IMG/VR virus record: IMGVR_UViG_3300048928_000592
Location: 1-38,210 of that record
Source of the DNA: a virus
Length of the DNA stretch: 38,210 nucleotides
Direction: 5' to 3' (one strand)
Below, in pieces: positions 1 to 38,210 of this stretch. Under the pieces are notes generated by a model that made no database searches, was not told the origin of the DNA, and saw only the letters and a list, made by a program, of their open reading frames with translations. A program made the position numbers and the translations under genes. Within the stretch, counting starts at the first letter, position 1, and each line of letters opens with the position of its first letter.

Positions 1-348
1 TCAGTCGAACAGCTTTCCCTGGAGGAGATCGCGCTGGCGGAGCAAGGCTCGGGCCAGCAGCTTACGAATCCCACGCTCGGTCATATGGTACTTCTTCGCA
101 AGCTCGGCGTGGTTGTTGCCTGTGAAGGCGGCCAAGATCTCCAGGTCGCGCTTCGCCAGGCGGAAGGCGTAGTCCTTGGGGAACGTGACGATCTGGCCGC
201 CCCAATGGTCGGCCATGTGATCCGCGATGGCCGACCCGGCCTGCTCGGCCAGGTCGGCAGCAACGCCGTAGTCCTGCAGAAGCTGGCAGGCGTGCGCAGC
301 CAGGTCGCCCAGCAGCTCTGCCCGCTTGGCCTCCATCGGCGTGCTCAC
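1..348 (-). CDS. mor: Mor-type middle/late transcription activator
   Basis: 115-aa protein of the Mor/C transcription activator family, which in phage Mu dimerises and recruits RNA polymerase to the middle promoter. The central stretch HWGGQIVTFPKD followed by a C-terminal helix-turn-helix (EILAAFTGNNHAELAKKY, then ITERGIRKLL-like helix) is the family signature, and the length is close to Mu Mor (about 129 aa). It is the last gene of the minus-strand early operon, the same relative position as mor in Mu. The GTG start at 348 overlaps the upstream stop as GTGA; an in-frame ATG four codons later is an alternative. The stop codon is exactly at the window edge, so the gene is complete but nothing downstream can be seen. 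Confidence 0.9.
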   Translation of the reverse strand: MSTPMEAKRAELLGDLAAHACQLLQDYGVAADLAEQAGSAIADHMADHWGGQIVTFPKDYAFRLAKRDLEILAAFTGNNHAELAKKYHMTERGIRKLLARALLRQRDLLQGKLFD

Positions 349-941
349 CCCTGCCTCCCGTATCGCGCCCGGGCTTCAGCCGACCGAACCTCCGCATCCT
401 CCTCGGAGAGGAGGCCGAGGCGCACGTCGGACTGAATACCCTGCAGGGCGTTGTTGAGGGCGACCAGGGAATGTTGACCATCGTGGTCGCCGCCAGTCTG
501 CAGGTGGCGACCCGCCCGGCGATCCTGTTCGCGCTGACGCTCCGCGGCGGCGTCGGCCGCATCCGCCAGGCCGAATACCACCTGGCGCAGGTAGCCGTGG
601 CTGCTGAGCGGCAGCGTAAGGCGTTCCGCCTGGGCGACCATCTGCTCCATGCCGGCAACCCAGGTCGCTACGCGCGCCGGCCGTCGCACACCGGTGCGCT
701 CGTCCTGGCACACCGTGCCAGCGTCGACCAGGTCGGTGATCTCCTGCAGAAGCTTCGTCGCCTTCGGCAGGCGCAAGGCCGTCTTGGTCGGCTTGAACAA
801 CCGCAGGTAGGTCATGGCGGCACGCGCCAAGGCGGGCTCCATGTTGCCCAGGACGGCGCCGAGGCGCTTGGCATCCGCCTCGACCAGGCCGGCCTCCCAG
901 GGGAAGTCCACGCCGCAACAGGGACACGTCAGGCGAATCAA
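345..941 (-). CDS. Early-operon protein with N-terminal CxxC motif
   Basis: 198-aa protein of unknown function. The N-terminus has a CPCCGVDFPWEAG motif, suggesting a small metal-binding knuckle, followed by a helical, Ala/Leu/Arg-rich body without recognisable catalytic motifs. The only start that keeps the CPCC motif is a TTG at 941, whose TTGA overlaps the stop of the upstream 68-aa gene; the next ATG would remove the first 33 residues. Proteins of this type occur between gemA and mor in Mu-like prophages, so a role in replication or regulation is possible, but this is inferred from position only. Confidence 0.75.
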   Translation of the reverse strand: MIRLTCPCCGVDFPWEAGLVEADAKRLGAVLGNMEPALARAAMTYLRLFKPTKTALRLPKATKLLQEITDLVDAGTVCQDERTGVRRPARVATWVAGMEQMVAQAERLTLPLSSHGYLRQVVFGLADAADAAAERQREQDRRAGRHLQTGGDHDGQHSLVALNNALQGIQSDVRLGLLSEEDAEVRSAEARARYGRQG

Positions 942-1144
942 TCGACCCCTCCCAGCTGCGTCGGCTCATGCTTGCGGCGCTCCCAGTTCGTGCCGGCATA
1001 GAACGCCGACTTGAGTAGCGCGTGGATGACGCCCTGGTATACCGGGCGGATCTTCATAACCTCGGGCAGCGCCCTGTGGCGCCAGTAGTCCTGGAAAGCC
1101 AGCTTCCGCTCCTCGACCTCTTCCGGGTGCATATCACGGGCCAT
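938..1144 (-). CDS. Small early protein of unknown function
   Basis: 68-aa basic protein (motifs FQDYWRHRALPEVM, FYAGTNWERR) with no family I can name. It starts at an ATG at 1144 inside the last codons of gemA (11-nt overlap) and ends overlapping the TTG start of the next gene, so it is translationally coupled on both sides. The dense packing makes it a real gene despite its size. Function not predictable. Confidence 0.75.
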   Translation of the reverse strand: MARDMHPEEVEERKLAFQDYWRHRALPEVMKIRPVYQGVIHALLKSAFYAGTNWERRKHEPTQLGGVD

Positions 1145-1793
1145 GATCGTCGCCCTCCATGCGGCGGGAGCCTTCCTTCGCAGCCAGCATTTCGAGCCGC
1201 GCCTGCAGGTGATCGCAGACCAGGCCCAACGGCTTGAGCTGACGGCGCCAGTGTCGAGGCAGCTTCGCCGTCAGCTCGGCGAACTGCTTCTCCGAGAGGC
1301 CGAGCTTCTCGACCGCCTGGTCGATGAACTCACCGGCGGAGCGCTTCCGCTGCTCGACATCGAGCGCAGCGATGATGGCGCGCAGCTTCTCTTCATCCCG
1401 AACCCACGCCACGCGCGCGATGCCGCACTGCTGCTTGGCGATCGCATCCGCATAGGACCACGGCAGGCCCATGTCGGCCAGCTGGGCTTCGATCTTCGAA
1501 ACCATCTCGGGGAGCTTGGCCCAGTTGTGCGGCTTACCGGGATACGCCCCGATCTGCGCGTTACCAGGCCGAGTGGCACCGAGCCGGCGCAGTTCATCCA
1601 GAAGCGCGCGGCGCTGTTGGTCGTTGCACTTACCCGAGCTGTCCACCTCGCGGCCGTGAGCGGCGGAGACACGACGAACGATGGCGCGATACGCGCCGTC
1701 GTCCAGGCCGGACAGCTTCTGCAGCTGCTGGAGCGCGATGTGGATCGCTGCCAGCTCCCTGGTTCGCTTGTTGCCCTTCGGTTTGGCCTTCAC
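1134..1793 (-). CDS. gemA: GemA/gp16 family regulatory protein
   Basis: 219-aa member of the Mu gp16/GemA (DUF1018) family. In Mu, GemA modulates host gene expression and DNA topology during early infection; the molecular role is poorly defined. The family signature is seen in KLSGLDDGAYRAIVRRV near the N-terminus, a central WAKLPEM/KIEAQLADMGLPWSYADAIAKQQCGI segment typical of the domain, and a basic helical C-terminus. The start is a GTG at 1793 forming GTGA with the upstream stop; reading further upstream gives a poor Cys/Arg-rich extension that lies over the neighbouring gene. It sits late in the early operon, just before the Mor block, as in Mu. Confidence 0.85.
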   Translation of the reverse strand: MKAKPKGNKRTRELAAIHIALQQLQKLSGLDDGAYRAIVRRVSAAHGREVDSSGKCNDQQRRALLDELRRLGATRPGNAQIGAYPGKPHNWAKLPEMVSKIEAQLADMGLPWSYADAIAKQQCGIARVAWVRDEEKLRAIIAALDVEQRKRSAGEFIDQAVEKLGLSEKQFAELTAKLPRHWRRQLKPLGLVCDHLQARLEMLAAKEGSRRMEGDDHGP

Positions 1794-2062
1794 CGGGCAC
1801 CTCCGAACATGTCGATCGTGAAAGGGCACCGCTCCGGCGGCAAGGGATCTCCCGCCGGCACATAGGCCGTGCACTGCGGCGCGCCCACGTCATCGAAGAT
1901 CCACTCCGTGGGGTAGTCAGGCTCGTCGACGCGATGCGCCGTCGTGCGGGCCAGGATCGGGCAGCGCCCGCCATCGTCGCGGGCGCAGATATCGCACCAG
2001 GCCGCTATGAAGGCGTGGCCCTCGGTGCCGTTGCTGGGCCGGTACAGACGCGATTCGGTCAT
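1790..2062 (-). CDS. Cysteine-rich small phage protein
   Basis: 90-aa protein starting MTESRLYRPSNGTEG and carrying WCDICARD, RCPIL, QCTAYVP and RCPFTIDMF. The RPSNGTEG...W-C-x2-C...C-P pattern is one I recognise from small conserved phage and plasmid proteins of unknown function, where the paired cysteines probably bind zinc. The ATG at 2062 overlaps the upstream stop (ATGA); a longer open frame upstream covers the neighbouring small membrane-protein gene and is not expected to be used. No enzymatic role can be assigned. Confidence 0.75.
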   Translation of the reverse strand: MTESRLYRPSNGTEGHAFIAAWCDICARDDGGRCPILARTTAHRVDEPDYPTEWIFDDVGAPQCTAYVPAGDPLPPERCPFTIDMFGGAR

Positions 2063-2196
2063 GGCGCGCGCCCTCCCGGGAGAGTGATCCAGAGCGTCAC
2101 GCACAGGACCACGTTGATGCACAGGCGACGGTTTGCAGTCGACCAGTGCACCCCGATCCATGCGCTGCCCCAGCGAAGGAGAAGGCCCGCCTTCAT
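2059..2196 (-). CDS. 45-aa predicted membrane protein
   Basis: Small gene found by reading the minus strand between two coupled neighbours. The ATG at 2194-2196 overlaps the stop of the upstream gene (ATGA) and its TGA at 2059-2061 overlaps the ATG of the next (ATGA). The 45-residue product starts MKAGLLLRWGSAWIG and has one hydrophobic segment (LCINVVLCVTLWITL, about residues 26-40), so it is probably a single-pass membrane peptide. The perfect overlap on both ends is the main support. Confidence 0.6.
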   Translation of the reverse strand: MKAGLLLRWGSAWIGVHWSTANRRLCINVVLCVTLWITLPGGRAP

Positions 2197-2510
2197 GCTG
2201 CCGCTCCCTGCATAGCCTCCAGCTTGGCGTCGAGCCCGAGGATCAGCGCCACCACTTCCAGTGGGAGCTGCCCGTTCCAGCGATCGAGGATCAGCCGCAC
2301 CTCGGGATGATGCGGCACAACCTCCATCGCCCCACGGTTAAGCAGCGCGATCAGCTCGCTGGCGTGCTGGCTGTTGATGCACTTCGCGGCTGGGGTGCCG
2401 TGGAAGTCAACGATTCCGGGCACCGGCCAGCCAGCGCTGTCCGCTTCGAACTGCCAGGGACGGAACGGCGCCTGCAGGGGAGCGCGCGCGCAATCTCGCG
2501 TGACATCCAT
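2193..2510 (-). CDS. Early-operon protein of unknown function
   Basis: 105-aa protein. The start is taken as the ATG at 2510, one base after the DUF3164 stop (2512-2514), because upstream codons in this frame lie over that gene and read as Ser/Arg/Thr-rich shadow. The first half is a compact WQFEADSAGWPVPGIVDFHG region, the second half two amphipathic helices (ASELIALLNRG, LEVVALILGLDAKLEAM). No known domain recognised. Its stop overlaps the ATG of the 45-aa membrane protein. Confidence 0.65.
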   Translation of the reverse strand: MDVTRDCARAPLQAPFRPWQFEADSAGWPVPGIVDFHGTPAAKCINSQHASELIALLNRGAMEVVPHHPEVRLILDRWNGQLPLEVVALILGLDAKLEAMQGAAA

Positions 2511-2511
2511 G

Positions 2512-3129
2512 TCACACCCCCGCCAGGTCGAGGCTGATCGGCTCGTATTTGCCGTTCTCGTCGCGCTCGTAGAGCCGGATATAGCTCTTGCTGCCAACTA
2601 CCTGCACCGCATCGCCAATAGCCGCCATAGCCTCCAGCCAACGCGAGTCCGTGATGTTGAGCCTGCGCAGCGCGAGCACGGAGCCGGTGCGAATGTTGCC
2701 TGCCTGGTCGACGCGGAACGCGTCCTGGATGATGGTGATCACCTCAGCCCGCGCGCCTTCGGTCCACTCGCGCAGGCACTCGTCGATCAGCGCCTTCGCG
2801 GCCTGCAGCCGCTCGTTGAACATGACCGTTTCGTCGATCGCGCGGATGATCTTGTACCGACCATCGAAGCTCAGTAGCTGCACGTTGCCCTTGTCGCCGC
2901 CGAGGTGCGTGCCGTACTGCTCCGCGCTGAGCTGGACGAATGCCGCGATGTCGGCATGCGCCTGGGTCTTGTAATGGCGCAGCTCGGCGCGCACGGTCTT
3001 CGCGTGCTTGACCAGCTCGCGCACGAGCTCGTCGCGCATGCGGTCGACCGGCTTGATCATGCTCTCGGGCACCAGGCGACCCTTGCCGTCCTTGTGGTAG
3101 CCGCTCGGGATGGTGTTATCGATGCTCAC
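2512..3129 (-). CDS. DUF3164 family protein
   Basis: 205-aa protein matching the DUF3164 family of Mu-like phages: N-terminal SGYHKDGKGRLVPESMIKPVDRMRDELV, a long helical middle containing LLSFDGRYKIIRAI, and a C-terminal RLNITDSRWLEAMAAIGDAVQVVGSKSYIRLYER segment, all typical of the family. The family is common in the early operons of Mu-like phages; its function is not established. Translation starts at GTG 3129, overlapping the upstream stop as GTGA. Confidence 0.85.
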   Translation of the reverse strand: MSIDNTIPSGYHKDGKGRLVPESMIKPVDRMRDELVRELVKHAKTVRAELRHYKTQAHADIAAFVQLSAEQYGTHLGGDKGNVQLLSFDGRYKIIRAIDETVMFNERLQAAKALIDECLREWTEGARAEVITIIQDAFRVDQAGNIRTGSVLALRRLNITDSRWLEAMAAIGDAVQVVGSKSYIRLYERDENGKYEPISLDLAGV

Positions 3130-3293
3130 GATTTCGTCTCCTCTTGCCCCGCTTCCAATGCGGCGCGATGAATGTCGTAGGTAATGGTGCGAACCTTCTC
3201 GCCCAGACAGGGCGGTAGCTCGTCTTCGTCGTCGGCGGGGCCTCGCACGCAGCGCGCTAGGCTGGGAGGCAGGGTGGAATCAGGAGCGCTCAT
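3126..3293 (-). CDS. 55-aa acidic protein
   Basis: Small gene identified by hand between 3290 and 3129. Its ATG (3291-3293) overlaps the stop of the preceding gene as ATGA and its TGA (3126-3128) overlaps the GTG of the DUF3164 gene as GTGA. The 55-residue product includes PADDEDELPPCLGEKVRTITYDIHRAALE in two halves, an acidic stretch followed by a short amphipathic helix. No family recognised; perfect coupling on both sides argues that it is translated. Confidence 0.6.
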   Translation of the reverse strand: MSAPDSTLPPSLARCVRGPADDEDELPPCLGEKVRTITYDIHRAALEAGQEETKS

Positions 3294-3925
3294 GCCATCG
3301 CCCCCTTCCTCAGCGTGATCGAGCTGCTCATCTTGCTGATCAGCGTCAGCAGCGTGACCAGGTTGTCGAAGTCCTTCTGGCAGCTCGCCGTCACGGTGAC
3401 TTGGTAGACCGGCGGCTGGGCAACCTCAACCTTCGGTGCGACAGGGATAGCGCCACCCGAGCGACGCCACCGCGCCTCGCGTTGCTTGCCAACCCGCTGC
3501 ACAAGACCATGCACCTTGAGCACGTACAGGAGATTGCGGACCTGGCCTTCGGTGAGTTCGCCCTGCGCCGCCTGGTTGAGCTCCGCGAGGGTGAGCTCTC
3601 GCTCACCGATGATCTCCAGCAGCTTCTCCTGTAGGGGCGCGCCACGCTTCCACGGATAGGCGCGCCCCGCGACCTCGGCCTGTGCCCCCTGGTCCTGCTC
3701 GGGCATCGCGTCACGCGCGGGCTGGGCGTCGATCAGCGAGTACCGGAGGATGCCGTCGGCATTGTGATGTCGCTGCACCTTGCCTGCGTGGACCATGCCG
3801 GTCAGCGCATTGCGAACCTCCCACGTGTCGGCGGCCGTCGCGATCTCCTCCGCGATCTCTCGGGCGGAAATGGGCTCGTTCTGGAACTTGAGACAGTGGC
3901 GAATATCCGCCGCCATGCCTTTCAT
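3290..3925 (-). CDS. Two winged-helix domain DNA-binding protein (predicted)
   Basis: 211-aa protein. The ATG at 3925 (MKGMAADIRHCL) forms ATGA with the upstream stop; the longer open frame upstream is a Gly/Arg shadow. Two stretches look like winged-helix units: residues about 1-60 (SAREIAEEIATAADTWEVRNAL, then VQRHHNADGILRYSL) and about 90-150 (LTLAELNQAAQGELTEGQVRNLL, then LVQRVGKQREARW). The C-terminus (about residues 165-211) is a hydrophobic helix, FDNLVTLLTLISKM. I infer a DNA-binding role in early regulation or replication; no specific family is recognised. Confidence 0.7.
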   Translation of the reverse strand: MKGMAADIRHCLKFQNEPISAREIAEEIATAADTWEVRNALTGMVHAGKVQRHHNADGILRYSLIDAQPARDAMPEQDQGAQAEVAGRAYPWKRGAPLQEKLLEIIGERELTLAELNQAAQGELTEGQVRNLLYVLKVHGLVQRVGKQREARWRRSGGAIPVAPKVEVAQPPVYQVTVTASCQKDFDNLVTLLTLISKMSSSITLRKGAMA

Positions 3926-4215
3926 CACGCACCCGCCCGCGCGGCCGTGCCGCGCAGCGTCCGAACCTTCCACTCGATCTGGCAGCCGTTCACCACGGCG
4001 ACCATCACGCACTCGCGCGAGTCGCCGCTCGGGTAGCTCTTGCGCAGCACGCCCTTGATCGTCTCCTGGGGCGGACCGTCGAGCTGGATCAGCGGGCGGC
4101 CGCCTTGGATCGAGATCTCCGTGGCGGTTGCGCCGGCATCGTTAATGGAGAACAGCGCCGCGGTCGCCTTGTTCAGGGCCGCGCGCAGGATTTCATTCAT
4201 GGGATTCATGTTCAT
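3925..4215 (-). CDS. Small early protein of unknown function
   Basis: 96-aa protein beginning MNMNPMNEILRAALNKATAA. The start at 4215 is supported by an AGGAG six bases upstream, which makes the 23-nt overlap with the preceding gene acceptable. The sequence ends with a beta-rich stretch (RECVMVAVVNGCQIEWKVRTL). No domain recognised. The stop overlaps the start of the predicted winged-helix gene. Confidence 0.7.
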   Translation of the reverse strand: MNMNPMNEILRAALNKATAALFSINDAGATATEISIQGGRPLIQLDGPPQETIKGVLRKSYPSGDSRECVMVAVVNGCQIEWKVRTLRGTAARAGA

Positions 4216-4579
4216 GGTTTGCTCCTATCGACAGCGCGAGCTGTCCGAGAAGGTCCGGCAAGGTCACGCGCTTCATGGCGCGCACCTGCTGGAGTGAAGT
4301 CATTGAGCGGCTCACGAGGAACTGGCAGGTCTGAGCGAGTTCGTCGGCGTTTGCCGCCATGTAGTAGCCGTGGGACGGATGCCCGCAGACCGGATGCCCG
4401 GCAAGCCGCAACGTCTCGACGATCTGGCGTAGCCGCCGCTCGCCTGCGCCGCTGCGGCGGCCAGTGATCTGCAGCACCAGGGCGCGTGCCGTGAGGCCGT
4501 GTGCCGCGCCGACGCAATCCCGCAGCGCACGCAGCACCGATTCGAGGGAGAGCGCATCGCGGAACAGGTCGGCCTGCAT
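4193..4579 (-). CDS. Early-operon protein, possible winged helix
   Basis: 128-aa protein lying five bases downstream of the 83-aa gene. The region GLTARALVLQITGRRSGAGERRLRQIVETLRLAGHPVCGHPSHGYYMA (residues about 29-76) has the layout of a winged helix with a GYY wing, as in small phage replication-associated DNA-binding proteins. The C-terminal helix region is FLVSRSMTSLQQVRAMKRVTL. I infer nucleic-acid binding; the biological role is unknown. Confidence 0.7.
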   Translation of the reverse strand: MQADLFRDALSLESVLRALRDCVGAAHGLTARALVLQITGRRSGAGERRLRQIVETLRLAGHPVCGHPSHGYYMAANADELAQTCQFLVSRSMTSLQQVRAMKRVTLPDLLGQLALSIGANHEHESHE

Positions 4580-4584
4580 GGTGG

Positions 4585-4836
4585 CTACACCTCGCAGGCC
4601 GCGGCAGCGGCGGGTTCGTCGGATGTGCTGACGAGCTCCAGCTTCGCCAGCGCCGCGAGCGCGGCGCCGTCGAAGACCACCAGCGCATCGCGCTCCAGAT
4701 CGAACACCCCGATCGAGGCGGTGTCGCGCAGATGGACGATGCGGTTGTTACCCGAGAAGCCGAGCAGCTCGGCCTGCATCGCCAACAAGCTGGCGGTTTC
4801 GCCGCGGATGATCCGTTGTGCCAGATGCGCGGCCAT
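4585..4836 (-). CDS. Small early protein of unknown function
   Basis: 83-aa protein starting one base after the transposase B stop. N-terminal half is helical (MAAHLAQRIIRGETASLLAM), the middle contains short beta-type strands (NRIVHLRDTASIGVFDL), and the C-terminus is Ala-rich. No family recognised. Location directly behind the A-B transposition pair suggests an accessory early function, but there is no direct evidence. Confidence 0.65.
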   Translation of the reverse strand: MAAHLAQRIIRGETASLLAMQAELLGFSGNNRIVHLRDTASIGVFDLERDALVVFDGAALAALAKLELVSTSDEPAAAAACEV

Positions 4837-4837
4837 G

Positions 4838-5998
4838 TCACACCCCCAGGATCAGATCAGCATTGACGTGCGGCACGCCGAGAGCCGCGGCGTGGTTCAT
4901 GGCGGCCGTCAGCGCGTTCTGGACGGCGAGCGGATACAGCAGCGATCCGCTACCGCGCGGCGGTGTCAGCTTTGAGCGCAAGGCGTCCGCGGCGCCCTTT
5001 GCCATCACATGGTCGAGCGCGATGCCGGCACACTTGAAGCGATGCGACAGGAACGCCTCCAGGTCGGAGTCCAGCGTTCCGACCTCGATCACTTCGATGC
5101 GTTGCACGACCTCGCGCACTTCCGGGTTGTGCTCGCTGAGCCTGGTCTTCAGTTCCGGCTGACCGATCAGAACCACCGACAACAGGGGCCGCAGGCCATC
5201 CTTGAGCTCGCGGAAGCGCTTCAGGTGCTTGAGCGTAGCCAGAGGCATTGAGTGCGCCTCTTCGATGATCAGCACATGGCTGTGGCCGGCCCGCGAGCTA
5301 TCGCGCAGCGAGGCATGCAGTTGCGCAAAGCGCGCCTCCGGGCTGCTCTTGACCTTCGCCAGGGGATTGACCTGAGACATGATCGCCTCAGCGATGTGCT
5401 GCGCCTTTAGCGTCTTGCCGACCTGGTCGTTGCCCTCCATCGCCAGCACGAAGGGCTGGATCACGATCACCGCCTGCTCCTCGCGCCGGATGCGGTCGAT
5501 CAGCTCCTCGCGCAGCGTGCTTTTGCCGCCGCCGCTTTCGCCGATAACGGCCAGGAAGCCGCCATGACGGGCGACCTGGTACATGGTCTCTCGGACATAC
5601 CTGATGTCTTTGGACAGAAACACCTCTTCGGCGGCCGCCGGGTCGGCGAACGGGTCACGGCTCAGGCCGAAATGCTGCCGGGCGGCCGGCGTCAGGGTCT
5701 GCTTTCGCAGTAGCATGGAAATCTCCTCCTGGTCTTTTGCAGGGTTGGGCGGGGAAAACGGCTCCGCCGTGTTGACGCACGGCGGAGCCACTTCGAATAG
5801 GCCGGCGGTTTTCGCGCCGTGCCCACGGACGAACTTCGTGATGCGGGCCTCGACCGCTGCGCGGTCGACACCGAGCGGCAGTACGCCGCGATTGATGAAA
5901 GCGTTCAGAGCCGGGCGCGAAATGCCGGCAGCGGCGGCCAGCGCGCCCTGCCTTATCTGCGCAGTCGTCAGCACCGTCTTGAGGCGGAGGGCAGTCAT
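4838..5998 (-). CDS. B: Transposition ATPase B (MuB-like, AAA)
   Basis: 386-aa AAA ATPase that, as MuB does, is expected to coat target DNA, deliver target sites to the transposase and stimulate it. Walker A is GESGGGKST at residues 153-161, Walker B LIIEE at 243-247, and a sensor-1-like SVVLIGQ at 274-280; VVQRIEV around 297-303 supplies a likely arginine finger. The N-terminus (about 1-55) has a helix-turn-helix-like segment (QIRQGALAAAAGISRPALNAFI), matching the N-terminal DNA-binding part of MuB. It is longer than MuB (312 aa), mostly through the linker between residues 60 and 100. The ATG overlaps the transposase stop (ATGA), as expected for a coupled A-B pair. Confidence 0.93.
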   Translation of the reverse strand: MTALRLKTVLTTAQIRQGALAAAAGISRPALNAFINRGVLPLGVDRAAVEARITKFVRGHGAKTAGLFEVAPPCVNTAEPFSPPNPAKDQEEISMLLRKQTLTPAARQHFGLSRDPFADPAAAEEVFLSKDIRYVRETMYQVARHGGFLAVIGESGGGKSTLREELIDRIRREEQAVIVIQPFVLAMEGNDQVGKTLKAQHIAEAIMSQVNPLAKVKSSPEARFAQLHASLRDSSRAGHSHVLIIEEAHSMPLATLKHLKRFRELKDGLRPLLSVVLIGQPELKTRLSEHNPEVREVVQRIEVIEVGTLDSDLEAFLSHRFKCAGIALDHVMAKGAADALRSKLTPPRGSGSLLYPLAVQNALTAAMNHAAALGVPHVNADLILGV

Positions 5999-7797
5999 GC
6001 AGTGCCTCCGACGATGCGCAGGCCCGTCCGCACAGGCGCGAGCAGATCAGTGACCCAGGCTTCGACCTGATCCACGGGCAAGCCGTCGGGCCAGCGTGCG
6101 ACGGTGCGCTGGTAGAGATCGGACGACCAGGCTCCGCCGGCGCGCTCGATCAGCGGCTTGAGCGTGCGTGCGGCCTCGACGTGATTGAGCGGCGGGAACT
6201 CGGGGCGGATCACGGCCTGCTCCACGCGCTCCTGCATCGACACTGTCGCCGGCACGTTCAGTTCGGCCGGCGTGCCAGCCCGCGGAATTGCAGGCGCGAC
6301 TACGGTGTCATGCAGATGCTTGTGCGGATCAAGCTTGCCGCCGAAGGCGCGGCGCTTCGCGCGACGCGCGGCAATCGCCTCGGCGTCCGTGTGGACCTCC
6401 ATCGCAAGGCGCTCGATCTCCTTGCGCGCCGCGTCTACAGGCGTTTCGCGCGGAGCTTTATAGCTCGTTCCGATCTCAGCGGAGCCTGCCATGAAGCCCC
6501 ACGCGTCGACCTCGATCCGCGGCGCCAGAATGTGGATAGGCCGGCCCTCAGCGTCCTCGCGCAGTACGCGAACCGTGGCATCGCCATCCAATGCATTCGC
6601 AACGACCAGCACCTTCTCGCCGTTGATCAGGCCATCAATGCCGCTCAGGTCATAGCGCGCACCCCGGAACTTGATGCGGTAGTCGCGCACCGTGCACGGT
6701 TTCGGATCGGTGTTGGCGAGCGCGCGGAGGGACTCGGGAGCAGGCGCCAAGACGAGCTGCTGCGGGGTGATGCGGAGCCACCCATCACGGCGCGTCATGC
6801 CGGTGCGGGAATGCACGCGCGTGGCATTCCACTTGCGCGCCCATGCCTGGGCGAGCGTATTGATCTCTTCCAGGCTGACAACGGGAGCGCGAAGCTTCAG
6901 GCCCGCTTCGAAGTTGCGCTCCACCAGGTTATGCGCGTTCTCGACCTGCCCCTTGGCTCGCGCGTTGCCGACTTCATTGACTATCAGTTCGATATCCAAC
7001 GCCAAGCACAGGTTGCGCGTTGTAGCAGCGGTGACGGCACTGCCGGGATCGGACATGAGGATGTGCGGCACGCCGTGCATGGTGCCGCCGCTGCGCTCTG
7101 TCATCGTATGAATCAGCGCGGCAAGCAGGTTTGCGCCGCTCTCGGCCCCGAGAACATAGAACATCTCGAAAGCGCCGCTTGCGTGGTCCGTGATGACGTA
7201 ACGCCATAGGCGACGCTCGGAAATGCGCTCGAAATTCTTCGGCTTGCCGCGATAGAACTCGGCCTTGCCCATCTCCTTGGCGCCTTCGTCGGCCAGATAG
7301 AACTGGCGGCTGATTGACGCATCGATCTGCCAGCACCAGTTCGGATGCGGGCTGGAAAGCGATGCTGCCGGCGAAGGAGCAGCGAGCTGGGACGGATGCA
7401 CGTGGTGCTTGCGCAGCGCGCGTCGCACCGTGGACACGCTTACCGGGCGGAACTCGCCCGTCGTCATGTCGACGTGCCCTGCGTCGATCAGGCCATTCGC
7501 ACGGGCCATATCGACAACTTGCTCAAGAGGCAGCGTCCCTGTGCCGGTCAGGCGACGCGTTTCCTCGACCAGGGCCGCCACCTTGAGCGCATCTTCGCGT
7601 GAGACGGCAGAACGCCCGGAATCGGCACGGCGCTTGCGCGAGCGAAGCTCGCGCGTGACGGCGTTAAGGCGACGATACGCGGTCTGCCGCGAGACGGAGA
7701 GCTGCGTAGCGAGGCGGTCGATGATCGCCGCCTTGCCTCCGTGTGGCGCCGCTAGCAGTTCGGCCGCCGCGGCTTCGATGCGGGCATCCGTCGCCAT
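5995..7797 (-). CDS. A: DDE transposase A (MuA-like)
   Basis: 600-aa transposase with the integrase-core fold of the MuA/rve superfamily; it should bind the phage ends and carry out strand transfer during replicative transposition. The N-terminal 130 residues contain two helix-turn-helix-like units (QLSVSRQTAYRRL; VSVSTVRRALRKHHV). Catalytic residues are visible as D159 (WCWQIDASI), D250 (ILMSDPGSAV) and E286 (GQVENAHNLVE), with 35 residues between the second Asp and the Glu, the classical D-35-E arrangement. A Mu-transposase C-terminal beta domain follows at about 375-450 (YRIKFRGARYDLSGI), then a helical tail that would contact B. Length compares with 663 aa for MuA. Confidence 0.95.
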   Translation of the reverse strand: MATDARIEAAAAELLAAPHGGKAAIIDRLATQLSVSRQTAYRRLNAVTRELRSRKRRADSGRSAVSREDALKVAALVEETRRLTGTGTLPLEQVVDMARANGLIDAGHVDMTTGEFRPVSVSTVRRALRKHHVHPSQLAAPSPAASLSSPHPNWCWQIDASISRQFYLADEGAKEMGKAEFYRGKPKNFERISERRLWRYVITDHASGAFEMFYVLGAESGANLLAALIHTMTERSGGTMHGVPHILMSDPGSAVTAATTRNLCLALDIELIVNEVGNARAKGQVENAHNLVERNFEAGLKLRAPVVSLEEINTLAQAWARKWNATRVHSRTGMTRRDGWLRITPQQLVLAPAPESLRALANTDPKPCTVRDYRIKFRGARYDLSGIDGLINGEKVLVVANALDGDATVRVLREDAEGRPIHILAPRIEVDAWGFMAGSAEIGTSYKAPRETPVDAARKEIERLAMEVHTDAEAIAARRAKRRAFGGKLDPHKHLHDTVVAPAIPRAGTPAELNVPATVSMQERVEQAVIRPEFPPLNHVEAARTLKPLIERAGGAWSSDLYQRTVARWPDGLPVDQVEAWVTDLLAPVRTGLRIVGGTA

Positions 7798-7801
7798 CGG
7801 G

Positions 7802-8740
7802 TCAGCCCTCGACCGTCTCGTAGACCGGGATGACGATGGGCCACGACTCGTCGTCGCGGACCAGTTGCAGCTCGACGATCAGCCGAGCGAAGACGTCACC
7901 CAGGAAGGGACCGACGTCCTGCCCGTTCGCTTCGGCATGCTCCATCAGGGCCAGCACTGCGCCGCGCAGACCTACGCCATGCTCATTGGAGTCCCGCGCG
8001 ATCGCCGACCGCACTGCGATAGTCGCCTCGGCAACCGCACGCTCCAGTTCGACACGCTGCTCGTCAGGCGATGCCGCGCGCCACTTTCGCTGCGCTTTCG
8101 CGGCCTTCTGCTCGGCCTTTTCGACCTGGTCGGTCAAGGCGGCAATGCGGGACTGCCGGTCATCGGCCACGGCCTCCGCTTCCTCCACCTTCTTCTGAAG
8201 CTTGACCTTCTCGGCGTTCTGCTTGGCGATCAGTTCCTCGGCCAGCTCCAGCAGCGCCTCCTTGTCACCTGTCTTCGCCACCTCGATCAGGGCCTGGTGC
8301 CCGTCTTCCGGCAGGCGCCGGTACTGGCGCAGCTCGCGGTAGCCGATACCCATGCGGGACATCGACTCCAGGGCTTCCTCACCGAAGGTGCGGAGGTTGG
8401 CGATGTCCATGTCGGCCTTGTCCACGCTCATGCCGAGCAGGCCGCAGAACTCCTCCCAGGTGCCCGAGAACTCCGAACCGTTCGGTAGCCTCGACCCAGC
8501 CAAACCACGAAACAGCTTGTTTTCTTTGACGAAGGCGAGCTTCGAGATCCGAACGGTTCGGGAAAAGTCGGCGAGGGCGCCGGCCATCTGCGCTTGGCCG
8601 AGCAGCTGGTTCACCAGGTCGCGATCGTCGCTGTAGGTGCCAGCCACCGCGGCCATCAGCTGCTGGGTCTGCTGGATCTGCTCGGTGGGCAGCTGCGCCG
8701 ACTCGACCGGGGCGCTCTCGGGGTTCTTCTTGCGTGCCAT
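7802..8740 (-). CDS. Coiled-coil early protein preceding the transposase
   Basis: 312-aa protein with a well-placed AGGAGG five bases before its ATG. Residues about 70-150 form a compact domain (SGTWEEFCGLLGMSVDKADMD, then GIGYRELRQYRRLPEDGHQ), and residues about 160-235 are a long Lys/Glu/Ala coiled coil (EKVKLQKKVEEAEAVADDRQ...EKAEQKAAKAQRKWR). The C-terminus is globular. I do not recognise a named family. Proteins with this layout occur immediately upstream of the transposase in BcepMu/D3112-type phages; by position it may assist transpososome assembly or partition, which is inference. It ends four bases before the transposase ATG. Confidence 0.8.
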   Translation of the reverse strand: MARKKNPESAPVESAQLPTEQIQQTQQLMAAVAGTYSDDRDLVNQLLGQAQMAGALADFSRTVRISKLAFVKENKLFRGLAGSRLPNGSEFSGTWEEFCGLLGMSVDKADMDIANLRTFGEEALESMSRMGIGYRELRQYRRLPEDGHQALIEVAKTGDKEALLELAEELIAKQNAEKVKLQKKVEEAEAVADDRQSRIAALTDQVEKAEQKAAKAQRKWRAASPDEQRVELERAVAEATIAVRSAIARDSNEHGVGLRGAVLALMEHAEANGQDVGPFLGDVFARLIVELQLVRDDESWPIVIPVYETVEG

Positions 8741-8757
8741 CTAGCCCTCCTGGGGAC

Positions 8758-9054
8758 TTACGGGTAAGCGCCAGCGGCGATGCGCTGGGCGGTTTCGGAC
8801 ATGCGCTGCTGCAGGCGCGCGGTGTGATCCGCATGGGCCTGGGCGATCTGCAGCAGCGCGATGGAATGGGCGAAGCGGCCGTTGTCCAGGCGGACGACGA
8901 AGCCCTCCTGGATCAGTACTTCGAGGGAACGAGTGATGTTGCTGGGGCTCTCGCTGAGCGCCTTGGCGAGCTCGCCATTGCTGACGCCCGTGAAGGTCGC
9001 GCCCTTCAATGCCTTCAGGACGCGCAGCGCCCGTTGTGCGGTTTGCTGGCTCAT
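8758..9054 (-). CDS. IclR-like winged-helix DNA-binding protein
   Basis: 98-aa protein that consists of a winged helix resembling the N-terminal DNA-binding domain of IclR regulators: RALRVLKALKG, then the HTH VSNGELAKALSESPSNITRSLEVLIQEG, then a wing FVVRLDNGRFAHS, followed by a helix that may dimerise. There is no effector domain. The ATG at 9054 overlaps the previous stop (ATGA). As an early-operon product next to the promoter it may act like Ner in Mu, damping early or repressor transcription; this is inferred from domain and position. Confidence 0.8.
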   Translation of the reverse strand: MSQQTAQRALRVLKALKGATFTGVSNGELAKALSESPSNITRSLEVLIQEGFVVRLDNGRFAHSIALLQIAQAHADHTARLQQRMSETAQRIAAGAYP

Positions 9055-9314
9055 GTGTGCCTCCCCGGGAGACGCACAGGCCGACAGTGCAGCAGCCGAT
9101 TGAGCTTGGGCTGCAGCTGCCCGCCGAGGCGGATATACGAGAAGCGAAGCGGGTCACCGACACCGCTCATCAGGGCGGCCTGGAACGCCGGCTCCGGCCC
9201 CTCGAACGCGAGGGAAATCACTTCCCGGATCAGGCCAAGGCGCCAGGCCCAGGTCTCAAAAGCGCGGACCTTTCTTGCCTCGCGATAGGCGGCGACAAAC
9301 TCTTGGCGGTTCAT
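9051..9314 (-). CDS. Small early protein of unknown function
   Basis: 87-aa basic protein, second gene of the early operon, coupled by ATGA overlaps on both sides. The N-terminal half is helical (RQEFVAAYREARKVRAFETWAWRLGLIREVI), the C-terminal half Arg/Leu/Pro-rich (RLGGQLQPKLNRLL). No recognised domain. Confidence 0.7.
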   Translation of the reverse strand: MNRQEFVAAYREARKVRAFETWAWRLGLIREVISLAFEGPEPAFQAALMSGVGDPLRFSYIRLGGQLQPKLNRLLHCRPVRLPGRHT

Positions 9315-9523
9315 CGGGCCGCGTCCCTAAGGCCGGCGGCCTTCACCAAGCGCTCGCGCATGGCCTTGCCTTTCGGGCCGTTCCAGTTGCCCGTAAGCGC
9401 GCTACGTGCGTTGGAAAGGTGGGTGCCGTGTTCCTGGCACCACACCTTGAGGGACTTGCCCTGGGCGATGAACGCGCCACGGACCTGGCGGTACAGGTCG
9501 AGGCTCGGATTCGGCATCGTCAT
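9311..9523 (-). CDS. BcepMu gp16-like small DNA-binding protein
   Basis: First gene of the early operon; 70 aa from the ATG at 9523, which has AAAGGA ten bases upstream. An in-frame GTG at 9550 would add nine residues but has no ribosome-binding site. The sequence LYRQVRGAFIAQGKSLKVWC, then NARSALTGNWNGPKGKAMRERLVKAAG, fits the BcepMu gp16 family of small phage proteins with a helix-turn-helix-like core (Trp-Cys-x-Glu-x-Gly, then ALTGxWxGPKG). It is probably a Ner-like early regulator of the adjacent divergent promoters; binding targets are not shown by the sequence. Confidence 0.8.
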   Translation of the reverse strand: MTMPNPSLDLYRQVRGAFIAQGKSLKVWCQEHGTHLSNARSALTGNWNGPKGKAMRERLVKAAGLRDAAR

Positions 9524-9586
9524 GCGGGGTGTATCCTTTGGTTCTGTCACTCGGGCGGCCCACTTGGGCCTCCCACCTGGTTACAA

Positions 9587-9615
9587 ATGATGGTGTCCAT
9601 TTGGACACCTGTCAA
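9587..9615 (-). promoter_or_regulatory. Early promoter (sigma70-like)
   Basis: On the minus strand a perfect TTGACA (-35; plus coordinates 9610-9615) is followed after exactly 17 bp by CATCAT (-10; 9587-9592, four of six consensus bases). It would start transcription near 9580, upstream of the whole early operon. The spacer is almost exactly filled by a palindromic operator, so repressor binding would exclude RNA polymerase. Confidence 0.75.
9592..9609. promoter_or_regulatory. Palindromic operator for the phage repressor
   Basis: GGTGTCC and GGACACC flank a four-base ATTT centre, giving an 18-bp near-perfect inverted repeat between the -35 and -10 of the early promoter. Its size and symmetry fit a dimeric helix-turn-helix repressor, and the repressor gene begins 26 bp away. 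Assignment to this repressor is inference. Confidence 0.7.
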
Positions 9616-9625
9616 GCAGCCTTTG

Positions 9626-9643
9626 GATGCACAAATGGACACC
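9626..9643. promoter_or_regulatory. Second, degenerate operator at the repressor start
   Basis: A complete GGACACC half-site (9637-9643) overlaps the repressor start codon; the opposite arm GATGCAC matches the consensus arm at four of seven bases. Its centre is 34 bp from that of the first operator, about three helical turns. It could serve autoregulation of the repressor. Confidence 0.4.
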
Positions 9644-10201
9644 CCACAGGACCGCCTAAAACAGGAAAGGCAGCGGCTTGGGCTTAGCCAGGAGGAATTC
9701 GCGCGGCTAGGCGGCGTGCAGAAGCGCGCGCAGATCAATTACGAGAAGGGCGAGCGGAAACCGGATACCGACTACCTAGCGGCCGTCGCGGCGGGCGGGG
9801 TGGATGTGCGTTACGTCATTACCGGGCAGCGCATGACGTCGTCGGAGCACGAGCTGGATCGGCGAGTGAAGGCCGTCTTCGACGCTACGCAGCGGACTAT
9901 GCAGATCCCTGGGTTGAGCACCGAGCAGCAGCTGCAGGTGCAGCAAGCCATCTTCGATGCCAGCGTCAAGGCGCTCGCGCCCGATGAGCAAGAGCTGATT
10001 CACCACTATCGCGCCGCCAGTCCGGCAGTCCGACCGGCGATCATTGCCGCCTCGGCATCGCTGGCCGGCCATCCCCATGCGCAGGCGCCCCCGGCGGAAA
10101 AGCCCCCTCACAGCGCTCGTGTGCAGCAAAACTTCCACGCTGAAGTCGGCCAGGTAGCAGGCAACAACATCCTCAACAAGGGCGGAAGGAAGCGCTCATG
10201 A
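9635..10201 (+). CDS. Phage repressor, XRE-family helix-turn-helix
   Basis: 188-aa protein, the probable lysogeny repressor. The N-terminal domain (residues about 4-62) is an XRE/Cro-type HTH: DRLKQERQRLGLSQEEFARL, GVQKRAQINYEKGERKPDTD, then YLAAVAAGGVDVRYVITGQR, a form common in prophage repressors. Residues 65-150 are helical and may dimerise. There is no S24/LexA-like peptidase domain, so RecA-driven self-cleavage is not expected. The ATG at 9635 is preferred since the upstream open frame runs through the operator and the opposite-strand gene. The C-terminus (165-181) carries a motif repeated at the N-terminus of the next protein. The gene is divergent from the early operon and overlaps the next gene by ATGA. 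Confidence 0.88.
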   Translation: MDTPQDRLKQERQRLGLSQEEFARLGGVQKRAQINYEKGERKPDTDYLAAVAAGGVDVRYVITGQRMTSSEHELDRRVKAVFDATQRTMQIPGLSTEQQLQVQQAIFDASVKALAPDEQELIHHYRAASPAVRPAIIAASASLAGHPHAQAPPAEKPPHSARVQQNFHAEVGQVAGNNILNKGGRKRS

Positions 10202-10611
10202 TCACGCAGAATTTCTTCGGTCGCGTCGACCAAGTCGCGGGCGAAAGCATCATTAACGCCAGCAACCCGCCGTGGCCTACGCCCGAGCAACGAGCAGAAC
10301 GGCGCCGAGAACTGTTGGAGCGTGCGAACTGGCATATCGAGCAGCGCGATGCTTACGGGAAGATGTCCAGCTCCAACGGCTATGCGCGCATCACCCTAGT
10401 TTCTGCCCTCGCAATGATTGGGCTTGGGGCCTACTGCCTGCAGGATGGCTTGCGCCACGCCTCGGACCTGAGTTGGGTGTTCGTCGTGCTCGTTGCAGTT
10501 ATGGCCGTTTCGTCCCATAGCCTGCAGAACTATCGCGCGCATTGCCGCACCGAATGGAATGCCCACAACGCCGCCGTTGTGGAGATCAACCGCCTGCTAG
10601 CCGGGTTGTAG
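10198..10611 (+). CDS. Two-helix membrane protein coupled to the repressor
   Basis: 137-aa predicted inner-membrane protein, translationally coupled to the repressor (ATGA overlap). Residues 4-20 (QNFFGRVDQVAGESIIN) closely match repressor residues 165-181. A charged helix follows (about 30-55, RAERRRELLERANWHIEQR), then two hydrophobic segments at about 64-82 (RITLVSALAMIGLGAYC) and 91-107 (LSWVFVVLVAVMAVSS), separated by a short loop, so both termini are probably cytoplasmic. No known family is recognised. Its place beside the repressor suggests expression in the lysogen; superinfection exclusion or a membrane-acting response coupled to the repressor are possibilities, not demonstrated. Confidence 0.8.
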   Translation: MITQNFFGRVDQVAGESIINASNPPWPTPEQRAERRRELLERANWHIEQRDAYGKMSSSNGYARITLVSALAMIGLGAYCLQDGLRHASDLSWVFVVLVAVMAVSSHSLQNYRAHCRTEWNAHNAAVVEINRLLAGL

Positions 10612-10627
10612 CCCCAAGGAGCCAACA

Positions 10628-11062
10628 ATGAAACGGATCGTCGTTGTTCTTATCGCTCTCGCACTCTCGCCGCTCGCAGCAGCTGCCGAACGCCCGATCA
10701 CCAATGCGGACGACACGGTCGTGCGCCTGGAGGGCGTATCGGCGCAATGCTCGCTCACCGCGTTACGGCTACGGCTGGCGGAGCCCGATCGTCCGAATAC
10801 CAAGACGATCAGCCAGTCACTCGACAAATCCAACGCCTGTGTCAGCGACGGCCTGAAGCAGGGCAAGGCGATCTATCAGCAGGGCGTGGCTGTTGCGCCG
10901 GCATCGAAGCCGCAACTGGCGCGCGTCTACGCACGATGGTTGGACTACATGACTGCGCTCCAGAGCTACTACGACGTCGGCGCGCAGAATGTGGCCGAGC
11001 ATCAACTGAAATCGGCCATCAGCGATATGCGCGCCGAGCTGGACGCGCAGGCATCGAGATAA
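10628..11062 (+). CDS. Secreted periplasmic protein of unknown function
   Basis: 144-aa protein with a clear Sec signal peptide: positive start MKR, hydrophobic core IVVVLIALALSPL and an AAAA cleavage region near residue 20. The mature part of about 124 residues is helical, with two cysteines (AQCSLTAL; NACVSDGLKQG) that could form a disulfide. An AAGGAGCC sequence lies just upstream of the ATG. No family recognised. It is the third gene of the repressor unit, so it is a candidate lysogenic-conversion gene; its last codons are followed by the late control region. Confidence 0.75.
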   Translation: MKRIVVVLIALALSPLAAAAERPITNADDTVVRLEGVSAQCSLTALRLRLAEPDRPNTKTISQSLDKSNACVSDGLKQGKAIYQQGVAVAPASKPQLARVYARWLDYMTALQSYYDVGAQNVAEHQLKSAISDMRAELDAQASR

Positions 11063-11070
11063 GCCGCATC

Positions 11071-11091
11071 TTTTGAACGCGGGCCAAAGAC
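11071..11091 (+). promoter_or_regulatory. Copy 1 of a 21-bp repeated element before the lysis genes
   Basis: TTTTGAAC, two variable bases, then GGGCCAAAGAC. The same sequence, 19 of 21 bases identical, occurs at 19049-19069 before the protease gene. The outer parts form an interrupted dyad, TTTG-N9-CAAA. The two places correspond to the Mu late promoters Plys and PI, so this is a candidate site for a late activator. No convincing -10 was identified. Confidence 0.5.
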
Positions 11092-11145
11092 TCACGCCCG
11101 CGCAATTCTGAAACTGACCATCGTCGGGACGGTGCGCTGCACTGG

Positions 11146-11196
11146 CCGGCGATGGCAGTTTTCTCCCTCCTCCTGCCATCGCCGGTCCCTTTTTTT
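11146..11196 (+). terminator. Strong hairpin plus T-run upstream of the lysis genes
   Basis: A perfect 13-bp stem (CCGGCGATGGCAG at 11146-11158 pairing with 11173-11185), with a 14-nt pyrimidine-rich loop, is followed four bases later by seven T residues (11190-11196). It ends just before the endolysin ribosome-binding site GGAG. It probably terminates transcription of the repressor unit before the late genes. A weaker 7-bp hairpin precedes it at 11078-11102. Confidence 0.7.
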
Positions 11197-11207
11197 GGAG
11201 ACCTTCG

Positions 11208-11894
11208 ATGGACACGCGCCCGCGCGGCATCCGCAACAACAATCCCGGCAACATTCGTTGGAAAGACGCCTGGCAGGGCCTGCTGCCGAAGGAACAGCGC
11301 GGCGACCCGGACTTCTGCCAGTTCCAGGGGCCGGCCTGGGGCATCCGCGCGATCGCTGGCACGCTGATTACGTACCAGGACAAGTACGGCATCAGTACCG
11401 TGCGCGCCGCCATCACCCGCTGGGCCCCACCGGAAGAGAACGACACCGAGGCGTACATCGCCGCGGTGAGCTCGTCGGCCGGGATCGGGGCCGAAGCGCC
11501 GCTACGCATGCATGACTACGCCACGTTGCTGCCCCTTGTGCGAGCCATCGTGCGCCATGAAAACGGCGCCGGACCGCGGGCGGGCGGTGATTGGTACGAG
11601 GACACCGTCTACAACGAAGGTCTTCGCATGGCCGGCGTCGTGCCCGATCTGCCACCCATTCCGAAACCCAGCCCCATCGCAGTAGCCGTCACGACCGGCG
11701 GCATTGCCGCTGCGGTTCAGGGCTTCCAGCAAGTCCAGCCGGTGCTGCAGGCAGTCAGTCAGGTCAACGCCACCACCAGCAGCTGGCCTTCCTGGCTGCA
11801 GATCGGCGCGGCGGCGCTGGTGGTGGTGTCGATCGGTGCGAGCGCCTACGCCTGGTGGCACCAGCGCCGTATCGACAAGGCGGTGCGCTCGTGA
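11208..11894 (+). CDS. Endolysin with C-terminal membrane segment
   Basis: 228-aa lysis protein. Residues 1-140 contain the RGIRNNNPGNIRW start (residues 5-17), the QFQGPAWGIRAIAGTLITYQ segment and DWYEDTVYNEGLRMAG, features of the P5-like/lysozyme-type virion or lysis proteins of transposable phages, expected to cut peptidoglycan. After a Pro-rich linker (VPDLPPIPKPSPI) there is a glycine/alanine region and a strong transmembrane helix at about 196-215 (LQIGAAALVVVSIGASAYAWW) ending in a basic tail, like a holin or anchoring segment. No separate holin gene is obvious. GGAG seven bases before the ATG supports the start. It overlaps Rz by GTGA. Confidence 0.8.
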   Translation: MDTRPRGIRNNNPGNIRWKDAWQGLLPKEQRGDPDFCQFQGPAWGIRAIAGTLITYQDKYGISTVRAAITRWAPPEENDTEAYIAAVSSSAGIGAEAPLRMHDYATLLPLVRAIVRHENGAGPRAGGDWYEDTVYNEGLRMAGVVPDLPPIPKPSPIAVAVTTGGIAAAVQGFQQVQPVLQAVSQVNATTSSWPSWLQIGAAALVVVSIGASAYAWWHQRRIDKAVRS

Positions 11895-12343
11895 AGGCCA
11901 GCGTCTGGGCGATAGCTGCGGGCATCGTGTGGCTGATCGGCGCCATCGTCGGCTATGGCGTCAAGGGCTACTTCGGCGCCGATGCGCTGGCGGACGCGAA
12001 GCGTGACGCCGCGACCGCGGAAGGGCAGCTCACCACCTGCAGGGGCGCCGCTAGCACGCAACAGGCTGCCCTCGACCGCGTGCAGCAACTCGCTGCTGAC
12101 CGACTTCAGGAGCTGCAGGCGCTGCGCACCGGCATGTCGGCCGCGCTCGATGCACGGGATGCCGCACTTACCCAGATCCAGCAACAGACCCAGGCGCGAG
12201 AACGTGCCGTTCAACAGGTGACGCATGAATCGTCCGACTGTCAGCAACTGGCTGTTTTGCCTGTGTGTCCTGCCGTGGCTCGCCGGCTGTGGGGCGAAGT
12301 CGCAAGAACTGACACGCCCGCAACTTATTCAGGTGCCCATTGA
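11891..12343 (+). CDS. Rz: i-spanin (Rz-like)
   Basis: 150-aa inner-membrane spanin subunit that would disrupt the outer membrane together with Rz1. The GTG start overlaps the endolysin stop. It has an N-terminal transmembrane helix (SVWAIAAGIVWLIGAIVGYG, about residues 4-24) followed by a long periplasmic Ala/Gln-rich coiled coil (about 45-125). The distal part overlaps the Rz1 gene in another frame, the usual Rz/Rz1 organisation. Confidence 0.85.
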   Translation: MKASVWAIAAGIVWLIGAIVGYGVKGYFGADALADAKRDAATAEGQLTTCRGAASTQQAALDRVQQLAADRLQELQALRTGMSAALDARDAALTQIQQQTQARERAVQQVTHESSDCQQLAVLPVCPAVARRLWGEVARTDTPATYSGAH

Positions 12344-12563
12344 GGTCTATGTGCCGCTCGATCGCTCCCTCACGGAGCCCTTGCTTGAGCCGGCCCCACC
12401 GCCGACCCGCTGCCGTCTCCCTAACGGCGCGGCCGCCGTCTGCACGCTGGATGCGCTGGCCTGGATCGAGCAATGGCGCGGGCTTTTGCAGCGGGCGAAC
12501 GCTGATCGCGCGGCTGCGGCACATGCGACCTCAGCTCAAGGAATCGAGACACATGACCGATGA
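12225..12563 (+). CDS. Rz1: o-spanin lipoprotein (Rz1-like)
   Basis: 112-aa outer-membrane lipoprotein starting inside Rz in a different frame. The signal sequence ends in the lipobox LAGC with Cys22 as the lipidated residue. The mature part contains a Pro-rich region (EPLLEPAPPPTRC), typical of Rz1 proteins, and is longer than lambda Rz1. It completes the spanin complex with the upstream i-spanin. Its end overlaps the start of the TraR-like gene by 11 nt. Confidence 0.82.
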   Translation: MNRPTVSNWLFCLCVLPWLAGCGAKSQELTRPQLIQVPIEVYVPLDRSLTEPLLEPAPPPTRCRLPNGAAAVCTLDALAWIEQWRGLLQRANADRAAAAHATSAQGIETHDR

Positions 12564-12792
12564 CATGGATCGTGCCCAGGCGCAGGAAGCCTTTGATCGC
12601 GATGTAGCGCTCCAGAACACCGCAGCACGCATCGCCGCGGCGATGGCGCCGCGCGATCGGGGAGTCGACCGCCGCTGCATCGACTGCCCGCAGCAGATCG
12701 AGGACGAGCGCTGGATAGCGCTGCGCGGATGCACTAGCCGCTGTGCTCGATGCGCGCAGCTCCATGAGCGCCAGGCCAGGGGGTTGTCGTGA
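12553..12792 (+). CDS. TraR/DksA-type zinc-finger protein
   Basis: 79-aa protein of the TraR/DksA superfamily. Cysteines at 42, 45, 64 and 67 (RRCIDC ... SRCARC) form the C4 zinc finger, with an extra Cys60. The N-terminus MTDDMDRAQ keeps acidic residues at positions 3 and 6, as in F-plasmid TraR, which inserts them into the RNA polymerase secondary channel and mimics DksA/ppGpp. It may retune host transcription during late infection. It lies between the spanin genes and the Mu gp25-like gene and overlaps both neighbours. Confidence 0.8.
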   Translation: MTDDMDRAQAQEAFDRDVALQNTAARIAAAMAPRDRGVDRRCIDCPQQIEDERWIALRGCTSRCARCAQLHERQARGLS

Positions 12793-13106
12793 AGATCACC
12801 CTCGAACTATGGCAGTTGCTGAGCCTGCTGCTGGCGATCGCGGGCCTGCTGATCGGTATCGGCAAGCTGCTGCTGATGCAGATCCAGAAATCGCTCGACG
12901 AGCGCTTTGGTGCACTCGGCAAGCAGGCCGAGGCTTGGCAAACGCTGGAGCGTGACTTCTACCGGTTCCAGGCGGACATGGCCGTGCACTACGTGCGGCG
13001 CGAGGACTACGTGCGCGGTCAGTCCGTGATCGAAGCCAAGTTGGACGCGATCGCGGGCGAGCTCAAACGGGTACAGATCGATTCGGTGAAACAGGGGAAA
13101 GTGTAA
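12789..13106 (+). CDS. Membrane-anchored coiled-coil protein (Mu gp25 position)
   Basis: 105-aa protein with an N-terminal transmembrane helix (LLSLLLAIAGLLIGIGKLLLM, about residues 10-30) and an amphipathic coiled-coil tail (LDERFGALGKQAEAWQTLE; VRREDYVRGQSVIEAKLDAI). In position and design it matches the small membrane protein between lysis genes and gp26 of Mu-like phages (compare DUF2730). The GTG start overlaps the upstream stop. Function unknown; a lysis accessory or membrane role is conceivable. Confidence 0.75.
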   Translation: MKITLELWQLLSLLLAIAGLLIGIGKLLLMQIQKSLDERFGALGKQAEAWQTLERDFYRFQADMAVHYVRREDYVRGQSVIEAKLDAIAGELKRVQIDSVKQGKV

Positions 13107-13414
13107 TGACGGTGGACATGGAGAAGGTGCGTCGGGAATCGATTCGGTGGACGATCCTGCTGACGCTGAACAACGCGCGGCCGTTCGGCGCCTACGAGGA
13201 ACTGGTGCTGTCCACGCTGCAGGCGGTGTACCCGGATGCGACCGCACTGGAGACCAGGCGCGAGCTCGACTACCTGGAGGACCGCCGCACGATCACGTTG
13301 CGCCGCGAGCCCAGCGGACGCTGGCATGCCGAGCTGACGCGCCTTGGAGTCGACATCGCCGAGTACACGGTCGACTGCGATGCCGGCATCGCGCGGCCGA
13401 CGAAGTATTGGTGA
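13106..13414 (+). CDS. Mu gp26-like protein (winged-helix-like)
   Basis: 102-aa protein like Mu gp26 in size, position and sequence pattern: RRESIRWTILLTLNNARPFG, then ALETRRELDYLEDRRTITL and RWHAELTRLGVDIAEYTVDC. The pattern resembles a winged helix. It precedes the gp27-like protein as in Mu, where the two are thought to take part in DNA packaging. The ATG shares its first base with the end of the previous gene. Confidence 0.8.
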   Translation: MTVDMEKVRRESIRWTILLTLNNARPFGAYEELVLSTLQAVYPDATALETRRELDYLEDRRTITLRREPSGRWHAELTRLGVDIAEYTVDCDAGIARPTKYW

Positions 13415-13418
13415 CGAA

Positions 13419-13967
13419 ATGGGCCGCCGCTCCAAGATCGAAAAGCTGCCGGATACGGTACGCACCGAGATCGATCGCCTGCTGATCAAGGCCGGCTTCT
13501 CTGGTTACGAATGGCTGGTGGACCAGATCCGGGACGAACTCGGTGTGGACCCGGGCGAGAAGTCCAGCGTCCAGCGCTATGGCAGCAAGCTGCAGCGCCG
13601 TCTCGCCGCTGTGAAGGCCAGCACTGATGCGGCGCGCATGATCGCGGAGGCCGCCCCGGACGAAGCCGACGAGCGCTCGAACGCGATCATCAGCCTGGTG
13701 CAGACCGAGATCTTCGACAGCCTCCTCGCCATGCAGGAGGCCGAAGAAGAAGCGAACCCGGCGAAGCGCGTCGAGATGCTCGGCAAGGCCGCCAAGAACA
13801 TCGCCACCCTCACGCGCGCCAGCGTGGCGCGTCACAAATGGGCGTCGGAGGTGCGTGCACGCATCGAGGCGGCGCTCGCCAAGCTCAAGCAGCAGGGCAT
13901 GGACGGCGCCACGCTCGATGCCGTCCAGAGCCAGATCAGCATCTACCTGCCCGCCAACAACCGCTAG
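13419..13967 (+). CDS. DUF3486 family protein (Mu gp27-like, probable small terminase)
   Basis: 182-aa protein of the DUF3486/gp27 family. The start MGRRSKIEKLPDTVRTEIDRLL and the following YEWLVDQIRDELG form the typical N-terminal HTH-like part that recognises DNA; a long helical body follows. It is placed before the large terminase and is the likely small terminase subunit, which chooses packaging sites at the phage end. ATG at 13419 lies five bases after the gp26-like stop. Confidence 0.85.
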   Translation: MGRRSKIEKLPDTVRTEIDRLLIKAGFSGYEWLVDQIRDELGVDPGEKSSVQRYGSKLQRRLAAVKASTDAARMIAEAAPDEADERSNAIISLVQTEIFDSLLAMQEAEEEANPAKRVEMLGKAAKNIATLTRASVARHKWASEVRARIEAALAKLKQQGMDGATLDAVQSQISIYLPANNR

Positions 13968-13977
13968 GAGCCACACA

Positions 13978-14202
13978 ATGGAAAACCAGCACCGCAAGAT
14001 CTCGGGTTACCGCGAGTTGACCGAGGCCGAGATCGCGCTCATGAACGAGATCAAGGCGCAGGGTGCCCAGCTGAAGGAGCTGCACGCCAAGGTGATCTCT
14101 ACGCCCGGCATCGACGCCCGGGCCGCGGCGATCGCCGGAACCGACCTGCAGACCGGCCTGATGTGGCTGACGCGTGCTGTCGCTCGTCCCGAGGGTTTCT
14201 GA
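13978..14202 (+). CDS. acb2: Acb2-type anti-CBASS protein (cyclic-nucleotide sponge)
   Basis: 74-aa protein that I recognise as an Acb2/Tad1-domain protein. Known members from Pseudomonas transposable phages form hexamers that bind cyclic di- and trinucleotides and so block CBASS signalling. Visible signatures are the N-terminal KISGYRELTEAEIALMNEIK block, and the C-terminal AIAGTDLQTGLMWLTRAVARPEGF-type block (given here in parts: GTDLQTGLMWLTRAV, then ARPEGF). Tyr11 and Lys26, the residue numbers I recall as needed for cGAMP binding in the PaMx33 protein, are both present at those positions. AGGAG lies eight bases before the ATG. The gene sits between the gp27-like and large terminase genes. 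It is somewhat shorter than the better-known members, with a short central linker. Confidence 0.82.
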   Translation: MENQHRKISGYRELTEAEIALMNEIKAQGAQLKELHAKVISTPGIDARAAAIAGTDLQTGLMWLTRAVARPEGF

Positions 14203-14211
14203 TCCCTCACC

Positions 14212-15666
14212 ATGAGCGTCCAGCAGATCCGGCCACAGCCCGGGCCCCAAGAACAGTTCCTCGCGTCCCCAGCGGACATCGTCTTCTACGGTGGCGCGGC
14301 CTTCGGCGGCAAGACATACGCCTTGCTCCTCGAAGCCGTGCGCCACACGGAGAACGCGCGCTTCGGCGGGGTGATCTTTCGTCGCACCACGAAGCAGGTG
14401 ACGGCGGAAGGCGGTCTGTGGGACACGTCCGAGGAGATCTATCCGGCGCTTGGTGCGAAGTCGAACTTGTCGCGCCTGCAGTGGGCTTTTCCGGCAGGGG
14501 CGACGCTGACCTTCGCGCACCTCGAACATGAGAAGAACAAGTTCGACTGGCAGGGCTCACAGATCGCCTTCATCGGATTCGATGAGGTCACGCATTTCAC
14601 CGAGGGGCAGTTCTGGTACATGCTCAGCCGCAACCGCTCGACGAGCGGAGTGCGGCCCTACGTACGAGCGACCTGCAATCCTGATCCCGACAGCTGGGTC
14701 GCCAAGTTCATCGCCTGGTGGATCGACCAGGAGACGGGTTACGCGATTCCCGAGCGGTCCGGTGTCATCCGCTACTTCATTCGGCGGAACAACGAAATCC
14801 TCTGGGCGGACAGCCCGGAGCAACTGGCGGAGCAGTATCCCGGCGCGCAGCCCAAGAGCTGCACCTTCATCGCATCGTCTTTCCAGGACAACAAGCTGGG
14901 CCTGGAGCGCGACCCGGGCTATCTCGCCAACCTGGAGGCATTGCCCACGGTAGAGCGCGAGCGCCTCAAGATGGGCAACTGGAAGGTGAAGCCTGCTGCT
15001 GGCGATTATTTCAAGAAGAGCTATTTCCCGATCGTGGACGCGGCGCCGGCACTCGGCCAGCGGATTCGTTACTGGGATCGCGCAGCTACGGAGCCGAGCG
15101 AGTCGAATGCAGATCCTGACTGGACCGCAGGCGTGCGCGCGAGCCTGGCCGCGGACGGTTACGTGTACATCGAGCATGTGGAGCGCTTCCGCGGCACGCC
15201 TGGCAAGGTCGCCAAGCGCATCCGCGCGACGGCTGAGCAGGACGGACGAACCATTTCCGTGGGCATCGAGCAAGATCCTGGTCAGGCCGGCAAGTTCGAG
15301 GCGGAGACGTACGTCAGCCTGCTCCTGGGCTTCGTCGTTTTTACCGTGCCCCCGCAGGGCGACAAGGAGACTCGCGCCACCCCTGCCTCCACCGCAGCGG
15401 AACATGGCCGCATCCGACTCGTTCGCGGCGCTTGGAACGACGCGTTCCTCGACGAGCTGGAGAGTTTTCCCAAGGGTGCCCATGACGACCAGGTCGACGG
15501 CTTGTCCGGCGCTTACAACCAGCTGATCGGCAATCCCCGCATCCCCTTCGAATTTCAATCGACAGGTCAGCGCCTGATGGCGGTGGACACGATCGGTGCA
15601 GGTATCAACGACACGGGCTTCGGCAGTGTGCCGGGCGGCAACGACTTTGAAGGGTTTGGCACATGA
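14212..15666 (+). CDS. Large terminase subunit
   Basis: 484-aa packaging motor. The N-terminal ATPase has a Walker A-like GGAAFGGKT at residues 27-35 and Walker B IAFIGFDE at 118-125, with a C-motif-like TCNPDPDSW near 155-165. The nuclease domain starts near 280 with YWDRAATE, continues with GIEQDPGQAG and ends with the conserved DDQVDGLSGAYNQL. The sequence is closer to the terminase_6/RNaseH-type terminases of siphophages than to Mu gp28, so this module is probably mosaic. It pumps phage DNA, with attached host DNA, into the head in a headful fashion. The stop overlaps the portal ATG. Confidence 0.93.
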   Translation: MSVQQIRPQPGPQEQFLASPADIVFYGGAAFGGKTYALLLEAVRHTENARFGGVIFRRTTKQVTAEGGLWDTSEEIYPALGAKSNLSRLQWAFPAGATLTFAHLEHEKNKFDWQGSQIAFIGFDEVTHFTEGQFWYMLSRNRSTSGVRPYVRATCNPDPDSWVAKFIAWWIDQETGYAIPERSGVIRYFIRRNNEILWADSPEQLAEQYPGAQPKSCTFIASSFQDNKLGLERDPGYLANLEALPTVERERLKMGNWKVKPAAGDYFKKSYFPIVDAAPALGQRIRYWDRAATEPSESNADPDWTAGVRASLAADGYVYIEHVERFRGTPGKVAKRIRATAEQDGRTISVGIEQDPGQAGKFEAETYVSLLLGFVVFTVPPQGDKETRATPASTAAEHGRIRLVRGAWNDAFLDELESFPKGAHDDQVDGLSGAYNQLIGNPRIPFEFQSTGQRLMAVDTIGAGINDTGFGSVPGGNDFEGFGT

Positions 15667-17141
15667 GCGATGAGATGGCTGACAACAAGCCCCAAGTGAA
15701 TCGCGAGATCGCGACGACGGCGGATGGCATCGACATCACCCGGGGATACATCGGCCCGCTGCTGACACCCTATGACAGCGTGCTGCGCAACCGCGGCGCT
15801 GATCTGACGCTCTACGAACAGGTGCTGTCCGATCCGGAGGTGAAGGCAACCTTGGGCCAGCGCCAGCTTGCGGTTACGCAGTGCGAATGGCAGGTCGATG
15901 CCGGCGGCAAGCGCGCAATCGATAAGGCCGCCGCTGACTTCATGCGTGACCAGATCAATGCGATCGGCTGGGACAGCATCACGACCAAGATGCTCTTCGG
16001 CGTGTTCTACGGCTACAGCGTGGCCGAGCTCATCTACGAGGTGCAGGGTCGCTACGTCGGTATCAAGCAGCTGAAGGTCCGCAATCGGCGCCGGTTCCGG
16101 TTCGGAAAGGAAATGGATCTGCGCCTGCTGACCTACAGCAACATGCTGGAAGGCATCCCGGCAGAGCCGCCCTACTTCTGGACGTTCAACACTGGCGCCG
16201 ACAACGACGACGAACCCTATGGCCTCGGGCTGGCGCACTGGCTGTACTGGCCGGTGCTTTTCAAGCGTAACGGCATCAAGTTCTGGCTGATCTTCCTGGA
16301 GAAGTTCGGCATGCCGACGGGCGTGGGCCGGTACGACACCAACGCGACCGAGACCGAGAAGTCCAAGCTCCTGCAGGCTGTGCGCGCCATCCAGACCGAT
16401 AGCGGCATCATCATTCCCAAGGGCATGGAGATCGACTTGCTCGAAGCTGCCCGAAACGGCACCAGCGATTACAAGACCCTTCACGACACGATGGACGCGA
16501 CGATCCAGAAGGTCGTCCTCGGCCAAACCGCGAGTACCCAGGGCACTCCCGGGCGCCTGGGCAACGATAAGCTGCAGGGCGACGTGCGCGCGGACATCAT
16601 CAAGGCCGACGCGGATCTCGTATGCGAGTCCTGGAATCTCGGCCCGGCCCGCTGGCTGACGAAGTGGAACTTCCCCGGCGCAGTCCCGCCACGCGTCTAT
16701 CGCGTCACGGCCGAGCCTGAAGATCTGACCCAGCGTGCTGATCGGGACACGAAGATCAAGGGGCTCGGCTATCGGCCCACGCTGGCCTACATCAACACCA
16801 CCTACGGCGACGGGTGGGAGCAGGACACGCCACCACCGCCTGGTGGCCCGGAGTTGACCACGACAGGCGTCGCGTTCGCCGAGCCTTCCTTAGTGGGGGA
16901 CGACCCAGCCGCAGCGATCGCAGCGGCGCTGGACGCGTCGGGCCAGCCGCAGATCGATGCCTGGGCGGGCAAGCTCGCCGCAATGGCGGAGAAGGCTACA
17001 TCGCTGCCCGAGCTGCGCGAGATGATCCTCGCGGCCTACGATGGCCTCAGTGCCGACGAGCTCGCCGCGGCGCTCGGATCTGCAATGCAGGCCGCGCAGG
17101 CAGCAGGCCGCTACGACCTGGTCGAACAGTCCAATGGCTGA
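15663..17141 (+). CDS. DUF935 portal protein (Mu gp29-like)
   Basis: 492-aa portal protein of the DUF935 family. The conserved blocks are LYEQVLSDPEVKATLGQRQLAV, the YGYSVAELIYE region near residue 120, RNRRRFRF, PYGLGLAHWLYWPVLFKRNGIKFW and FGMPTGVGRYD (each family-typical). The portal forms the dodecameric vertex ring for DNA entry and exit and binds the terminase. The C-terminal 100 residues are Ala-rich and less conserved. It overlaps the F gene by eight bases, and the terminase gene by ATGA. Confidence 0.93.
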   Translation: MSDEMADNKPQVNREIATTADGIDITRGYIGPLLTPYDSVLRNRGADLTLYEQVLSDPEVKATLGQRQLAVTQCEWQVDAGGKRAIDKAAADFMRDQINAIGWDSITTKMLFGVFYGYSVAELIYEVQGRYVGIKQLKVRNRRRFRFGKEMDLRLLTYSNMLEGIPAEPPYFWTFNTGADNDDEPYGLGLAHWLYWPVLFKRNGIKFWLIFLEKFGMPTGVGRYDTNATETEKSKLLQAVRAIQTDSGIIIPKGMEIDLLEAARNGTSDYKTLHDTMDATIQKVVLGQTASTQGTPGRLGNDKLQGDVRADIIKADADLVCESWNLGPARWLTKWNFPGAVPPRVYRVTAEPEDLTQRADRDTKIKGLGYRPTLAYINTTYGDGWEQDTPPPPGGPELTTTGVAFAEPSLVGDDPAAAIAAALDASGQPQIDAWAGKLAAMAEKATSLPELREMILAAYDGLSADELAAALGSAMQAAQAAGRYDLVEQSNG

Positions 17142-18378
17142 CGCACAGCCATCGACCCTAACCGGAGCGTTCGGCAAGCCGTTCGATGCGCAGGTGGCGT
17201 TCTTCCGACAGAAGCTCGGCAACTTGGTGCCGACGCAGTGGTGGGATGACCTGCAGAAGTCGGAGCACGATCACGGATTCATGGTCGCCGGAGCCGCCAA
17301 GGCAGACCTCCTTTCCGATCTTGCCGCGGCTGTCGATCGCGCGATCGCGGAAGGCACCAGCATCGAGCAGTTCCGCAAGGACTTCCAGGCGACAGTAGCG
17401 CGCTATGGCTGGACCGGCTGGATCGGCGAAGACACCGCCGCCGGCCGCGCCTGGCGCACGCGTACGATCTACGTCACCAACGCCCGCACCAGCTATCACG
17501 CCGGGCGCCTGGCGCAGCTGCGCAGTGGTGCCTTTCCCTTGTGGATCTACCGCCACAACGATGCCGTACAGCATCCGCGCCCGCTCCATGTGAGTTGGAA
17601 CGGGATCACGCTGCCGCCCGATCACGAGTTCTGGCAAACGCATTACACCCCCAACGGTTGGGGATGCGAGTGCTACGTCGTCGGCGCACGAAGCCCGACT
17701 GGCGCCGTTCGGCTTGGCGGTAACCCGAACAAGGAACTGCCGGAGGGCTGGGACGCGGTCGATCCCAAAACCGGCGAGCCACCTGGTGTCGACAAGGGAT
17801 GGGGTTACATGCCAGGCAACACGATCGGCGATGCCGCCAGCGAGATGGCGAGCAAAGCCCAGGGTTGGGCTGATCCGATCGCCAAGGCGTACATGCGCGA
17901 CGTGCCGGACACTGCGCGCGACACGCTATCGACGGCGTATCGCGCGCTACCTTCTCTGGCCGATGACGTGCGCCGGTTTGCGCAGCGGGCGAACGCTACG
18001 CTGGATATGCGGCCAACCGATACCCGGACGCTCGGCCTGGTTACCAGTGGGCAGGTCAGCGCCATCCAGAAAGCAGCCGGCCGGAACGTCACCAGGTACG
18101 ACTATGCGCTGGACCCGGCGTCGGTGCGGGCGGTTCTCGCCACGGACGTGCAGCCACCGCGTGGCCAGCGCGCTGCCTCGCTCACCGACTTCGCTGCGCT
18201 GCCGGCGATCCTCAATGCCGATACGCGCGTCATAGCCACCGGCACGGCTCGTGGCGAACGCAGCATCCAGATGACCAGCGTCATCGACGGGCAGACCTAC
18301 CTGACGGTCTGGGTGATCCGGCCGGGTCAGCGCTCGCTCGTCCTGCAGGCGTTCTGGCTACTCGAACTGGGTGCCTGA
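17134..18378 (+). CDS. Mu F-like minor head protein with C-terminal nuclease-like domain
   Basis: 414-aa protein starting at the ATG at 17134 (upstream codons belong to the portal gene). Residues about 1-230 are a phage Mu protein F-like (SPP1 gp7 type) head morphogenesis domain, with the conserved TIYVTNARTSYHAGRLAQL, RHNDAVQHPRPLHVSWNGI-like segment, and HYTPNGWGCECYV. Such proteins are minor capsid components, some injected with DNA. Residues about 305-414 read as a separate unit (SAIQKAAG, LTDFAALPAILNADTRVIA, YLTVWVIRPGQRSLVLQAFW) resembling phage Barnase-EndoU-ColicinE5/D-RelE-like (PBECR) nuclease domains, which are often fused to this head protein. The nuclease assignment is by pattern, without a database check. 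Confidence 0.87.
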   Translation: MADAQPSTLTGAFGKPFDAQVAFFRQKLGNLVPTQWWDDLQKSEHDHGFMVAGAAKADLLSDLAAAVDRAIAEGTSIEQFRKDFQATVARYGWTGWIGEDTAAGRAWRTRTIYVTNARTSYHAGRLAQLRSGAFPLWIYRHNDAVQHPRPLHVSWNGITLPPDHEFWQTHYTPNGWGCECYVVGARSPTGAVRLGGNPNKELPEGWDAVDPKTGEPPGVDKGWGYMPGNTIGDAASEMASKAQGWADPIAKAYMRDVPDTARDTLSTAYRALPSLADDVRRFAQRANATLDMRPTDTRTLGLVTSGQVSAIQKAAGRNVTRYDYALDPASVRAVLATDVQPPRGQRAASLTDFAALPAILNADTRVIATGTARGERSIQMTSVIDGQTYLTVWVIRPGQRSLVLQAFWLLELGA

Positions 18379-18380
18379 GC

Positions 18381-18869
18381 ATGAGCAACACCGAGATCCA
18401 GCTCGATAGCCGGCGCATCCTCGCAGCGTTCAACGCGGTCGCCGCGCTGTTGGACGATATGAGCCCGGTGACCTTCGATATCGGCGAGCTCCTGGTGGTA
18501 TCGACGAAGCAACGCTTCCAGCAAGGCGTGTCACCCGATGGGATCGCATGGCAGAAGAATTCGCCTACGACGCTCGCGCGCAAGAAAGGGAGTCGCCCGC
18601 TTATCGGCGAAACCAAGCGGCTGAGCAACGAGATCCAGTATTCGAACGATGCCTCCAGCGTCGACGTGGGCAGCAATCTGATCTACGCGGCGCCGAACCA
18701 TTTCGGCGCAACCAAGGGCGCCTTCGGAACGAGCAAGCGCGGCGGCCTCATTCCGTGGGGCAACGTGCCAGCGCGCCCGTTCCTCGGGATCTCGGATCAG
18801 GACGAGCAGTCCATCCTCGACATCGTGCAAGAGCACATCATCACCGCGACCGAAAACGCCTCGCCGTAA
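18381..18869 (+). CDS. G: Virion morphogenesis protein G (Mu gpG-like)
   Basis: 162-aa protein of the phage virion morphogenesis family. Family marks are FDIGELLVVSTKQRFQQGVSPDG followed by WQKNSP, RKKGSRPLIGETKRLSNEI, YAAPNHFGATKG and ARPFLGISDQDEQ. In Mu gpG this family is a tail/head-completion factor. The gene lies two bases after F and is followed by the 230-bp gap that precedes the protease, as in Mu. Confidence 0.88.
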   Translation: MSNTEIQLDSRRILAAFNAVAALLDDMSPVTFDIGELLVVSTKQRFQQGVSPDGIAWQKNSPTTLARKKGSRPLIGETKRLSNEIQYSNDASSVDVGSNLIYAAPNHFGATKGAFGTSKRGGLIPWGNVPARPFLGISDQDEQSILDIVQEHIITATENASP

Positions 18870-19099
18870 ATCGCGCCACACGCCGTTCTATGGGGTGGAG
18901 CGCCACACTCGGTCGTCTTCACCCCCACGTGGCTGTCAGACAGCGCTCTGTGCGCGCCGCTGGCAAGGTTTTCGATCGCGCTCGCGGTTGCATCGTCGGC
19001 TCGACCAGCCGATGCGATGGTTTCCACGCTCGATCACACGCCGTTTTGTTTTGAACCAGGGCCAAAGACGTTCGCGCTTCCGGCGGCGATCCTGGGCCA
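18870..19099 (+). other. 230-bp non-coding gap between G and protease genes
   Basis: No convincing ORF on either strand. It contains a hairpin at 18991-19019 (CATCG+TCGGCT pairing with AGCCGA+CGATG, TG bulge, CGACC loop), an 11-bp direct repeat CACACGCCGTT at 18877-18887 and 19035-19045, and the second copy of the 21-bp element. In Mu the late promoter PI lies at this junction, so a regulatory role is likely. Confidence 0.6.
19049..19069 (+). promoter_or_regulatory. Copy 2 of the 21-bp repeated element before the protease gene
   Basis: TTTTGAAC, CA, GGGCCAAAGAC; differs from the copy at 11071-11091 only in the two central bases. It lies 31 bp upstream of the protease/scaffold start codon. 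Conserved in same orientation relative to the downstream gene. Candidate activator-binding or promoter element. Confidence 0.5.
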
Positions 19100-20242
19100 A
19101 TGGACAACACACCCGCCTTCCTCGAGATCTTCCGCGCTGGCAAGCATGTCGCCGTTGACGGCCGCGAGATTGAGTTCACCGACGCGGACGTCGCCGAGAT
19201 CGCCAGCACCTACCGCCCCGAGCTCTCGGAGGCGCCGCTGGTCGTCGGGCACCCGGAGATCAACGCGCCGGCCTACGGCTGGACCCAGACGCTGCGCGCG
19301 GACAAGGGCGTCTTGTACGCCGCGCCCCACCAGGTCGATCCCGAATTTGCGGGCATGGTCAATGCGGGCCGCTTCAAGAAGCGCTCGGCATCCCTCTACC
19401 TGCGCGACACGCCCGGCAACCCAACGCCCGGCAAGCTCTATCTGCGACACATCGGCTTCCTTGGCGCCGCCGCTCCGGCGGTGAAGGGCCTCAAGGACGC
19501 ACAGTTCGCCGACGGCGGCAAGGCCGCCGAGTTCGCCATGCCCATTTCCTACCTCGGCAGCGCGCTCGTCGACATGTTCCAGCGCATGCGCGACTGGTTC
19601 GTCGAAACGCAGGGCGCCGAGAAGGCGGATCAAATCATCCCTCAGTGGCAGATCCGCTCCATCGATGACCTGACGGATTCCAGCGACGCCGCGGAGATTC
19701 CGGCTGTCGCCTACGCCTCGCCGGCCACGCCCGGCCCCACCACGGAGACCACCATGAGCACCAGCAACCAGGGCGCGGATTTCGCCGAACGCGAAGCCAG
19801 CCTCAACACTCGCCAGGCCGAGATCGACAAGCGGGACCGCGAGCTGCGCGAGCGCGAGGACAAGGCGCGCCGCGATGCCGCCGTGTCGTTCGCCGACAAC
19901 CTGGTCAAGGAAGGGCGGCTGCTGCCGCGCCAGCAGGCGCCGGTCGTCGAGCTGCTGCTCGCGCTGCCGGTCCAGCCGATCAGCTTCGCCGAAGGCGGCA
20001 GCACGGTCAGCAAGCCGGGCAGCGAAGTGCTGCGCGAGATCCTCGGGCAGCTGCCCAAGCAGATCAGCTACCGCGAGCAGTCCCGCGACGAAGGCCGTCA
20101 AGGCGCCGCGGTCAGCTTCGCGGCACCCCAGGGCGAGCAGGTCGATTCGGCCGGCCTCGAACTGCATGCCAAGGCCCTCGCGTACCAGGCCCAGCACTCC
20201 GGCATGTCCTACCTGGCCGCTGTGAAGGCTGTCGGCGGCTGA
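19100..20242 (+). CDS. I: Head maturation protease with fused scaffold (Mu gpI-like)
   Basis: 380-aa protein of the Mu I (phage I protein) family. The N-terminal 170 residues form the protease region: VDGREIEFTDADVAEIA, APLVVGHPEINAPAYGW, FKKRSASLYLRD and LRHIGFLGAAAPAVKGL are conserved segments. The middle is a linker, and the C-terminal 160 residues are a charged coiled coil (FAEREASLNTRQAEIDKRDR, then ELREREDKARRD) followed by a helical part, typical of a scaffold. Expected to guide procapsid assembly and then be removed by its own protease. The start lacks a strong ribosome-binding site. Confidence 0.88.
   Translation: MDNTPAFLEIFRAGKHVAVDGREIEFTDADVAEIASTYRPELSEAPLVVGHPEINAPAYGWTQTLRADKGVLYAAPHQVDPEFAGMVNAGRFKKRSASLYLRDTPGNPTPGKLYLRHIGFLGAAAPAVKGLKDAQFADGGKAAEFAMPISYLGSALVDMFQRMRDWFVETQGAEKADQIIPQWQIRSIDDLTDSSDAAEIPAVAYASPATPGPTTETTMSTSNQGADFAEREASLNTRQAEIDKRDRELREREDKARRDAAVSFADNLVKEGRLLPRQQAPVVELLLALPVQPISFAEGGSTVSKPGSEVLREILGQLPKQISYREQSRDEGRQGAAVSFAAPQGEQVDSAGLELHAKALAYQAQHSGMSYLAAVKAVGG
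19754..20242 (+). CDS. Z: Internal in-frame start: scaffold protein (Mu Z-like)
   Basis: Residues 219-380 of the protease gene can be made separately from an in-frame ATG at 19754, preceded by GGAG seven bases upstream. The product (162 aa, starting MSTSNQGADFAERE) is exactly the coiled-coil scaffold part. In Mu, gene Z is nested in I in the same way. Here it is inferred from the start site and domain border, not shown directly. Confidence 0.6.
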   Translation: MSTSNQGADFAEREASLNTRQAEIDKRDRELREREDKARRDAAVSFADNLVKEGRLLPRQQAPVVELLLALPVQPISFAEGGSTVSKPGSEVLREILGQLPKQISYREQSRDEGRQGAAVSFAAPQGEQVDSAGLELHAKALAYQAQHSGMSYLAAVKAVGG

Positions 20243-20294
20243 TCGCCGCTCCCCTGCACGGGCATCCACTCACATCGCGCCAGGAGCGCACGAC

Positions 20295-20630
20295 ATGACT
20301 CAGAAGATTTCCCTCCTCACTCTCACGGTCCTTGCGTCGGCCGCCGTCGCTGCCGAGCGCTTCGTGACCGCGGCGGGCGCGTATCCCACCGCTGCGGGCA
20401 AGGCGCTCGGCGTGTCGCGGACGGACGCCGCCATCGGCGACCGCTTCCCGGTGGACGTGCTCGGCACCGCGGTGATTACCGCGGGCGCCGCCATCGCTGT
20501 CGACCAGCGCGTCGAGGTTGGCGCCACCGGCAAGGCGGTGCCGCTCAATGCGGGCGTGCCGGTGGGTGTCGCGGTGCAGGCCGCGACCGCCGACGGGGAC
20601 CGCATCGAGATCCTGCTCATTCCGAACTGA
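20295..20630 (+). CDS. DUF2190 family capsid-associated protein
   Basis: 111-aa protein of the DUF2190 type: after a hydrophobic N-terminal stretch (SLLTLTVLASAAVAAERFV) it has the Gly/Ala/Val-rich beta pattern with VDVLGTAVITAGAAIAVDQRV and GVAVQAATADGDRIEILLI. Such proteins lie between protease and major capsid genes and are thought to decorate or stabilise the head (cement-like). The N-terminal hydrophobic run resembles a signal peptide but belongs to the family fold, so secretion is not implied. CAGGAG precedes the ATG. Confidence 0.82.
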   Translation: MTQKISLLTLTVLASAAVAAERFVTAAGAYPTAAGKALGVSRTDAAIGDRFPVDVLGTAVITAGAAIAVDQRVEVGATGKAVPLNAGVPVGVAVQAATADGDRIEILLIPN

Positions 20631-20684
20631 TCCGCCGCCTGCCGCCGATCGATCACACCCGCCACAGACTTACGAGGCTAAGCC

Positions 20685-21638
20685 ATGCCCCAGCAGACCC
20701 CCGCTCAGGCACGGATCATCAATCCGATCCTGACCACCCACGCCCAGGGCTATGTTCGCCCTGGCAACGTCGGCCGCTTCCTTTTCCCGACCGCCAACGT
20801 CGCCACCTATGGTGGCCAGGTGATCGAGTTCGGCAAGGAATCGTTCCGCCGCTACAACACCAAGCGCGCGCCCGGCTCGGCGACCAAGCGCATCACCTTC
20901 GGCTATGCGGGCAAGCCGTACGCCATCGTGCCGGAGGCGCTGGAAGCTCTGGTGCCTTTCGAGCTGATGACCGACGCCTCGCAGGTGCCCGGCCTGGACC
21001 TGGCCACCGACGCGGTTGATGTTGTGCTCGATACGCTGGAGCTGTCGCAGGAGTACGCATGCGCGGATCTCGCGCGCGATGCGTCGAAGTACGACAACAA
21101 CCACAAGGTGGTGCTTACCGGCACCAGTCGCTGGACGGACACCACCAACAGTAATCCGACCGGCGATATCGCCGATGGCTCCGAAGCGATCCGCTCCTCG
21201 ATCGGCATGCGGCCCAACACCTGCATCCTCTCGCCGAGCGCCTTCGCCGCGGCGCAGAACAACGAGAAGATCCTCGATCGCCTGAAGTACACCAGCGCGG
21301 ATTCGGTGACCACCCAGCAGCTCGCGCGGCTGTGGAACGTTGCGCAGGTGCTGATCGGCGATGCCGTGGGCGCCAGCGGCCAGAACGACACGCTCAGCGA
21401 CGTGTGGGGACAGGACGTCATCCTCGCCTACGTGGCCCCGGCCACCGGCGGCAACAGCCGCAGCGCTGCGCGTCCGAGCTATGGCTACACGTACACCATC
21501 CAGGGCATGCCGCTGGTCCGCAATCCCTACGAAGACCAGAACGCGGTCTCCTGGGTGTATCCGGTCTCCGCCGACCGCCAGCCGGTGCTGAGCGGCATCA
21601 CCGCCGGCTTCCTGATCCAGGGCGCGGGCGCGGGCTGA
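20685..21638 (+). CDS. Major capsid protein
   Basis: 317-aa major head protein, probably with the HK97 fold. Recognisable features are the start ARIINPILTTHAQGYVRPG, VGRFLFPTANVATYGGQVIEFG and the region MRPNTCILSPSAFAAAQNNEKILDRLKYTS, typical of the major capsid proteins of B3/D3112-like and related phages. The size is close to that of Mu T (296 aa). Location after protease and DUF2190 genes and a strong hairpin immediately downstream fit the most highly expressed gene of the phage. Confidence 0.87.
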   Translation: MPQQTPAQARIINPILTTHAQGYVRPGNVGRFLFPTANVATYGGQVIEFGKESFRRYNTKRAPGSATKRITFGYAGKPYAIVPEALEALVPFELMTDASQVPGLDLATDAVDVVLDTLELSQEYACADLARDASKYDNNHKVVLTGTSRWTDTTNSNPTGDIADGSEAIRSSIGMRPNTCILSPSAFAAAQNNEKILDRLKYTSADSVTTQQLARLWNVAQVLIGDAVGASGQNDTLSDVWGQDVILAYVAPATGGNSRSAARPSYGYTYTIQGMPLVRNPYEDQNAVSWVYPVSADRQPVLSGITAGFLIQGAGAG

Positions 21639-21678
21639 TCGATTCCTCTCGCGTAAGCGGCACCGCTCTCGACTGAGC

Positions 21679-21703
21679 ACCGGCCAGGGCCATCCTGGCC
21701 GGT
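21679..21703 (+). terminator. Perfect 10-bp hairpin after the major capsid gene
   Basis: ACCGGCCAGG (21679-21688) pairs with CCTGGCCGGT (21694-21703) around a GCCAT loop. No T-run follows, so it may be a partial terminator, a transcript-stabilising end or an RNA-processing signal that sets capsid mRNA apart from the downstream genes. Confidence 0.5.
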
Positions 21704-21743
21704 TGCGCGAAGCGACCATCCACCATTCATCAGGTACTTCACC

Positions 21744-22097
21744 GTGGCCAAGAAACCCACTCAGAAGCTCCAGGCCAATACCAAGGTCATCAAGCGGCCA
21801 CGTGTGACGCCTTCGCCGACGGACGTTGCCGCGGCCGCGCAGATCGTCGCCGCTGCGGGCGCGACCCCAGCCACTACGGCGATGTACGAAGTGCTCACGC
21901 CGTTCAAGTTCCGCGGTGCGCGCGTGATTCCGCCGACCTGGCTGGAGCTAACCGACGACGAAGCGAAGCCCTACCAGGATGCCGGCGTGCTGGGCACCGA
22001 GCCGGGCGAAGTGCCGACCGACACCGACGGCGACGCGAGCTCGACCAAGGACGACTCCGGCGCCAAGGAAGGCGCCACCCCGGCGGACAACGGCTGA
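21744..22097 (+). CDS. Small head-region protein of unknown function
   Basis: 117-aa protein starting at a GTG (MAKKPTQKLQANTKVIKRPR). The middle (YEVLTPFKFRGARVIPPTWLELTDDEAKPYQDAG) is a compact domain also seen in small phage proteins near connector genes, followed by an acidic, disordered tail rich in Asp, Thr and Gly. It lies in front of the DUF1320 connector protein, so a head-completion role is possible but unproven. Confidence 0.7.
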   Translation: MAKKPTQKLQANTKVIKRPRVTPSPTDVAAAAQIVAAAGATPATTAMYEVLTPFKFRGARVIPPTWLELTDDEAKPYQDAGVLGTEPGEVPTDTDGDASSTKDDSGAKEGATPADNG

Positions 22098-22100
22098 TCC

Positions 22101-22631
22101 ATGTACGCGACGCTCGTCCAACTCGCCGACTTCAAGCTTGCTCGTGAGCTCGCGCAGGTGGCGACCCCGGAGCGCGGCAAGGTCATCCCTGACGCGCTCA
22201 TGGAGGCCACGCTACGTGGCCAGGACCGAAGCGCCTGGCCACCCGACCAAGTGGAGCTCGCTGACGCTGCAGCGGTCACGATTACGCAGGCGATCGTCGA
22301 CGCGGACGCGGTCATCGACGGCTACCTCCGCACCAGGAAGCCGGTGCCGTACCAGGTGCCGCTAGCGGCTCCTGTCCCCGGCTTGGTGTGCGTGTGGTCG
22401 CGCTGGATCGCGCGCTATCTGCTGCACAAGGACCGCGTGAACACGGCGGAAGCGACCGATCCCGTGGTACGCGACTACAAGGAAGCGCTGCGGTTTCTGC
22501 AGCTGACCGCCGACGGCAAGTTCAGCCTCGGCGCCGACGATCCGCAGGCCCCGCCCAGCTCCGGCAGTCCCGAGGTATGCGCGCCACCGCGCGTGTTCAG
22601 CGAGGACACGTTGCGGGACTTCGGCAAATGA
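22101..22631 (+). CDS. DUF1320 head-tail connector (Mu gp36-like)
   Basis: 176-aa protein of the DUF1320/gp36 family. Typical are the N-terminal helix region, AAAVTITQAIVDADAVIDGYLRTR-like segment (AIVDADAVIDGYLR), then WSRWIARYLLHKDR and VVRDYKEALRFLQLTADGKFSLG. Family members are adaptor proteins at the head-tail interface. Stop overlaps the ATG of the next gene. Confidence 0.87.
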   Translation: MYATLVQLADFKLARELAQVATPERGKVIPDALMEATLRGQDRSAWPPDQVELADAAAVTITQAIVDADAVIDGYLRTRKPVPYQVPLAAPVPGLVCVWSRWIARYLLHKDRVNTAEATDPVVRDYKEALRFLQLTADGKFSLGADDPQAPPSSGSPEVCAPPRVFSEDTLRDFGK

Positions 22632-23095
22632 GCGCGGCGCCGTTCGACACCCGCGAGATCATCGATCGCCTGATTGTGAGGGCGCCGACGCTGCGCGAAG
22701 TATCCGGCGCCGCGGATCTCGCTGCAGTCACATCGTTGTCTGACTTCCCCGCGCCATGCGGCTACGTGTGCCTGTCGGAGGATCGGTCGCTCGCGGTCCA
22801 TAAGCCAGCGCACAGCCCTGCAGGCGAGCAGGTAGCCACGAGGCAGACGATGAAAGTCGCCTTCGGCGTAGTGATGGCAGTGCGCAACTACCGCGAGCAG
22901 CGCGGTGCGCAGGTCACGGATGACCTGCAGGCGATCCTCGCCGAAGAGCGCGGGGCGCTGCTCGGCTATGTGCCCACTTGCCCCGGGGCACGGCCCTGCG
23001 AGCTCGTGCGCGGGCAACTCATCAGCTACGACGACGCCACCCTGCTGTGGATGGATGTCTGGCAAACCCAGCAATTCATAGGAGCCGCACCATGA
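22628..23095 (+). CDS. Tail terminator-like protein (Mu gp37-like)
   Basis: 155-aa protein from the ATG at 22628 (ATGA overlap with the connector gene). The pattern of strands in FGVVMAVRNYREQRGAQVTDDLQAILAEERGALLGYVP (in parts: VVMAVRNYREQ; LQAILAEERGALLGYVP) and the C-terminal GQLISYDDATLLWMDVWQTQQFI is that of phage tail terminator/completion proteins, which cap the tail tube and join it to the connector. No named match can be proven here, but the order connector-terminator-tube supports it. Confidence 0.75.
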   Translation: MSAAPFDTREIIDRLIVRAPTLREVSGAADLAAVTSLSDFPAPCGYVCLSEDRSLAVHKPAHSPAGEQVATRQTMKVAFGVVMAVRNYREQRGAQVTDDLQAILAEERGALLGYVPTCPGARPCELVRGQLISYDDATLLWMDVWQTQQFIGAAP

Positions 23096-23256
23096 AAGTC
23101 ACGCTCAAGAAAGACCACACGCATGCCGGCGTGAAGCATCCGGCGGGCGCCGAGATCGACGTGCCTGAACACGACGCGAAGTGGCTCGCAGACAACCACG
23201 TCATCGATCCGCTGCCCGGCACCGGCAAGCGCGTCCCGACCACCGAGGAGAAGTAA
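23092..23256 (+). CDS. 54-aa conserved small tail-region protein
   Basis: 54-aa protein, MKVTLKKDHTHAGVKHPAG then IDVPEHDAKWLADNHVI. This is a familiar small phage protein type (beta-hairpin then helix) often placed before the tail tube gene. Its function is unknown. Coupled to the upstream gene by ATGA; four bases separate it from the tail tube gene. Confidence 0.75.
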   Translation: MKVTLKKDHTHAGVKHPAGAEIDVPEHDAKWLADNHVIDPLPGTGKRVPTTEEK

Positions 23257-23259
23257 GGC

Positions 23260-24027
23260 ATGAAAGACTTCAGCTTCCAGGGCAAGATCTACTTGGCACT
23301 GCGCAACCCCAGCACGGGAGCGATCGGGGCTCACCGTTGGGTCGATGACGCCGGCGAGTTCCAGGTCAAATTCACGCAGGAGGTCGAGAGCCGCAAGGAG
23401 AGCAACAGCGGCCAGCGGCTCACCTCGGTGCGGCTCGGCAAGGGCACGACCGCCAATGTCTCCATGAAGCTCAACGCCTTCAGCGTGGCGAATCTCGGCC
23501 TGGGCTTCGGTGCCAATCCGGTCAACATTACGACCGGTAGCGCTACGGCCGAACCGTTTCCCTCCGCGCTCGTGGTCGGTGACACCGTGATGCTGGATCA
23601 CCGCGACGTTTCCGCGCTGGCGATCACCGACAGCACGGCTGGCACACCAAAAACGCTCGTGCTGGGGACGGACTATCTGCTGGAGCACCCCGAAACGGGC
23701 TTCGTGACGATCAAGAACATCGGCACGTATGTGCAGCCGTTCAAAGCGGCATACACCTACGCTGCGGCAGTGCGCCTCCCGCTGTTCACCAAACTGATGC
23801 CGGAGCGCGCGATCGCCTTCGACGGCATCAACACGGTCGACGGCGGCCGCGTGCGCGGGCTCCTCTATCGCGCGTCCTTCGAGCCTTTCAGCCAGCTCGA
23901 TCTGATTTCGGACAGCCTGGGCTCCCTCGAACTGACGGGCGAACTGCTGTATGACCCGTTCGCCGCCGACTCCGACACGCTGGGCAACTTCGGCTACTTC
24001 GACCTGGCGGCCGAGGCCACGCCCTGA
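23260..24027 (+). CDS. Major tail tube protein
   Basis: 255-aa protein, the likely tube subunit of the non-contractile tail. It is beta-rich: KDFSFQGKIYLALRNPSTGAIG, then VKFTQEVESRKESNSGQRL, typical of siphophage tail tube proteins, and a C-terminal RVRGLLYRASFEPFSQLDLI part with LELTGELLYDPF. It stands directly before the tail chaperone and tape-measure genes, the standard siphovirus order. The last base of its stop is the first of the next ATG. Confidence 0.82.
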   Translation: MKDFSFQGKIYLALRNPSTGAIGAHRWVDDAGEFQVKFTQEVESRKESNSGQRLTSVRLGKGTTANVSMKLNAFSVANLGLGFGANPVNITTGSATAEPFPSALVVGDTVMLDHRDVSALAITDSTAGTPKTLVLGTDYLLEHPETGFVTIKNIGTYVQPFKAAYTYAAAVRLPLFTKLMPERAIAFDGINTVDGGRVRGLLYRASFEPFSQLDLISDSLGSLELTGELLYDPFAADSDTLGNFGYFDLAAEATP

Positions 24028-24542
24028 TGGCCAGGAAAGTCTCCAAGGGCAATCAGGAGCAGATCGCGGCGCCGTCCACCGGCGCCGACGATCTGGCGGT
24101 GCTGCATCCCGACATCACTATTCAGATCGCGGGGCGATCGGTGACGGTGCGCGAGTACGGCCTGCTGGAAGGGCTCCGGGTGCGCAACTACATGCGCCCA
24201 TTCGCGGTCGAGCTGGAGCAGATGCTTTCGGGTGGCAGCGAGGTGCTCGTCGAGGATGTGATGGACGCCATCGGCGTGCACGTATCTCTCGTGCACCGTG
24301 CACTCGCGCAGAGCATCGCCGAGCCCGGCGCCGAAGCCAGTGATGTCGATCTGCGGTGGATCGCCACGCTCAAGGATCTGGAAGGCGATCACCTGGTCAG
24401 CACCTGGTGGGGAGTGAACGGGCTTTTTTTTCTCCGGCAGGCCACGCGTCGCGTGGCGGAAAGGGCTCGCCGCAAGGCCCTCGCTGGGGCGACGTCTATG
24501 CCGTCCTCGGCGCAGCCGGATACGGCGACCCCGACTGCTTAG
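24027..24542 (+). CDS. Tail assembly chaperone, short (G-like) form
   Basis: 171-aa product read without frameshifting. Residues about 25-110 form the folded part (ITIQIAGRSVTVREYGLLEG, LRVRNYMRPFAVELEQML), followed by DVDLRWIATLKDLEGDHLVSTWW. It corresponds to lambda gpG in function: keeping the tape measure soluble and recruiting tube subunits. The end after the slippery site (residues 136-171) is a low-complexity Arg/Ala/Pro tail, as expected for the unshifted product. Confidence 0.8.
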   Translation: MARKVSKGNQEQIAAPSTGADDLAVLHPDITIQIAGRSVTVREYGLLEGLRVRNYMRPFAVELEQMLSGGSEVLVEDVMDAIGVHVSLVHRALAQSIAEPGAEASDVDLRWIATLKDLEGDHLVSTWWGVNGLFFLRQATRRVAERARRKALAGATSMPSSAQPDTATPTA

Positions 24543-24712
24543 GGCGGTTCACCGAGCGGAGGCTCCAGCTGCTCTACGAGCGCGAAATGGCGCGGCAAGC
24601 ACGTAACCGAGCGGACCTGATCGAGGGCATCAGCCTCGCGTATGGCGGAAGCCGCAGCAAAGAAGGCGTGCGTGCGATGCAGGACTTCATTCGCGCGCTG
24701 CGCAAGGGCTGA
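24027..24712 (+). CDS. Tail assembly chaperone, -1 frameshift (GT-like) fusion
   Basis: Ribosomes that slip back one base at 24425-24431 (T TTT TTT) continue in the frame ending at 24712, giving about 228 aa: 135 residues of the short form, then 93 new residues (SPAGHASRGGKGSP, WGDVYAVLGAAGYGDPDCLG, RFTERRLQLLYEREMARQAR, then AVRAMQ-like helix ending IRALRKG). The new part has no good start codon of its own and reads like the T domain of siphophage tail chaperones, which binds the tube protein. Lambda G/GT uses a comparable -1 slip at a few percent. Confidence 0.75.
24425..24431 (+). other. -1 ribosomal frameshift site (T TTT TTT)
   Basis: Seven of the eight T residues at 24424-24431 make a perfect X-XXY-YYZ heptamer in the reading frame of the tail chaperone (CTT TTT TTT). 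The -1 frame is open to 24712 and encodes a plausible chaperone domain. A single-base sequencing error in the T-run would give the same picture and is the alternative. Confidence 0.75.
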
Positions 24713-24754
24713 CCCGCCAGGGCAGTCCGCCATTGATTCTCCAGGGAGCTCGCC

Positions 24755-27700
24755 GTGGCCCGCACGCTTGAATTTGCACTCCGTCTGAAGACTGACCTGG
24801 ACGCCGCACGCGGCCAGGTCAAAGGCTTCAACCAGGACATAGCCAACACCGGGAAGGCGGCAGATACGTCGAACGCCGCGCTCGCGCGCTCCAGCCAGCG
24901 GATGGACACGCTGCTGGCCACCACGGCGCAGGTCGTGCAGGTGCTGCAGAGCATGGATGCCCGCCTGGCTGCTCTGGCACAAGGCTCCCTGCAGGTGGCG
25001 CAAGCCACGGCTCAAGTCGAGGCTGGAACGCAGGCAGCGGCGGCTGGCGTGCGCGCCTTGGCCGAGGCGGAGGACGAAGCCGCTGCGCGGATAAGGTCCG
25101 TGATAGCCGCGTCCCGCGAGCAAGCTGCAGCGGCCTCGGCGGCGGCCACCGCATCGAGCCAGGCTGCGGCAGGCGCCCGGCAGAATGCTCAGCATGCCGA
25201 TGACGTTGCTCGTTCTGTCGAGCGGCAGAACGCCCAGATGGCCCGCTCATCGGTCACTGCAGCTGAAGCAGCCGCGGCCGAGAAACAAGCGGGCGCCGCC
25301 GCTCAGAACCACGCACAGGAGCTGGCGCAGCTGCTGGCCCAGATCGATCCGACCGTCGCCGCGCTGGAGCGCCTGGACCAGCAGGAACAAGAACTGCAGC
25401 GCTTCCGATCCTTGGGCCTGGTGGATGACGAAGCCTTCGCGCGCTTCCGGCAGCAGATCGAGACCAGCCGCCAAGGCATCGGTCGCCTCGGCGTTTCCGC
25501 GGGGCAGACGGCGCAAGCGATGCGGCAGCTGCCGGCGCAAATCACTGACGTCACCGTCAGCCTGGCCGCGGGCATGCCGGTCTGGCTCGTCGCCCTGCAG
25601 CAGGGTGGACAGATCAAAGACAGCTTCGGCGGTATCGGTAACGCCCTCCGCGGCATCGGCTCGCTGCTTACGCCTGCGCGTGTCGGTCTTGGGCTGTTGG
25701 CCGGCACGGTAGGGCTGCTGTCGGCAGCTGCCGTCGAGGGCTATCGCGATCAGCAGCAGCTGATCAATACCCTGATTGCCACCGGCAACTACGCCGCGCT
25801 GTCTGCGTCAGATCTGCGCATGGCCACGGACGAGATCGGCCAGGCCACGGGCCAGTATGGGAGCGCCAGGGAAGCCATCGAAGCCTTCAGCGCGTCCGGC
25901 AAGGTGAGCGGAGAAACATTGGTCACCGCGAGCCGCGCGGCTGTGGATTTCTCGCGTGTCACCGGTCAGAGCGTGGACCAGGCGGTGAAAGAGCTTTCGC
26001 GCATTGCGGATGATCCGGTGCGCGCGATCCAGCAGCTCGACGATCAGTACCACTTCCTTTCGACGACGCAGCTGCAGCAGATCATGCAGCTACAGCAGGA
26101 AGGCAATGCCACTCAGGCGGTCGCCACCGCCTACAACGCGCTGGCGGACACGATGTCCCGGCGCGCGAAGGACGTGCAGGCCAACCTCGGCTATGTCGAA
26201 CGCACGTGGACCTTCATCAAGGAAGCCGCGTCGTACTACAAGAACGAGGCGCTTGGCCTGGGCGCGCAATCGACGGGCGACGAGCGGCTGCTGGAGCTGC
26301 AGCGCGAAGCGAACAAATGGGCGCGCCAGATCGAGGCGCTGAAGACCCAGCAGCAAACTTCCACTGGCATCGGATTCCTGGACAACCTCGCGTCTTCGTC
26401 GGCCCAGCAGCAGCTGAAGTATGCGCAGGAGCAGTTCGCCATTGCGGAGAAGGCGTATCGCACGGAAGAGCAGCGTCAGGCGCAGGCCGATAGCAATCGC
26501 GCGGCCGCTGCCACCGCATCCCAGGTGCAGTCGGAAGGAAACGCCGCTGCCACGCGCATCGACCAGCTCACACTGAGCCTCGATCGCGCGCGTCAGCGAC
26601 AGGAGGCGCTGAACAAGGCTTCGGCCGATCTCTACAAGATCCACCTGGCTGGCGGCAAGCTGCCGGACGGCGTCAATTTCGACGGTGCCGCCGCGGACAT
26701 GCCACAGGGTGCCGGCTGGGACAGGATCAAGGCGGAGATCGAGAAGCGCTATGCGGACCCCAAGGTCGCCTCGCCGAAGATCAACACGAAAGAGGCGATC
26801 AATGCCCAGCAGGAGTTGATCCAGATGCTCAACCAGCTGCAGGGGCAGCTGGACCCGACCGCGGCCGCTTGGGCGAAGTACAACGAAACCGTCGCCCGGG
26901 CGACAAAGCAAGCAGAGGAGGCCAAGAAGGCGCCAGGCGCCAACATCGCCGGCATCGACGCCGAGCGCCAGGCGGTGATCCAACTCGCCGCTGCCATCCG
27001 TGCAGCAGATATCAAGCGCATCACGGATGAAGAACGCCAGGGATGGGAACGGTTGCGCGAGAGCCTGCGCACGCCGATCGAGGTGGCCGTGGAGACCGCG
27101 ACCACGCGCATCGCCGAACTGAACAAGTATCTTAAGGACGGCATCATCACCGCGGATCAGTACCAGCAGGCGCTGAGCCGAACCGTCCAGGCGGGTTTCA
27201 CGAAGCCGCCGCAGTTCTCCGGCCTGGCGCCTGAAGTGGGCGGCGCCTTCGGTGAGATCGGCAAGACCTTTGATGCGCAAAAGCAGCTGGAGCAGTGGTA
27301 CCAGCAGCAGCTGCAGATCCTCAACCAGTTCCGCGCGCAGAAGCTCGGCACCGAGGCGCAATGGAACGCGCAGGAGCAGGCGCTGCAGAAGCAACACGAA
27401 GACTCGCTGCAGCAGATCGTCGTGGCACGCCAAACGGCCGAGCTGGCGGCGGCGAGCAGCGTGTTCGGCAACTTGGCCGATCTGGCCAAGGCGCGGTTTG
27501 GAGAGGAGTCGAAGAGCTATCGCGCGCTGTTCGCGCTGAGCAAGGCGTTCTCGATCGCGCAGGCGGCCGTCAGCCTGGCCACCAATGTATCGAAGGCGTC
27601 GGAGGCCGGATTCCCTGCGAACCTTCCGCTGATCGCGGCTGCGTTTGCGCAAGGCGCGCAGATCGTTGGTTTGCTGTCTGGCGCAAGCTTCTCGGCGGCC

Positions 27701-28096
27701 GGATACAAGACCGGCGGCGAGATCAATGGCCCCGGAACCGGCACCAGCGACAGCGTGCTGATCCGCGCGAGCGACGGCGAGTTCATGCAGCGGGCCGCGG
27801 CTGTCGATTACTACGGCCTCGATTTCATGCACGCGGTGAACAGTCTGCAGTACCCGCGCTTCGCCACGGGTGGCCCGATTGATGCTCCGCGCCTCGCTGC
27901 AAGGCCGAGCGTTCGCGCGCCATCGATCGCGCCATCGGCCGGCGCCGCTGCAGGCGCGCGACCCGTCTATTTCCGTAACGTCAATGTCCTCGACCCCGGC
28001 GTGATCACCGACACGATGGCCGGCCCCGATGGCGAAGAGGTGTTGATGAATTTCATCGACCGCAACGCGGTCAAAATCAAGCAGAGGATCGGATGA
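24755..28096 (+). CDS. Tail length tape measure protein
   Basis: 1113-aa protein with the expected layout. Residues 1-260 are Ala/Gln/Glu-rich coiled coil; about 250-335 hold the conserved TMP segment GQTAQAMRQLPAQITDVTVS, LAAGMPVWLVALQQGGQIKD and a hydrophobic GVGLGLLAG-type helix pair near 305-330; a long helical rod follows to about 1000; the C-terminal domain has GYKTGGEINGPGTGTSDSVL and FATGGPI motifs, common near the end of lambda H-type tape measures. It fixes tail length and probably helps DNA entry. At the usual 0.15 nm per residue it predicts a tail of roughly 165 nm. The GTG start has CCAGGGAG upstream. Confidence 0.92.
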   Translation: MARTLEFALRLKTDLDAARGQVKGFNQDIANTGKAADTSNAALARSSQRMDTLLATTAQVVQVLQSMDARLAALAQGSLQVAQATAQVEAGTQAAAAGVRALAEAEDEAAARIRSVIAASREQAAAASAAATASSQAAAGARQNAQHADDVARSVERQNAQMARSSVTAAEAAAAEKQAGAAAQNHAQELAQLLAQIDPTVAALERLDQQEQELQRFRSLGLVDDEAFARFRQQIETSRQGIGRLGVSAGQTAQAMRQLPAQITDVTVSLAAGMPVWLVALQQGGQIKDSFGGIGNALRGIGSLLTPARVGLGLLAGTVGLLSAAAVEGYRDQQQLINTLIATGNYAALSASDLRMATDEIGQATGQYGSAREAIEAFSASGKVSGETLVTASRAAVDFSRVTGQSVDQAVKELSRIADDPVRAIQQLDDQYHFLSTTQLQQIMQLQQEGNATQAVATAYNALADTMSRRAKDVQANLGYVERTWTFIKEAASYYKNEALGLGAQSTGDERLLELQREANKWARQIEALKTQQQTSTGIGFLDNLASSSAQQQLKYAQEQFAIAEKAYRTEEQRQAQADSNRAAAATASQVQSEGNAAATRIDQLTLSLDRARQRQEALNKASADLYKIHLAGGKLPDGVNFDGAAADMPQGAGWDRIKAEIEKRYADPKVASPKINTKEAINAQQELIQMLNQLQGQLDPTAAAWAKYNETVARATKQAEEAKKAPGANIAGIDAERQAVIQLAAAIRAADIKRITDEERQGWERLRESLRTPIEVAVETATTRIAELNKYLKDGIITADQYQQALSRTVQAGFTKPPQFSGLAPEVGGAFGEIGKTFDAQKQLEQWYQQQLQILNQFRAQKLGTEAQWNAQEQALQKQHEDSLQQIVVARQTAELAAASSVFGNLADLAKARFGEESKSYRALFALSKAFSIAQAAVSLATNVSKASEAGFPANLPLIAAAFAQGAQIVGLLSGASFSAAGYKTGGEINGPGTGTSDSVLIRASDGEFMQRAAAVDYYGLDFMHAVNSLQYPRFATGGPIDAPRLAARPSVRAPSIAPSAGAAAGARPVYFRNVNVLDPGVITDTMAGPDGEEVLMNFIDRNAVKIKQRIG

Positions 28097-28959
28097 CCGC
28101 TCACGTCGGGTTCGTCGACAACAGCAGCGGCTACGCGCATGAAGCGTTGCTGGCCGCCATCAAGACCTGGGCCGAGGCCGAGGGCTGGACCACTATGCGC
28201 AGCGGCGTCAGCCCGGACAGCAGCGGCGCGCCTGGCTCGGCCACCTACCACAAGGAATGGATCGGCATTGCACCAGGTCTGTCCGGCGGCGAGCAGATCA
28301 TCATCGGCTTCCGCACCTATCAGGACGCCAACAACGACTACTACAACATCGCCGGAATGACCGCGACCAACTACGTCGCCGGCAACCTGTGGACCGCGCA
28401 GCCAGGCATCAGCATCACCAGCATGTGCGCGCACAACCAGCGCATCGACTACTGGTGCCCGATCAATGGCCAGCGCATCACGATGGGCTTGAAGGTCGGC
28501 ACGCCCGTCTACGAGTCGGGGTATTGGGGTAAAGCGTTCCCTACGGCGCCGCCCTCGCAGTTCCCGTATCCGGTGGTCTCCGCGGGCACGCTTCAAGGCA
28601 TGCCTGCAGTGCGCTACAGCGACACGTCGCGCGTGTTCCCGTTCCAGGGCAACGTCAACAACCTGCAGTTACGCACTGTAGGCGGCGCCTGGACTGCTCC
28701 CTACGTCGGCCCGTTCAACACGGACGTCGAGCAGTACCGCGACACCAACGGCAAGTATCACCTCACGCCGCTGGAGCTGATGGACAGCAGCTTGTGGCCG
28801 AACGGCAACGTTTGGGCCTGGCTGGATGGCGTCTACCACATCACCGGCTTCAACAACGTCGTGGAGAACACCATCGTGATCGACGGCGTGACGTACCTGG
28901 TGTTGCAGAACATCTACCGGGTTGGCTTCAACAACTACGTGGCGATCGCACTGGCATGA
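28093..28959 (+). CDS. Tail-associated protein, paralogue 1
   Basis: 288-aa protein with no named family. The N-terminus (GYAHEALLAAIKTWAEAEGWT) is a short module repeated in the next gene; the middle IDYWCPINGQRITMGLKVG, YESGYWGKAFPTAPPSQFPYPVV is a block I associate with phage tail structural proteins of B3/D3112-like phages. Aromatic, Gly/Asn-rich composition suggests a beta-structured virion component at the distal tail. ATGA overlap with the tape measure gene and with the next gene. Confidence 0.72.
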   Translation: MTAHVGFVDNSSGYAHEALLAAIKTWAEAEGWTTMRSGVSPDSSGAPGSATYHKEWIGIAPGLSGGEQIIIGFRTYQDANNDYYNIAGMTATNYVAGNLWTAQPGISITSMCAHNQRIDYWCPINGQRITMGLKVGTPVYESGYWGKAFPTAPPSQFPYPVVSAGTLQGMPAVRYSDTSRVFPFQGNVNNLQLRTVGGAWTAPYVGPFNTDVEQYRDTNGKYHLTPLELMDSSLWPNGNVWAWLDGVYHITGFNNVVENTIVIDGVTYLVLQNIYRVGFNNYVAIALA

Positions 28960-29906
28960 ATCACTACGACGGCACCGTTACCAGCTTCAGCGACCTCCTC
29001 ACGGCCATCGTCGCCGCGGCCACCGCCAACGGGTGGGCCTGGAACGCATCCAAGGGGACGCTCGTCAACGGCAACTCGTCGGTGCAGTTGACGGCGAGTG
29101 GAACGTCCTATCTGCGCATCACGGGCGGTGTCGGCATCGACGGCAGCGGCAACCTGGTCAATGCCGCCCCGAACTACTCGCAGATGTACGGCGCGACCGC
29201 CACGCCGGTGGCCTGGCCTGTCAGCTACCAGATCTTCGTCTACGACACGCCCATCATGATCGCGGTGGCCATCAACCACAGCGTGAACTACTGGCAGTGG
29301 ATGATGTGGGGCCTGGCGATCAACCTCGGGCTTACCGGCACAGGCGGTGATGCACCTTTCGCATGGGCGTCGGTGCGTGCGGGTATCGGCACCGCACCGC
29401 GAATCAGCATCAACCAGGGCGGCAACGCGGGCCAGGGGCAATTCCCTCACCATCCGAGCATCCCGTTCTGGTCTGCTGACTCGCAGGGTGGCCAGAACGA
29501 CGTCAACTACCGCAACGCCTGGCTCTACATGAACGAGCCGGCAAGCTTCACCTACAGCGGCGGCGCGGTCGTGTGGACACCCGATGGCAGCGCCAACACC
29601 GTCACCTCGTGCACGGGTCCGTCGTTGGGCACGGCGCGGCGTCAGCCGAATGCCTGGAATGGCCAGTCGATTCTGATGCGCGTGCGCGTGCAGGCCATCC
29701 GCCCGAGCCGGCTGATGAGCTGGGTTGCGGAAGTGCCCCACATGCGTGTGATCCGCAACGACAACTATGACGACAACGCCATCATCACCTTGGGCAGTCA
29801 GCAGTGGAAGGTGATCTCTGCTCGCTGCAAGAACGTGAGTCAGCGTGAAGGCGCCGATGCCGACCACAGCGGCACCTACGCGATCGCGATGGAGTACACC
29901 TCGTGA
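28956..29906 (+). CDS. Tail-associated protein, paralogue 2
   Basis: 316-aa protein starting at 28956 (ATGA overlap). Its N-terminus SFSDLLTAIVAAATANGWAW parallels that of the preceding protein, and the VNYWQWMMWGLAINLGLTG region corresponds in place to the other's YWCPINGQRITMGLKVG. The C-terminus (RPSRLMSWVAEVPHMRVIRN, QQWKVISARCKN) is beta-rich. Probable virion protein near the tail tip. It overlaps the following gene by GTGA. Confidence 0.72.
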   Translation: MNHYDGTVTSFSDLLTAIVAAATANGWAWNASKGTLVNGNSSVQLTASGTSYLRITGGVGIDGSGNLVNAAPNYSQMYGATATPVAWPVSYQIFVYDTPIMIAVAINHSVNYWQWMMWGLAINLGLTGTGGDAPFAWASVRAGIGTAPRISINQGGNAGQGQFPHHPSIPFWSADSQGGQNDVNYRNAWLYMNEPASFTYSGGAVVWTPDGSANTVTSCTGPSLGTARRQPNAWNGQSILMRVRVQAIRPSRLMSWVAEVPHMRVIRNDNYDDNAIITLGSQQWKVISARCKNVSQREGADADHSGTYAIAMEYTS

Positions 29907-31615
29907 CCGTGCTGGCCGGCATCCGCCTGGGGGCCGATGACTTCATCGCGCCACCGAACACGGCATCGGTCAACCTCAACGCGTTCCCGATGCCGGCATA
30001 CCCGCCCGCCATTTCGGAGATCACGGTGTGGCGATCGGGCGCGGGGGCGCTGGCCACGCACTATCCGGTTGGCGCCAATGGTACGGCGCGTGACGGGTTC
30101 GCCCTGCAGAGCTACGTCGAGGATTTCTACGACCGCATCCACGTGACGCCGGCCTTGCTCGACCTCGGCAACCTGGTCACCACCCAGGTGCGCCAAGTCA
30201 GCGTCTGGAACGCATGGCGCAGCCGCAGCGTGCAGCTGCAGCAGCTCACCGCGCAGGGCGCGGACGGTATCGCCATCACCGGTCAGGATGCGCCGCCGCT
30301 GGCTTTCACGCCCCTGCAGGAGCGCGTCTGGACCGTGTCGGTCAGCACCAGCGGGCCGCCCAATATCGACGCGACGCTGTCGTGGATCTTCGCAGGCGAT
30401 CCGCCGGTGAGTATGTCGATCCGCGGGAGCCGCCTGATCGCCTGGCTCACCCCGCCCAACTGGACTGACAGCATCACCGAGACGCTGACCTGGTCGACCG
30501 ACGTGCAGCAGTCGTACAACGGCAACCAGGTGCGACAGATCGTGCGCGCTGCGCCGCAGCGGCAGTGGGAATTCGGCATCCTGGCCGTCGGCATCGAGCG
30601 GACCGTGCTGGAGGCCCAGCTGTTCGAGTGGAGCGGTCGCGTGTGGGCGCTGCCGGTATGGGCGGAGATCTCGCTGCTGACCAGCGCGCTGCCGGCAGGC
30701 ACGCTGTCGGTGCCAGTGGCCACCGCCGGCCTGGATTTCGTTGTGGGCGGACTGGCCATGCTCTGGACCGACGTCCGTCATTACGAGCTGGTCGAGATCC
30801 AGGACGTGGCGGTGAACGCCCTGCAACTGCAGCACGGCACGGTCCAGGCGTGGCCACGAGGCGCACGGATTTATCCGTGCCGCACGGCACGGCTCACCGA
30901 GACCGCCAGCCTGGCCAGGGCAACGGATACCTTGGTCAGCAGCCGCGTGCGCTTCGAAGCCGTCGAGCCGTGCGACTGGCCGGCGATCGCGCCCGCCACC
31001 ATCTACCTGGGCTTCCCGGTGCTGGAAGCGCGCGGCAACGAGCCCAGCGACCCTACTGCCACCTACGCCCGCCAGCTCGCCACACTGGACAGCGACGTGG
31101 GCTTTTCCTACGTCACCGATCCGACCAACAAGGCATGGCCGACGCAGACGTACAACTGGCTGCTCAACGGTCGCGCGGAGCGGAGCACGCATCGCAGCCT
31201 GCTGTACTACCTGCAGGGCCGCGCGGCAGCGATCTGGATTCCGACGTGGACCACCGACCTCACGCTCCTCGTGAACGTCATCGCCACCAGCGTGGTGATG
31301 ATCGTCGACTGGACGGGCGTCTCGCAGTTCCTGGCCGGCAAGCCCGGGCGCAGGCATATCCGCCTGGAGATGATCGACGGCCGTGTGTTCTATCGCCGGG
31401 TCTCCAACGCGATCGACCTGGGCGACGGGACAGAACAGCTCAGCATCGATAGCGCCTTCGGGGCCCCGATCGACCCGGCCAAGGTCCGACAGATCAGCTG
31501 GATGATGCTGGCTACCCTGGCCAGCGACAGCGTGGCGATCGAGCACATCACCGATTCCGAGGGTCTCGCCAGCTGTGGCGTGACGTTCTCAGGCGTGCCG
31601 GCGGAGGAGCCGTAA
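29903..31615 (+). CDS. Tail protein (distal tail/hub region)
   Basis: 570-aa protein from GTG 29903. Segments typical of large siphophage distal-tail proteins in B3/D3112-like phages are YVEDFYDRIHVTPALLDLG, RAAPQRQWEFGILAVG, FEWSGRVWALPVWAEISLL, and FVVGGLAMLWTDVRHYELVEI, with a second half KAWPTQTYNWLLNGRAERST and LYYLQGRAAAIWIPTW that resembles proteins found before BR0599-type genes. I infer a tail-tip or baseplate-hub component. No catalytic motif is visible. It overlaps the next ATG by one base, after a GGAGGAG. Confidence 0.75.
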   Translation: MTVLAGIRLGADDFIAPPNTASVNLNAFPMPAYPPAISEITVWRSGAGALATHYPVGANGTARDGFALQSYVEDFYDRIHVTPALLDLGNLVTTQVRQVSVWNAWRSRSVQLQQLTAQGADGIAITGQDAPPLAFTPLQERVWTVSVSTSGPPNIDATLSWIFAGDPPVSMSIRGSRLIAWLTPPNWTDSITETLTWSTDVQQSYNGNQVRQIVRAAPQRQWEFGILAVGIERTVLEAQLFEWSGRVWALPVWAEISLLTSALPAGTLSVPVATAGLDFVVGGLAMLWTDVRHYELVEIQDVAVNALQLQHGTVQAWPRGARIYPCRTARLTETASLARATDTLVSSRVRFEAVEPCDWPAIAPATIYLGFPVLEARGNEPSDPTATYARQLATLDSDVGFSYVTDPTNKAWPTQTYNWLLNGRAERSTHRSLLYYLQGRAAAIWIPTWTTDLTLLVNVIATSVVMIVDWTGVSQFLAGKPGRRHIRLEMIDGRVFYRRVSNAIDLGDGTEQLSIDSAFGAPIDPAKVRQISWMMLATLASDSVAIEHITDSEGLASCGVTFSGVPAEEP

Positions 31616-32406
31616 TGGGTTGGTTTGGACGAAAGAGCGAGCTGTACGACTGGCAGCGCGGCCCGCAGCACTGGCGCTACACGACCGACGATCGCCCGCA
31701 GGTCTACCTGCAGCAGACGTATGCGCCCGTCGCCGGCATGAAGCGCGGCTCGATCAGCGAGAGCAACGAGCCAAACAAGAACACGCTGGACGTGACCGTG
31801 CCAGTCGACTTGGCGTTCCTGGATCTGTTCCGCGGCCGCACGCCGACGGAGCGTCTGCTGCTGACCGTGTACGAGCGCAAGCGCGACAACAGCGTGGTGC
31901 GCCGCTGGATCGGCGAGATCGGCAACGTGACCTGGTCGGACAGCAAGGTGGTGCTGCGGCACTTCCCGCCGAGCGCGAGCCAAACGACCAACGGGCTGAA
32001 GGAGTGCTGGCAGAAGAACTGCCCGCACATGGTCTACAGCGCCGGCATGGGCCTGTGCAACGCCGCGCAGGAAACGATGCGCGTCAACGCGACCGTCAGC
32101 AGCGTGTCCGGCAGCGTGGTGCAGTCGTCGGCCTGGGCGACCAAGCCGGACGGCTGGTTTGACGGTGGATGGGTTCAGTGGGGCGAAGGCACGGCGATTG
32201 AACGTCGCTTCGTCACCCAGCACACGGGCGACACGCTGACGCTGATGACGCCGGCCCTGTTACCAGTGGGCACGGTGCTGGCCACCCTCCCGGGCTGCGA
32301 CGGCACGATCGATACCTGCATCAACAAGTTCGGCAATTGGCTCAACTACGGCGGCTTCCCCTGGTGGCCCACCAAGAACCCGATGGGCAACGAGGCGATT
32401 TACTGA
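31615..32406 (+). CDS. BR0599/DUF2163-type tail protein
   Basis: 263-aa protein of the phage BR0599 family. The C-terminal signature is seen: GCDGTIDTCINKFGNWLNYG, then GFPWWPTKNP, with paired cysteines (also ECWQKNCPHMVY and GLCNAAQ) that probably bind a metal. In related phages this protein precedes the tail assembly and tip genes and belongs to the baseplate/tip complex. ATG has GGAGGAG upstream. Confidence 0.85.
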   Translation: MGWFGRKSELYDWQRGPQHWRYTTDDRPQVYLQQTYAPVAGMKRGSISESNEPNKNTLDVTVPVDLAFLDLFRGRTPTERLLLTVYERKRDNSVVRRWIGEIGNVTWSDSKVVLRHFPPSASQTTNGLKECWQKNCPHMVYSAGMGLCNAAQETMRVNATVSSVSGSVVQSSAWATKPDGWFDGGWVQWGEGTAIERRFVTQHTGDTLTLMTPALLPVGTVLATLPGCDGTIDTCINKFGNWLNYGGFPWWPTKNPMGNEAIY

Positions 32407-32636
32407 TGTGGTGGATAGCTGCCGTCCTCGTGGGTGCGCTGCTGGCGGTGTACGCCGGTTTCGCGCGCCCCAAGTCCGTGGCGCCACCCAGCCTGCAGGA
32501 CATCGACGTGCCGTCGATCGAGGACGGCAAAGAAATCTCCGATGGCGGCGGCACGTTCTGGATCACGGACATCGTGATTCCCTGGTATGGCGACCTCGAT
32601 ACGAAGCCGATCTACAACAAGGGCGGTGGCAAGTGA
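32406..32636 (+). CDS. Small tail-region protein with N-terminal membrane helix
   Basis: 76-aa protein. ATG 32406 overlaps the previous stop (TGATG). Residues 2-19 (WWIAAVLVGALLAVYAGF) are hydrophobic, followed by RPKSVAPPSLQDIDVPSIED and GKEISDGGGTFWITDIVIPW. The second part looks like the PSxxDxxxP segment of siphophage tip-assembly proteins. Role in assembling or anchoring the tip is inferred from position. Confidence 0.72.
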   Translation: MWWIAAVLVGALLAVYAGFARPKSVAPPSLQDIDVPSIEDGKEISDGGGTFWITDIVIPWYGDLDTKPIYNKGGGK

Positions 32637-32839
32637 GCGACCTGGTCGTGACCATGCGGCACGTGCGCGCCGCCAAGCTCTGCTCGCGCGGCGCACGCGC
32701 CTGGTGCGAGGCCAACGGCTTCAGCTGGTCGGTGCTGCTCGATGGCGGCCTGTCCGCGGAAGAGCTGGAACGGACCGGCGATCCGCTCGCACTGCGAGCC
32801 GTCGCCGCGGCTCGCGAGGAGGCCGCCGCGCATGGGTAA
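32633..32839 (+). CDS. 68-aa tail-region protein
   Basis: 68-aa protein from GTG 32633 (GTGA overlap). The sequence MRHVRAAKLCSRGARAWCEA, then NGFSWSVLLDGGLSAEELER, TGDPLALRAV, is a small conserved protein seen directly before the tail-tip gene in B3/D3112-like phages. It ends inside the next gene. Function unknown. Confidence 0.75.
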   Translation: MSDLVVTMRHVRAAKLCSRGARAWCEANGFSWSVLLDGGLSAEELERTGDPLALRAVAAAREEAAAHG

Positions 32840-35705
32840 GAGTTCGAAGTCCATCATCCAGGGCTACTGGTACAAGCTCGGCATGCATATCGGCCTGATG
32901 GCCGGTCCAGTCGACCAGGTGCGCAAGATCGTCGTCGGCGGCAAGCTGGCCTGGTCCGGCTCGATCACGGGCAACACCAGCTTCCGCATCAACAACCGCA
33001 ACCTGTTCGGTGGCGAGAAAAAGGAAGGCGGCCTGGACGTGGCCGTCGACGTCTGCATGGGCGGCGCCGACCAGGATCAGAACGCCTACCTGAAGTCTCA
33101 GCTCGGCGACCACGTGCCGGCCTTCCGCGGCCGCCTCGCCTTGGTGGTGATGGGCTGGATCGGGGCGATGAACTACTACGTGAAGCCCTGGAGCGTGCAG
33201 GTCTCCAAGTTCACGGCCGGATGGCGCACGCCCGTGTGGCGCGCCGACCTGTGCCAGATCGATCAGGGCATGAACCCGGCTCACTTCGCCTATCGCGTGG
33301 TCACCGATCCGGTTACTGGCCAGGGCCGCGACCCGAACGACGCGCTCGACCTCGATCGCCTGGCCGTCGCGGCGCAGCAGCTCAAAGACGAAGGGCTGGG
33401 CTTGTGCCTGCGCTGGACCAAAAGCGACGCCACCGGCAACTTCATCGGCACGCTGTGCGATCACGCCGGTGCGGTGTGGGCGGATGATCCGTCGACCGGC
33501 AAGCAGTACATGAAGCTGCTGCGCGGCGACTATGACCCGGCGATGCTGCCGATCCTGGACGAGAGCAACATCGTCGCGCTCACCAGCTACGAGCAACCGC
33601 TGCTGACGAAGGACACCGTCAACCAGGTCACCGTCACCTATCGCAACCCGGAAACCAACCAGGACGTCACGCTCACCGTGAAGAACGCCGCCAACGTCCA
33701 GGCTCAGGGCGGCGTGGTGGTCAACCAGTCGGTCGAATACAAGGGCGCCTGGAACGGCGATATCGCCGCGCGCCTGGCCATGCGCGATCTGCGTGCCGCC
33801 AGCGCATTGCCGGCGAAGATCAAGCTCAGCCTGCAATCGCCGACGATGGCCATCGTCAACGGCGTGCTCCAGGAGATCGAGATCCGCAAGGGCGAGGTCT
33901 ATGCCTTCTCCTGGGCCAAGCTCAACCTGGCCGGCATGCCCATCCGCGTGCTGGACATCGATCGCGGCACCGCCGCCGATGGCAAGCTGACGCTGACGTG
34001 CGCGCAGGACGTGTACGCGCTGCCGAGCCAGACCTACGTGGTCGACCAGCCGTCCCAGTGGGTCGAGCCGGATCTGGCGCCGAAGGCGGCGCCCGCGCAG
34101 ATGCTGTTCGAGGCGAGCTACCGCGACTTGGCGGCGAATCTCCGCGCCGCGGATCTGCAGCAGGTGCAGCCCGATGATGGCTATGTCGGCTCCCTCGGCG
34201 CCAAGCCGACCTCGGTGAGCTACGGCTATGCGCTCCACACCCGGACGGGCGCTGCGGATTTCACGGAGCGCACCAGCGGCTGGTTTGCGCCGACCGCGCT
34301 GCTAGCGACGGCCATGCCGGCGGAGCCTGGCCCGACCGTCGTCACCGTCACCAGCGGCCGCGATCTGGATAGCGCGCAGGTGGGCATGGAAGTGGCGATC
34401 GGCACGGAACTGTGCCGCCTCGATGCCATCAATGTCGCCGCCGGCACCATGACGCTCGCCCGCGGCTGCGTCGATACGCTGCCAGCTGCGCACGGCATTG
34501 GCGCACGCCTGTGGGTGTCGGATGGCTTCACCGTGTCCGACCCGACCGAATGGGTGGCCGGCGAAACGGTCGACGGCAAGCTGATCACACGCAGCGGCGA
34601 TGGCGACCTCGACCCGAGCCTGGCGCCGATCAGCAGCGTCACCATGAATCGCCGGCAGATCCGCCCGTACGCGCCTGGCAATGTCACGATGAATGGCGGC
34701 TCGCCGTGGGGCACGCCAGCCCTCATGGGGCATATCACGCTGGCCTGGTCGCATCGCGCCCGCGTACTGCAGGCGGACCAGCTGGTCGACCACACGCAGG
34801 GCAGCGTAGGCCCCGACGTCGGCACCACGTACACGATGCGGATCTACGACGCCGGCAACCTGCTGCTGCAGACGCTCAGCGGCATCACCGGCACGACGGC
34901 GTCCTATGTGCCCTCAGCGGAAGGCACGTACCGCGCGGAGCTGGAGGCGAGCCAGGGCGGCTACGTCAGCTGGCAGCGCTATAGCTTCTCGCTCACGATC
35001 ACGGCGCTGGACGTGGTGAACCCGCCGTGGGCGAACGTCTTCTCACTGCTCCATTTCAATGGCACGAACGGTTCGACCACGATCACCGACCAGGTGGCCA
35101 CGTCGACCTGGTCGGCCAGCGGCGGCGCGCAGCTGAGCAGCGCCTGGGCGCAGTTCGGTGCCACGTCGCTCAGTCTTGGCGGTAGCGGCTACGTGGCCTC
35201 CTCGCTGGCTGCGTCGGCCTGGAAGCCTTTCACGGATGGCGTGGCGGCCTGGACGATCGAGGGGTTCTTCCGGCCGACGACGTCGGGCAGCACCGTGTGC
35301 ATCTTCGACTGCGGCGGCATCGGCACCGACACGATCGGCATCGGCCTCGATGTCATGGCCAACGGCAAGCTCGACTTCGTGTGGGCTAAGGGCATGAGCG
35401 GCACCTATTGCGCGCGCATCACTGGCGGGTCGGTCTCGGTCAACGCGTCGCACTACTTCAAGGTGTCGTTCGATCCCACCCGCGGCGCTGGCACCAAGCT
35501 GCAGCTGTACATGGACAACGTGCTAATCGGCCAGACCGACCCGAACGCGCCGTCGTCCAGCAATCCGAGTTCGGCGATCAGCATCGGCCGCTACGTGGTG
35601 GGCAATAGCCTGTTCTTCACCGGCTACATCGACGAGCTGCGCTTCACCCAGGGCGTGGCGCTGCCGGGCAGCACGATCCCGTCGACGCCGTTCCCGGATA
35701 GCTAG
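32832..35705 (+). CDS. Tail-tip/host-specificity protein with C-terminal LamG-like domain
   Basis: 957-aa tip protein. The start MGKSSKSIIQGYWYKLGMHI, followed by GLMAGPVDQVRKIVVGGKLAW, is the conserved N-terminus of the central tail proteins in B3/D3112-like phages; residues about 100-440 have the hub pattern (AFRGRLALVVMGWIGAMNYY; INQGMNPAHFAYRVVTDP-like). Residues about 590-700 contain fibronectin-like strands. Residues about 735-950 form a LamG/concanavalin-type lectin domain (VFSLLHFNGTNGSTTI, WTIEGFFRPTTSGSTVCIFD, KLQLYMDNVLIGQ, FFTGYIDELRFTQGVAL), which may bind host-surface sugars. The upstream in-frame extension belongs to the previous gene. Confidence 0.88.
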   Translation: MGKSSKSIIQGYWYKLGMHIGLMAGPVDQVRKIVVGGKLAWSGSITGNTSFRINNRNLFGGEKKEGGLDVAVDVCMGGADQDQNAYLKSQLGDHVPAFRGRLALVVMGWIGAMNYYVKPWSVQVSKFTAGWRTPVWRADLCQIDQGMNPAHFAYRVVTDPVTGQGRDPNDALDLDRLAVAAQQLKDEGLGLCLRWTKSDATGNFIGTLCDHAGAVWADDPSTGKQYMKLLRGDYDPAMLPILDESNIVALTSYEQPLLTKDTVNQVTVTYRNPETNQDVTLTVKNAANVQAQGGVVVNQSVEYKGAWNGDIAARLAMRDLRAASALPAKIKLSLQSPTMAIVNGVLQEIEIRKGEVYAFSWAKLNLAGMPIRVLDIDRGTAADGKLTLTCAQDVYALPSQTYVVDQPSQWVEPDLAPKAAPAQMLFEASYRDLAANLRAADLQQVQPDDGYVGSLGAKPTSVSYGYALHTRTGAADFTERTSGWFAPTALLATAMPAEPGPTVVTVTSGRDLDSAQVGMEVAIGTELCRLDAINVAAGTMTLARGCVDTLPAAHGIGARLWVSDGFTVSDPTEWVAGETVDGKLITRSGDGDLDPSLAPISSVTMNRRQIRPYAPGNVTMNGGSPWGTPALMGHITLAWSHRARVLQADQLVDHTQGSVGPDVGTTYTMRIYDAGNLLLQTLSGITGTTASYVPSAEGTYRAELEASQGGYVSWQRYSFSLTITALDVVNPPWANVFSLLHFNGTNGSTTITDQVATSTWSASGGAQLSSAWAQFGATSLSLGGSGYVASSLAASAWKPFTDGVAAWTIEGFFRPTTSGSTVCIFDCGGIGTDTIGIGLDVMANGKLDFVWAKGMSGTYCARITGGSVSVNASHYFKVSFDPTRGAGTKLQLYMDNVLIGQTDPNAPSSSNPSSAISIGRYVVGNSLFFTGYIDELRFTQGVALPGSTIPSTPFPDS

Positions 35706-35725
35706 TTAGATCAGAAATCAGGGCA

Positions 35726-35838
35726 CCGGGCTGTTGGAGCAGCCCGGCCCTCTCCACGGAACAGGACGTGGATCGGCGAGACCCCTAGCGACGCGTCGCG
35801 GGGTGAAGCCTAAACACCTTCGTTCTCAGATGTGGAGA
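35726..35838 (+). promoter_or_regulatory. Structured leader upstream of the adenine methylase gene
   Basis: Three hairpins in a row: 35726-35747 (CCGGGCTG/CAGCCCGG, loop TTGGAG), 35754-35771 (CCACG/CGTGG, 8-nt loop), 35781-35804 (ACCCC/GGGGT with inner GCGACG/CGTCGC, TA bulge). TCTCCAC at 35751-35757 is exactly complementary to GTGGAGA at 35832-35838, which contains the methylase ribosome-binding site; this pairing excludes hairpin 2. The first hairpin may also act as terminator of the tail operon although no T-run follows. Function is inference. Confidence 0.5.
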
Positions 35839-35846
35839 CAGCACCG

Positions 35847-36641
35847 ATGGCCATGCCCATCATTCCCTGGCTCGGTGGCAAGCGCCGCCTGGCCGACCGG
35901 ATCTTCAAGTTCTTTGACAACCAGCACACCTGCTACGTCGAACCCTTTGCCGGCGGCGCGGCGCTGTTCTTCATGAAGGCGCCCACCGATGTCGAGGTGC
36001 TCAACGACGTCAACGGCGAGCTGATCAACCTCTATCGCGTCGTGCAGAACCACCTGGAGGAGTTCGTCCGGCAGTTCAAATGGGCGCTGTCGAGCCGCAA
36101 GGTGTTCGAGTGGCAGAAGATGACCAGGCCGGAGACGCTGACCGATATCCAGCGCGCGGCGCGCTTCTACTACCTGCAGCAATCGGCGTTCGGCGGGAAG
36201 ATCGAGGGCCAGACCTATGGCACCGCGACCACGCAGCCGCCGGGCCTGAACCTTCTGCGCATCGAGGAGACACTATCCGCCGCGCACCTGCGCCTCGCCA
36301 GCGCTTACATCGAGCATCTGCCCTGGCAGGAATGCGTGGCGAAGTACGACCGGACGCACACGCTGTTCTTCATGGACCCGCCGTATTGGGAGACCGAGGG
36401 GTACGGCGTCGACTTCGGATGGGACCAGTACCAGGCGCTGGAGGCGACGCTGGCCAGCCTCAAGGGTAGGGCGATCCTGACGCTCAACGATCACCCGGCG
36501 ATCCGGGAACTGTTCGCCCGGTTCCACATCGAGCGGGCAGACCATACCTATACGGTCGGTGGTGGCGCGAGGGCCAAGGATGTGGGCGAGGTGCTGATCT
36601 TCAGTTGGGATGTTCAGGCTCAGCCAGCGGGGCTGTTTTAG
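35847..36641 (+). CDS. dam: DNA adenine methylase (D12/Dam class)
   Basis: 264-aa N6-adenine DNA methyltransferase. Start 35847 has GGAGA eight bases upstream; an in-frame GTG at 35832 would overlap that site. Family motifs: PWLGGKRRL at residues 7-15, SAM-binding EPFAGGA at 32-38, LNDVNGELINLY at 52-63 and catalytic DPPY at 177-180. It should methylate phage and possibly host DNA at adenines, protecting it from restriction. It holds the right-end place of mom in Mu. The target sequence cannot be read from the protein; Dam (GATC) type is possible but not certain. Followed by a strong terminator. Confidence 0.92.
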   Translation: MAMPIIPWLGGKRRLADRIFKFFDNQHTCYVEPFAGGAALFFMKAPTDVEVLNDVNGELINLYRVVQNHLEEFVRQFKWALSSRKVFEWQKMTRPETLTDIQRAARFYYLQQSAFGGKIEGQTYGTATTQPPGLNLLRIEETLSAAHLRLASAYIEHLPWQECVAKYDRTHTLFFMDPPYWETEGYGVDFGWDQYQALEATLASLKGRAILTLNDHPAIRELFARFHIERADHTYTVGGGARAKDVGEVLIFSWDVQAQPAGLF

Positions 36642-36647
36642 AAGGGC

Positions 36648-36675
36648 CGGCGGGGAACCTGTACCCGCCGGTTTT
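36648..36675 (+). terminator. Rho-independent terminator after the methylase
   Basis: CCGGCGGG (36648-36655) pairs with CCCGCCGG (36664-36671), 8-nt loop, followed directly by TTTT. It lies six bases after the methylase stop and would end the late transcript. Confidence 0.85.
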
Positions 36676-36679
36676 ACGC

Positions 36680-36766
36680 TTAGTGAGTCAGATAGAACCA
36701 GATCATGAAGGCCAGCCTCAGAATCTGATACAGGTCTACCTTTACAACGAACTTGGGTTTTGTCAT
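36680..36766 (-). CDS. Possible 28-aa membrane microprotein
   Basis: ATG at 36766, with a modest GGGAAAG seven bases upstream. The product starts MTKPKFVVKVDLYQILRLAF and ends with aromatic hydrophobic residues (MIWFYLTH), the pattern of a basic-start single transmembrane peptide. It is convergent to the late operon. Weak evidence. Confidence 0.25.
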   Translation of the reverse strand: MTKPKFVVKVDLYQILRLAFMIWFYLTH

Positions 36767-37073
36767 GGCGGCTTTCCCGTCACGATTGGAGCCCAAGGTG
36801 CGCACCTGGGCACCTGTGAAAGTGACCAGCTTATTTATCGTCGCGTTGCTACGACGTGCGGTCGCCGCTCTAGAAACGGCTCGCGCAGTTCGGAGTTTTC
36901 CCCCCTCCCTTGTCCTGGTTCGGCCCGCCCTTTTTAACCGTCTCGGCGATGACGTATTCAACGGACAGATGGTCTGCCCGTAACGCCCGTTTGGTAGTCC
37001 GGCGGCGACAGTTTGGCCGTGGATCAGGGGGGAGTAGTTCTAACCCCATTGAGCAGGCTGCTAACCCACCCTG

Positions 37074-37110
37074 CCCCTTAGCAAGGGGACTCACGCCGGC
37101 ACTGCCGGCG
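37074..37110. other. Pair of adjacent short hairpins
   Basis: CCCCTT-AGC-AAGGGG (37074-37088) and CGCCGGC-ACT-GCCGGCG (37094-37110) are two perfect stems with three-base loops, five bases apart. They may be a bidirectional terminator-like or protein-binding site between the phage and the following genes. Confidence 0.4.
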
Positions 37111-37203
37111 CTGGGGCCGAGGATAGCGGTGTCTGTCGAGGCCGGTAAAGCCGCGCCGCGGCGTTCCTCATTTCCTGAGACTGCCGGGGACTAGGCTGTC
37201 CGG

Positions 37204-37656
37204 ATGGACGAAGCCCGAGCCCTCCTCATAGCCACCTGCGGCGCCCTGGCCAGGCTGCAGATGCGCCTAATCGACAAGTCCTACGATCGTCGCAAGACCG
37301 GCCCGACTACGTACGCAGTGAATGAACCCCACTGGCGCGTCGAGGAGCTGGACCCGCCGTCGCCCTGGCTGGATGCCTGCATGCCCCGTATTGGCATCAC
37401 CAGCCTGATTCCAGCCATCGCCCTGGTGCAGGCCCATCTCCTTGGCATGGTCGAGGCGGAAGGGCCTATCGATGCTCGCCGGGCTTGTGTCGTGCTTCAC
37501 CACCTCAGCCTGCACGGCAGTACCTGGAGCACCCCCATCCAGCGCCTCGCCAGCCGCCTGGGCGTCGATCTGCCGGAGGAGCCCCGCGACCTCACCAACA
37601 TGGCCAGCCTGCAGCAGGCGCCTCTCCCTGGACGGCAGCGGCGAATGTCGGTCTGA
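37204..37656 (+). CDS. Protein of unknown function at the right end
   Basis: 150-aa protein, not recognised. Helical N-terminus (MDEARALLIATCGALARLQM), then RLIDKSYDRRKTGPTTYAVN and an aromatic/proline region (PHWRVEELDPPSPWLDACMP), a hydrophobic helix ITSLIPAIALVQAHLLGMVE and a basic tail. No ribosome-binding site precedes the ATG; a TAGGCT (37192-37197) six bases upstream could be a -10, which would make the transcript leaderless. It may be an accessory phage gene or the first host gene. Confidence 0.6.
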   Translation: MDEARALLIATCGALARLQMRLIDKSYDRRKTGPTTYAVNEPHWRVEELDPPSPWLDACMPRIGITSLIPAIALVQAHLLGMVEAEGPIDARRACVVLHHLSLHGSTWSTPIQRLASRLGVDLPEEPRDLTNMASLQQAPLPGRQRRMSV

Positions 37657-37709
37657 GTCCTGACCCGCCCTGGTACGCTGGACTCTCTACCAACAGGGAG
37701 GTAATCAGC

Positions 37710-38210
37710 ATGTTCGGTCCATTTCGTGCCGGCGAAGCTAAGGCCACACACATTGAAGAGGTTCAGCAGGGTCGCTTTCTGATCGCCCGGAAGGGCCTGT
37801 TTTTAAAGGCGGCCAAACCCGGGACGATCGGCGGAGTGGGCGTCGACAGGTCGATCCCTCAGTTGCTCAAGCTTGATGGGGCGTTTCCAACGCTAACCGA
37901 TGCCGGCTCTAATGGTCCGGCCTGCATGGTGCTCACGGAAGACGCGTGGCTAGAGATTTCGGTCTCCGACCCTCGGGCCGAGGACGAGGTCTACCTGGCA
38001 TGCGTAGGGGTCAACGAGGACGGTGAGTTCGCAGTTACTGCCGAGTCCAGCGAGGCGTCTTACTTCGTTGAATTCAAGAATGGGGCAGCTCGTACCGATG
38101 GCCATGCACGCTTCATCTGGTGGAAGGCGTGGCGCATTGAGCTCGTTCTGGAGGGGGACCGCAGATTCCTCCTCGCCGACCGAAAGCCGGCACGAGTAAC
38201 GGCGGTCTGA
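37710..38210 (+). CDS. Protein of unknown function at the window end
   Basis: 166-aa protein from ATG 37710, with AGGGAGGT seven bases upstream, a strong ribosome-binding site. Upstream in-frame codons overlap the preceding gene and are not expected to be used. Composition is acidic and beta-rich (EEVQQGRFLIARKGLFLKAA, ACMVLTEDAWLEISVSDP, DEVYLACVGVNEDGEFAVTA), ending FIWWKAWRIELVLEGDRRFL. No signal peptide or membrane segment. Family not recognised. Its stop is the last codon of the window, so the gene is complete. Confidence 0.65.
   Translation: MFGPFRAGEAKATHIEEVQQGRFLIARKGLFLKAAKPGTIGGVGVDRSIPQLLKLDGAFPTLTDAGSNGPACMVLTEDAWLEISVSDPRAEDEVYLACVGVNEDGEFAVTAESSEASYFVEFKNGAARTDGHARFIWWKAWRIELVLEGDRRFLLADRKPARVTAV

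Follow-up and report, generated by a model that had tools for sequence, protein, structure and literature searches.

What a protein of 74 residues does between the two terminase genes of a phage, and how its gene came to lie there, are the questions raised by the 38,210-base viral record analysed here (referred to as the window). The gene, acb2, occupies positions 13978-14202 of the plus strand, from an ATG to a TGA codon. It encodes an ordinary member of the Acb2 (T4 Vs.4) family, whose expected function is that of a hexameric sponge for the cyclic nucleotides of CBASS; the probability of this reading is estimated to be about 0.88. The class, structure and mechanism of Acb2 have already been published, and the copy in the window is found in a slightly unusual place. 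The present analysis adds a compact Acb2 of modal length from a B3-like transposable phage, a variable acb2 site among related phages and the remnant of a deletion in a close relative.

The gene and its family

The reading frame is preceded at a distance of 7 nt by a Shine-Dalgarno-like AGGAG (13966-13970, plus strand), evident from direct reading, that overlaps the stop codon of the gene for the small terminase subunit (TerS). GC content by codon position (0.64/0.45/0.85, in a genome of 65% GC) follows a coding pattern. The Pfam model of the Acb2/Tad1 hairpin (PF24729) matches the protein over model positions 1-58 of 58 with an E-value of 1.2e-16 and 61 bits, the curated cut-off being 27 bits. 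The protein also matches PHROG 717 (E 1.1e-19), in which T4 Vs.4 has been placed (PMC10097602), and the Pseudomonas Acb2 chain 8h2j of the PDB (E 7.2e-13). Both motifs by which a preliminary description of this DNA had recognized the protein are present, together with Tyr11 and Lys26, and the identification as Acb2 is backed by PF24729, PHROG 717, solved Acb2 sequences, conserved residues and the predicted fold. No Rfam RNA or tRNA was found within the window.

In a tblastn search with the window protein, 228 of 50,697 phage records matched; among the matches listed, most were annotated as 'hypothetical protein' and some as 'NAD/FAD-utilizing enzyme'. The latter label, carried by Acb2 homologues of Pseudomonas phages (L002:4001-4288; H46-H48, H53, H57-H60), is misleading. 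The use of Acb2 across several lineages, as proposed in the preliminary description, is correct but not new, 198 Vs.4 homologues (PMC10097602) and a spread over 239 tailed phages (PMC12043709) having been reported. The window protein, whose other relatives are mostly proteobacterial, has a homologue of 60% identity on a contig assigned to a Clostridia MAG (L090:8001-8246), through either misbinning or transfer over a long distance. Several bacterial genomes (Xenorhabdus species, Microbulbifer) contain two acb2-like genes on separate contigs (L096/L097, L091/L092, L100/L110, L108/L111).

An alignment of 111 non-identical sequences comprised the window protein, T4 Vs.4 and 109 further homologues. 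Residues Y8, K23 and R79 of Vs.4, which were reported to contact cGAMP, with Y8 as the stacking tyrosine and K23 as the phosphate-binding lysine (PMC10097602), align with Y11, K26 and R66 of the window protein. Y11 and R66 are conserved in all 111 homologues and K26 in 109 of them. The Vs.4 interface residues L29, A66, A73 and A77 correspond to L32, A53, G60 and L64. The homologues range from 72 to 117 residues, and the commonest length is 74 (35/111), in a sample biased by the choice of loci according to their similarity to the window protein. The notion of an unusually short linker was therefore rejected; the length of the helix-helix connection varies by family habit and implies nothing about the choice of ligand.

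The terminase junction and its history

Upstream of acb2 lies the gene of a Mu Gp27-type TerS (13410-13967, plus strand, start codon approximate; PF11985, E 9.5e-38; PHROG 426), downstream that of the large terminase subunit, TerL (14212-15666, plus strand; PF03237, PF17289; PHROG 979, E 5e-169), followed by that of a Mu-type portal protein, Portal_Mu (15663-17141, plus strand; PF06074, E 9e-104). MuF, a neck protein, a protease and the major capsid protein (MCP) are also encoded nearby, and MuA- and MuB-like proteins are encoded on the opposite strand. Given the Mu-type late genes and the MuA/MuB-like proteins, the phage is a B3/Mu-like transposable phage. Its late region is homologous to those of Pseudomonas phages JBD67 and B3, Stenotrophomonas phages phiSHP3 and Bhz63, and Lsp-JY19. 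A different terminase type, which had been taken to set this phage apart from other carriers of acb2, was ruled out by the Mu Gp27-type TerS, by Portal_Mu and by the homology of the late genes to those of JBD67, B3 and phiSHP3; TerS, TerL and the portal protein have homologues in JBD67, which itself possesses acb2 (gp38). A D12-class N6-adenine DNA methyltransferase, possibly serving self-protection against host restriction, is encoded at 35832-36641 (PF02086, E 9e-27).

The position of acb2 between packaging genes, as first described, was confirmed, with all three genes on the same strand and gaps of 10 nt to TerS and 9 nt to TerL; a place among virion genes is, however, usual for acb2. A scan for sigma-70-type sites found no promoter-like site between 12700 and 14600, in keeping with joint transcription with the late genes. 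Transcription of acb2 together with the packaging and head genes is probable, such that the late expression proposed earlier is plausible.

A contig of 14.4 kb, L133, is nearly identical to the window in this region (TerS 99%, TerL 96%, portal 92%, MCP 93%) and contains no detectable acb2, although a copy may be present elsewhere in that phage. The alignment extends through the whole TerS stop codon, up to 13967, and restarts at 14189, inside the 3' end of acb2; the blastn blocks abut at 13967/14189 of the window and at 5309/5310 of L133, so that the interval 13968-14188 (plus strand) is absent from L133. The 24-nt gap between TerS and TerL of L133 (L133:5310-5333) begins with 14 nt (CCGAGCGTTTCTGA) that are identical in 13 of 14 positions to the last 14 nt of acb2 (CCGAGGGTTTCTGA; 14189-14202, plus strand). 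A match to acb2 as good as this did not arise in any of 2000 shuffled versions of the gap. In the more distant L134 and L135 (TerL 87-88%), TerS and TerL overlap in an ATGA without any gap, which suggests that the ancestral junction was empty.

The empty junction speaks for the possibility that L133 never possessed acb2 at this site and that the gene was inserted in the lineage of the window alone. The 14-nt remnant in the L133 gap, a match not reproduced by shuffling, argues against this possibility, which we regard as doubtful. In the simplest history, acb2 would have been gained at the TerS-TerL junction before the window and L133 diverged, after which 221 nt would have been deleted in the L133 line; this sequence of events explains both the remnant and the gapless junctions of L134 and L135. 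The gene was thus probably lost recently in the lineage of L133.

Sequestration of cyclic nucleotides by Acb2 is reported to trigger the Panoptes defence, from which T4 escapes through loss of acb2 (PMC12657218). The deletion in L133 would fit counter-selection by Panoptes. That acb2 is rapidly gained and lost in a single B3-like lineage, as CBASS rewards a sponge and Panoptes (OptSE) punishes it, is a speculative proposal and unlikely to be correct. Were it true, the window and L133 would represent a natural carrier/deletion pair of the CBASS-Panoptes conflict, with the gene re-entering the late operon elsewhere. The pair offers a natural before-and-after case of what selects for or against a cyclic-nucleotide sponge.

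The position of acb2 differs among related phages. In the window it lies between TerS and TerL; in JBD67, vB_Pae-SS2019XII, Lsp-JY19, L135 and Pseudomonas prophages between a gene following that of the MCP and the gene of the head-tail adaptor; in L007-L016 (those in which TerL was detected) and in L086 between TerL and the portal gene. The Luteimonas-type prophages L035, L038 and L089 carry it on the early side, in the orientation opposite to that of TerS. Searches of the whole records of phiSHP3 and Bhz63 did not reveal acb2. Outside the B3/Mu-like phages its neighbours are very mixed and include terminase, portal, ribonucleotide reductase, RecT and endolysin genes. A conserved association with terminase genes was sought in a PHROG scan of 64 upstream and 60 downstream neighbours, picked mechanically, and was not found; the PHROG 2 terminase accounted for 4 of the 64 upstream neighbours. 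To trace the host, TerL was searched for with a strict E-value limit. The family of the L121 genome (a Rubrivivax MAG; 401 genomes) gave one match of 52%, and the family of the L089 genome (Luteimonas; 297 genomes) gave none, not even in the genome of L089 itself.

Relocation of acb2 in the window from the site after the MCP gene is not supported by the Acb2 tree, which rests on 74 columns that resolve little. The best tree joins the window protein with that of L006 (support 85/92, below the starred level), whereas the proteins of L135 and Lsp-JY19, both encoded after the MCP gene, group together. With this moderate support, the tree suggests that acb2 in the window was gained separately from the copies after the MCP gene. 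The gene behaves as cargo that shifts position, and goes missing, among close relatives.

Predicted fold and probable function

The AlphaFold2 (AF2) monomer model, calculated from an alignment of 55 sequences, has a mean pLDDT of 91 and consists of a two-helix hairpin (helices 16-41 and 47-69). Two long antiparallel helices without a beta domain are the trait of the Acb2 protomer; the model of the 74-residue protein contains no predicted beta strand, nor does it display the short helix seen at the N terminus of solved Acb2. In a Foldseek search of the PDB, ranks 1 to 8 were taken up entirely by Acb2 and Vs.4, at probabilities of 0.98-1.00; the match after these had a probability of 0.13. VIA-align yielded Z values of 8.3, 7.9 and 7.9 for Vs.4 and Acb2, followed by 6.7; the top structural matches were 8h2j, 8h2x and 7uq2. 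The resemblance of the predicted monomer to Acb2 and Vs.4 backs the match in sequence but would not suffice by itself, since helical hairpins easily give middling structural scores.

Acb2 and Vs.4 hexamers hold cyclic dinucleotides between their protomers, Acb2 also trinucleotides, and CBASS effectors remain inactive through this binding (PMC10097602, PMC12043709, PMC12657218). An anti-CBASS sponge, as originally suggested, is the best inference for the window protein from its family membership. By analogy, the product would form a hexamer of two-helix hairpins that binds the cyclic dinucleotides, and possibly trinucleotides, synthesized by CBASS enzymes and keeps them from effectors such as CapV. 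With the effectors idle, the cell would stay alive until phage replication is complete. The hexamer, ligand binding, the anti-CBASS effect and late expression are all expectations derived from the family. In 6 of 30 genomes with related acb2 genes a SMODS (CD-NTase) match was found, a count that has no taxon-matched background and gives no support to a link with CBASS, although CBASS-free hosts are also those that such a phage can enter freely.

Residues H11, S74 and F82 of the Vs.4 pocket are replaced in the window protein by L14, L61 and A69, and for this reason its ligand range may differ from that of the T4 protein. A69 is present in 108 of the 111 homologues and also in JBD67; both L14 and A69 are found in nearly all of the homologue set. 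An alternative is a protein of the Acb2 fold whose ligand has been lost or altered and which is retained, for instance, for another cyclic nucleotide or as a packaging accessory. The location between packaging genes and the altered pocket residues speak for it, as does the terminase gene that directly precedes the acb2 of the nearest relative, L006 (69%). Arguing against it are the retention of Tyr11, Lys26 and Arg66 and the diversity of neighbours across the family, among them terminase, endolysin, RecT and ribonucleotide reductase genes. Furthermore, acb2 is not needed for packaging at the TerS-TerL junction, because L133, JBD67 and the Stenotrophomonas phages lack acb2 between TerS and TerL. 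The alternative is therefore quite improbable, and a CBASS sponge is the preferred reading.

Comparison with known systems

The window protein shares with Tad1, an antagonist of Thoeris, the two-helix hairpin family and PF24729, a model named for both Acb2 and Tad1, but Tad1 has an additional N-terminal domain, a four-stranded sheet ahead of the two helices (PMC12043709), for which the 74-residue protein provides no predicted strand, and since Acb2 and Vs.4 chains are its best matches in both sequence and fold, a Tad1-type sponge is hardly credible.

The closest homologue found is the Acb2 of L006 (IMGVR_UViG_3300020598_000001), which is 69% identical over 74 residues and of the same length. 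The L006 phage is unrelated to that of the window, its terminase being of another type (PHROG 2) and its head-tail adaptor belonging to PHROG 332; its terminase gene lies directly before acb2 (L006:2235-4225). T4 Vs.4 (7uq2) has the same fold (VIA-align Z 8.3, 2.9 Å over 70 residues) and the three equivalent cGAMP-contact residues; it differs from the window protein in its sequence (about 30% identity), in the three pocket residues named above and in the location of its gene within a cluster of small vs genes.

The Acb2 proteins of Pseudomonas phages (8h2j, 8h2x, 8ixz; JBD67 gp38) have in common with the window protein the N-terminal NQH-K-I-x-GYR motif, Tyr11, Lys26, the T-D-x-Q-T-G motif, the C-terminal R-A-x-A-x-P and the predicted hairpin. 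They comprise about 93 or 108 residues, whereas the window protein has 74 and a shorter connection between the helices. In JBD67, acb2 is flanked by gp37 and the gene of the head-tail adaptor, in the window by TerS and TerL.
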